A stretch of DNA of 44,675 bases from positions 1 through 44,675 of the forward strand of contig JANLFJ010000024.1 of the NCBI GenBank assembly GCA_024655825.1, read 5' to 3'. Numbering within the stretch: the stretch's first letter is position 1; each line of letters starts with the position of its first letter. The DNA is from Peptococcaceae bacterium. GTDB taxonomy: Bacteria; Bacillota; Peptococcia; DRI-13; PHAD01. The notes beneath the pieces were generated by a model. It was not told the origin of the DNA, ran no database searches, and worked only from the letters and a program-made list of their open reading frames with translations. Below, one piece after another: positions 1 to 44,675 of the stretch. A program made the translations under genes and the position numbers.

Positions 1-24
1 TAATCTGCATTTTTTATTTCCTTT

Positions 25-235
25 CTGCGGCATAAAATTGCAGCTGGTGCAGTAATCGTAGAACGATATTCTACCCTGCGTGCTTCCCAAATGGGAGCAA
101 CATTCCGTGGTGCACCAGATTACTGAGGTCCGTCTATAAGTCGGACTCGAAGTACCAAGGTTTTTCGACCTCATCGCCAGCCGCAGTGTATATTTTCTAC
201 TCGAGGGGGTTTTCATCCTTCCGATGGTGCCGCAG
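25..235 (+). ncRNA. candidate structured RNA (about 211 nt)
   Basis: No coding frame explains this stretch, but it folds extensively. A closing stem pairs 25-33 with 227-235 (CTGCGGC with GCCGCAG, then A-U and U-G). Inside are hairpins at 58-63/69-74, 81-88/93-99 (one bulged base), 128-132/142-146 and 147-151/164-168 (extended by ACC/GGT), and a stem 172-176/222-226. The stems 44-50/112-118 and 50-57/118-125 together form a pseudoknot or two alternative states. Wobble pairs at 33-227, 24-236 and 152-163 are G-U only if the plus strand is transcribed, which sets the strand call. Size and complexity would fit a large Firmicute RNA such as the raiA motif, but I cannot identify the family by eye. 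No promoter or terminator is visible. Confidence 0.5.
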
Positions 236-365
236 GCGGCATGATGGTCTATAATGATATTCAAATATGGCTTTGTGTCCTATTTTGCCATATTATTCAA
301 TTTTATTTTATTCGCTATAACTTTAAATTATCCTTCTTAATTCTGTCTTTTTTACATATATTTAG

Positions 366-410
366 TTTTTTTTTTACAAAAGAAAGCCTGAAGTTAACAC
401 CTCAGGCTTT
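366..410 (-). terminator. rho-independent terminator of the kor operon
   Basis: On the minus strand the 9-bp stem 402-410/383-391 (AAAGCCTGA with TCAGGCTTT) is followed by a T-rich run. It lies just downstream of the last gene of the minus-strand operon. Confidence 0.85.
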
Positions 411-427
411 TATCAAACTAATGACAT

Positions 428-979
428 TTAATTTACGGCCAGCAGTCTATGAGCCTCATCCAGACCGGCAAAAAAGGCCCTCTTGTTCACTTCCAAAAAA
501 CCGGGCTTCCCTGTAAGCTTCTCGCCAATGGTTCTTTCGACTTCTTCCGGGTCCAATGCCCTCGTGACAGCGATAAATGCTCCCACCATAACCATGTTGG
601 CTGATTTAGCGGAACCCAATTTTTCCGCAATTTCGCTGGCCGGTATGTACACGGCCCTGATGTCTTCCCTCCTGGCTTCCCTTTTTACCAGGGAACTGTT
701 GACAAGAATAACTCCTCCCGGTTTTACTTCAGGCTCAAACCTGCCCAGGGAAGGCTCATTCATCACAATGACCGCGTCAGCCTGGTTGACAACCGGGGAA
801 CCTATTTCCTCCCCGGAGATGATCACGGTGCAGTTGGCGGTCCCTCCCCGCTGCTCCGGGCCGTAAGAAGGATAGTACGTGGCATATTTCCCCGCATAAG
901 CGGCAGCATGACCCAGGATTTGACCGGCCAGCATAACCCCCTGGCCGCCGAAGCCGGCTATCAGCAAGCTAGTTTCCAC
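428..979 (-). CDS. korC: 2-oxoacid:ferredoxin oxidoreductase, gamma subunit
   Basis: Gamma subunit (183 aa) of a pyruvate/2-oxoglutarate-type ferredoxin oxidoreductase, which makes acyl-CoA and CO2 from 2-oxoacids while reducing ferredoxin in the cytoplasm. The N-terminal GFGGQGVMLAG motif and GPEQRGGTANC are characteristic of the POR gamma family. The start is GTG at 979, preceded by a GGGAG ribosome site, and it overlaps the stop of the beta subunit by 11 nt, so the two are probably translationally coupled. It is the last gene of a delta-alpha-beta-gamma operon that ends in a terminator. The order and subunit sizes favour a 2-oxoglutarate (Kor) enzyme, but a branched-chain 2-oxoacid (Vor) enzyme cannot be excluded. 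Confidence 0.9.
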   Translation of the reverse strand: METSLLIAGFGGQGVMLAGQILGHAAAYAGKYATYYPSYGPEQRGGTANCTVIISGEEIGSPVVNQADAVIVMNEPSLGRFEPEVKPGGVILVNSSLVKREARREDIRAVYIPASEIAEKLGSAKSANMVMVGAFIAVTRALDPEEVERTIGEKLTGKPGFLEVNKRAFFAGLDEAHRLLAVN

Positions 980-1727
980 GGCTTTCGCTCCCTTCCGGCG
1001 TCTTATACTCTCCCAGAGGGTAATAAGGAATCATGTTTTCCGAGATCCAGTTGAGCGATTCCTCCGGGGAAAGCCCCCAGTTGGTTGGGCAGTTGGAAAG
1101 AAGTTCAACAAAAGCAAATCCTTTATTCTCAAGCTGGAGGGTGAAGGCTTTTTTTATGCCTTTTTTTGCTTTGAGGATATTGGCAGGCGTGTTTAAGGCA
1201 AACCTGGCCACGTATACAGGCGCTTTGAGCGTCGACAATAGTTCGCACATGCGGATGGGATAACCGCTCATCTCAACCTGGCGGCCGCCCTGGGCAGTGG
1301 TCGACTTTTGTCCCACCAGGGTAGTCGGCGCCATTTGGCCCCCTGTCATCCCGTAGATGCTGTTATTGATAAAGACCGCGCTGAATTTCTCGCCCCTGTT
1401 GGCCGCATGGATTATCTCCGCCAGGCCTATGGCTGCCAGGTCGCCGTCACCCTGGTAAGTAAAAACAAAACTATCCGGCCTGCTGCGCTTGTATCCCGTG
1501 GCCACAGCCGGGGCTCGCCCGTGTGCCGCATGAATCGTGTCAAAATTTAAATAGGTGTAAGCTAAAGTGGCGCATCCCACCGGCATAATCCCAACGGCTC
1601 TTTCCCTGAGGCTCATCTCGTCCAGGAGTTCGGCAATCAGCCGCTGGGCCACGCCGTGCATGCAGCCGGGGCAGTACCCGCTCGAGCTTTTATACAATGA
1701 TACCGGTCTTTGATACGTTTTTTCCAT
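969..1727 (-). CDS. korB: 2-oxoacid:ferredoxin oxidoreductase, beta subunit
   Basis: Thiamine-pyrophosphate-binding beta subunit (252 aa). The N-terminal CPGCMHG is the usual cysteine motif. The TPP/Mg motif starts at GDGDLAAIG and ends at NNSIYGMTGGQ, as in all POR beta subunits. The reading frame is open further upstream, but ATG at 1727 is chosen because a strong GGAGGGAG ribosome site precedes it and the alpha-subunit stop lies 4 nt away. The longer version would add a low-complexity leader. It works with the adjacent alpha, gamma and ferredoxin subunits. The exact substrate cannot be read from sequence alone. Confidence 0.92.
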   Translation of the reverse strand: MEKTYQRPVSLYKSSSGYCPGCMHGVAQRLIAELLDEMSLRERAVGIMPVGCATLAYTYLNFDTIHAAHGRAPAVATGYKRSRPDSFVFTYQGDGDLAAIGLAEIIHAANRGEKFSAVFINNSIYGMTGGQMAPTTLVGQKSTTAQGGRQVEMSGYPIRMCELLSTLKAPVYVARFALNTPANILKAKKGIKKAFTLQLENKGFAFVELLSNCPTNWGLSPEESLNWISENMIPYYPLGEYKTPEGSESRGN

Positions 1728-1731
1728 ATTG

Positions 1732-2799
1732 CTATTTTCTCCCTCCTCCGGCCAACTCCAGCACCTTTTCTTTAACTTCCAGCGGCGAGACGATGACCCC
1801 GCCTGAACGGCCAAGAAAATAAACCGGTAATCTGTCGCCGACTCCCAGCCTCACATCTTCAATCATTTGGCCGGGAATGGTCATTTCCACTACAAGTATT
1901 CCCTTCACCTTTTTCTCGCCAAGACCAGCAAACGAGTCGTAAGGAAAAGGGACCAGCGTTGCCGGGCGGATCAGTCCAGCCTTAAGGCCCTCTTTTCTTA
2001 ATTCCCTCACCGAAGTCCTGGCGACTCTTGCGCTGGTACCATACGCGGCTATCACGTATTCCGCGTCATCAGTCATAAACTCCTCCACGACGGCATCTTC
2101 TCGCTGCCACCTTTCATACATACCGGCCCGCTTTTTATTGAAATCCTCCAGGGCCAGAGCGTCAAGTATAAAGGAACGGATAAGTCGGGGTTCCCTTCCC
2201 CGGCAACCGTCGGCAATCCAATCCCCCTTGTCCGGTAGTTCCTTTTTGTATGGCGGCAGCGTCACAGATTCCATCATCGCCCCGATAACGCCGTCAACCA
2301 ACACCATCACCGGGTTGCGGTCCCGGTCCGCATAATCAAAAGCCCGGCAGGTAAGATCAACCGCTTCCTGGACAGTGGAAGGCGCCATCACCATGATTTT
2401 GAACCCTCCATGACCCGGGGCTTTTGTAGCTTGAAAGTAATCGTTCTGCCCCGGCATGATATGACCAAGGCCCGGGCCAGCCCTCATGACATACACGATA
2501 ACCGCCGGCAAGGCAGCGCCAGCCAAGTAAGAAATGCCTTCCGCTTTCAGGGAAAGTCCCGGCCCCGAGGAGGAAGTCATGGCTCTTTTGCCTGCTGCCG
2601 AAGCGCCATACAGCATATTAATTGAGGCCACTTCACTTTCTCCCTGGATGAATACCCCGCCTAGTTCCGGCAGCCTTCGCGACATGTATTCCGGAATCTC
2701 GTTCTGAGGGGTTATGGGATACCCCGCAAAGAAAGAACATCCCGCGCGCAGGGCTGCCTCAGCGATGGCCTCGTTCCCCTTCATAAACAGCTTTTCCAT
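1732..2799 (-). CDS. korA: 2-oxoacid:ferredoxin oxidoreductase, alpha subunit
   Basis: Alpha subunit (355 aa), which forms the catalytic core with the TPP-binding beta subunit. Family signatures are the AGYPITPQNEIPEYM segment, the SSSGPGLSLKAEG loop and GQNDYFQATK. The ATG at 2799 is preferred: a GGGGG ribosome site sits 5 nt upstream, against only 2 nt for the adjacent ATG at 2802. A further in-frame upstream extension has no support. It sits between the ferredoxin subunit (22-nt gap) and the beta subunit (4-nt gap), so all four genes form one transcript. It most resembles 2-oxoglutarate/branched-chain enzymes rather than fused pyruvate enzymes. Confidence 0.92.
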   Translation of the reverse strand: MEKLFMKGNEAIAEAALRAGCSFFAGYPITPQNEIPEYMSRRLPELGGVFIQGESEVASINMLYGASAAGKRAMTSSSGPGLSLKAEGISYLAGAALPAVIVYVMRAGPGLGHIMPGQNDYFQATKAPGHGGFKIMVMAPSTVQEAVDLTCRAFDYADRDRNPVMVLVDGVIGAMMESVTLPPYKKELPDKGDWIADGCRGREPRLIRSFILDALALEDFNKKRAGMYERWQREDAVVEEFMTDDAEYVIAAYGTSARVARTSVRELRKEGLKAGLIRPATLVPFPYDSFAGLGEKKVKGILVVEMTIPGQMIEDVRLGVGDRLPVYFLGRSGGVIVSPLEVKEKVLELAGGGRK

Positions 2800-2821
2800 C
2801 ATATCCCCCTTTAAACCAGTT

Positions 2822-3025
2822 TTATTTATAAACCTCGATGGCCGCATCCGGGCAAATCACGGCGCACAACCCGCAGCCCGTACATTCTTCGGCCCGGTAC
2901 TGCTCGGCAGGCCTGTATCCCTGGGAATTGGCGTAATCTCCTGTTTTGATGATGTTCTGGGGACAGACCCCGATACACAACCTGCACCCTTTGCATAGTT
3001 CCACGTTGACCTCAATTTTGGGCAT
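2822..3025 (-). CDS. korD: 2-oxoacid:ferredoxin oxidoreductase, delta (2x[4Fe-4S] ferredoxin) subunit
   Basis: Small ferredoxin subunit (67 aa) with two CxxCxxCxxxCP clusters (CKGCRLCIGVCP and CTGCGLCAVICP). It should pass electrons from the TPP site of the alpha-beta core to soluble ferredoxin. The start is ATG at 3025, behind the strong GAGGAGGT site; the 8 codons upstream that stay open lie on that ribosome site. It is the first gene of the kor operon. The AT-rich 3050-3170 region upstream must hold the promoter, but I see no unambiguous -35/-10 pair there. Confidence 0.92.
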   Translation of the reverse strand: MPKIEVNVELCKGCRLCIGVCPQNIIKTGDYANSQGYRPAEQYRAEECTGCGLCAVICPDAAIEVYK

Positions 3026-3164
3026 TTCACGACCTCCTCTCCCTGCCAATACATACTGCCTGGCTGCGGCACTATTTCACTTCACCATATATTTTAACTT
3101 ATTTATGAAGGATTTTAAAACTGTTTATTTTAATATACTAGTCTGAGTATTTTTGAATAAGCCG

Positions 3165-3216
3165 GCAAAAACCAGGCTTGTCGCCTCGCATTATACCCTG
3201 CGCTGCGACAAGCCTG
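3165..3216 (-). terminator. terminator of the glutamate synthase operon
   Basis: A perfect 12-bp stem pairs CAGGCTTGTCGC (3173-3184) with 3205-3216. On the minus strand it is followed by GTTTTTGCC. It lies about 50 nt past the stop of the last glt gene. The 20-nt loop contains TATAAT on the minus strand, which is probably chance. Confidence 0.75.
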
Positions 3217-3265
3217 TACAAAACTTGCGGCTCTCGGCATGCTTTCTTTATTTCGTGGGGCTTGT

Positions 3266-4006
3266 TCACCATCCGGCATACATGTTGCCGTAAGGTCGCT
3301 TGTTGTAAGGAATCAACTTTAAAAAAGGCTTATCATAGATCTCTTCCTTGCTTTTTTGGAAATAATCAGCGAAACGACTAACGTATTTTTCCAGCACGGC
3401 ATGGTCTTCTCTTTCCAGGGGTACAACCCTGACTTCTTTTCCCAGCTGGGAATCATCCACCTCGCCCCGCAAGTAAATAACGCCGCCGTGCATGCCCGTG
3501 CCGCAATAATTGCCAACTATCTTTTCTCCAGGTTCAAGTCCCAATCCCAAAACAATTTGGACCCCGCCCGCCATGTACTCGGCAAAAAAATCACCCGCTT
3601 TTTTACCGACAACAATCACCGGTACCTTATCGAGAAAACCCTTCATATGGATGCCCACCCGGCATCCGACATCGCCCAGGATATAGATTTCGCCGCCGCG
3701 CATGGCATAACCCAGCGTGTCACGGGCATCCCCGTAGATAACGACGGTCCCGTCATTCATGGTATTCCCCACCCCGTCCTGGGCGTTCCCATGCACCTCG
3801 AGAACGGGACCGTCCATGAAGGCGGCCAGGTCGTTCCCCGGGACGCCCTTGATGATGATCCTTCCCCTGCCTTTCAGCCCATCTCCAATGTAACGCTGCC
3901 CATTGACGTTTTTAATTTTAACCTCCCTGGCCCCATGTTCCAGGAAGTGTTTGACCATCTCGTTCAACTCTTTGTAATGCATGCCGCGCGCGTCAATGGA
4001 AACCAT
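3266..4006 (-). CDS. glutamate synthase GXGXG-domain subunit (GltB3-like)
   Basis: A 246-aa protein equal to the C-terminal beta-helix (GXGXG) domain of the glutamate synthase large subunit, here encoded as a separate gene as in archaeal-type split enzymes. The repeated G-turns (GRGRIIIKG, GNAQDGVGNTM, GDARDTLGYAMRGG, GDVGCRVGIHMKG) and the GNYCGTGMHGG segment support this. Related domains occur in tungsten/molybdenum formylmethanofuran dehydrogenase subunit C. The start ATG at 4006 abuts the stop of the upstream oxidoreductase gene, so the two are probably coupled. In the conventional enzyme this domain is structural, holding the amidotransferase and FMN domains; the same role is inferred here. 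Confidence 0.9.
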   Translation of the reverse strand: MVSIDARGMHYKELNEMVKHFLEHGAREVKIKNVNGQRYIGDGLKGRGRIIIKGVPGNDLAAFMDGPVLEVHGNAQDGVGNTMNDGTVVIYGDARDTLGYAMRGGEIYILGDVGCRVGIHMKGFLDKVPVIVVGKKAGDFFAEYMAGGVQIVLGLGLEPGEKIVGNYCGTGMHGGVIYLRGEVDDSQLGKEVRVVPLEREDHAVLEKYVSRFADYFQKSKEEIYDKPFLKLIPYNKRPYGNMYAGW

Positions 4007-5265
4007 TATAACCCGCCTCCCGCCAGCACTCTTTCCCTGCGCAGTTCACACGGCCAATCAAGATAGCCGAAATCAGTTTTCACCAGTTTTTCTTTAAAAG
4101 ACCCAACGTTCGTTCCTTCCTGAATCAGTCCGGTCAGCATGCCTATCCGGTTAATATCCTTCATGGCAATAAACCCCACCAGCCGGTTATTCTTTAGAAC
4201 AATCTTCCGGTATGTCCTCTCATCCGGGTCCAGGACTGCCAGTTCCTCGTAATCAGGACCGCCCGGCACGCCGGCTGTGGCAATGGAATAACCGAAAAAC
4301 CCGATGGCATTCATGGCAAACCCTCCGGAAAAGGCGGCCTCATCTCCCGCCATGTTCAACCCGGCTATCTCTCCCTGCCGGTAAGCATTGGGCAGGATGG
4401 GGATCACACGCCGCACACCCAGCACGGCATCATCGCCCTCCGCCACATCGCCTGCGGCATAAATGCCGGGAAGGCCGGTCTCCATTTTTTTGTTAACCAC
4501 AATACCCCTGTTTACCGGAACCGGGCTGTTCTTCACCAGGTCCGTGTTGGGAATAACACCGATGGCCACAATAAGCAGGTCGCATTCCAGCCTGTTCCCA
4601 TCCGCCAGTTCCACGCCTGTTACCCGCTCTTCGCCCAGTACCCGCTTCACAGTATTTTCGAAAACAAACCTGATCCCGTGATTTTCCATTACGTCCCTAA
4701 CCAGGGCACCCGCCTGTTCGTCCAGGATCGAGCTCAGCACCCTGTTGGCCAGTTCCACCACGATAACTTCCGCCCCAAGACAGGACAGTGCTTCCGCAGC
4801 TTTCATGCCTATTAAGCCTGCCCCTATTATGATCGCCCTTGCCCGGCCATCAAGAGCTTTTTCAATCGCCTTAACATCATCGAGTTTATGAAAGGTGAAA
4901 ATGTTTTTCTTATCCAGCCCGTCGATAGCCGGTACAAAAGGTTTTCCGCCCGTGGCCACAAGCAGCCTGTCATAGGGTATCTCATCCCCGCAGGCCAGCA
5001 CAACCTTTCTGCCTTTCGTATCCAGAGCGGCGGCGGGTTTTCCGCCAATAAAACGGATGCCGTTGTGCTCATAAAAGCCCAAAGGCCGGTAATACATCTT
5101 ATCTATCTTCACTTTGCCCGCCAGGTAATAAGATATCAGGGGGCGGGAATAAGTGTGATAAATCTCCGCCGAAACAACAGTAATTCTGCCGGTTTTATCC
5201 CTTTTGCGTATTCCTTCCACTGCGCCGATGGCTGCAGCTGAGTTGCCAACAATGCAGTATTCCAC
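4006..5265 (-). CDS. FAD/NAD(P)-dependent oxidoreductase of the glutamate synthase operon
   Basis: A 419-aa pyridine-nucleotide-disulfide-type oxidoreductase without the paired redox cysteines. It has an N-terminal FAD site (GNSAAAIGAVEGIR), an NAD(P) Rossmann motif in the middle (IIGAGLIGMKAAEAL), and the second FAD motif GIYAAGDVAE. GTG at 5265 is chosen as start because AAGGAGG sits 8 nt upstream; the longer TTG start lies on the ribosome site. Its place between the polyferredoxin and GXGXG subunit genes suggests it feeds electrons from NAD(P)H (or ferredoxin) to the synthase, replacing the usual GltD. It resembles the NirB/rubredoxin-reductase branch. The electron donor is not determinable here. 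Confidence 0.85.
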   Translation of the reverse strand: MEYCIVGNSAAAIGAVEGIRKRDKTGRITVVSAEIYHTYSRPLISYYLAGKVKIDKMYYRPLGFYEHNGIRFIGGKPAAALDTKGRKVVLACGDEIPYDRLLVATGGKPFVPAIDGLDKKNIFTFHKLDDVKAIEKALDGRARAIIIGAGLIGMKAAEALSCLGAEVIVVELANRVLSSILDEQAGALVRDVMENHGIRFVFENTVKRVLGEERVTGVELADGNRLECDLLIVAIGVIPNTDLVKNSPVPVNRGIVVNKKMETGLPGIYAAGDVAEGDDAVLGVRRVIPILPNAYRQGEIAGLNMAGDEAAFSGGFAMNAIGFFGYSIATAGVPGGPDYEELAVLDPDERTYRKIVLKNNRLVGFIAMKDINRIGMLTGLIQEGTNVGSFKEKLVKTDFGYLDWPCELRRERVLAGGGL

Positions 5266-5279
5266 TGCGCCTCCCTCCT

Positions 5280-5741
5280 TCAAGCCTCTTTCTCTCTTTC
5301 ACCACGATACTCCAGCGCCCCGTTGGGGCAACCGGCGACACAGGCCGGGACCTCATGGATACCGCTGCACATGTCGCATTTTGACGCCGCTTTTTTTCCC
5401 CGCTCATCGCGGGCAACAGCGCCATGCGGGCAGACCAAGATGCATGTCCAGCAGCCCACGCAGCGCGACTCGTCATTATTAACAACACCTGTTGCCGGGT
5501 CCCTTTGCATCGCCCCGGTGATACACGCCTTGACACAGGGGGCATCTTCACAGTGACGGCACTGCAAGGCAAAAGAAACGGGCCGTTGTTCCTCCACAAT
5601 CACCCGCGGCAAGGGCCGGGGAAAAGTTTTCTTGTAAGCCTTCACGATATTGTCTTTATAGGGGGAATGGGCTGTGATGCAGTGCACCTGGCACAAACCG
5701 CAGCCCGTGCAGTATTCTTCCCGGGCATACACCTTTTTCAT
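5280..5741 (-). CDS. four-cluster ferredoxin of the glutamate synthase operon
   Basis: A 153-aa electron-transfer protein of the HycB/CooF/DmsB type with four cysteine groups: CTGCGLCQVHC, CRHCEDAPCVKAC, CVGCWTCILVCP, and CDMC...CVAGCP, enough for four [4Fe-4S] clusters. ATG at 5741 is used because AAGGAGG lies 9 nt upstream; the in-frame TTG two codons earlier is too close to it. The stop overlaps the leader of the FAD oxidoreductase gene. It probably wires the FAD protein to the ferredoxin-like N-terminus of the FMN-containing synthase subunit. Confidence 0.88.
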   Translation of the reverse strand: MKKVYAREEYCTGCGLCQVHCITAHSPYKDNIVKAYKKTFPRPLPRVIVEEQRPVSFALQCRHCEDAPCVKACITGAMQRDPATGVVNNDESRCVGCWTCILVCPHGAVARDERGKKAASKCDMCSGIHEVPACVAGCPNGALEYRGEREKEA

Positions 5742-5757
5742 GACCAAAGGCCTCCTT

Positions 5758-7266
5758 CTATTCTCCAGCGGCTTTTATGCCGAGAATCTCCAGTTCTTTC
5801 TCCGTCAAGCCAATGCCCCGCAGCATTAAACGGTTCCCGCGCAGGCTCTCAAGGGCGTTGATGCCCATGCCTCCCAGCATTTCCTGGATTTCATGCTTCC
5901 AGCCCCGGAGAAGATTGGCCGCCCTCTGGGCTCCCAGATCGGGATTAAGTCGCTTGGTGAGATGGGGATCCTGCGTGGCAATACCCCAGTTGCACTTGCC
6001 TGTATAACACTTCTGGCACATATGGCAGCCCAGGGCCAACAGGGCGGCGCTCGCTATATACACGGCATCGGCGCCGAGGGCGACGGCCTTGACCACATCG
6101 GAACTGCTGCGAATACTGCCCGCCACCACGAGCGAGACCTCGTTGCGGATGCCCTCATTTCGCAAGCGCGTATCCACCGCGGCCAGAGCAAACTCGACCG
6201 GTATGCCGACATTGTCACGGATTCTTAAAGGCGCGGCTCCCGTTCCGCCGCGGTACCCGTCAATGGCGATATAATCCGCACCGGCCCTGGCAATACCCGA
6301 GGCGATGGCGGCTACATTGTGGACCGCCGCTATTTTTACCCCCACCGGCTTTTGGTAGCCGGTGGCTTCCTTCAGGGAAAAAATCAGCTGCCTCAAGTCT
6401 TCAATCGAATAAATATCGTGATGGGGCGCCGGTGAAAGCGCATCCGTCCCTTCAGGGATCATCCGTGTTTCCGAAATCTCTTTGCCCACTTTTTCTCCCG
6501 GTAAATGACCCCCGATCCCCGGTTTTGCGCCCTGGCCAATTTTAATTTCGACGGCCGAACCAGCTTCCAGGTATTCGGAATGGACCCCGAAACGCCCGGA
6601 AGCAACCTGAACAATGCAATTTTCGCCGTACGGGTAAAGTTCTTTGTGCAGCCCGCCTTCCCCCGTATTAAAATAAGTTCCCTCTTGCCGGGCGGCCCGG
6701 GCCAGCGACTTGATGGCATTCAGACTGATTGAACCAAAAGACATGGCCGAAAACATCACGGGAATATCCAGTTCCAGCTGGGGCGGTATCTTTTCCTTGA
6801 GCCTGCCGTTTTCAAAAACAAGGGACGCAGGTTTGCGCCCCAGAAAAGTTTTGCATTCCATCGGCTCTCTCAAGGGGTCAATCGAGGGGTTCGTCACCTG
6901 GCTCGCGTTTAAAAGCATATGGTCCCAGTAAACCGGGTAAGGTCGATCATTGCCCATCCCCGTCAGGAGAACCCCGCCTGTTTCTGCCTGGATATAAATG
7001 GACCTGATTACCTCCGGCGTCCAGTTGGCATTTTTGCGCAATTCATTGGGAGAACTGCGAATAACCAGGGCCCTGGTAGGACAAAGGGTAACACAGCGCT
7101 GGCAGTTGACACATTTCATTTCATCTGAATAAACTTCCCCGTCTTCATCATCATAGTAATGGACTTCGTTGGCGCATTGCTGGACGCACACCCTGCACTG
7201 GATACAACGGTCCTTGTTTCTCTCTATTAAAAAATCGGGTGTAAGGTAACTCTTTAATAAAGCCAT
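5758..7266 (-). CDS. glutamate synthase FMN/Fe-S subunit with N-terminal ferredoxin domain (GltB2-like)
   Basis: A 502-aa catalytic subunit that reduces 2-iminoglutarate to glutamate on FMN. Residues about 20-70 hold two ferredoxin clusters (CIQCRVCVQQC and CVNCQRCVTLC). The rest is the FMN-binding glutamate synthase barrel, with GEGGLHKELYPYGE, KIGQGAKPGIGGHLPG and DGYRGGTGAAP. Near the C-terminus CHMCQKCYTGKCNWG is the 3Fe-4S cluster motif. The size and fused ferredoxin match archaeal-type GltB2 rather than the ~1500-aa bacterial GltB. It is flanked by the amidotransferase gene upstream (23-nt gap) and the polyferredoxin gene downstream (16-nt gap). Confidence 0.93.
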   Translation of the reverse strand: MALLKSYLTPDFLIERNKDRCIQCRVCVQQCANEVHYYDDEDGEVYSDEMKCVNCQRCVTLCPTRALVIRSSPNELRKNANWTPEVIRSIYIQAETGGVLLTGMGNDRPYPVYWDHMLLNASQVTNPSIDPLREPMECKTFLGRKPASLVFENGRLKEKIPPQLELDIPVMFSAMSFGSISLNAIKSLARAARQEGTYFNTGEGGLHKELYPYGENCIVQVASGRFGVHSEYLEAGSAVEIKIGQGAKPGIGGHLPGEKVGKEISETRMIPEGTDALSPAPHHDIYSIEDLRQLIFSLKEATGYQKPVGVKIAAVHNVAAIASGIARAGADYIAIDGYRGGTGAAPLRIRDNVGIPVEFALAAVDTRLRNEGIRNEVSLVVAGSIRSSSDVVKAVALGADAVYIASAALLALGCHMCQKCYTGKCNWGIATQDPHLTKRLNPDLGAQRAANLLRGWKHEIQEMLGGMGINALESLRGNRLMLRGIGLTEKELEILGIKAAGE

Positions 7267-7289
7267 GTAAATCTACCCTTTCTCCTGTC

Positions 7290-8426
7290 TCATGAGTTGA
7301 TGGCAATCTTCTCGCTGCCCTGCGCAGGGCCGTACTGTGAAGCTGCATTCTCCAGCAAGCCGATGATTGGTTCCCCGCCGCGTGGAGCCCAAATTTTATC
7401 TGGCTTGGGGCACACCTCGCGAATACCGGCTTCCTCGCTGGCAACGTAAAGAAAATCCCCTTTCGTGGCGGCAACGCAAGGGCGCAGCTTAATCCGGTCA
7501 TTGAGAGCGATCATGCCCTGGCTGGTACCAACCAGGATGGAGAAAGGCCCGTTTACCAAAAGACTTCCGTAAACAGCGCGCACGGCTTTCACCGTTTCCT
7601 TCCTGCCGGGCTCCATCCGGTCGATTTCCTGCCAGAACGGGCTGGCCATGGCCATTACTACCACCTCTAAAGAAAGACCCTGCTTTCTCGTCAGGAAATC
7701 AAAGATATACGCCATTACCTCGGTATCGGTGAGCAACGTGCACCGGTAGCCATACATCTCCAAGAAACGGCGGTTGGCGTCATAAGAAGAAATTTCCCCA
7801 TTATGGACAACGGAGCATTCAAGCAGGGTAAAGGGATGCGCTCCTCCCCACCAGCCGGGCGTATTTGTGGGAAAACGTCCGTGCGCCGTCCAGAGCCAAG
7901 CCCTGTACTCGTCAAGCCTGTAAAATTCTCCTATATCTTCGGGATACCCCACTCCCTTGAAAGCCCCCATGTTCTTACCGCTGGAAAAGATATATGCTCC
8001 TTCCAGCTCGCTGTTTGTCTTCATCACGAATTTTACGACGTACTCGTCCTCGGGCAATCCCGCCTGCATCATCATTTTGGCCTTGGGCTGCACAAAATAA
8101 CGCCAGATAACGGGGGCATCCTTAATAGCCTTCATTTCCCTGACCGGTACAGGCTCGTCGTAAACCACAGTAAAATACTTGTTTAACTGGACTTCCGCCG
8201 CTTCTTTCGCCTCTTTACTGTCAAAAAAGAAATGAAAGGCGAAATCATCTTTAAACTCCGGGTAAATACCGTAAGCGGCAAACCCGCCGCCCAGGCCGTT
8301 GGACCGATCATGCATGACGGCAATGGACCTGATAATATCCTGCCCGCTGGTCAGCTTTCCTTTTTTATTCATAATACCGCTGATTGAACACCCCGATGGT
8401 ATTCTCACCGCACCTTCTCGCAGCAT
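7290..8426 (-). CDS. glutamate synthase glutamine amidotransferase subunit (GltB1-like)
   Basis: A 378-aa class-II glutamine amidotransferase, which hydrolyses glutamine and channels ammonia to the FMN subunit. The probable catalytic cysteine is in PSGCSISGIMN near residue 13, so a short propeptide would be removed. The HGRFPTNTPGWWGGAHPF and VHNGEISSYDANRRF motifs are the substrate-binding loops of GltB/PurF-type domains. ATG at 8426 is taken as start (AGGAG about 11 nt upstream); a GTG 11 codons earlier is possible but its ribosome site is too close. First gene of the five-gene glt operon, downstream of a good sigma-A promoter. Confidence 0.9.
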   Translation of the reverse strand: MLREGAVRIPSGCSISGIMNKKGKLTSGQDIIRSIAVMHDRSNGLGGGFAAYGIYPEFKDDFAFHFFFDSKEAKEAAEVQLNKYFTVVYDEPVPVREMKAIKDAPVIWRYFVQPKAKMMMQAGLPEDEYVVKFVMKTNSELEGAYIFSSGKNMGAFKGVGYPEDIGEFYRLDEYRAWLWTAHGRFPTNTPGWWGGAHPFTLLECSVVHNGEISSYDANRRFLEMYGYRCTLLTDTEVMAYIFDFLTRKQGLSLEVVVMAMASPFWQEIDRMEPGRKETVKAVRAVYGSLLVNGPFSILVGTSQGMIALNDRIKLRPCVAATKGDFLYVASEEAGIREVCPKPDKIWAPRGGEPIIGLLENAASQYGPAQGSEKIAINS

Positions 8427-8510
8427 ACCCGTTCCCTCTCCTTTCTCCCAACGGGACACCTCCCGCTGAATCCATGCAGTATAATAACAATCGCTTTTGT
8501 TTTATCCTAT

Positions 8511-8538
8511 ATTATAACAGCTTCATCCTTTTTGTGAA
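8511..8538 (-). promoter_or_regulatory. sigma-A promoter of the glutamate synthase operon
   Basis: On the minus strand TTCACA (8533-8538) and TATAAT (8511-8516) are separated by 16 bp. This predicts a leader of about 80 nt before the ATG at 8426. A separated pair of GTATAC hexamers (8560-8565 and 8579-8584) lies just upstream and could be an operator. Confidence 0.6.
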
Positions 8539-8642
8539 CCGTTTCCACGGAGATATAATGTATACACGGAATTATATTGTATACTGTTCTATAACACCGT
8601 GTTCAGTATTTTGTATTTTACATCCCTGGTTATAAAGCCAAA

Positions 8643-8687
8643 AAAGCGCGGTCCGGGGATAAAGCTCCCCGGACCGGATTTGCTTTT
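8643..8687 (-). terminator. terminator of the MFS exporter gene (possibly bidirectional)
   Basis: The 10-bp GC-rich stem CGGTCCGGGG (8649-8658) with 8667-8676 is bracketed by AAAAGC and GCTTTT. That gives a U-run on either strand. It follows the stop of the minus-strand exporter gene. Confidence 0.85.
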
Positions 8688-8722
8688 TACACCTTTTATA
8701 ACACGCTCTTAAACATAGTTGA

Positions 8723-10156
8723 TCATATTTCAGTCTCTTCTTCATTTTTAGCGCCGCGCACCAGAGAAACAACCATCCCTATGATTCCCACGGCCATTGC
8801 CATCAGGAAGGTGTCATGCTGAGCCAGCGTAAACACCTCATCCTGGTATAAAAAATTTTCGCCGCCCTGCAGGCCAAACTGGCCGGCATAATAGAACAGC
8901 CTGCTGGAAAGAACGGCTCCGCCGACGGCAATCCCCAGCGCCTGCCCGATGCTGCGCATGGTGGCAACCATTCCCGAAGCCAGCCCAATCTGGTCTTTGG
9001 GCACGCTGCCCATAATAGCGCTGTTATTTGGCGTTATAAACAGGCCGTTTCCAAGTCCCGTTCCAAAAAGCGCCCCGGCAACCAACCCCGGAGAACTGGA
9101 AGGTTCAAGGCTGCTTAAACAATAAATGCTGGCGGAGATCAGGCCCATTCCCAAAGAAGCAGGAACCCGCGCACCTATCCTGTCGCTAATAATCCCGCTC
9201 AGCGGCGAAGTAACTATCATTGCCAGGGGAAAAGCCGCCATTACTATACCGGCCTGGCCCGAAGAGAGGCGTAGTATATTAAGCAGGTAAAACGGCATCA
9301 AGAAAGTCACAATATACTGGGTGATGTAATTGAGACCCTGGGCGATGTTTGCCGCTGTGAACTGCCTGTTGTTAAAGAGCTTGAAATGGAGCATCGGAAA
9401 ACGATAATGTCTTTCCCGGTAAAAGAAAGCGGCAAAAAAAGCCAGGAAACCTAACAACAGGCCCAAGACAGGGCGGGAACCCCATCCCCATTGCTGGCCG
9501 TGGCTCAAGGCCAGCAAAAAACACATCAGGCACATGAAAAGTAAGAAAGCGCCAAGTATATCAAATTGTTGAGGACTTCCCTTCTTACCGGGTATTACAC
9601 GCCAGGCCCATATGGTGCTGGCAATACCAATCGGGATATTGATGGCAAAAATAATCTTCCACCCAAAATGGGAGAGTAAAAACCCTCCCAGGCTCGGTCC
9701 AGCAGCAAGCCCAAGGGAAACGGAAACAGAGTTAAGTCCGATGGCCCGCCCCCTGATCCCCGGCGGAAATGCGTCGGCTATGATCGCCTGGACGACGGAA
9801 ATGCCCATTCCCGCTCCCACGGCCTGGACAGCACGCGAAGCAATCAAGCTCAAAATATCGGGAGATAACACGCACAACAGGGAACCCACGGTAAAAATAA
9901 GGAATCCCCTGACATAAACTGGTTTATGCCCGTACAGGTCTCCCAGACGGCCAAAAGTAAGCATGAGGCTGCTCATAATAATTAAATAAACCAGGACCAC
10001 CCATTCCACGCTGCTGAGAGGCGCCTGGTAATATGATGTGATTAGTGGTAAAGCGATATTCACCACGCTTGCATTAAGAGTCATAACAAACACGCCCAGG
10101 GAAGTTGACGACAGGACCATCCATTTACCGTGATCAAACAAATAATACATGCTCAT
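8723..10156 (-). CDS. DHA2-family (14-TM) MFS drug exporter, EmrB/QacA-like
   Basis: A 477-aa integral membrane protein of the major facilitator superfamily, predicted to export drugs or metabolites by proton antiport. The first helix region SSTSLGVFVMTLNASVVNIALP is the DHA2 signature. GRLGDLYGHKPVY is MFS motif A (loop 2-3) and GLAAGPSLGGFL is the antiporter motif C. The many hydrophobic segments fit 14 helices. The start is the first ATG of MSM at 10156; the ribosome site AGAAGGTG lies about 10 nt upstream. It is transcribed away from asnB and has its own terminator, so it is probably monocistronic. The substrate is unknown. Confidence 0.88.
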   Translation of the reverse strand: MSMYYLFDHGKWMVLSSTSLGVFVMTLNASVVNIALPLITSYYQAPLSSVEWVVLVYLIIMSSLMLTFGRLGDLYGHKPVYVRGFLIFTVGSLLCVLSPDILSLIASRAVQAVGAGMGISVVQAIIADAFPPGIRGRAIGLNSVSVSLGLAAGPSLGGFLLSHFGWKIIFAINIPIGIASTIWAWRVIPGKKGSPQQFDILGAFLLFMCLMCFLLALSHGQQWGWGSRPVLGLLLGFLAFFAAFFYRERHYRFPMLHFKLFNNRQFTAANIAQGLNYITQYIVTFLMPFYLLNILRLSSGQAGIVMAAFPLAMIVTSPLSGIISDRIGARVPASLGMGLISASIYCLSSLEPSSSPGLVAGALFGTGLGNGLFITPNNSAIMGSVPKDQIGLASGMVATMRSIGQALGIAVGGAVLSSRLFYYAGQFGLQGGENFLYQDEVFTLAQHDTFLMAMAVGIIGMVVSLVRGAKNEEETEI

Positions 10157-10411
10157 CCGCTGCTTGCACCTTCTGTCTTTTGTCTTGTTAAACTTGTTGC
10201 AACTTCTACAGTTATTAATTATAGCTCAATTTATATATGTATTGGTATAGCAAAATGCAATAAACTTTTTAATACCTGTAGCATCATTTTTCGGCGCGCA
10301 TAATATGTAAATGCGCCTGAAGCAGCGAGGACAATGGCGCCCTCTCGAAAGGCCGTGACACACTTTTGAGGGGCTTTTTCTTTGATCAAAAAAGGAGGTG
10401 CATAGCTACAC
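10157..10411. other. divergent intergenic region between MFS exporter and asparagine synthetase
   Basis: A 255-bp region, AT-rich near the middle, that must carry both promoters. A weak plus-strand pair TTGCAA (10197-10202) and TTATAG (16-bp spacing) is the best candidate for asnB. A strong AAGGAGGTG site precedes the asnB start. No riboswitch or attenuator is evident. Confidence 0.4.
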
Positions 10412-12256
10412 ATGTGCGGTATAACTGGCTGGGTAGACTGGGAAAAAGACCTTACCCATGAAAAACCTATTATCGAAAAAATGATGAATACCCTCACCAT
10501 GAGGGGGCCGGATGATTCAGGAACATGGATTTCTAAACACGCCGCATTTGGACACCGGCGCCTGAGCGTAGTCGACCCTGCAGGCGGCGCCCAGCCCATG
10601 GTAAGACAAAGGAGCGATAAAAAATACGTCATCTGTTACAACGGCGAGCTTTATAACACGCCCGAATTGAGGAATGAACTGCTCCGGAGGGGCTACGTGT
10701 TTTACGGTCATTCCGACACCGAAGTCCTGCTCTATTCGTATATGGAATGGGGAGAGCATTGTCTCGAACGCTTAAACGGCATATTCGCCTTCGCTGTTTG
10801 GGACGATGCAGAGCAGAAACTTCTCCTGGCTAGAGACCGGCTGGGAGTAAAACCTCTTTTTTATACAGTACGAAACCGTTCCCTTATCTTCGGCTCTGAA
10901 CTCAAAGCCCTGCTCGCCCACCCCCACATCAGCCCTGTTGTGGGTGAAGAGGGACTGGCGGAGGTTTTAATCATGGGCCCGGCCCGGACTCCCGGTCACG
11001 GAATTTATGAGGGAATACGCGAAATTCGCCCCGGCTGTTTTCTAACTTTTAACCTTGCAGGGGTCAGGCACAAAAGGTACTGGTCTTTAAAAAGCGCTCC
11101 TCACCCGGATAAGCCTTTCACCACGGCGGAGAAATTGAGGACCATGCTCCAGGACATTGTTGAAAGGCAGCTGGTATCCGACGTACCCGTCTGCACCCTG
11201 CTCTCCGGAGGAATTGATTCCAGCGCTCTCACCGTTTTTGCCGCTAATGCCTTCCGGGAAAGGGGCATGGACCCGCTTGACACCTATTCCATCGACTACA
11301 AGGATAACGAAAGATATTTCGAGGCAAGCCGCTTCCAGCCTAACGCCGACCCGTCCTGGGCAACCAGGGTATCAGCCCATTTGGGAACAAACCATCACCA
11401 GGTAATCATTGATACTTCCGAACTGGTTTCCGCCCTGCGGGAAGCCACGCTGGCCAAAGATTTGCCTGGGCAGGCCGACATCGACTCTTCCCTTTACCTG
11501 TTTTGCCGGGAGGTAAAAAAAGGCGCTACCGTGGCTCTTTCCGGCGAATGCGCCGACGAGATATTCGGCGGATATCCCTGGTTCCATGACGAAGAAAACC
11601 TCAAAAGGCCCATGTTTCCCTGGGTCAGGTTCCTGGAACACCGCGTCTCTTTGTGGAACAAGAACCTGTTTAAGAGCTTTGAACCCGCTGAATACGTGAC
11701 ACACAGGTACAATGAAACTCTTTCCGAAGTTCCTGCGCTTAACGGAGAAGAACCCCTTGAAGCCAGGCACAGGGAAATGTTTTATCTAAACATGAACTGG
11801 TTCATGCAAGCCCTGCTTGATCGGAAAGACAGGATGAGCATGGCCAGCGGCCTTGAAGTACGCGTACCCTTTGCCGACCACCACCTGGTTGAATACGTTT
11901 GGAATATTCCCTGGAAACTGAAAGCGTATGGAAATATGGCCAAAGGGATTCTTCGCCTGGCTTTAAAAGGCCTTCTCCCCAGCGACGTGCTCGGCAGAAA
12001 AAAAAGCCCATATCCCAAGACGCACAACCCCTCTTATACCCAGGCGGTGCGTTCCTGGCTGGGCGACATTCTCAACGATCCTTCCCAACCACTGCACGAC
12101 GTCATAAACCGGGCTAAGGTGGAGGAACTTTTCCTTTCCCCGGAAGACATCTTTAACCAGCCTTTCTTCGGGCAGCTTATGTGCGGCCCGCAAATGATGG
12201 CCTACCTGATCCAGGTAAACACCTGGCTTAAGGAATATAAAGTGATAATCAAGTAA
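10412..12256 (+). CDS. asnB: asparagine synthetase (glutamine-hydrolysing)
   Basis: A 614-aa cytoplasmic enzyme that makes asparagine from aspartate, ATP and glutamine. Cys2 of MCGITGWVD is the class-II amidotransferase nucleophile, followed by MRGPDDSGTW, GHRRLSVVD and YNGELYN. The synthetase half begins about residue 240 with the PP-loop LLSGGIDSSALT; SGECADEIFGGYPWF is the second synthetase motif. Length and domain order are normal for the AsnB family. AAGGAGGTG lies 11 nt before the ATG. It is divergent from the MFS gene and follows the glutamate synthase cluster, so this side of the window is nitrogen metabolism. Some AsnB paralogues modify peptides or cell wall; nothing here points that way. 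Confidence 0.93.
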   Translation: MCGITGWVDWEKDLTHEKPIIEKMMNTLTMRGPDDSGTWISKHAAFGHRRLSVVDPAGGAQPMVRQRSDKKYVICYNGELYNTPELRNELLRRGYVFYGHSDTEVLLYSYMEWGEHCLERLNGIFAFAVWDDAEQKLLLARDRLGVKPLFYTVRNRSLIFGSELKALLAHPHISPVVGEEGLAEVLIMGPARTPGHGIYEGIREIRPGCFLTFNLAGVRHKRYWSLKSAPHPDKPFTTAEKLRTMLQDIVERQLVSDVPVCTLLSGGIDSSALTVFAANAFRERGMDPLDTYSIDYKDNERYFEASRFQPNADPSWATRVSAHLGTNHHQVIIDTSELVSALREATLAKDLPGQADIDSSLYLFCREVKKGATVALSGECADEIFGGYPWFHDEENLKRPMFPWVRFLEHRVSLWNKNLFKSFEPAEYVTHRYNETLSEVPALNGEEPLEARHREMFYLNMNWFMQALLDRKDRMSMASGLEVRVPFADHHLVEYVWNIPWKLKAYGNMAKGILRLALKGLLPSDVLGRKKSPYPKTHNPSYTQAVRSWLGDILNDPSQPLHDVINRAKVEELFLSPEDIFNQPFFGQLMCGPQMMAYLIQVNTWLKEYKVIIK

Positions 12257-12387
12257 AAACCAATCCAGGCCCGATTAAGGTCCTCCGTTACAACAAGCCT
12301 GAAGACCTATCATCAACGCGACTGCAATCCGATTAATTAAAATGATTTTTATAATATAATTTAATTAAAAAGCGCGTGCGGTGAAAC

Positions 12388-13449
12388 ATGCTTAAAAAAC
12401 ACCTGTCAAACGAAAAAGGAACGGCAATCGTGCTTCTCGCCCTGGCAATGGCTTCTTTACTAGGCCTTACGGGGCTGGTCGCCGATGTGGGCCTCCTGTA
12501 TGTAAAAAAGCAAGCGATGCAGAATGCTCTCGATGCCGCCTGCCTGGCCGGCGCGCAGGAGCTCCCCGACACCGGGGCAGCAGAAGCCAAAGCCCTGGAG
12601 TATGCCGCGTTAAACGGTGTAAATGCAGCGGAAATAGAAATTTTTTTTACAAACAACAACCAGAAACTTACTTTATCCTGCAGCAAAACCCAAAACCTGT
12701 TTTTTTTGCCGGTCCTGGGCATTGATTCTGCCAGCTTGCACGCCGTTGCCGCAGCAGAAGCCGGTACGCCGGGTCAGGCCTTTGATTATGCCCTTTTCTC
12801 CGGCAGCAGTTCCAATACGCTGCGCCTGAACGGAAACAACCTGTCCATAAAAGGTTCAGCGCACACCAATCAGAATTTCCGGGCAAACGGCAACTACATC
12901 CAATTGACAGGCGCCTGTGAAGCCGTGGGAACAATTAGTGCCAACGGGAATTATATCGAAATCCCTTACCGTTACCCCAATTCCAGCAACGTAGAAATGC
13001 CCGATTACAGCGATGAAATACAAGCCCAGGCACAGGCCGCGGGCCAGGTTTTTGACACAACAGTACAATTCAACGGCAACAACATCAATGTTGATCACAG
13101 CATCTACGTGAACGGCGATGTGCATATAAACGGCAATACTATCGACGGAACCGGGGCCATCCTCGCAGCCGGCGACATCCATATTAACGGCAACTGCGTC
13201 AGCGCTTCCGTCCAGGACCAGGTATGCATTTATTCCCAGGGTAATATCAGCATTAACGGCAACAACATAACAATAGAGGGCGTCCTTTACGCACCCGGCG
13301 GGTCGATTCAATTCAACGGCAACTACATTACTATCAAGGGAAAAGTTATTGGAAACACCGTTAGTTTCAATGGCAACTACATTTCCATCGCCGGCGATAA
13401 ATGTACTGTCACCTCGCTCCCCCGCAGCGGCTCCCGTCTCGTGCAGTAA
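12388..13449 (+). CDS. TadG-like secreted/pilin-type protein with NGN repeat region
   Basis: A 353-aa protein. Residues 1-40 have a short basic tip and one hydrophobic helix (GTAIVLLALAMASLLGLTG), then KKQAMQNALDAACLAGAQEL. This is typical of the TadG-like N-terminal region of Flp-pilus-associated proteins, so the protein is expected to be membrane-anchored with its C-terminus outside. From about residue 145 to 345 there are nine NGN tripeptides in a repeating pattern (hydrophobic-x-NGN-x-I-x-I), suggesting a right-handed beta-helix or stacked fibre. No tad ATPase or prepilin peptidase gene is adjacent, so its role as a pilus component is uncertain. It lies 131 nt after asnB, with a weak ribosome site (GGTG). 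Confidence 0.75.
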   Translation: MLKKHLSNEKGTAIVLLALAMASLLGLTGLVADVGLLYVKKQAMQNALDAACLAGAQELPDTGAAEAKALEYAALNGVNAAEIEIFFTNNNQKLTLSCSKTQNLFFLPVLGIDSASLHAVAAAEAGTPGQAFDYALFSGSSSNTLRLNGNNLSIKGSAHTNQNFRANGNYIQLTGACEAVGTISANGNYIEIPYRYPNSSNVEMPDYSDEIQAQAQAAGQVFDTTVQFNGNNINVDHSIYVNGDVHINGNTIDGTGAILAAGDIHINGNCVSASVQDQVCIYSQGNISINGNNITIEGVLYAPGGSIQFNGNYITIKGKVIGNTVSFNGNYISIAGDKCTVTSLPRSGSRLVQ

Positions 13450-13522
13450 AGGATTGCCCTCAAAACCTCATTCCTCTGACGCTTAAAACAACAAAAGCCG
13501 CGACTTTTGCGCAACACCATTT

Positions 13523-14368
13523 TTAATTTCTATAAAGCCCGCCAAGAGCCAGTATCCTTTTCAGCGTCTTTTCTCTAATTTTATCAATTTCAGCAAAATT
13601 CATAGCTCCCACGTACAGCTTTTCCAGGTCATCGTGAAGCATCTTGGCCTCGCTTAGTTTCCTCCAGGCCCGTAAAAAACAGTCCTCAAGACGTTTTTTA
13701 GCCTCCTCAATTTCCCTGGTAAACACCTGGCAAACCCTTTCGTTCAGGTATTTATTAAAATCTATAAACTCAAGGTTCTCCAGGCTGGTCAGACACTTCG
13801 GGTCAAAGACCAGCCTTTCGTTTAGTCGAACCGCAGCGGTATTTATCGCCGGAATATTAACCGCTTCCAACTTTTGGGGTTCCAAAGGGCAATGATATAC
13901 TTCGCAATCCATCCCCAAACGAACAGTCTCGCTTAACAGGACCTGCAGCGCTTTTTCTTTTCCAGTTCCCGGTTCACCTTTAAAAAGATACAATTTCCTC
14001 ACTCCCTCCAGGAGTGAATCCAGGTAACTGACCGGACCGTTGGGCGTATTAGCGCTGGCAAACAAGCGGCGCACCTTAACTGCCCTATTGGGTACCGGCT
14101 CTATCCCGGTTAAGACCCCGGACGAAACCTCAAAGATTTGCTTGTTTACCCCTACCTGATCCAGGGCTCCGGAATAGTAGCCGGTAAGTTCGTCATGGAC
14201 AACACGCGCTTCTTTAAGGCTGTTAAAGGCTACTTGGAATAATTGTTTTATCCTTTTATTGAGATCAACAACCTGGTTCTTAGCCTTTACCAGCAAGTCC
14301 TCGTTCCAGTACTCACCCAGGTTGATTATCGCGTCTACCGCGCCGGGATACGCGGGATCAACCACATG
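13523..14368 (-). pseudogene. 3' part of P-loop ATPase gene interrupted by the integrative element
   Basis: This is the C-terminal ~280 residues of a two-module P-loop ATPase (PRK06851-like, as I recall the family). Its own P-loop is in LYLFKGEPGTGKEKA. The family normally has about 370 residues; here the first ~94 residues are missing. They are encoded at 30644-30924, on the other side of the 16-kb element. The junction falls in the conserved segment DGTAPH/VVDP. Joining 30924-30644 to 14366-13523 gives 1125 nt, an uninterrupted 374-codon frame plus stop, so the gene is split without loss. A GTG within the junction could start this half, but no ribosome site is seen there. The cellular role of the family is unknown to me. 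Confidence 0.85.
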
Positions 14369-15962
14369 CAGTGTCGTGTCTACCGTAGAAACTATTACCC
14401 GCAGCAGCAGTTTCGAGAATGGCTACGGTTTCGGGTATAGTGTCGGGAATTTTGGCTTTGATGTCAATGCGCTTCCCGGTAACAGCAATCTCTTCAATCA
14501 AGAGATTAACCAGGCGCTTTTTCTCTTCAAGAGAAAGAGTGTCGAGAGCATCTCCGACGTGGGCAGCAAGCTCTTCTAACCGTTCCAATTCCTGCGCCGC
14601 CAGGTCGTGCCGGGAAAGTTCCCTTAAAATCCGCTCCCGGCGGCGCGAGAGGTACTCCCAGCGCTCCTTTACTTCCCTGAGCCGCTGTTCCATTTCAACT
14701 TCCGGTATCAAATCTTTTTGGAACATGGTCGCTACCCGTGACCGTTCTTTGGAGGCTTGAACCAATTCTTTTTCGATGGTGGCAAGCTCGATTTCCAAAG
14801 CCTTGGCAGTCTCGTCAGGAAAAGCGGCCTGCAGCTCTGCGCGAAGCCTTTCCGGATTTGTCAGCCAACCTGAGACTCTTTCCCAAACGATTTCTTCTAA
14901 TTCCGGAGCATTAAGATATTGGGATTTGCAGCGTTCCCGACCCGGTATGCCTGGCGATTTCGCAGTGCAGACGTAATAAGCCCTCTTCTTTCCTTTTGAC
15001 GTAACAAGATTCCCGTGTATAGTCGCGCCGCATTTTCCGCAGCGCATAAGGCCCGAAAGAAGATAAGGGTAAGTACTGAAGCTGCGCCAGCGCCTTCGAG
15101 AGTTCTCAAAACGCTTTTGGGCTGCCTCCCAGGTTTGTTTATCAATAATGGCGGGGACAGAAATAGGGACCCACTCTTCGCGGGGTCTTTCTTTTCTGCT
15201 TACCCTTTCTTCAGGCGGCTTATATTTATTGAACTTGACGTCCTTAGTATCATGGCGGCGGATATACAGGATGCCCGCATAAGCGCTATTGGCTAAAATA
15301 CGTTTAACCGTTTGTTTGGCCCATTGTTTGCCTTTGGGACTAGGGATGCCCATGGCATTCAATCGCCGCGCTATTTCATAAGGACTGGCGTCTTCTTCAG
15401 AAGTGAACCATTGATACATAAGTCTTATAATCTTGGCCTCTTCTTCAATAATATTCAGGGTATCTGTTTCTTTATCAAATTCATAGCCGTAAAGTCCAGG
15501 GCTGTGAGTAAGTTTCCCCGCTTTTGCCTTGGCTCTCTTGCCAATTAAGGAACGGAGCCTAGTTCTGGCCCGTTCGTATTCGTCAACGGCGCTAAGTACG
15601 GTTAAGTGAAAACGGTCTTCAGGGGTGTCGGTAAACTTGGAGTTGACAAAAATCAGCTCCGCTCCCGCTTTTTTAATCTCATCAATCAATAAAAGCTGAT
15701 GGGCTACGCTGCGTGACAAACGGCTGGTATCTAAACAAATAAACCAGCGGATGCCGCCGGCCTTAAGCTTTTCCAGTGCCGCCACCAGGGCGGGGCGCTC
15801 TAAGATTGAGCCCGAGACCCCTTCGTCTACAAATTCTGTTATTTCACTTGCGCCTAATTCCCGGGCCTTGGCCCTGCATTCCTCCCGCTGCGCCGCAATG
15901 GAATAGCCGCGTTCGGCCTGTTCCTCAGTGGACACTCGTAAATATATCAGTGCAGCGCTCAC
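14358..15962 (-). CDS. large serine recombinase (integrase of the element)
   Basis: A 534-aa site-specific recombinase. Residues 1-150 form the resolvase catalytic domain, with the nucleophile Ser11 in YLRVSTEEQ and the LDTSRLSRS helix. A recombinase domain spans about 160-290. A zinc ribbon has Cys308, 311, 332 and 345. A coiled coil lies at about 380-460. Length and order match large serine integrases of phages and integrative elements. It starts at ATG 15962, overlapping the stop of a small upstream ORF (ATGA). It sits next to the left end, and its last three codons (Cys-Gly-stop) come from the host gene. In the excised circle the frame would instead read 19 residues further through the right end. 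It should catalyse integration; excision normally needs a directionality factor. Confidence 0.95.
   Translation of the reverse strand: MSAALIYLRVSTEEQAERGYSIAAQREECRAKARELGASEITEFVDEGVSGSILERPALVAALEKLKAGGIRWFICLDTSRLSRSVAHQLLLIDEIKKAGAELIFVNSKFTDTPEDRFHLTVLSAVDEYERARTRLRSLIGKRAKAKAGKLTHSPGLYGYEFDKETDTLNIIEEEAKIIRLMYQWFTSEEDASPYEIARRLNAMGIPSPKGKQWAKQTVKRILANSAYAGILYIRRHDTKDVKFNKYKPPEERVSRKERPREEWVPISVPAIIDKQTWEAAQKRFENSRRRWRSFSTYPYLLSGLMRCGKCGATIHGNLVTSKGKKRAYYVCTAKSPGIPGRERCKSQYLNAPELEEIVWERVSGWLTNPERLRAELQAAFPDETAKALEIELATIEKELVQASKERSRVATMFQKDLIPEVEMEQRLREVKERWEYLSRRRERILRELSRHDLAAQELERLEELAAHVGDALDTLSLEEKKRLVNLLIEEIAVTGKRIDIKAKIPDTIPETVAILETAAAGNSFYGRHDTACG
14367..14392 (+). other. left attachment junction (attL)
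   Basis: Host ATPase sequence ends at the core TG (14367-14368). The element arm begins CAGTGTCGTGTCTACC at 14369. The recombinase gene reads out through this junction, and its last codons and stop (14358-14366) are host-derived. Confidence 0.85.
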
Positions 15963-16141
15963 CTTCCCTGCCCCTCCTTCAGCCTGACTTTACTTTGACT
16001 TGCTTGCGAGAATTTCCTGCTCTGTTCAGGAAGGCGGGACAGGAGAAAGCAAATCGCTTCCCGGTAGGCTTGTTCACGTTCGTCTCGGGAGCCGGTGCGG
16101 GTTATGATCACCTCAAATTCCCGCTTTACCACGGCCCCCAC
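15959..16141 (-). CDS. small ORF coupled to the serine recombinase
   Basis: A 60-aa basic, soluble-looking protein (or 56 aa from an internal GTG) whose stop overlaps the recombinase ATG in an ATGA, so the two are probably co-translated. I do not recognise a family. The pattern FEVIITRTG...REAICFLLSRL suggests a beta-strand and a helix. Placement makes a recombination accessory role (for example a directionality factor) conceivable, but nothing in the sequence proves it. The start is GTG; upstream GGGGTGGGGG gives a G-rich but imperfect ribosome site. Confidence 0.55.
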   Translation of the reverse strand: MGAVVKREFEVIITRTGSRDEREQAYREAICFLLSRLPEQSRKFSQASQSKVRLKEGQGR

Positions 16142-16241
16142 CCCTGCACTTTTTTCATTAATTCAGTTTATGCTGGAGGCGTCTATGGACGACCCGGGGA
16201 GAAATAATTACCATTAATGAGGCCTCAGCGATGGAAAGCAG

Positions 16242-16270
16242 TTGAGTTTGGGTATTCTATATGGTACAAT
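16242..16270 (+). promoter_or_regulatory. sigma-A promoter of the MNT-HEPN pair
   Basis: TTGAGT (16242-16247) and TACAAT (16265-16270) are separated by exactly 17 bp, about 120 nt upstream of the GTG start of the nucleotidyltransferase gene. Confidence 0.65.
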
Positions 16271-16390
16271 TTTACAAAAGAAGCGTCGATCGCCCAAATA
16301 TGTTGCGGCAATTATGGCCTTATTAAAAAAACTCCTCAATTTGTGGAAACAATAACCTTTTCGAAGGCAAAAATAAGGGGGGAACTACCT

Positions 16391-16696
16391 GTGGAAAAAG
16401 TTCTTGACACAGTAGTCGAAAAGATAGTGAAGACTGTAGACCCCGATAAAATTATCCTTTTTGGATCAAGAAGCAGAGGGCAGGAAGGATCGCATAGTGA
16501 TTACGATCTTTTGGTGCTGAAACGAGGAATAAATAATCGCCGCGCTTTGGCCCATCAGATCTATAGAATCCTGGTCGATGTTCCTGCTGCCGTGGACATA
16601 CTTGTAGAAACCCCGGAAAAACTAGAAAGGTACCGTAATTCACGAGGGTTCGTGTATGCTGAGGCCGCAAGAGGGCGGGTAGTTTATGAGCGATGA
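16391..16696 (+). CDS. MNT-type minimal nucleotidyltransferase (antitoxin partner)
   Basis: A 101-aa polymerase-beta-fold nucleotidyltransferase. FGSRSRGQEGSHSDYDLLV contains the GS-x10-DxD motif, and the third acidic residue is in AVDILVE. GTG at 16391 is preferred as start because it follows a GGGGGGAA site; the frame is open for 58 further codons upstream, but these include the promoter region and look non-coding. It overlaps the HEPN gene by 11 nt. In characterised MntA-HepT systems the nucleotidyltransferase adenylylates and silences the HEPN RNase. That role is inferred here from pairing. Confidence 0.85.
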   Translation: MEKVLDTVVEKIVKTVDPDKIILFGSRSRGQEGSHSDYDLLVLKRGINNRRALAHQIYRILVDVPAAVDILVETPEKLERYRNSRGFVYAEAARGRVVYER

Positions 16697-17087
16697 ATTA
16701 TGGCGACTGTGGTTTCAAAGAGCAAAAAGCAACCTCGCCAGGGCCGAACTTGGCAGGCAAAGCTCAGATATTCTCTACGAGGATCTTTGCTTTGATGCCC
16801 AGCAGGCAGTTGAAAAGTCCCTAAAAGGCATAATGGCCTTCCTGGAAATGGATGCCCCGAAAACCCATTCTATTGGGTACCTTTTGAAGTCAATTGAAGA
16901 GACCGGGAAAGTTCAGGTTCCCGAAAGACTTAAAGAAGCCGCGATTCTTACTGATTACGCTGTAACAACCCGTTACCCGGGAGACTGGGAACAAATAGAT
17001 GAAGCTGAATACAAACGGGCAGTCTCGCTGGCCCAAGAAGTTTACCGATGGGCGTTATCCCTCACCAACCAGGATGGAGAAAAATAA
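16686..17087 (+). CDS. HEPN-domain protein (putative toxin partner)
   Basis: A 133-aa all-helical HEPN protein, recognised by CFDAQQAVEKSLKGIMAF and KTHSIGYLLKSIEE, which match the PF05168-type consensus. The catalytic RX4-6H motif of HEPN ribonucleases is not visible, so nuclease activity is doubtful; this sub-family may act as a substrate-binding partner for the nucleotidyltransferase. It overlaps the MNT gene by 11 nt and is followed by a terminator, so the two form a closed bicistronic unit inside the element, opposite in strand to the recombinase and restriction genes. Confidence 0.85.
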   Translation: MSDELWRLWFQRAKSNLARAELGRQSSDILYEDLCFDAQQAVEKSLKGIMAFLEMDAPKTHSIGYLLKSIEETGKVQVPERLKEAAILTDYAVTTRYPGDWEQIDEAEYKRAVSLAQEVYRWALSLTNQDGEK

Positions 17088-17170
17088 GCCCCGTAAAAGA
17101 AACCCTCTTATACCTGCCCAGTCCAAAAACAATTCAATTATCTATAGCTATCTGATTGATAATTGGCTAA

Positions 17171-17206
17171 GGGGATGGAGTACCATCCCCTGCTCTCTTT
17201 TCTCTT
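17171..17206 (+). terminator. terminator of the MNT-HEPN unit
   Basis: The perfect 8-bp stem GGGGATGG/CCATCCCC with an AGTA loop (17171-17190) is followed by a pyrimidine- and T-rich tract (TGCTCTCTTTTCTCTT). Confidence 0.7.
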
Positions 17207-17245
17207 ATCCCTGCATGTTGCCTGTATTGATGTGATTTGTACATC

Positions 17246-17392
17246 CTACCCCTGGTCCGGCATAGCCAAGGTTACGGTTTGAGGGTCATCCAGGGGCTGA
17301 CTCTTATTCATATTCTCGTGGCCGTTCCAGTCAATGCTGAGGTTCTTCTTGATTCCCGCCACCAGGTTGCTATCTCGCACTGCTAGATTCGC
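17246..17392 (-). pseudogene. remnant of the C-terminus of another type I HsdR
   Basis: In a frame different from that of the intact hsdR gene it abuts, 48 codons read on the minus strand include LVAGIKKNLSIDWN followed by GHENM. As I recall it, this matches the C-terminal end of a DUF3387-type HsdR (..L...IK.NLSIDW..RENV..). The rest of such a protein is absent and the text degenerates before the stop at 17246-17248. It overlaps the last codons of the intact hsdR, so it looks like the right-hand scar of an older restriction locus. Recognition is by eye from a short motif. Confidence 0.5.
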
Positions 17393-20390
17393 TGTAGGTC
17401 AGTGCGAATACCGTGTCGGTCAGCCAGCGCCGGAACGACTCGTTGTCACTGAATTGCTTGAAGAGCTCCGTGTCATCCTGGAGCAACGCGGTCATCACCC
17501 GAACGAGGGCCTTGTCGTGCTCGATACGTGCGTTCTGTTTGTCGGAATACTTGCGTGCGTTCTGGTAGGCGGTGTCGGCCGCTACGCGTGCAGGAATCTC
17601 CTCCGTGATCAGTTTGCGCACCCGATCGGCGTCGGTCCAGGGAATGTTGCCGAACTGATCGTTAAAAGCCTTGATGATGTTCGAGAGACGGTCGAGCTCC
17701 GGTTCGGGCTTGTGTCCACCACCCGCAGTGGGCACCGGTTCGATCTCGGCATCCGCATCGGGAAGCGCGATCTTCATAGTCGCCTGCTTTTCGACCCGGT
17801 AGCTGTCCATGTCGATCGCCTCGAGGATGCCCTTTGAGAGGTCTTCCTCTTTCGGCGCCGGCAGCTTGGGTACCAGGAAGTTGAGGAAGATCGATAACTT
17901 CTCCCACTGGGCGTTCGTATAGGAGAGGATGGAAGAAAGAAAGTTGTAGGTTCGCAAAAATGCCTTAGCCTTACCCTTGAAGTCGACCTGACCGTCCTCG
18001 TCGAGATGCTCCATGTAGGTGGCGACGCAGGCGTCGAGGATGGGGTCGAGCTGGTCGCGATCGGCCCCGTTTAAGTACAGCCGCACCAGTTCGTCCACTT
18101 GCGCAGGCGCGTACACCTGGTAGCCGTCAAGATCGGCCTTAAGGTCGTGCAGCTTGTTCGGGTCGGTCTCGTCGGCGAGGATGGTCGTCCGGTAGTATGG
18201 CTCGAAGGCCTTTTGGATCACCTCCGGCTCGTTGACGAAATCGAGGACAAAGGTGTCGTGCTTCTGGGGGTGGGCGCGATTGGGGCGCGAAAGCGTCTGC
18301 ACCGCCTTGACCCCAGAGAGTACCTTGTCCACGTACATCGTGTGCAGAAGCGGCTCGTCATAGCCGGTCTGAAACTTGTCGGCACAGATCAAAAACCGAT
18401 ACGGGTCCTCCCGGATCTTGTCGGCAATCTGGCTGGACGGGAAACCGTTCAGGCTCGCCTCGGTGACCTTTTGCCCGCCATACTCGTGCTCACCCGAGAA
18501 GGCCACAATCGCCCGATAGGGGCTCTTGCGCTCGGCAAGGTACGCCTTAAAGGCATGGAAGTACTGGACAGCTCGCTCGATGCTGCCGGTCACCACCATC
18601 GCCCGCGCCTGGCCGCCGATCTTGCCCTTGGCGATCACCTGCTCATGAAAGTGGTCCACCATGATCTCGGCCTTGAGCCGGATGGCGTACTCGTGCCCCT
18701 CGACGAAGCGGCGCAGCTTCTTTTGCGCCTTTTTGACGTCGAATTCGGGGTCGTCCTCGATTGTCTTGATGAGCTTATAGTAGCTCTTGACCGGTGTATA
18801 GTGGGCCAGCACATCCAGGATGAACCCTTCCTGAATGGCCTGTTTCATGGTGTAGCTATGAAACGGCCTGTGTTTAACCGTGCCGTCGGGCTGCGGGTCG
18901 GGTTCACCAAACATCTCCAACGTTTTGTTTTTAGGGGTGGCGGTGAAGGCGAAGTAGCTGGCGTTCGGCAAAAGCTTCCGGGCCTCCATTAGCCGGTTGA
19001 TCTGATCTTCGAAAGTCTCGTCTTCGTCCTCTGCACCGGCCCCCGACAAGGCCATGCTCATCTTGGCCGAGGTGCGGCCGCCCTGACTCGAATGCGCCTC
19101 GTCAATGATAATGGCAAAACGGCGCCCGCGGTGCTCGTTGCCGATTTCGTCGAGGATGAACGGGAACTTCTGCAGCGTCGTGATGATGATCTTCTTGCCG
19201 CTCTCGATGAATCGCCGCAGGTCGCCGGAATGCTCGGCGTGCCCCACCGTAGCGCTCACCTGGGCAAACTGCTTGATCGTGTCCCGGATCTGCTGGTCCA
19301 GAATGCGCCGGTCGGTCACCACGATAATGGAATCGAAAACAGGCCTGCCGTCCCTCGCGAGACCGATCAGCTGGTGGGCCAGCCAGGCGATGGAGTTGGA
19401 CTTGCCGCTGCCGGCGGAATGCTGGATGAGATACCGCCGGCCCACGCCGTGTGCCGCCGCGTCCGCCAAAAGTTTTTGCACCACGTCGAGCTGGTGATAG
19501 CGGGGGAAGATCTGCCGTCGCCGTTTCTTGCCGGTCTTGAGGTCTTTCTCCTCAACGAGTTGAGCGTAGTTTTCGAGGATGTCGGTCAGACTCTCGCGGG
19601 TGAGTATCTCCCGCCACAGGTAATCGGTCTTGAGCCCCTGCGGATTGGGAGGATTGCCCGCACCATCGTTCCATCCCTTGTTGAAGGGCAGGAACCACGA
19701 CGCCTTGCCCTGAAGGTGGGTGCAGAACCACACCTCGTTTTCGTCCACGGCGAAGTGCGCCACGCACCGCCCCAATTCAAATAGCTTCTCGCGCGGGTTG
19801 CGGTCGCGCCTGTACTGCTCGATGGCGTCATGCACCGTCTGTTTGGTCAGCCGGTTTTTGAGCTCGAAGGTGAAGACCGGCAGGCCGTTAATGAAGAGCA
19901 CCAGGTCCAGCGCCCGCTGCGTCTCGTCGCGGCTGTAACGGAGCTGGCGCGTGACGGTAAAGCGGTTCTGCTCATAGAGCGCCCGCGCCTGCTCGTTTCC
20001 GGGGGAAGGCGTGCCGTAGAAGAGCTCAATGCGGTAAGGCCCGTGCTGGATGCCGCCTCTCAGCACATCCACTACTCCGCGCTTGCTCACCTCGCCCTGA
20101 AGACGCGCCAGAAACTTGCGCCGCGTGGGGCTGTCGTTATCCAGATCGAGCGCTTCGGCGACCTCAGGCTGCGTCGAGTTCAGAAACGCCGCGAGCTGAA
20201 CCAGATCGACGCAGTACTCCCGGTCGTAATCGGCCGGGTCGCCGGGGAGCCAACCCACACCGCCGTAGGGTGCCGGCGTCTCGGCAACGAACGCCGGAGT
20301 GCCGGCAGGTCGGGGTACGCAGTCGCTGCCAGTCAGTGTCCGGCAGATGAGGCTCTCAAGCCCGGCTTCGCTGGTGTCGGTGGGTGTCAT
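17370..20390 (-). CDS. hsdR: type I restriction enzyme, R (motor/nuclease) subunit
   Basis: A 1006-aa ATP-dependent translocase/endonuclease that cuts unmethylated DNA together with HsdM and HsdS. The PD-(D/E)XK nuclease residues are in LDLVLFINGLPVFTFELKN (Asp162, Glu176, Lys178). The SF2 motor has the Walker A QHSAGSGKSNS at about 325, DEAHSSQGG, FTATP and the helicase segment QTGYDEPLLHTMYVDK. The ATG at 20390 overlaps the hsdS stop (ATGA). The C-terminus runs out in SESSSAR, where the frame meets an unrelated HsdR remnant, so the last residues may be junction-derived. It is the last gene of the operon. All catalytic motifs look intact. Confidence 0.95.
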   Translation of the reverse strand: MTPTDTSEAGLESLICRTLTGSDCVPRPAGTPAFVAETPAPYGGVGWLPGDPADYDREYCVDLVQLAAFLNSTQPEVAEALDLDNDSPTRRKFLARLQGEVSKRGVVDVLRGGIQHGPYRIELFYGTPSPGNEQARALYEQNRFTVTRQLRYSRDETQRALDLVLFINGLPVFTFELKNRLTKQTVHDAIEQYRRDRNPREKLFELGRCVAHFAVDENEVWFCTHLQGKASWFLPFNKGWNDGAGNPPNPQGLKTDYLWREILTRESLTDILENYAQLVEEKDLKTGKKRRRQIFPRYHQLDVVQKLLADAAAHGVGRRYLIQHSAGSGKSNSIAWLAHQLIGLARDGRPVFDSIIVVTDRRILDQQIRDTIKQFAQVSATVGHAEHSGDLRRFIESGKKIIITTLQKFPFILDEIGNEHRGRRFAIIIDEAHSSQGGRTSAKMSMALSGAGAEDEDETFEDQINRLMEARKLLPNASYFAFTATPKNKTLEMFGEPDPQPDGTVKHRPFHSYTMKQAIQEGFILDVLAHYTPVKSYYKLIKTIEDDPEFDVKKAQKKLRRFVEGHEYAIRLKAEIMVDHFHEQVIAKGKIGGQARAMVVTGSIERAVQYFHAFKAYLAERKSPYRAIVAFSGEHEYGGQKVTEASLNGFPSSQIADKIREDPYRFLICADKFQTGYDEPLLHTMYVDKVLSGVKAVQTLSRPNRAHPQKHDTFVLDFVNEPEVIQKAFEPYYRTTILADETDPNKLHDLKADLDGYQVYAPAQVDELVRLYLNGADRDQLDPILDACVATYMEHLDEDGQVDFKGKAKAFLRTYNFLSSILSYTNAQWEKLSIFLNFLVPKLPAPKEEDLSKGILEAIDMDSYRVEKQATMKIALPDADAEIEPVPTAGGGHKPEPELDRLSNIIKAFNDQFGNIPWTDADRVRKLITEEIPARVAADTAYQNARKYSDKQNARIEHDKALVRVMTALLQDDTELFKQFSDNESFRRWLTDTVFALTYSESSSAR

Positions 20391-21877
20391 GGTTCAACCT
20401 CCTCCGTTACGGCTCCCTGCTCGGCGTCGACAGGCGCCTCACCCTCTTCGCCAGTCCCCTCGTCCTCCATGACCTCCTCTTCCTCCTCGGGCGGTTCGTC
20501 CGGGAGCTTTGCAGCCACCTCGCGCACATCCAGCTTGCCAGTCACGACGTCGGCGATCAAACGCGTGCGGAACTCCTGCAGCAGCTCGATGGAGCGACGG
20601 TCGGCGGCAATGGCGGCGTCGAGCTTGGCCGTCTGCGCGTCGAGGTGCTCTGCGATGGCGGTTTGTTCGGGAAGGGGTGGGATAGGGACCCTTAAATATC
20701 TCACAATTTCAGCATTGATGTTCGGCTGTCCACCGCCATAACTCTGCTCAATCAAGTATGGTCGAGCCAAGTTCACTATTGCTTGGAGGAATATAACGGA
20801 ACATGATGTTTTTGGTTCAGCAAGAACACAGCACGCCTGATTCGTGCATGCTTCCATTGCAAGTACCCCTGTCTTGCCAATCGTGGCTCCGTACATTGCG
20901 ACAAGGAGCGATCCTGGGGGGAATAGTTTTAAAGCGCTTATTTTTTCGATAGCGGCGGGCGTGACGGTTCTTTTCGTTGTTGTGATTAAGCCATCATTGA
21001 GATCGCCCGTCATTACCCAAGGAATTCCGCCTCCAAAATATTCATCACCAGAAGGTGTCGTGCCACTGCCGTGGCGCCGAAACTGAGTTTGTAACTTCCG
21101 CACATCCCAATGCTCCGGCACCTGGCCCAGCCACTCCACGCCCGAGGGCTTGTAAGCGGGGTAGGGCTTGCCCGTGCGGACCTCGATTTTTCCGGTAACC
21201 GCCTGGTGGATGAGCGCCTGCTTGTACTCCTCGAGCAGCTTGATCCGTCGCTTGCGAGCACGGATCACCCGCCGAATCCGCCGCTCTGCCCAATCCAGGA
21301 ACCGCACGATGGCGGTTTGTTCAGGGAGGGGTGGGATTGGGGTCGGGAAGTTCGCTATAAACTCAACAGGCACACGCTGTTGTCCTGCCGCACCAGTCAT
21401 CTCGTCGGCGCCAAGCCGCCGGAATTCTGAAAGGGTAGTGACGCGATACAGATAGGCTGAAACAATCGTCTTGGATGGCCGGATGACATGAAATTCGGTC
21501 GAACCGAACCCGAAGGCTGTCGGTAGATTCTCAAGGCAAGCACCCTTACCGTTCTCAAAGCACGGCGTGATTTTCGCGACAATAACGTCACCCCGCCGAA
21601 AGTAGGTAAACCCGTTCCAGAGATCCGAAATGGGCTGCACCTCCGATGCATCGAATCGTCCGTCCGATCCCACGTGTTCCATGGGCAGGAATACGGCTCG
21701 ACCGTCACGCAACGCTAATGGCACTTCCGACTTGCTAGGGTTGAGCCGCGCGATTCGTTTGACCCGCCGCACATCCCAATGCTCCGGCACCTCGCCCAGC
21801 CAGGGCACGCCGGAGTCTTTGTAGGCGGGGTAGGGTTTGAGATTATAGACCATTCGATACATATAATTTGCCGCCAT
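20387..21877 (-). CDS. hsdS: type I restriction specificity subunit
   Basis: A 496-aa DNA-recognition subunit with two target-recognition domains. Each half begins with a near-identical conserved segment (PYPAYKDSGVPWLGEVPEHW near residue 15, PYPAYKPSGVEWLGQVPEHW near 240) and each ends with a helical spacer (PIPPLPEQTAI...LL.E.....I...VTGK). This duplicated arrangement defines bipartite target specificity; the target itself cannot be read. An unusual glutamate-rich tail of about 40 residues follows the last spacer. The start could be ATG 21877 or the in-frame ATG at about 21853; neither has a strong ribosome site, so coupling to the ATPase gene ending 11 nt upstream is likely. Confidence 0.93.
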   Translation of the reverse strand: MAANYMYRMVYNLKPYPAYKDSGVPWLGEVPEHWDVRRVKRIARLNPSKSEVPLALRDGRAVFLPMEHVGSDGRFDASEVQPISDLWNGFTYFRRGDVIVAKITPCFENGKGACLENLPTAFGFGSTEFHVIRPSKTIVSAYLYRVTTLSEFRRLGADEMTGAAGQQRVPVEFIANFPTPIPPLPEQTAIVRFLDWAERRIRRVIRARKRRIKLLEEYKQALIHQAVTGKIEVRTGKPYPAYKPSGVEWLGQVPEHWDVRKLQTQFRRHGSGTTPSGDEYFGGGIPWVMTGDLNDGLITTTKRTVTPAAIEKISALKLFPPGSLLVAMYGATIGKTGVLAMEACTNQACCVLAEPKTSCSVIFLQAIVNLARPYLIEQSYGGGQPNINAEIVRYLRVPIPPLPEQTAIAEHLDAQTAKLDAAIAADRRSIELLQEFRTRLIADVVTGKLDVREVAAKLPDEPPEEEEEVMEDEGTGEEGEAPVDAEQGAVTEEVEP

Positions 21878-21888
21878 TTTTTCAATTC

Positions 21889-24106
21889 TTATTCTCCACC
21901 GACTAACCTAAGGGTCCGCTTCACATAGCCGTGCAACTCGTCCTCGTTGATCGGTTCTATGTCGTCGTCCGGATTCTGCTGATGATGGTACCTCTTGGAG
22001 TAGTCGTTTATCGCTTCAAGTTCGGTTAGGTCGGCCTTGGCTTGTTGCAGACCGCTTGTCTCATCAGCCGCTCGTATTTTGGCAATGAAGTCACCAAGCC
22101 ACTCGTTCGGTTGAAAGTGTCCAGGAAAACGGGTTCTCAGCAGGCCTTCAAGGAAGGGCCTAATGGCTCTGGCAACTGCGCGGGGGTCGCCTTTCCTCTC
22201 CCGGTAGAACGCGCATAGTACCGAGTAGTCTTTCATATAGGAGCTTTGCACCTCAGCTTCGATGTCACATTCCCCTATGACCGTGGCATTTCCTGCCTTG
22301 CTCATTTGGAGGGTCTTGGCGTTAGTAGCCGCCGAAGGGCACTCGTCATAGAGCAGCTTCAGGAATAGCGGATCGTGCGAAAGGACGACAACCTGCTGAG
22401 CCGAATCCAAGAGCCGTTGAATGAGTTGCTGAGTGGAGGTTCGGCGGAATCGGTCAAGACTGGTAAACGGATCGTCAAAGACGACAATTCTCCGCCCGAT
22501 GTCCGAATCCTGTTTTAGCGCGGCCAGAAAGAAGGCCAAGGCCAAGGCGCTCCGGTCGCCGGAACTTAAAGCCGTCTTGAAGCAAGGCGTTCCGGCAGGA
22601 GTACGCGGGTCGCCGAGGTCCAAAGGTTTCTTGTTGATCTCGATTTGATAGTGTGAACTCGGTGTGCCGCCTCTGTAGAGATGGCGGGTGTTGGTGATGC
22701 GGAAGCCGGCGTTGAACTGGTCGAGGTACTCATTGATCGACTTTTCGTATGCGCTGAGAATGGTCTGGCAATACTGGTCGAGTTGCTGACGTGCCGTGTT
22801 CTTCTCCTGCTCAAGGCGTGTTTTGAGAGCCACAGCCTCCTGATAGGCCTTACAAGCCTCCGCGATTTCTGGTTCAAACCGCTTTTTCCGTGCCTCCAGT
22901 CGAACCAGTTCGTTCTTAACCGCCGTGATGTCGGGCTGTGAGCGCGCGGCAGCCTTCTGCTCGTTAACACGCGAATTCACCGCGTCCACGGCCGCGTTGT
23001 ATTTAGCGACGGCCGTTCGCAGGGCATCCACTTCCGCGAGGGCCGTAGTGAATTCCGCGTCCAACTTGACCGACTCGGTCGGGCTTTCCTGCTTTCTCGT
23101 GGCGAGCTTCAGGCATTTTTCGTGGAGTGTGGCGTACTTCTGCTGAATGTCCGGGAAAGAAATATGAGGCAAGTCAACAGCAGTGAACTGCCTCCAAAAC
23201 TCCGCGAGGGCCGCGTTGGCGGCGATTGCTTGCTGCACCGAGCTAAGGGCCGCCTCACCAATGGCACTGTTCACCCGCTGGGTCAGTTGGGCGACTTCCT
23301 GCTTGAGGCCCCTGTAGGCCGCGCTGAAGTGCGAGCGATAAGCCGCGATCAAATCGTTGGCTTGCACCCCTTGCCCGCAGAAGGGGCACCGGTCATCTTT
23401 GACGTAGGCCAAGCCCTGCGACAGCCAGGACTCGCCTTGGTGCTCCATCTGGTGTCGGGCAATCTGTTCTCGTACCTTCCTTTCGGCATCGACGACGATA
23501 TCCGTCAGTTGCTTTGACAGGACCTCAGAGAAGTCAGACGGCAGGGAAGGGAGTTGAACCTTTACAAACAGCTGCTTCGCCTGAATCTCGCCGGCTTTCG
23601 CGGCGGCACGCTGCCGGTTGCTCAACTCCTCAGTCTTCTGTCGTATCTGCTCCTCGATATCAGCGAGAGGTTGCCATCCCAGGTAGTTATCGAACGCGAT
23701 ACCGGGCGGCACGTGCTTGGAGATTGATTCCTTCTTCTCCCGTAAATCCGCGTTCACATCTCGGATTTGCCCGTCCAGCTCCTCAATCTTCCTGGCAAAC
23801 TGGACGCCTTGCGCCCCTACGATGACGCGGTAGAGGTTCTTTTTGTGTTCATGCTCGACATAGTCGCCGGAGTAGACGTTCTCATTCACGAACACGGAGT
23901 CAAAGATGAGGATGTCGGGATGTGAGTTGGTCCAAGCATTGCCGTCGAACTTGTAGTCGGCATTGTTGAGCCGGATGTGCACAAATGGCGCATCCGTTGC
24001 CTGCCCCCAGGGTCTGTCGCTCGGAGATGAACTCGGGCTGGCCGCTTTGCAGGGAGCGAAGTATCGCACAGAGAGTTGTCTTGCCACGGCCGTTTTCTGC
24101 AATCAT
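21889..24106 (-). pseudogene. zinc-hook AAA ATPase (RloC-like), frameshifted near its N-terminus
   Basis: An SMC/Rad50-like ATPase of the AAA_13 class. ATG 24106 overlaps the helicase stop (ATGA) and reads MIAENGRGKTTLCAILRSL, the Walker A. That frame fails by 23900, while the rest (DAPFVHIRLNNADYKF onward) is one frame over. Removing one G from the GGGGG run at 24004-24008 joins them into about 740 residues. Downstream features: coiled coils, the zinc-hook CPFC, signature LSSGDRSALALAFFLA, Walker B RIVVFDDPFTSLD, H-loop SHD, then a helical C-terminal domain with RPFLE and a later YHH, reminiscent of the R-x3-E...H of PrrC/RloC anticodon nucleases. The usual strand before Walker A is also missing. 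Could be a sequencing error, slippage/phase-variable or dead. Confidence 0.8.
24004..24008 (-). other. G5 run at the probable frameshift of the zinc-hook ATPase
   Basis: The run is CCCCC on the plus strand. With four G's instead of five, the Walker A frame continues as ERQTLGQATDAPFVHIRL into the remaining ~700 codons. Confidence 0.6.
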
Positions 24107-27100
24107 AATTCCCCCTCGATGATCGACCAGACGTGATGATAGCTCTTGCCACGCTCACCGAGTACCTCTTGCCACGTTTTGACATCTGCAGCGCGAAGCT
24201 TCGCCCGTATTTTGTTGAGTGGTTCGGAGCCCCTAATGCCAAGCGTTCGCGCGAGCGGGGCTGCGGCCATACGCGGAACGCCTAGTAGCCGTAGGGCCAG
24301 TGCTTCATCGGAGTTTACTCCGTAGTACACGCGTGCCGGCAGGTTTCTCAAAGCTTTCCGCTCTTCCTCCGTCATGGTCTCAAACGAACCATGAAGCGTA
24401 AGCGACTGCAACGCGGCAAGACCCCATGATGCAGTCTGCGTCAGACGGCCGAATATGCTTTGGCAGCACCGAGTCATGGCATCAATCGGGTCGGTGCCAC
24501 CGCCTTCCTTTGTGAAGTATTCAGCCGCCATATCGGTAAGCGGGCGACCCTGCACCCAATCGCAGATGATGCGCGCGAGCGTGTCGCCATCGGGTTTGGG
24601 TCCACCTGTCACCTCCTTGAGTTGTTCGCGGAGCTCCGGGACCTCAAGAAGGACTCCCATCATTCGCCGGAGATCGTCACGGCGCGTAGTAAACAGGTCA
24701 GGGGTCCAGACCTCGCTCGTCACGCGCGCCTGGTTCAGGCGGACAAGGGTGTTGGCGACCGACTCCCACGAGAAACCCGTCGCGTCGACGAGGTTCAACG
24801 GCTTACCCTTGATGCGTTCGGCGTAGTTGTAGACGCCCTGAACCAGCTTGTCCGCCCAGCCCTTGTGACTCCTGCGTAACGCCTGGAAACCCAGGGTTCC
24901 GCGCAGCACCTGCTCCACCTCTGCAGCGAAGCGTTCATGGTTTCCAATCTGACGGTACGTGTGCGCCAAGTACTGCAGGAACGATGACCAGCCAGGCTGC
25001 GAAGCTAACGTCTGGAGTTGCAGAAGGCTCCCGCTCTCGGCGACCTGCTGCACCATCTCAATGAGTGTAGAATTGAGCACTCCAACAGAACGATTGATAA
25101 ACTCTCTAAGCTGCTCTGTTTTGGCATCGTTATTTCCGGCGAGCACTATGTTCCCGATATCTTCCTGGTCCACACGCCCAGCTCGTCCCGCGATATTCCA
25201 AAAGTCCTCGGGCGGCATGTCCTGGCCGTACGGATACTGATGGCTTGCGAACACGACCCCTGATACAGGAAAGTTCACCCCCTGGGCAATCGTTGTCGTA
25301 GCGACGAGCACTCTCAGCTTGCCTTGCTCGGTGAGCCACTCGACGAGTGTACGGGTATCCTCGGAGAGTCCGGCGTGGTGGACACCGACACCAAACTCGA
25401 GCAAGGAAATGAGAGGGAAGTCCTGGCCCATCTCGTCAGCAAGAAACTGCAGGATGTGGGTAAGGTCCGGGTCAGCATCCGTTAACCGGTTCTCAGCGAC
25501 CTTGAACGCATTGGCCACACTCCAACTGTTCCGAGGCGTGTTGACGAGCACGATCACCGTCCCACGACGCTGCAAAACCTGCGCGGTCGCGGCAGCAAGC
25601 TTCCCTGGCGAGCCAGACACATCGGACCAAGACAAACCGAGGGGCCCTTCGTCCCCAAGCTCCAGCGTCTCAGGTATGCTCAATGTGTTTCGGGTCGTGT
25701 GCTGTGTTTCGAGCCGAATCCCGAAGCCACGTCGCTTCTCACCTCGCACAGGACGAGCAATGGAGATGACGCGGTCGTTCGGACTCCACTCGATGCCTAA
25801 CTCGATACTCTTGTTGCTGTCGGGCGACAGCCAGCGGGCAATGTCCTGAGCGTTGGGGATGAATGGCGTGAGAAGTAGAAATTGCGCGTATCGGCATTCC
25901 CTGTTTATAGTGGCCAGCAAAAGCTCCAGCTTGAGACCTCGGGCTTGTGACGCAAGTCCATGCGCCTCGTCCACTACAACCAGCGTCAAAGGCCGCCCAA
26001 TCTTTTCCTCCCATCCTCCACGCACCAATAGATCGAGCTTCTCAGGCGTTGTAACGAGAATGCGGAACTGTCGTCCCTCGTCCCTATCGGTAAGCATGTC
26101 CGCTTCAATTCCGTCAACCTCTAGGGCGGGGCTGACTTTTTCAACAATTACGTCCAGCGGTGAAAAATCACGACGGAGGCGAATCGTAAGCTGATTCACC
26201 AGCGCTCTCGTTGGCGCAAGGTAGGCTACCCAGCCCCGCTCGTGATCGAACTGGTTGAGTGCCTGCAGGATCCGGAACTCTGCAATAAACGTCTTGCCAC
26301 TTGATGTGGGCAGGCTGACGACAACAGAGCGATGCCCGGAGCCCAAAAGGCCCTCTTCGCGAAGCGTGCGCCGCTGAGGTGGTAGCATTTCAAAAATCGG
26401 CTGTTTGCGGTTGCGTGAGACGACTGATTGTACAAACTTTGTCACACGACTGTTCACTGCCCGCGTGACGGTCCAAATACTGTTGTCAATCATGGCCCGG
26501 GCAGTGCGAGCCAGCAGGCGGGCAAACGTCTCGCGCTCCATCAACTGGCCCTTCGCCGCCATTGTGATGGCGCGATCGAACTGAGCCTCAAGCTGCTGGC
26601 GAACGTCGTAATGCCCTTCGATCGAGCCCTGGCAGAAATAGGTGCCCAAGATTTCCGCTGCCTTTGCAAGGTGGTACTGCGACATCAGCTCCCAGGCAGG
26701 ACGTGCGTCCTTTCGGCGCTCAGCCTCCTCAAGGAAGTCGGGCTCTCGTTCCCGCTGCTTTGCCCGAAGCTCCGCAATGCCTGACTGCACGCCGTCGAGA
26801 TCCTCCCAACCCTGTTTGCGCAGAAGCCTGATCCAGATGTCCAACACCGTTGCGCTGACTTGATCACCCCAGTTAGCCGAATTATGGTAAATGGATTGCG
26901 TATTAAATGTTGACAGCAACCTCCGGACATCAGGGTTCCGATCGCCCAACACCCCCAGACAACCGATGCGGACCAACTCAGACGCCTTCTGTAGCGGCTT
27001 GTCTGGAAGCGGCAGTGCCCTCGCCACCTGGAACGCCTCAGCCGCGGCTACACGCAGGGCCTCCGTGTCATCTGATTCCAGCAGATCAAAGACACGCAAT

Positions 27101-27258
27101 TCCAAGGCATTCGCAACAAAGCGAAGCTTATTGTCCGAGACGACCGTGGGGACGCCGACGCCGAGAGTCGATGCGAGCCGCCGGCGGGTCGCTTCATTGT
27201 GAACCTCGCGCTTTTTGTCAGCGCCAATCGAGTCAAGTATCCACGAACCGCCGTTCAT
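24103..27258 (-). CDS. Ski2-like DEAH-box helicase of the composite operon (HamB-like)
   Basis: A 1051-aa superfamily-2 helicase. The order is: N-terminal helical region of about 300 residues, Walker A SLPTSSGKTFIAEF, motif Ia APTRALVNQL, motif II VVVDEAHGL, motif III-like LLTPF, and motifs V-VI in TTTIAQGVNFP and FWNIAGRAGRV. A long C-terminal region follows (about 350 residues), as in Ski2-like proteins. ATG 27258 overlaps the nuclease stop (ATGA); a longer start lies inside the nuclease gene. The pairing with a small PD-(D/E)XK protein directly upstream is that of Hachiman HamA-HamB, in which the helicase holds the nuclease inactive until it senses damaged DNA. Family membership is inferred from architecture. 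Confidence 0.85.
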   Translation of the reverse strand: MNGGSWILDSIGADKKREVHNEATRRRLASTLGVGVPTVVSDNKLRFVANALELRVFDLLESDDTEALRVAAAEAFQVARALPLPDKPLQKASELVRIGCLGVLGDRNPDVRRLLSTFNTQSIYHNSANWGDQVSATVLDIWIRLLRKQGWEDLDGVQSGIAELRAKQREREPDFLEEAERRKDARPAWELMSQYHLAKAAEILGTYFCQGSIEGHYDVRQQLEAQFDRAITMAAKGQLMERETFARLLARTARAMIDNSIWTVTRAVNSRVTKFVQSVVSRNRKQPIFEMLPPQRRTLREEGLLGSGHRSVVVSLPTSSGKTFIAEFRILQALNQFDHERGWVAYLAPTRALVNQLTIRLRRDFSPLDVIVEKVSPALEVDGIEADMLTDRDEGRQFRILVTTPEKLDLLVRGGWEEKIGRPLTLVVVDEAHGLASQARGLKLELLLATINRECRYAQFLLLTPFIPNAQDIARWLSPDSNKSIELGIEWSPNDRVISIARPVRGEKRRGFGIRLETQHTTRNTLSIPETLELGDEGPLGLSWSDVSGSPGKLAAATAQVLQRRGTVIVLVNTPRNSWSVANAFKVAENRLTDADPDLTHILQFLADEMGQDFPLISLLEFGVGVHHAGLSEDTRTLVEWLTEQGKLRVLVATTTIAQGVNFPVSGVVFASHQYPYGQDMPPEDFWNIAGRAGRVDQEDIGNIVLAGNNDAKTEQLREFINRSVGVLNSTLIEMVQQVAESGSLLQLQTLASQPGWSSFLQYLAHTYRQIGNHERFAAEVEQVLRGTLGFQALRRSHKGWADKLVQGVYNYAERIKGKPLNLVDATGFSWESVANTLVRLNQARVTSEVWTPDLFTTRRDDLRRMMGVLLEVPELREQLKEVTGGPKPDGDTLARIICDWVQGRPLTDMAAEYFTKEGGGTDPIDAMTRCCQSIFGRLTQTASWGLAALQSLTLHGSFETMTEEERKALRNLPARVYYGVNSDEALALRLLGVPRMAAAPLARTLGIRGSEPLNKIRAKLRAADVKTWQEVLGERGKSYHHVWSIIEGEL

Positions 27259-28046
27259 GGCCCCTCCTCCTGCAATAGTTTCGACCAATCAGAAATGGGG
27301 ACCGGCAGGTACCATGCAAAGAGTTTGGTTTTGGTCGGCTCAAGGAGTTTCTGCGAGAGCCACTTGCCGCGGCGTTGGAGGTCGTCCTCGTTGGGTGTCG
27401 TATCGCGAAGAAGCACCCCGACGATCAGCAACTCTTTGCCCTCGGATGCGAGGAAACGCCCGACCGCCTGCTCATATAAAGTCCGAAAGGGCTCGTTCGT
27501 GCAACGGGCGCAGAGCCACTGGAGTAGCGTCCGCTGGATATCCAAAAAAGCCGCGCACTTTTCGAGCTGCCACGCCATCCCGCTGCCGCCGTTCATTACG
27601 TCTGGCGGTGTATTTAGATCGGATGATGTTTTTACCTCACCGAACACGAGCAACACCACATCGTCATGTTTACTAAAGCCCACGAGGTCGGCTCCTGGCA
27701 GGCTAGCCCGCGGCGTACGCCGGTCTCGAACTGTGTTCCATGGCCAATGAATATCAAGTTCAGAATCAGTCTTGAGGATGCACTCGGCTAAGGCTTCCCC
27801 GATCTCCCATCCTTGAAACTCGGGAACTACCTGCAGTAAGCGCTCGACAAACTCAGTCGCCATGCCCGTGGTGGCCAGAGCCCGTAAGTCTGCTTCGAAT
27901 CCCAAATCCGAATCATATACCCGAGGTTTCACAACCTCCTGCAAGTATTTTGCGAAACGCTTGGCATCGTCGACATGCCGTCCACACCAGGAGATGTTGC
28001 CGTGACTCCCGGAGTAACAGGTGATTGAGCCGAGAGCAGTACCCAT
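27255..28046 (-). CDS. PD-(D/E)XK nuclease-like protein (HamA/DUF1837-like)
   Basis: A 263-aa protein. The core GADLVGFSK...LLVFGEVKTSSD gives the D...E-x-K catalytic set (Asp120, Glu137, Lys139), with an upstream Glu in WEIGEALAEC. This is the layout of the PD-(D/E)XK fold in Hachiman HamA (DUF1837). ATG 28046 overlaps the hsdM stop (TGATG), with GGAGG 11 nt upstream. The longer TTG start lies on that ribosome site. The helicase follows with an ATGA overlap, so the pair is co-translated. It should cut or degrade DNA when released by its helicase partner. That role is inferred from gene pairing. Confidence 0.72.
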   Translation of the reverse strand: MGTALGSITCYSGSHGNISWCGRHVDDAKRFAKYLQEVVKPRVYDSDLGFEADLRALATTGMATEFVERLLQVVPEFQGWEIGEALAECILKTDSELDIHWPWNTVRDRRTPRASLPGADLVGFSKHDDVVLLVFGEVKTSSDLNTPPDVMNGGSGMAWQLEKCAAFLDIQRTLLQWLCARCTNEPFRTLYEQAVGRFLASEGKELLIVGVLLRDTTPNEDDLQRRGKWLSQKLLEPTKTKLFAWYLPVPISDWSKLLQEEGP

Positions 28047-30112
28047 CACTTGCCTGTCCTCCAAATTAACTTCTCGAGTCCCTTGGTATTGAGACTCCCA
28101 CTGATGATTTTCTCCAACAACCCCTTAGCCTCCTTCTCCACCGCCAGCAGGTCGGCGCGGATTTCTTCCAGCGGCCGCAGGGCCTTTGGCTTGTAAAAGT
28201 ATCGGTTGAAGTTGATCTCGTAGCCCACCTTGACGCTGGCCGGGTCGTACCAGGCATCCGGCGCGTAGGGCAGCACCTCGCGGCGCAGGAAGGTCTCGAT
28301 GGCCTTGCGCTGGTCTTCCGGGCTCGGCAAGTAGCCCGGTTGATGGCATGCCGGGCACTCGAGGAACGGGATCTGCTCGCTGTCGCGAAGTTCCGTGTCA
28401 GGCTCGTATTCCACCACGCGCGGTTTGCTACCGATGACAACCTCAAACAGCCCGCGCAGCGGGTCAGGCGCCGTGCCGGGTTTGTGGATTTTATTGATGA
28501 CCGGCGGTGCGTCGTCGGCACGTTCAGCCGTTTCCCGAAGCGCTTTGATCTCCTTAGGAGTGTAGGCGCGCTCGGGGTCGATACCTTTCAAGCGCAGGGG
28601 GCGCTCCACCGTCACCTTCCAGTAGCCGAAGGCCGCGTTGGGGAAGATCTTGGACTGCGCGGTCTCCTCGAATTTGAGGAAGGTATCGAGGATGCGGCGG
28701 ATGTCCTCTTCGGACAGCTCGCAGTTCTTCTTGCCCAGGTTCTTGCGCAGGGGCTTGTACCACTGCGTGGCATCGATGAGCTGCACGCGGCCTTTGCGGT
28801 GCTCGGGCTTCCTGTTCGTGAGCACCCAGACGTAGGTGGCGATGCCGGTGTTGTAGAACATGTTGAGCGGCAGGGCGACGATCGCCTCGAGCCAGTCGTT
28901 CTCGATGATCCAGCGGCGAATGTTGCTCTCGCCCTGGCCGGCGTCCCCCGTAAACAGCGACGAGCCGTTGTGCACCTCAGCGATGCGACTGCCGAGCGGG
29001 GTGTCGTGCTTCATCTTGGAGAGCATGTTCACCAGGAACAGCATCTGCCCGTCGCTGGTGCGGGTGATCAGCGAAAGCTCCTCGCCCCGTTGCTGCACGA
29101 CAAATCGTGGGTCCTTGATGCCAGCCTTGCCGCCCATGCGTTCCAGGTCGCTCTTCCAACTCTTCCCGTAGGGCGGATTGGAGAGCATGAAGTCGAAGGT
29201 GCGGCCGGGGAAGGCGTCGTTGGATAGGGTCGAATGCTCTGGTCCGCCCACGATGTTGTCGGCGGCATCGCCCTCGCCCTTGAGCAAAAGGTCGGCTTTG
29301 CAGATGGCGTAGGTCTCGGCGTTGATCTCCTGGCCGAAAAGGTGCACCGAGACCTGCTTGCCGCGTTCTTTCGCCAGTTGCAACAGGGTTTCCTCGGCCA
29401 CCGTGAGCATCCCGCCGGTGCCGCAGGCACCGTCGTAGAGCAGGTACGTGCCGGATTCGATCCTGTCGGCGATCGGCTCGAAGATCAGGCGGGCCATCAG
29501 CCTCACGGCGTCACGCGGGGTCCAGTGCTCGCCGGCTTCTTCGTTGTTTTCCTCGTTGAATCGGCGCACCAGTTCCTCGAAAATGGTGCCCATGGCGTGG
29601 TTATCGAGGCCGGGCAGCCGGACGGTGCCGTCGCTGCCCCGCACAGGGTAAGGACTCAGGTTGATGGACGGGTCGAGGAACTTCTCGATGAGCGTGCCCA
29701 GGGCGTCGGCTTTGGCCAGGCGGGGGATTTGGTTGCGGAACTCAAAGTTGTCGATGATCTCCTGCACGTTGGGCGAGAAGCCATCGAGGTAGGCGCGAAA
29801 ATCCGCCTCGAGTTGCTGGCGGCTGGCACGCGCCTTGAAGTCGCGTAGCGTGAAGGGAGAGGTGTTGTAGAAGGCTTGACCAGCGGCCTGTCGCAGAGCA
29901 GCGTCTTGGTGTACGATCCCCGCTTTGTCGAGCGAAGCTTTCATGTTGATCACGGACTGCTTGGTGGGCTCCAATACCGCATCTAGTCGGCGGATTACGG
30001 TCATCGGGAGAATGACATCGCGGTACTTGCCGCGCACGTAGAGGTCGCGCAACACGTCGTCGGCGATGCCCCAAATGAAATTGGTGATCCAGGTCAGTTG
30101 GCCGTTTTCCAT
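28046..30112 (-). CDS. hsdM: type I restriction enzyme, M (DNA adenine methyltransferase) subunit
   Basis: A 688-aa N6-adenine methyltransferase that modifies the HsdS target and forms the core for HsdR. The N-terminal HsdM helical domain includes [31 protein letters not shown]. The SAM motif is [11 protein letters not shown] and the catalytic motif LSNPPYG. The protein is longer than many HsdM (about 500-550 aa) because of a C-terminal segment with [10 protein letters not shown] and a helical end. ATG 30112 follows GGAGGAAAG. It is the first gene of the six-gene operon and overlaps the next start. No clear promoter is visible in the 500 nt upstream, which contain a piece of another hsdM. Confidence 0.95.
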
Positions 30113-30150
30113 GTTAAACTTTCCTCCACAAAGGTTGCATGCTTTACTAG

Positions 30151-30285
30151 TGGCGGCGGCACGCCGTATTTCCAGCGCTTATCCTCCTGTTGTCGCTCCC
30201 CGCCCCACTCCTTCATGTTAAAGGACGGATTGGAAGCGTCCGAGAAATATTTCAAAAAGAACAGCCTCAGGATAAACCGAAAGTT
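30151..30285 (-). pseudogene. fragment of a second hsdM (motif IV region)
   Basis: Directly upstream of the intact hsdM, a 45-codon minus-strand frame reads [19 protein letters not shown] then RWKYGVPP, the conserved region at and after motif IV of another HsdM lineage ([13 protein letters not shown]...RWKYGVPP). NPPF has become NPSF (one C to T change), and the flanks are out of frame or absent. It belongs to a different sub-family from the intact HsdM, whose motif is NPPYGKSWK. It is probably the left scar of a replaced restriction locus. Confidence 0.7.
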
Positions 30286-30538
30286 TTACGAAACAGCGGG
30301 TTTTTAAATGTTCAAACCGTAAAGACGCATACTGCCGCAACTGCCTTTTTTTGTTTTATTCGCCAATCACCGCCATTTTTCCTGCCGAACCCCTCACAGC
30401 GTCAATTATCTCTTCTTCCCCATTTTCTCAGCTGGTGTTAGCGCTCGTCACGGGGCAGGCGGCTTCCCTTCGCCCGCATCTTTTCCATTGTTCGAGCTTC
30501 TTTTTCTATCGAAATAGTACCCGATATGCCAGCAAGTT

Positions 30539-30567
30539 CTCATGCCGCTCGTGTTGAGCGGCATGAG
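30539..30567. repeat. perfect 12-bp inverted repeat near attR
   Basis: CTCATGCCGCTC (30539-30550) pairs with 30556-30567 across a 5-nt loop. Neither strand has a T-run directly after it, so it is not a standard terminator. It lies about 75 bp inside the right end of the element and may be a recombination, regulatory or protein-binding site. Confidence 0.6.
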
Positions 30568-30619
30568 AAAAAGGCCGCAAACCTCATTTAAAAACCACTA
30601 CCTCGAAGGCTTGTCCACT

Positions 30620-30645
30620 GTTTCTTGGGTAGACACGACCCTGTG
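30620..30645 (-). other. right attachment junction (attR)
   Basis: The element arm (minus strand, CAGGGTCGTGTCTACC) ends at 30643. The core TG at 30644-30645 is followed by host ATPase sequence. The arm mirrors the left arm with 21 of 24 positions identical. Confidence 0.85.
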
Positions 30646-30924
30646 CGGCGCCGTCCCATCGATAATTGCCGCACCTACGGCTGGCACCGCAATGGCGTCC
30701 AGTGAATCATTATCTGAGGAGCAATAAAAGAACTCCACATCATAGCCCCTGTCCACCAAGTCCAAGCCGGTATTTTTCATAAACGTGGACTTCCCTGTTC
30801 CCGGACCTCCTTTAATAATGAACACTCTTTTTGCTTCCGGTCCTATAATGTGTTCAAAAAATGAAAAAAACCCCTCCGATGTGTTGTTGCCGGGGAATGC
30901 CCTTCTGACCCTGCCTTTTCTCAA
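30644..30924 (-). pseudogene. 5' part of the interrupted P-loop ATPase gene
   Basis: This encodes the first ~94 residues of the split ATPase: FFSFFEHIIGPEAKR, then the P-loop IIKGGPGTGKSTFMKN, and YCSSDNDSLDAI, ending at DGTAPH. After the junction the reading frame runs 14 further codons into the element to a stop at 30598. TTG at 30924 is the likely start, with AAAGGAG 10 nt upstream; the longer open frame lies on that ribosome site. Excision of the element would join it in frame to 13523-14366. A truncated protein holding only the first P-loop could still be made. Confidence 0.85.
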
Positions 30925-31035
30925 CTCCCGCCATCTCCTTTCGATGTTCAAAGAAGTTAAATCAATTCTTAATACCAGATTATGCGGAATAAACCTTTCT
31001 AGTTACATAAAACAAGGCAATTGAAAGGCGGGAAC

Positions 31036-31068
31036 AAAATAAAAACAGCTCTTCACAATTATGAGCTG
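31036..31068 (-). terminator. terminator of the HD-GYP gene
   Basis: On the minus strand CAGCTC (31063-31068) pairs with GAGCTG (31046-31051) and is followed by TTTTTATTTTG. It lies 28 nt downstream of the stop. Confidence 0.75.
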
Positions 31069-31095
31069 CTGATCGTCCGGTTCATTTGTTCCGGT

Positions 31096-31671
31096 TTACA
31101 GCCTGGACTGCCTGCGAAGTATCCTCATGAGAGCCAAAACAACCTCATGGTCGTAACCAGGCCTGTACAGTTCCTTGATAATATCCTGCATTTTCAAGGG
31201 AGGACGATAAGGACGCTGCGTGCTCATGGCGTCAAACACGTCGGCAACAGCCACAATCCTGGCAGGGATAGATATCTCGTCACCCTTCAAGTTATATGGG
31301 TACCCCGAACCGTTGAGCCTCTCGTGGTGGAGGCTGATCCCTTCGAAAACCTGTGCAGGCAGATCAGACCAGTTAATATTAATAAACCTTGTTCCCAGCT
31401 GGGGATGGTAACAAATCATATAACGTTCCTTTTCGGCAAGTTTTCCCGGATAATTAATCATCTCCGGCATGAACACCTTTCCGACGTCGTGCAGCAGGCC
31501 GGATAAAGCAACATAAGAAACCTCCGGTTTTTTAAAACCCAGTTCTAGGGCAATGAGCTCGCACAGTTTTCCGACTCGAATGCTGTGTTCCCAAGTGCCG
31601 GAGTCGCACTTTTTCATTATTTCCTGCAGAAAATTCCTTAATAACTGCTCCTGCATATTTCGGCTCAGCAT
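31096..31671 (-). CDS. HD-GYP domain phosphodiesterase-like protein
   Basis: A 191-aa protein consisting almost entirely of one HD-GYP domain, the type that hydrolyses cyclic di-GMP. The metal-binding LLHDVGK and the signature HHERLNGSGYP are intact, as is RIVAVADVFDAMSTQRPYR. No sensor or membrane region is present, so it may be a stand-alone enzyme or act with a separate partner. ATG 31671 is chosen because GGAGG lies 5 nt upstream; the frame is open for 17 further codons. It has its own terminator. Substrate assignment is from the family. Confidence 0.88.
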   Translation of the reverse strand: MLSRNMQEQLLRNFLQEIMKKCDSGTWEHSIRVGKLCELIALELGFKKPEVSYVALSGLLHDVGKVFMPEMINYPGKLAEKERYMICYHPQLGTRFININWSDLPAQVFEGISLHHERLNGSGYPYNLKGDEISIPARIVAVADVFDAMSTQRPYRPPLKMQDIIKELYRPGYDHEVVLALMRILRRQSRL

Positions 31672-31895
31672 AACTCCCTCCACCGTTCTGCATTCCATAT
31701 CTAGTGTATGATTAAGGAACACTCACTAAATATATTACTATATATTGTCACTTTTTGCAAACTATTAGGGAAAAAATCCTTTATGCAAAAGGAATTTTGT
31801 AAGCTTTTCAGGTTTTTTGATTCAGTTTTTAGTTTTTTTGATGTAAAATTATGAATATGATTTCCATGACAAACCTTTTAGTTGGAGGGATAACA

Positions 31896-33461
31896 ATGTC
31901 TGTAGAAAAACTAATACGGATAAAAGACCGTGTTAATTTCAACCTGCCGGTGCCCAGGCTTATCGAACTTTCCTTGGCATGCAAAGAAGGGAAACTTACG
32001 GATACCGGAGCTCTCAGCGTAAACACTGGAAAATACACAGGTCGCTCACCAGGAGACAAATTTTTTGTGGAAGAACCAACCAGCATTAGCGAAATCAACT
32101 GGGGCCCTGTCAACCAGCCCCTGCCGGAACATTGTTTCCGAAAACTCTATCAGGATGTTGTTTCCTACCTTGAAAACAAAGAGCTTTTTGTCTTTGATGG
32201 GTTTGCGGGTTCCGACCCCCGCTGCCGGCTTCGCATACGTGTTATCAATGAACTGGCCTGGCAAAATCTTTTCATCCGCCAGCTCCTTATCCGCCCTTCC
32301 GCCAGCGAACAGGCCTCTTTCCGGGCCGATTACCACATAATTTGCGCTCCCGGTTTCAAAACAGACCCTGCCGTACACGGCACCAATTCCGAAGCGGTTA
32401 TCTGCTTCAACCTTCAAGAAAAAATCATAATTATTGCTGCCACTTCTTATGCAGGTGAAATTAAAAAATCCGTGTTTACCCTCATCAATTACATCCTGCC
32501 TAAAATGAATATCCTTTCCATGCACTGTTCGGCCAATATTGGAAATAACGAAGACGTCGCCCTGTTTTTCGGCCTCTCCGGCACGGGAAAAACCTCCCTT
32601 TCCGCCGACCCCGGCAGACGGCTGATCGGGGACGATGAACACGCCTGGTCCAGGCATGGCATTTTTAATATTGAAGGCGGCTGCTATGCCAAGTGCATCG
32701 GTTTAAACGCCGCCGACGAACCGCAAATTTGGAATGCCATTCGCTTCGGAACGGTACTGGAAAACGTTGTTGTTGACGAAACATCCCGCACAGCCGATTA
32801 CAGCTCCAGGGTAATCACTGAAAACACACGGGCAGGATACCCCATTGAATACATCCCGGACCCCGTTATCCCGGGAATAGCCGGTCATCCGCAGACAATT
32901 TTTTTCCTTACCGCCGACGCTTTCGGTATTTTACCGCCAATTGCCCGGCTTAACAGGGAACAGGCCATGTACCATTTTCTCTCCGGTTACACAAGCAAAC
33001 TGGCGGGAACCGAACGGGGGATTGAGGAACCACAGGCAACCTTTTCCGAATGTTTCGGGGCTCCTTTCCTTCCTCTCTCCCCTGTAGTTTATGCCAATCT
33101 CCTCGGTAAAAAACTCGCCGAGCACAAAACAAGGGTATTCTTGGTCAACACCGGCTGGACCGGCGGTCCTTACGGGGTCGGCCAGCGTTTCAGAATAGCT
33201 CACACACGGGCTATTGTTAAGGCCGCGCTGGAAGGGGTTCTTGATAGCGTCCCTTACCGGAAGGACCCGGTTTTTGGTTTCGAAGTGCCGCAGGTCTGCC
33301 CCGGCGTGCCCGAACAAATCCTCACACCTAAACACACCTGGCCCCAGCCATCCGAATACGATGCAAAGGCCCGTGAACTTGCCGCCCGCTTTATCAATAA
33401 TTTCAAGAAATTCAAGGACATCCCGGAAAATATCCTCGCCGCCTCACCTGTTGTTGTTTGA
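31896..33461 (+). CDS. pckA: phosphoenolpyruvate carboxykinase (ATP)
   Basis: A 521-aa cytoplasmic enzyme interconverting oxaloacetate + ATP and phosphoenolpyruvate + CO2 + ADP, for gluconeogenesis or, in some anaerobes, CO2 fixation. NTGKYTGRSPGDKF is the substrate loop, FGLSGTGKTSLSADP the kinase-1a P-loop, and LIGDDEHAW the kinase-2 metal site. Length fits the ATP-specific family (about 520-540 aa). ATG 31896 follows GGAGG at 7 nt; a longer in-frame start is not supported. The gene stands alone between the HD-GYP gene and tRNA-Leu. Confidence 0.95.
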   Translation: MSVEKLIRIKDRVNFNLPVPRLIELSLACKEGKLTDTGALSVNTGKYTGRSPGDKFFVEEPTSISEINWGPVNQPLPEHCFRKLYQDVVSYLENKELFVFDGFAGSDPRCRLRIRVINELAWQNLFIRQLLIRPSASEQASFRADYHIICAPGFKTDPAVHGTNSEAVICFNLQEKIIIIAATSYAGEIKKSVFTLINYILPKMNILSMHCSANIGNNEDVALFFGLSGTGKTSLSADPGRRLIGDDEHAWSRHGIFNIEGGCYAKCIGLNAADEPQIWNAIRFGTVLENVVVDETSRTADYSSRVITENTRAGYPIEYIPDPVIPGIAGHPQTIFFLTADAFGILPPIARLNREQAMYHFLSGYTSKLAGTERGIEEPQATFSECFGAPFLPLSPVVYANLLGKKLAEHKTRVFLVNTGWTGGPYGVGQRFRIAHTRAIVKAALEGVLDSVPYRKDPVFGFEVPQVCPGVPEQILTPKHTWPQPSEYDAKARELAARFINNFKKFKDIPENILAASPVVV

Positions 33462-33512
33462 CCTTCCTCGCTTCTTTCCGGAACCGCGGAACACAAACCG
33501 CGGAACTGCGCC

Positions 33513-33541
33513 TTGACATAAACTATTGCCCGTGTTAATAT
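33513..33541 (+). promoter_or_regulatory. promoter of tRNA-Leu
   Basis: TTGACA (33513-33518) and TAATAT (33536-33541) are exactly 17 bp apart, and the tRNA begins 28 nt downstream. It is a near-consensus sigma-A promoter. Confidence 0.85.
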
Positions 33542-33569
33542 ATAACTTGCTCGATTTTCTAACAAAGGA

Positions 33570-33654
33570 GCGGAAGTGCTGGAATTGGCAGACAGGCACG
33601 TTTGAGGGGCGTGTGTCGAAAGGCGTGCGGGTTCAAGTCCCGCCTTCCGCACCA
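33570..33654 (+). tRNA. tRNA-Leu, anticodon GAG
   Basis: An 85-nt class-II tRNA. The acceptor stem GCGGAAG pairs with CTTCCGC, the T-arm is GCGGGTTCAAGTCCCGC, and there is a long variable arm. The anticodon loop TTGAGGG has GAG at 33604-33606. The 3' CCA is encoded. A T-rich hairpin follows as terminator. Confidence 0.95.
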
Positions 33655-33673
33655 AATTCCTTGTATTATCAAG

Positions 33674-33715
33674 CTTTGTGGGTTTTCGATTAGGAAAACG
33701 CGCAAGGCTTTTTTT
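33674..33715 (+). terminator. terminator of tRNA-Leu
   Basis: A 14-position stem with G-U pairs and one mismatch (33674-33687 with 33694-33707) is followed by CTTTTTTTC, 20 nt after the tRNA end. Confidence 0.75.
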
Positions 33716-33896
33716 CATGTTGAGGTTTGTATAATGAAATGGGAAGCAATTCCTGGCTATAGAGTATATTACAGCTTCACTGAAAACGGCCAAAACAAAA
33801 CTGCTGCATCAATACCTCAGCAGTTTCGTACGGCGTATGGTTACAAGTTCTATCTTTTTAGTATAAAAACAAGGCTGACGAGGTTTCTCGAAATAA

Positions 33897-34313
33897 TTAC
33901 TCCCCAATTATTTTTACCAGGACCCTTTTCCTCCGCCTACCGTCAAATTCCCCGTAAAAAATTTGCTCCCAGGGGCCGAAATCAAGCCGCCCGCCTGTTA
34001 CAGCCACCACGACCTCCCGGCCCATGACCGAACGTTTGAGGTGCGCATCGGCATTGTCTTCATACCCGTTGTGGCGGTACTGGGAATGAGGTTTTTCCGG
34101 AGCCAGCTTCTCCAGCCATTCCTCGAAATCCTGGTGAAGGCCGGTTTCATCATCGTTTATAAAAACGCTGGCCGTGATATGCATGGCGTTGCAGAGCAGC
34201 AGGCCTTCCCGGATACCGCTTTCCTTCAAGCATTTTTCAACCAGGGGCGTGATATTCAGGAATTCCCGCCTTTTTTTTGTTTCAAACCACAGTTCTTTGC
34301 GGTAGTGTTTCAC
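33897..34313 (-). CDS. YjbQ-family protein (UPF0047)
   Basis: A 138-aa small cytoplasmic protein. The signatures are [25 protein letters not shown]...[13 protein letters not shown] and [18 protein letters not shown], with the His and Asp residues of the proposed active site. GTG at 34313 is the preferred start because GGGAGG lies 8 nt upstream, and it gives the usual family length of about 135-140. Family members have thiamine-phosphate synthase-like activity in a few cases, but the physiological role is unknown. It is downstream of groEL, beyond that operon's terminator. Confidence 0.85.
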
Positions 34314-34371
34314 AAAAACAACCTCCCTTTTCATAACCATATCTGCGTAGCAATGACCGCCAAAGTTGAAC

Positions 34372-34412
34372 AAAAAAAGCCTGAGGCAATGCGCTGAACG
34401 GCAGCCTCAGGC
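34372..34412 (-). terminator. terminator of groES-groEL
   Basis: On the minus strand GCCTGAGGC (34404-34412) pairs with GCCTCAGGC (34379-34387), followed by TTTTTTTG. Confidence 0.9.
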
Positions 34413-34423
34413 TTTTAGTTGCC

Positions 34424-36052
<1,629 letters not shown>

Positions 36053-36089
36053 TCACCGTATAGCAAGATACTCTAAATCATCAAAGTGG

Positions 36090-36377
36090 TTAAATAAGGA
36101 CGGCCAGGACCTCGCTTTCTTTCATTATATAATACTTTTTCCCGTCCAGCTTGATTTCTGTGCCGGCATATGTGGAGAAAATTACACGATCTCCCGTTTT
36201 AATCTCCATGGGAATACGCTGGCCCTTGTCGTTAACCGCTCCCGGTCCAACAGCCAGGACTTTTCCTTCCTGGGGTTTTTCCTTTGCCGTATCCGGGATA
36301 ATGACCCCGCCAGGACTGACAGTGTCTTTTTCCAGGGGCTCAACTAAAATCCTGTCAGCAAGTGGTTTAACATTCAT
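36090..36377 (-). CDS. groS: 10-kDa co-chaperonin GroES
   Basis: A 95-aa co-chaperonin that caps GroEL. The family signature near the N-terminus is PLADRILVEPLEKDTVSPGG, with GIV-type mobile-loop residues replaced by GGVIIPDTAKEKPQEG. The region GDRVIFSTYAGTEIK is conserved. ATG 36377 has a GGGAGGTG site. It is first in the operon, with CIRCE 26 nt upstream of its start codon. Confidence 0.97.
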   Translation of the reverse strand: MNVKPLADRILVEPLEKDTVSPGGVIIPDTAKEKPQEGKVLAVGPGAVNDKGQRIPMEIKTGDRVIFSTYAGTEIKLDGKKYYIMKESEVLAVLI

Positions 36378-36402
36378 CAGTATTCACCTCCCGTTGGTTT
36401 TG

Positions 36403-36429
36403 TTAGCACTCTATCGTAGTGAGTGCTAA
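36403..36429 (-). promoter_or_regulatory. CIRCE operator (HrcA site)
   Basis: A perfect TTAGCACTC-N9-GAGTGCTAA inverted repeat sits between the promoter and the groES ribosome site. It is the binding site of the HrcA repressor. Confidence 0.97.
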
Positions 36430-36440
36430 TATCTAATTGC

Positions 36441-36470
36441 ATTATATTTACCGCGCAGTACTGCATTCAA
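36441..36470 (-). promoter_or_regulatory. sigma-A promoter of groES-groEL
   Basis: On the minus strand TTGAAT (36465-36470) and TATAAT (36441-36446) are separated by 18 bp. The start site would be about 5 nt upstream of CIRCE, so HrcA binding would block transcription. Confidence 0.8.
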
Positions 36471-36634
36471 GGGATAAAAATTTGAAAAATGCCGTGGGGT
36501 GCTAAATTAATCATGATTATCGCAAACTAGCTTATAATATCTTATCCGGACGCATGCTTTCTCGCTTATGCAGGGAAATTTTAACTCCTATTATTATTTA
36601 TTTCCCAGTAAATTGACAATTATGCCTTAAAAAC

Positions 36635-37801
36635 TTACGATCGGATTTCAACATCTAAAAAAATACTTTCGGTGGCAGTTTCCTCAATTGCCTTTTGGTT
36701 GTCTTTAATAATGCCGACAAAAACATCAACTATCAACGGATCGAACATTTTACCTTTCTCCTTATAAATAATATCAATTGCTTCTTTATGCGTTACAGCC
36801 TGGCGATAAACTCTTTCTGAAATTAAAGCCTCGTATACGTCGGCAACACACAAGATTCTCGACGCCAAGGGTATTTCATTACCCTGTTTGCCGTATGGAT
36901 AACCTTTGCCGTCATATCTTTCATGGTGATAAAGAATATATTCCGCCACATTTGAAAGGAATTTAATATTTTTCAGAGCATTATATCCTATCACCGGGTG
37001 CATCTTAATTATTTCAAATTCATCATCCGAGAGCTTGCCAGGTTTTTGCAATATTGCTTCCGGGATACCGATCTTTCCGATATCATGCAATATAGCTGAA
37101 ATGGAAATGTCTCGAATAACTTCACTTGATAGATTCATTTTTCGGCCGATTGTTGTAGCAATATTACAAACACGCATGCTGTGGGAACCCGTGTAATTAT
37201 CACGACTCTCAATAAGTTTTGACATCGAAATTACTGTTTGTAAATATGTATCATGTTTTTCCTTTTCTAGCTCCATCTTCATTGTCATATCCAGTGTAAT
37301 TTCCAGCGCGTATTTTATTGATCCTTTGTTATCAAATATTGGTATGGCCGTTTGCTCAACATAAAGTTCCATTTCTTTTGAAACGCTTATCTTTTTGTTT
37401 CCTTTATGGATTTCTCGAGTTTGAAATGTTTTTTTTACAAGACAATCCGAACATATGTATTCTGACCCAAAAACTTCATAACACTTTTTCCCGATTAATT
37501 TAGAAGGTTTTGCCCCTACCAGCCTTCCTGCTTTTTCATTTATCATTAGAATATCAAATCTCGGCGATACGGCAACTAGAAAGCAAGGCACATTTGAAAA
37601 TAGGTTTTTGAGCAAAACATCTTTCTCTCGAACATGATTTTTTTCATAAAAATAATCAAAAACAATATATATAATTAGCAATAAACACAATAAATAAAAC
37701 CACCTTACTGCAATTAATCCCGTTAAGTCAAATCTTTTGTTATAAACTGTTGATAAATAAATAAAAATAATGGCCATGATAAGAAATGCTAAACGTTTCA
37801 T
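36635..37801 (-). CDS. membrane PAS-HD-GYP phosphodiesterase
   Basis: A 388-aa protein with two N-terminal membrane helices (residues about 4-20 and 33-50), a PAS domain at about 65-175 (NVPCFLVAVSPRFDILMINEKAGRLVG, with Cys residues in YICSDCL) and a C-terminal HD-GYP domain (ILHDIGKIGIPEA, HHERYDGKGYP). It should sense a small molecule or redox state and hydrolyse cyclic di-GMP. It is monocistronic, transcribed away from the DMT transporter gene. The start is the ATG at 37801; the ribosome site is weak. Cys in the PAS domain may bind a metal, but this is unproven. Confidence 0.88.
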   Translation of the reverse strand: MKRLAFLIMAIIFIYLSTVYNKRFDLTGLIAVRWFYLLCLLLIIYIVFDYFYEKNHVREKDVLLKNLFSNVPCFLVAVSPRFDILMINEKAGRLVGAKPSKLIGKKCYEVFGSEYICSDCLVKKTFQTREIHKGNKKISVSKEMELYVEQTAIPIFDNKGSIKYALEITLDMTMKMELEKEKHDTYLQTVISMSKLIESRDNYTGSHSMRVCNIATTIGRKMNLSSEVIRDISISAILHDIGKIGIPEAILQKPGKLSDDEFEIIKMHPVIGYNALKNIKFLSNVAEYILYHHERYDGKGYPYGKQGNEIPLASRILCVADVYEALISERVYRQAVTHKEAIDIIYKEKGKMFDPLIVDVFVGIIKDNQKAIEETATESIFLDVEIRS

Positions 37802-38082
37802 GAATAAGTAGTCTCCTAACTGCGTTTTTTTATTATATAATTATATTTAATTTTAGTCTATTGGTCCTATATTTTCTGCCGCTTACGTCCTAATTCGCCA
37901 TTGCAGTAATAATTCCTGCCTCTTAAAAAAATTCATATACCGTAAACACTGTTAGTATTTTCTTCTTTTGGTCCTTGAAAAGGAGTTAAAATGTGTTAAG
38001 ATATTCTCATTGGTTCAGTGAGTAATACTCTTCCAATTTACAAGAGCGGTAATCGTGTTTATGATGAAGGAGAAAATGTATT
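37802..38082. other. AT-rich intergenic region between the PAS-HD-GYP and DMT transporter genes
   Basis: A 281-bp divergent region. The only clear signal is the plus-strand promoter at 37975-38002. No RNA fold or further ORF was recognised. Confidence 0.5.
37975..38002 (+). promoter_or_regulatory. probable promoter of the DMT transporter gene
   Basis: TTGAAA (37975-37980) and TAAGAT (37997-38002) are separated by 16 bp, about 80 nt upstream of the ATG. The following GAGTAATACTC could be an operator half-site. Confidence 0.5.
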
Positions 38083-39045
38083 ATGCGTCCAACAATAAAA
38101 ATTTCTGGCCAGTCGCTATCCGTGCCAGGATTGATGAATCTTCTGGTTGTATACCTTGTCTGGAGCAGTACATACCTGGCTATTCGAATAGCCGTGAGGC
38201 CAGGCAGCGGCTTTACGCCTTTTGCTCTGGGAGCATCGAGAATGTTAATTGCCGGCCTGATCCTCCTGGGGTTAGCCTATTGGAAAAAGCAAAGGATCAT
38301 TCCTACCGCAGCCGAACTATCCCGGCTAGCCGCATCCGGCATTTTTCTCTGGCTTGGAGGAAACGGCCTTGTCATTTGGGCCGAACAGGTGGCCGACTCC
38401 AGTTTTACCGCCCTTATGGTCTCATCCGCACCCATTGCCGCAGCCGTCATTAATGCTGTGATTGCTCACCGTCTTCCCTCTCTTCGCTTAATGGGCGCTC
38501 TATTATTGGGCTTTGGAGGACTGGGCATCCTGGCAGCCCCTTCCATGCTTAAAGGCGTTTCCCTCGAATTTTACTCCAGTTTGGCTCTCTGCTGCGCTCC
38601 CGTTATGTGGGCTATCGGCTCCGTTCTTCAATCGCGTCACCCGCTGGAACTATCCGCCACAGCATCTTCTGCCTATCAACACCTGTGCGCTTTTTTTGGC
38701 TTTCTGCTGGCAGCCCTGGTACTCGGTGAACCCATCCCTCATCCCACCACGGAAGCGTTGATGGCCTGGTCTTACCTGGTGCTTTTCGGTTCGGTTCTCT
38801 CTTTTACTTCTTATATCTCCAGCCTGCGTCTATTGCCAATCCATATTGCGATGACTTACGCTTATGTTAATCCGGTTATTGCTCTTTTCCTCGGTTGGTA
38901 TTTCCTGGATGAACCCGTTACCACCTGGACACTTATTGGAGCGGCCTTGGTGGTTTTGGGAGTAATGGGCGTCTTCCGGCAAAAAAACCACCAGCAGCGT
39001 AAAGAAGTGCCCAAAAGCCTATGCGAAACCGTTAATACCCGCTAA
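38083..39045 (+). CDS. DMT-superfamily (EamA) transporter
   Basis: A 320-aa membrane protein with ten predicted helices in two repeated EamA halves. The first half includes YLVWSSTYLAIRIAVR and AEQVADSSFTALMVSSAPIAAA; the second half includes YAYVNPVIALFLGWYFLDEP, the hallmark of the C-terminal half. It resembles the YedA/RhaT-like branch that exports amino acids or metabolites; the substrate is unknown. ATG 38083 follows AAGGAG 10 nt upstream. The next gene, an MFS remnant, starts about 100 nt downstream on the same strand. Confidence 0.9.
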   Translation: MRPTIKISGQSLSVPGLMNLLVVYLVWSSTYLAIRIAVRPGSGFTPFALGASRMLIAGLILLGLAYWKKQRIIPTAAELSRLAASGIFLWLGGNGLVIWAEQVADSSFTALMVSSAPIAAAVINAVIAHRLPSLRLMGALLLGFGGLGILAAPSMLKGVSLEFYSSLALCCAPVMWAIGSVLQSRHPLELSATASSAYQHLCAFFGFLLAALVLGEPIPHPTTEALMAWSYLVLFGSVLSFTSYISSLRLLPIHIAMTYAYVNPVIALFLGWYFLDEPVTTWTLIGAALVVLGVMGVFRQKNHQQRKEVPKSLCETVNTR

Positions 39046-39149
39046 TACATCTTTATTTGTTCGACAGCAGTCAATATGTTTATTAAAAATGCTTGCGAGT
39101 TTTTATTTTAAAGAAAACACGTAGGCATTTCTATTTATTTTTACCTTTT

Positions 39150-40363
39150 TTCTACATTAACAAATCGGCTGGCAGTGTTATGATATTTTACGCAATTGCT
39201 CCACGCGATAAAATAGGGAAAGCCATGGGAGCCTTCGGCATGGTTTTTGTAGTGGCACCCTCCATTGGACCTACTCTGGGAGGTTATCTTGTGGAGTATG
39301 TCAACTGGCGCTGGATTTTTACCATTAATATACCGGTCGGCGTCATCGGTTTATTCCTGGCATACCTGGTGATACCTGAATTTAAAGGTATAAACCCGGG
39401 CAAATTCGACCTGTGGGGTGCCCTTACTTCCGCATCGGGTATGTTTTGCCTTCTATTCGCTTTATCCGAAGGACCATCCTGGGGCTGGACCTCTGAACCA
39501 ATCGTTTGCTTGTTTTATTTCAGCCTTGTGTCCTTCGTCCTCTTCATTTACCACGAACTGCATACTCCCGAACCTTTACTCGATTTACGCATTTTTACCA
39601 GCCCGGTTTACACTGTCGGCAACGCGGTCCTGGTTGTTTTGACCTTCGGCATGTTTGGAGCGCTTTTTTACATTCCGGTATTTTTGCAAAGCGTACGTGG
39701 TTTAGGCGCCCTGCAGTCCGGAATGCTGATGCTCCCGCCCGCCCTGGCATCCGCAGTAATGATGCCCATAAGCGGCGCCCTATACGATAGAATCGGCCCC
39801 AGGCTGCCGGTACTGACAGGTATCCTACTGCTTGCGCTCAGCACCTTCCTTTTTTCAAAGGTGGACCTCAACACACCATTGAGCACCATTATCTTTTGGA
39901 ATGTATTGCGTTCCATGGGAATGGGTTTGACGATGATGCCCACGCAGGCCTCGCTGATGTCCGAAATCCCGACGGAAAAGGTAGGACGCGCCTCAGCTGT
40001 AAACAATATCATTGCCAGGGTATCCGGCTCATTTGGAATAGCCGTGCTGACCGGTATTATGACCGGCCGAATGGCGCTCCACACTGCCAATCTAAACTGG
40101 GCAATCTCCGCCTCAAACCCGCTGGTTTACGGCCAGCTGTTGGAGCTTTCGGAAAGCCTTGCCGGTTCAGGTCCGGAAAGCGTGCCGCTGAATAACATAA
40201 CCTTATCAATTATTGGAAAAAAATTTGCCAGATGTCTTTTGTCCAGTCGATGAATGACCTGTTCATCATTACTTCCGCATTTGCGCTGCTTGCCTTTTCC
40301 CCGGCCTTGATACTGAAGAAAGGCCATGATAAGGCTCGTGCCAGGGAAACTGTAATTGAATAA
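39150..40363 (+). pseudogene. decayed DHA2-type MFS exporter (EmrB-like)
   Basis: The open frame (to 40253) starts only at the loop after helix 4 (FYAIAPRDKIGKAMGAFGM...GPTLGGYLVEYVNWRWIF), so roughly the first 100-130 residues of a ~500-residue exporter are absent. Near the 3' end, at an A7 run around 40217-40223, the frame shifts. The lost C-terminus (SFVQSMNDLFIITSAFALL to the stop at 40361-40363) lies in the next frame. The middle has about eight helices with intact MFS motifs. It is distinct from the intact exporter at 8723-10156. Both defects make a functional product unlikely. Confidence 0.8.
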
Positions 40364-40381
40364 GACAAAAGGAGGAGCAAA

Positions 40382-40589
40382 ATGGGCAGGAAAAAGATAA
40401 TGGCCCTGGTCATTCTGGCAATCCTGACCGGGGCTGGTTTAATAGCCTTGTACTTTGGCTATAACTCATATTAGTATGTTTCGACGGAAGGTGACCCAGT
40501 TGATTCCGGTAAAAATCCGCTTCCCGGAACTTCCCAAGCTTAATGCCAAGCTGGGAATGAACGTCACGGTTAGAATTCACATAAGGTAA
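40382..40589 (+). pseudogene. collapsed EmrA/HlyD-type membrane fusion protein gene
   Basis: The N-terminal end of an EmrA-like protein (MGRKKIMALVILAILTGAGL, then a stop at 40472-40474 and YVSTE) is joined out of frame to its extreme C-terminus (QLIPVKIRFPELPKLNAKLG then MNVTVRI, stop at 40587-40589). About 250 internal codons are missing. It would have been the partner of the upstream MFS exporter. A 30-aa membrane peptide could still be translated from ATG 40382. Confidence 0.75.
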
Positions 40590-40593
40590 GGAT

Positions 40594-41055
40594 GTGCAAC
40601 TATTTATGAAAACGAGTAAATTTTATAAGTCTGCCATGCTGATCGCCGCCTTGCTCATTGTCGTGCTGGTTTCGTTCCTGCTTGTTAAACCGGCGGCCCG
40701 GTTGCAGGTTAAAACCGTTTCCGTTCCTGCCGGCCAGTTTTTCCCCATCGAAATAAGCGTTGCCAATACCCAGCTGCTCTTGAAAGCTGGTATGACTGCT
40801 TATGCCAATATAGTCGTGGAAACCAGCCGGCCAATACTGGCGATATCAAAAAACGCACTGCTGGAAAGAGACGGCCGGCAGTATGTATTCGTTTTGAAGG
40901 ACGGCAGGGCTAAGCTTGTTCCCGTTCTCACCGGGTTAAGCGGCGAGAATGATATAACCATCCTGGAAGGACTGTCAAGAGGCGATCAGGTTATCGTTTC
41001 TGGCGCCGGCCAGGTAATGGAAGGCCAGCCGGCTAAGGCCAAATCCTTTCAGTAA
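40594..41055 (+). pseudogene. internally deleted RND-type membrane fusion protein (HlyD/AcrA-like)
   Basis: A 153-aa open frame with an N-terminal membrane helix (AMLIAALLIVVLVSFLLV) followed by LQVKTVSVPAGQ, then directly the C-terminal beta-barrel/membrane-proximal region (GMTAYANIVVE...RDGRQYVFVLKDGRAKLVPVLTGL...LSRGDQVIVSGAGQV). Full members have about 350 residues with a lipoyl/hairpin section in between. Here this section is gone but the frame is kept. It could be expressed, but would lack the pump-contacting hairpin. Together with the two preceding remnants it marks a decayed efflux cluster. Confidence 0.7.
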
Positions 41056-41104
41056 ATATTTTAATACAAACTGGTTATCATAAATCTAAACATTATTTAT
41101 ACCG

Positions 41105-41578
41105 GTGATTATAATGCCCAAACAATTTATACCTTTTATCCCTTTAATCTATACTTTAATTTTTGCCCTGATTCTCGTGGCTGTTGTGCCCAGAAAAGAT
41201 ATTCACCGGCTTTCCATTTACGGAATCCTTTTTGGGGCAATAGGCGATGTTTTTGTAATTATTTCCGGAAAAGTTTTCGGCCTGTTCGAGTATGTTAATT
41301 ACGAACCTTTCGGTCTTATGGGCATACCCTTCTTCGCTCCCATCTCCTGGACGATCTATTTCATACTATATTTCTATTTCATGCCAAAGGAAAGGCCATT
41401 TATATATATTTATGTAATCTCCGCCATAGGATACAGCATCTTATTCGGGAACCTGCTCGTAAACCTCGGGCTAATGATCTATCATTACAACAGGCTTATC
41501 CTGCCTTTGATCACTTTCTCCTTCTGGTTTGTTTTGATCACTTGGGGCTACTTGAAATTGACAAAAACGAAAACCTAA
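41105..41578 (+). CDS. small integral membrane protein, unknown function
   Basis: A 157-aa protein with about five hydrophobic helices (FIPFIPLIYTLIFALILVAV, YGILFGAIGDVFVII, PISWTIYFILYFYFM, IYVISAIGYSILFGNLLV, LPLITFSFWFVLITWGYL). I do not recognise the family. It resembles small Clostridial membrane proteins of the CBO0543 type only in length and in the motif FEYVNYEPFGLMGIPFF. The start could be GTG 41105 or ATG 41114; GGTG is the only ribosome-like sequence. It is convergent with the GGDEF/HD-GYP gene. Confidence 0.6.
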   Translation: MIIMPKQFIPFIPLIYTLIFALILVAVVPRKDIHRLSIYGILFGAIGDVFVIISGKVFGLFEYVNYEPFGLMGIPFFAPISWTIYFILYFYFMPKERPFIYIYVISAIGYSILFGNLLVNLGLMIYHYNRLILPLITFSFWFVLITWGYLKLTKTKT

Positions 41579-41618
41579 ATTCTCCATAAGCCTCCCTGCA
41601 TTGCACCATACGCCATTT

Positions 41619-43337
41619 TTAAGCATTTTTGACCTCTTCTTGCGAAAAAATCCGGATAAACCTTTCCACCAAAAAGGGGTCAAACTGTGTCCCTGCGCAG
41701 CGCTTTAATTCGTTTACGGCTTCCTCGTGAGACATAGCTTTCCGGTAAAGCCGGTCGCTGGTCATGGCTTCATAGGCGTCAACAATCGCCAGAATACGGC
41801 ATTCCAAAGGGATCTCCATCCCTTTCAGCCCAAGGGGATACCCGCCGCCATTCCACCACTCGTGGTGTTTCAGTATCCAATCGGCTATAGCCGCTAAGTC
41901 GGGCGACGACTGGGCAATCCGGTAACCTATTTCGCTGTGTCTCTGCATCTTTTTAATTTCGTTGGGAGTAAGGGGTGATTTTTTTAATAGAATGCTATCG
42001 GGTATCCCAACCTTGCCAATATCGTGAAAGCGGGCCAGCAGGCGCAAATCCGAAATGTTCTTTTCGGATAGCCCTATGGCTGAAGCCATATCCAGGGCAA
42101 GCTTCTCCACTCTCTCCGTGTACCCTTCCGTGATAAAATCTCTCGCCTCCAGCGCGCTCATAAGCGCCTGAACTATCGTGTTGCGGTTGCTAAGCCGTCT
42201 GTGCAGCTTTTCACGGTACATATTATTATCAGCTTCCCTGTAAAGATCCGTAATGCTGGTTGCGCTGTCATCCCTGACGGCAAATCCCACCGAAACGCTG
42301 AGCGGCAGGCCTGATCTGGCCTCATTGTGTTTGACGATGCCTTCCCTGATCCTGCGGTATCCTTCTTCCATCTGTGCATCCGTCACATTTTTGAGAAGCA
42401 CGGCAAACTCGTCTCCTCCAATACGGGCTATAACGCCGTTCTCCCGGAAAGCGCCTTTCAGCACCCTGGCGGCTGCCCGGAGCAGCTTGTCCCCGCTGTC
42501 ATGCCCAAGAGAGTCATTGATAAGCTTGAGCCCGTCCACATCACAAACAAATATCCCTATTCTTTCCTCTTTTTGATTAATTTGCTTTATTTTTTGTTGA
42601 AAAAAAGTACGGTTGTGCAAACCCGTTAGCGAATCATGAAGGCTGAGAAATTTTAACTTCTCCTCCAACTGCCTGCGCTCTGTTATCTCCTGCTGCAACT
42701 CCCGGTTTGCTCTTTCCAAATCCCACGTCCGTTCTAGCACTTTTCTTTCCAGCTCGTCCCGGGCTGTGCGCAGCTCTTCTTCCGCTCGCTCGCGCTCGCA
42801 CATTTCCAGGTGAAGTTTTTTATAAGCAAGACTCCCTTCTATTGATATGACGAATTTTTCCAAAACGTTTCTTAGCTGATTAATGAAAATATCATCAAAA
42901 CCGTAATCCTCTCTTTTGGAATACAATTTCAAAATTCCCAAATCACCAAGAGCAAAAACTATACAGGAACCGCTCTCCACCTCCCTGTGCTTCGCCGTCC
43001 TAATAACCGCATTTTGCTTATTGTTCAGGATGAGATAGCCCTTCTTATTCACATTTTTAAAAAGAAAATTCTCCAGCGACATTGTTTTTCTTTCCTTGGT
43101 ATAGCAGTCAGGAACCGCATAAACAAGAGTCGCGAAGCCATCATCTTTTTCCCCGGGCAGGTGCTTGTTTTTAATCCACAGGGAAACAAATCCCAGATTA
43201 AAGCGAGCCATCAGTGTTTTTAAAAAGTTGTCGCAGTTTTCGACAAGATCAAGTGACCTGCCGATGGACAGAGACAACTCGTAGAGGATCGACATATCTC
43301 TAATACCCTTTGTAAAATCTATGCTGTTTTCACTCAT
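41619..43337 (-). CDS. GAF-GGDEF-HD-GYP signalling protein
   Basis: A 572-aa cyclic di-GMP protein. A GAF-like sensor domain occupies about residues 15-180, followed by a coiled coil (about 185-245) and a GGDEF diguanylate cyclase domain with an intact RIGGDEFAVLL. The C-terminal HD-GYP domain has FHDIGKVGIPD and HHEWWNGGGYPLG, with GGYP in place of GYP. It may switch between making and degrading cyclic di-GMP, or one half may be regulatory. ATG 43337 overlaps the stop of the FIST gene by 8 nt, implying coupled expression. A longer start would lie deeper in that gene. Confidence 0.9.
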   Translation of the reverse strand: MSENSIDFTKGIRDMSILYELSLSIGRSLDLVENCDNFLKTLMARFNLGFVSLWIKNKHLPGEKDDGFATLVYAVPDCYTKERKTMSLENFLFKNVNKKGYLILNNKQNAVIRTAKHREVESGSCIVFALGDLGILKLYSKREDYGFDDIFINQLRNVLEKFVISIEGSLAYKKLHLEMCERERAEEELRTARDELERKVLERTWDLERANRELQQEITERRQLEEKLKFLSLHDSLTGLHNRTFFQQKIKQINQKEERIGIFVCDVDGLKLINDSLGHDSGDKLLRAAARVLKGAFRENGVIARIGGDEFAVLLKNVTDAQMEEGYRRIREGIVKHNEARSGLPLSVSVGFAVRDDSATSITDLYREADNNMYREKLHRRLSNRNTIVQALMSALEARDFITEGYTERVEKLALDMASAIGLSEKNISDLRLLARFHDIGKVGIPDSILLKKSPLTPNEIKKMQRHSEIGYRIAQSSPDLAAIADWILKHHEWWNGGGYPLGLKGMEIPLECRILAIVDAYEAMTSDRLYRKAMSHEEAVNELKRCAGTQFDPFLVERFIRIFSQEEVKNA

Positions 43338-44571
43338 ACAAGACACCCACAACTATGGTTTTATTGAAAAATTCCAGAAACCCTTCACCGGAGGAAGATA
43401 TTTCGCCCAAAGAAAGAATCCCCTGCAAAGGCTGGTTCTTTAACAGCTTTTTCAGCACTTCTTTTACCGCGCCAACCTCTTTGTCAAAAGCCTCCTCCAG
43501 GAACAGGACCCTGGAAATGCAGTCAATAACAAAAGGCATTTTTATATCCTTGCCCATGGCGGGTATACATTCCGTAGCGGCCTTGACCGCTGCGTTCAGC
43601 AGCGAATCACCGCTGCCTTTCAAGATGCCAAGAACAGTATTCTCAGGTACCTCGCCGACACAAACCAGTTCTCCCCGTTCGTTTACAGCGATGGGATCAC
43701 GCACAATATTTTCCGCACCCTCTTTTAAGATGCCGAAAGGATATCCCTTGGCTATCTCAAAGAAATTATCGCCGGCAAACATCTTTTTGCTGTCCATTTC
43801 CACAACCCGGCGATAAACGCTGAATGCCGGCTCCCAGTTCAACTCGGCAACCACGTTCTTTTGGGTGCGGGTGGCAATCAGGGGACCCTTTATCAACTCC
43901 CAGCCGTGTTGCACGCCTAAACAGCTCTCCCACCGGATAAAACACACAACAGCTGCATTCAAAAAAAACCCTTCCTCCGTAAATATGCACGGCTTCTGTT
44001 CGAGGCTGAGCGAACCGGCACCGCCGCCCAGGTAATTGACGGCATTGCCCAGCTTGTTGAAAACAGACATGAGAAACAGTGATATGTTCGCGGCTAAACC
44101 GTCCACCATGATCAGCGCAGTATACTTTTTCTCCATCTGTTCATGGATGTTTTCCCATTCCTGCGGCAAAGAAAAACTCTCTTCTTCCAATCCACTGATC
44201 AAAAAAGGTTTCTCAACAATGGGTACACTGAGCACGAGCGCGCCTTTACGGCAACTTTTTTCGCCATAAATCAGCCCAGGGAAAACGCCGCCGAAAAAAC
44301 TTATGCCGCTGCTGGACAAAACTTCAATCAATTCCGAAATGTCCAGGGAATGTTCCTCGGCAAGAAGAATCATGACGGACTCGTCCCGCCCGACCTTTTT
44401 TTCTTTAACCGCCGCCAGTATTGACTGGACCGTAGGTTCAGGTAAATACATCTTGAAACACCCTGCCTCCGCTCGGCCAATTGTAAATTGTAGTCCCATT
44501 CCAATAATTATATCTATTACTATTGTTCTACATTTTTCATTCATTTCCTCTATTATTTGATACCATTCCAT
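43330..44571 (-). CDS. FIST-domain sensor protein
   Basis: A roughly 413-aa protein. The N-terminal half matches FIST_N (FGGVFPGLIYGEKSCRKGALV, YLGGGAGSLSL) and the C-terminal half FIST_C (GYPFGI...VCVGEVPENTVLGILKGSGDSLLNAA and GILSLGEISSSGEGFLEFFNKT). FIST domains are thought to bind small ligands such as amino acids. The start is uncertain: ATG 44571, 44544 and 44499 are all in frame, none with a well-spaced ribosome site, and the frame stays open to GTG 44658. It overlaps and is coupled to the downstream GGDEF-HD-GYP gene, a typical sensor-output arrangement. Confidence 0.82.
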   Translation of the reverse strand: MEWYQIIEEMNEKCRTIVIDIIIGMGLQFTIGRAEAGCFKMYLPEPTVQSILAAVKEKKVGRDESVMILLAEEHSLDISELIEVLSSSGISFFGGVFPGLIYGEKSCRKGALVLSVPIVEKPFLISGLEEESFSLPQEWENIHEQMEKKYTALIMVDGLAANISLFLMSVFNKLGNAVNYLGGGAGSLSLEQKPCIFTEEGFFLNAAVVCFIRWESCLGVQHGWELIKGPLIATRTQKNVVAELNWEPAFSVYRRVVEMDSKKMFAGDNFFEIAKGYPFGILKEGAENIVRDPIAVNERGELVCVGEVPENTVLGILKGSGDSLLNAAVKAATECIPAMGKDIKMPFVIDCISRVLFLEEAFDKEVGAVKEVLKKLLKNQPLQGILSLGEISSSGEGFLEFFNKTIVVGVLYE

Positions 44572-44675
44572 TCCCCTGGCAGGCAAAAACAAAGCACCGC
44601 ACCAATCATGTAGACGGCATATAGAGCTAATTGCTATGTTCAGGGGGCCAAACAGCACAAGCGTTGAAAGGAACG

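What the first reader, a model, noticed from the sequence alone, without database searches (positions are those of the whole stretch)
25..235. Highly structured ~211-nt RNA candidate with pseudoknot or switching potential
A nine-pair closing stem, several hairpins and two mutually crossing stems (44-50/112-118 and 50-57/118-125) occupy a non-coding stretch. Three G-U pairs are only allowed on the plus strand. Size and complexity recall large Firmicute RNAs, possibly the raiA motif.
Basis: partly seen in the sequence, partly recalled or inferred. Interest (0 to 1): 0.6.

Follow-up and report, generated by a model that had tools for sequence, protein, structure and literature searches.

The report
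IS110 transposon bridge RNA, minus strand
The folded stretch at the window's left edge is the left end of a jumping gene of the IS110 family; it encodes a 'bridge RNA' whose short guide sequences choose where the element inserts, here with the two guides in the reverse order to that described for IS110-type elements.

Summary
The fold is real but belongs to the other strand, and it is neither raiA nor a riboswitch. Window 250-11 (minus) is the non-coding left end (LE) of an IS110-family insertion sequence, cut off by the contig end just inside its recombinase gene. A 95% identical copy elsewhere in the genome sits directly upstream of a DEDD recombinase (PF01548 + PF02371). In 33 homologous LEs a 42-pair consensus forms in 97% of cells and 20 pairs show compensatory changes. 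Read as minus-strand RNA the conserved pairs include 156 G-U cells, against 17 if read as plus-strand RNA. The first loop carries a 5-nt guide plus AG core that matches each element's own insertion flank (34-42 of 46 elements per position; chance beyond). Its other side is complementary to the far flank; the second loop carries the element's own right end. This is a bridge RNA (seekRNA). Two variant features: the RNA lies upstream of the recombinase (IS110 style) but its target guides are in IS1111 order; and gene-less 55-68-bp LE+RE mini-elements are dispersed in this and nine other Bacillota genomes, probably moved in trans.

The parts
11..250 (-). Non-coding left end (LE) of the IS110-family element, from the AG core (250-249) to the base before the recombinase start codon
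   Evidence: 95% copy at C23 directly upstream of the recombinase; same left end in homologous elements of other genera
1..10 (-). First codons (ATG CAG ATT A) of the recombinase, cut by the contig end
   Evidence: Sequence compared with the C23 copy and homologues
249..250 (-). AG core dinucleotide at the left junction; host flank CATTAT is 256-251
   Evidence: Invariant in the alignment; same AG at the right end of the elements
228..241 (-). LE tip palindrome/hairpin (arms 236-241 and 228-233), also kept in the mini-elements; role unknown
   Evidence: Helix 1 of the consensus: 96% paired, 4 of 6 pairs with compensatory changes
190..216 (-). Promoter-like region: conserved GATGAAAA and, in homologues, a -10-like box 14 nt before GGCTGG; weak in this copy
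   Evidence: 13 of 33 homologues have at least 5/6 of TATAAT, shuffles mean 4.3, max 9; window copy only 4/6
25..187 (-). Bridge RNA (approximate ends), about 163 nt
   Evidence: Conserved fold and covariation; ends inferred from closing stem and -10 position
180..186 (-). 5' arm of the conserved closing stem, pairs with 25-31
   Evidence: 33 double-changed cells, 0/500 shuffles
25..31 (-). 3' arm of the conserved closing stem, just upstream of the Shine-Dalgarno-like AAAGG (24-20)
   Evidence: sequence
159..165 (-). Right-target guide in the 5' side of the target-binding loop (register approximate)
   Evidence: Family-level complementarity to the right flank: 118 matches against 83.7 +- 5.5, max of 5000 permutations 103
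134..140 (-). Left-target guide CTTAT + core AG in the 3' side of the target-binding loop; own left flank ATTAT + AG (4 of 5 guide letters plus core)
   Evidence: Family-level match to the insertion flank: 41, 42, 38, 39, 34 of 46 at -1 to -5
118..125 (-).
50..57 (-). 3' arm of the basal stem of the donor-binding hairpin
71..78 (-). Left-donor guide CAGGGTAG, identical to the right end (RE) of this element family
   Evidence: Guide against RE 370 of 384 letters, permutations 288 +- 5.8, max 309; five RE ends in this genome end TTTTCAGGGTAG

Best explanation
The feature is the LE of an IS110-family insertion sequence whose minus strand encodes a bridge RNA (seekRNA) of about 163 nt. The RNA binds the element's DEDD recombinase. 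Its first (target-binding) loop pairs with both strands of a target of about 12 bp through two 5-nt guides that share the AG core; its second (donor-binding) loop pairs with the RE-LE junction of the circular element; the recombinase then exchanges strands at the core. Shown here: position upstream of the recombinase, strand, conserved covarying fold, left-target guide, right-target guide, left-donor guide. Inferred: transcription, exact RNA ends, recombinase binding, catalysis. In this subfamily the guide that pairs with the target's top strand lies 5' of the guide that pairs with the bottom strand, the order reported for IS1111-type, not IS110-type, elements.
For: Own-genome copy upstream of a PF01548+PF02371 recombinase. 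80 homologous loci. Consensus of 42 pairs, 97.3% of cells paired, 20 pairs and 66 cells with compensatory changes, 0/500 shuffles. G-U asymmetry 156:17 for the minus strand. Left-target guide equals the insertion flank: 215 of 322 letters against 97.9 +- 7.8, max of 10000 permutations 136, with a sharp fall to chance at -6. Right-target guide. Left-donor guide equals RE. The anatomy agrees with the published bridge RNA/seekRNA (PMC11208160; PMC11187229).
Against: The full C23 copy does not match its own flank, so its guide has diverged or its site was rearranged. The right-donor guide was not found. The window copy has only a weak -10 box. No transcript data. Permutation tests do not remove relatedness of the elements, although the flanks are independent host sequence. 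The window copy's recombinase and right end are missing from the contig.
Confidence: 0.96

Rival explanations
1. A stand-alone plus-strand host ncRNA (raiA, 6S, OLE-like) or riboswitch.
For: Strong plus-strand fold, z -4.5.
Against: No Rfam match; G-U asymmetry 156:17 for the other strand; the stretch moves with a transposon and occurs in several copies.
Confidence: 0.01
2. The fold is mainly a leader or a DNA structure: a 5' UTR hairpin controlling recombinase translation, or DNA palindromes bound by the recombinase.
For: The 3' arm of the closing stem lies just upstream of the Shine-Dalgarno, so an effect on translation is possible as well; the LE tip hairpin lies outside the RNA and may act as DNA.
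Against: Neither idea predicts loop letters that track each element's own insertion flank and its own right end.
Confidence: 0.03
3. The short 210-251 copies are REP-like host repeats that the element uses as target, rather than mini-elements derived from it.
For: IS621 inserts in REP sequences; ten short copies are dispersed in this genome.
Against: The same tip belongs to the element itself in other genera; one short copy is a clean insertion in a transposase gene that is uninterrupted in two homologues; similar LE+RE units occur in unrelated Bacillota genomes.
Confidence: 0.07

Closest known systems
IS621 bridge RNA (IS110 group; Durrant et al. 2024, PMC11208160)
   Same: LE-encoded RNA of similar length (177 nt), target-binding loop followed by donor-binding loop, core included in the guides, DEDD + Transposase_20 recombinase.
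   Different: IS621 has the bottom-strand guide on the 5' side and the top-strand guide on the 3' side, an 8-9-nt left guide, CT core and a junction promoter. Here the order is reversed, the left guide is 5 nt + AG, and homologues show a -10 box inside LE.
ISEc21 seekRNA (IS110 family; Siddiquee et al. 2024, PMC11187229)
   Same: RNA gene upstream of tnp; guides to both target strands.
   Different: Top-strand match lies 3' of the bottom-strand match; transposase 358 aa against 406 aa here.
IS1111-type seekRNAs (ISEc11, ISPa11, ISKpn4; PMC11187229)
   Same: Top-strand match lies 5' of the bottom-strand match, as here.
   Different: Their RNA lies downstream of tnp and transposases are 330-350 aa; here upstream and 406 aa.
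Laboratory mini-IS donors (22-bp donor of IS621; LE 29 bp + RE 16 bp of ISEc21)
   Same: Ends alone, moved with RNA and recombinase in trans; the natural mini-elements here are LE about 41-47 bp + RE about 16-20 bp.
   Different: The mini-elements here are natural and dispersed; their movement is inferred, not shown.

Membership tests
IS110-family bridge RNA / seekRNA | Encoded in the non-coding end of an element with a DEDD (PF01548) + PF02371 recombinase | tested here: met
   C23 copy and homologous loci; in the window only the first codons remain
IS110-family bridge RNA / seekRNA | Conserved fold with two guide-bearing hairpins (target-binding, then donor-binding) | tested here: met
IS110-family bridge RNA / seekRNA | Target guides match both flanks of the insertion | tested here: met
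   Left. Right. Family-level tests; the window copy matches 4 of 5 left letters plus core
IS110-family bridge RNA / seekRNA | Left-donor guide matches the element's right end | tested here: met
   370/384 against 288 +- 5.8
IS110-family bridge RNA / seekRNA | Right-donor guide matches the element's left end | tested here: inconclusive
   No convincing column pairs
IS110-family bridge RNA / seekRNA | RNA expressed, bound by the recombinase, required for recombination | not testable with these tools
   Needs RNA-seq and in vivo or in vitro assays
IS110-type guide order (IS621, ISEc21) | Bottom-strand guide 5', top-strand guide 3' | tested here: not met
   IS621-type assignment gives no signal: 75 against 76.4 +- 4.6 and 51 against 54.2 +- 5.1
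IS1111 group | RNA gene downstream of the transposase; transposase 330-350 aa | tested here: not met
   RNA upstream; 406 aa
IS1111 group | Top-strand guide 5' of bottom-strand guide | tested here: met
IS1111 group | Subterminal inverted repeats of 7-17 bp | not tested
   Not examined
raiA RNA, 6S RNA, OLE RNA | Rfam covariance-model match | tested here: not met
   No match in the window at gathering score; none to these at E<=10 in window 1-500

The most novel reading that the evidence does not exclude
A widespread Bacillota subfamily of IS110 elements couples an upstream bridge RNA with the IS1111-type guide order, so that RNA position and guide order are separable traits; and it mobilises natural 55-68-bp elements (LE tip + RE tip, no gene and no RNA) in trans, which would be RNA-guided miniature transposons.
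Probability: 0.5. Interest if true: 0.65.

Novelty: new variant of a known kind. Interest (0 to 1): 0.5.

Why it matters
Bridge RNAs were described in 2024 from a handful of elements. A large subfamily with readable 5-nt guides, a different guide order and many natural reprogrammings offers new orthologues for programmable recombination and a way to test what sets guide order. Natural mini-elements would show that the donor ends alone are mobile in nature, as the laboratory mini-IS assays predict. It is also a reminder that structured-RNA calls at contig ends can be broken insertion-sequence ends.

Tried and rejected
Rfam families (raiA, 6S, OLE, riboswitches): no match. The idea that the short 210-251 repeats are REP-like targets: rejected, because that terminus is conserved in elements of other genera and one short copy is a clean insertion in a transposase gene that is uninterrupted in two homologues. 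IS621-type guide order: no signal. Right-donor guide by column covariation: nothing convincing. My first guesses for the alternative stems were off by one register; corrected. Literature searches for IS110-derived MITEs: none described as such in the papers read. The ISEc11 control record is not held.

Full report
What was checked. The stretch 25-235 lies at the very start of the window, which begins at base 1 of contig C24. It folds well on both strands (plus z -4.5, minus z -3.6). Rfam gives no match in the window at gathering score and, for window 1-500 at E<=10, nothing to raiA, 6S or OLE.

What it is attached to. A search of the same genome found a 95% copy at C23, partial copies at C45 and C33, and many short copies of about 210-251. 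The first bases of the window, read on the minus strand, are ATGCAGATTA, the start of the same gene. The contig most likely broke there because the element is repeated: five further right ends of the same element lie elsewhere, some at contig starts or ends, each with a different flank.

Homologues. A scan of bacterial genomes gave 80 loci, the best with recombinases 57-83% identical, from Paenibacillus, Bacillus, Brevibacillus, Thermoanaerobacter, Desulfosporosinus and others. Nearly all share the same left end: AG core, tip palindrome, GATGAAAA, a -10-like box in many, then a conserved structured segment that runs to the Shine-Dalgarno region.

Structure and strand. RNAalifold on 33 left ends gives 42 pairs; 97.3% of cells pair, 20 pairs have changes on both sides, and none of 500 shuffles reaches that. 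The closing stem 25-31/180-186, which is not in that consensus (it overlaps part of its basal helix), covaries as well. Over 49 pairs the minus-strand reading has 156 G-U cells and the plus-strand reading 17, so the RNA is on the minus strand. The -10-like box, significant over the family but weak in this copy, points the same way. The region 22-188 alone folds with z -2.7 on the minus strand.

Guides. In the first loop, the letters before the conserved AG on the 3' side equal the genomic letters just left of the element: 41, 42, 38, 39 and 34 of 46 elements at positions -1 to -5, and chance from -6 on. The letters on the 5' side of that loop are complementary to the genomic letters right of the element. 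The second loop carries the element's own right end plus core. These are the defining relations of bridge RNAs/seekRNAs (PMC11208160; PMC11187229). The window copy matches its own left flank at 4 of 5 guide letters plus core. The C23 copy does not match its flank, which I count as evidence against, or as a diverged guide or rearranged site. Permutations do not remove relatedness among elements, but insertion flanks are independent host sequence and the sharp fall at -6 is not expected from relatedness. Six of the elements sit directly right of another IS110 right end, with a guide to match.

Order of the guides. In IS621 and ISEc21 the guide pairing with the bottom strand is 5' and the one pairing with the top strand is 3'; in IS1111-type RNAs the order is reversed. 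Here the RNA is upstream, as in IS110-type elements, but the order is that of IS1111; the IS621-type assignment on the same data gives no signal. The conclusion does not depend on which strand is transcribed, because reverse-complementing the RNA keeps the top-strand match 5'. ISEc21 was fetched as a check of the convention; reading its sequence by eye (printed), short matches at the expected places agree with the published order. I did not find the combination of upstream RNA and IS1111 order in the text of the two papers; their extended figures and supplements were not available to me, so priority is uncertain.

Mini-elements. Ten short copies in this genome consist of roughly 41 bp of the left tip joined to roughly 16 bp of the right tip, most with AG at both ends; a few are truncated or degenerate. 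One lies inside a transposase gene; with one AG kept, the two flanks read in one frame, and two homologues in the same genome are uninterrupted across the site. A pattern for left tip plus right tip within a few bases occurs 23 times in 10 of 398 Bacillota genomes, and never for the pattern read backwards; most units outside this genome are 64-68 bp, and four of the nine other genomes gave no close recombinase at E 1e-20. I infer miniature non-autonomous IS110 elements moved in trans. Movement is not shown, and their targets were not matched to a resident guide.

Verdict. It is a bridge RNA of an IS110-family element, a known kind, in a variant with IS1111-type guide order.

Noticed in passing
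L030:15632-15688 (C54) and further copies in L027, L028, L030, L031, L032, L034; other genomes L187-L206: Dispersed 47-68-bp mini-elements made of the LE tip and RE tip of this IS110 subfamily; one has clean empty-site homologues in the same genome. Possibly RNA-guided miniature transposons.
   Followed up: partly
L062, L063, L064, L067, L068, L089 (left flanks): Six homologous elements are inserted directly right of another IS110 right end (TTTTCA...AG), and their target guides are programmed for that sequence: guide-directed stacking of IS110 on IS110.
   Followed up: partly
L205 (G301 C40, near the contig start): A mini-element joined exactly at the AG of the target-binding loop of a bridge-RNA gene, as if the guide's own DNA had served as target; may also be an assembly or rearrangement effect.
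   Followed up: no
L027:9056-9063: The C23 copy of the recombinase carries a run of N between two near-identical 77-bp stretches of its 5' end, which looks like an assembly artefact.
   Followed up: no
L027:7770-7790: The C23 element's right end reads TTTTCAGAGTAGGGTAG instead of TTTTCAGGGTAG, and its target guide does not match its left flank; cause unknown.
   Followed up: no
window 383-8459: Beyond the element: a terminator-like hairpin at 383-410, then minus-strand genes that look like 2-oxoacid:ferredoxin oxidoreductase subunits, ferredoxin-type proteins and glutamate-synthase-like proteins (reading of ORF translations; no family search run).
   Followed up: no
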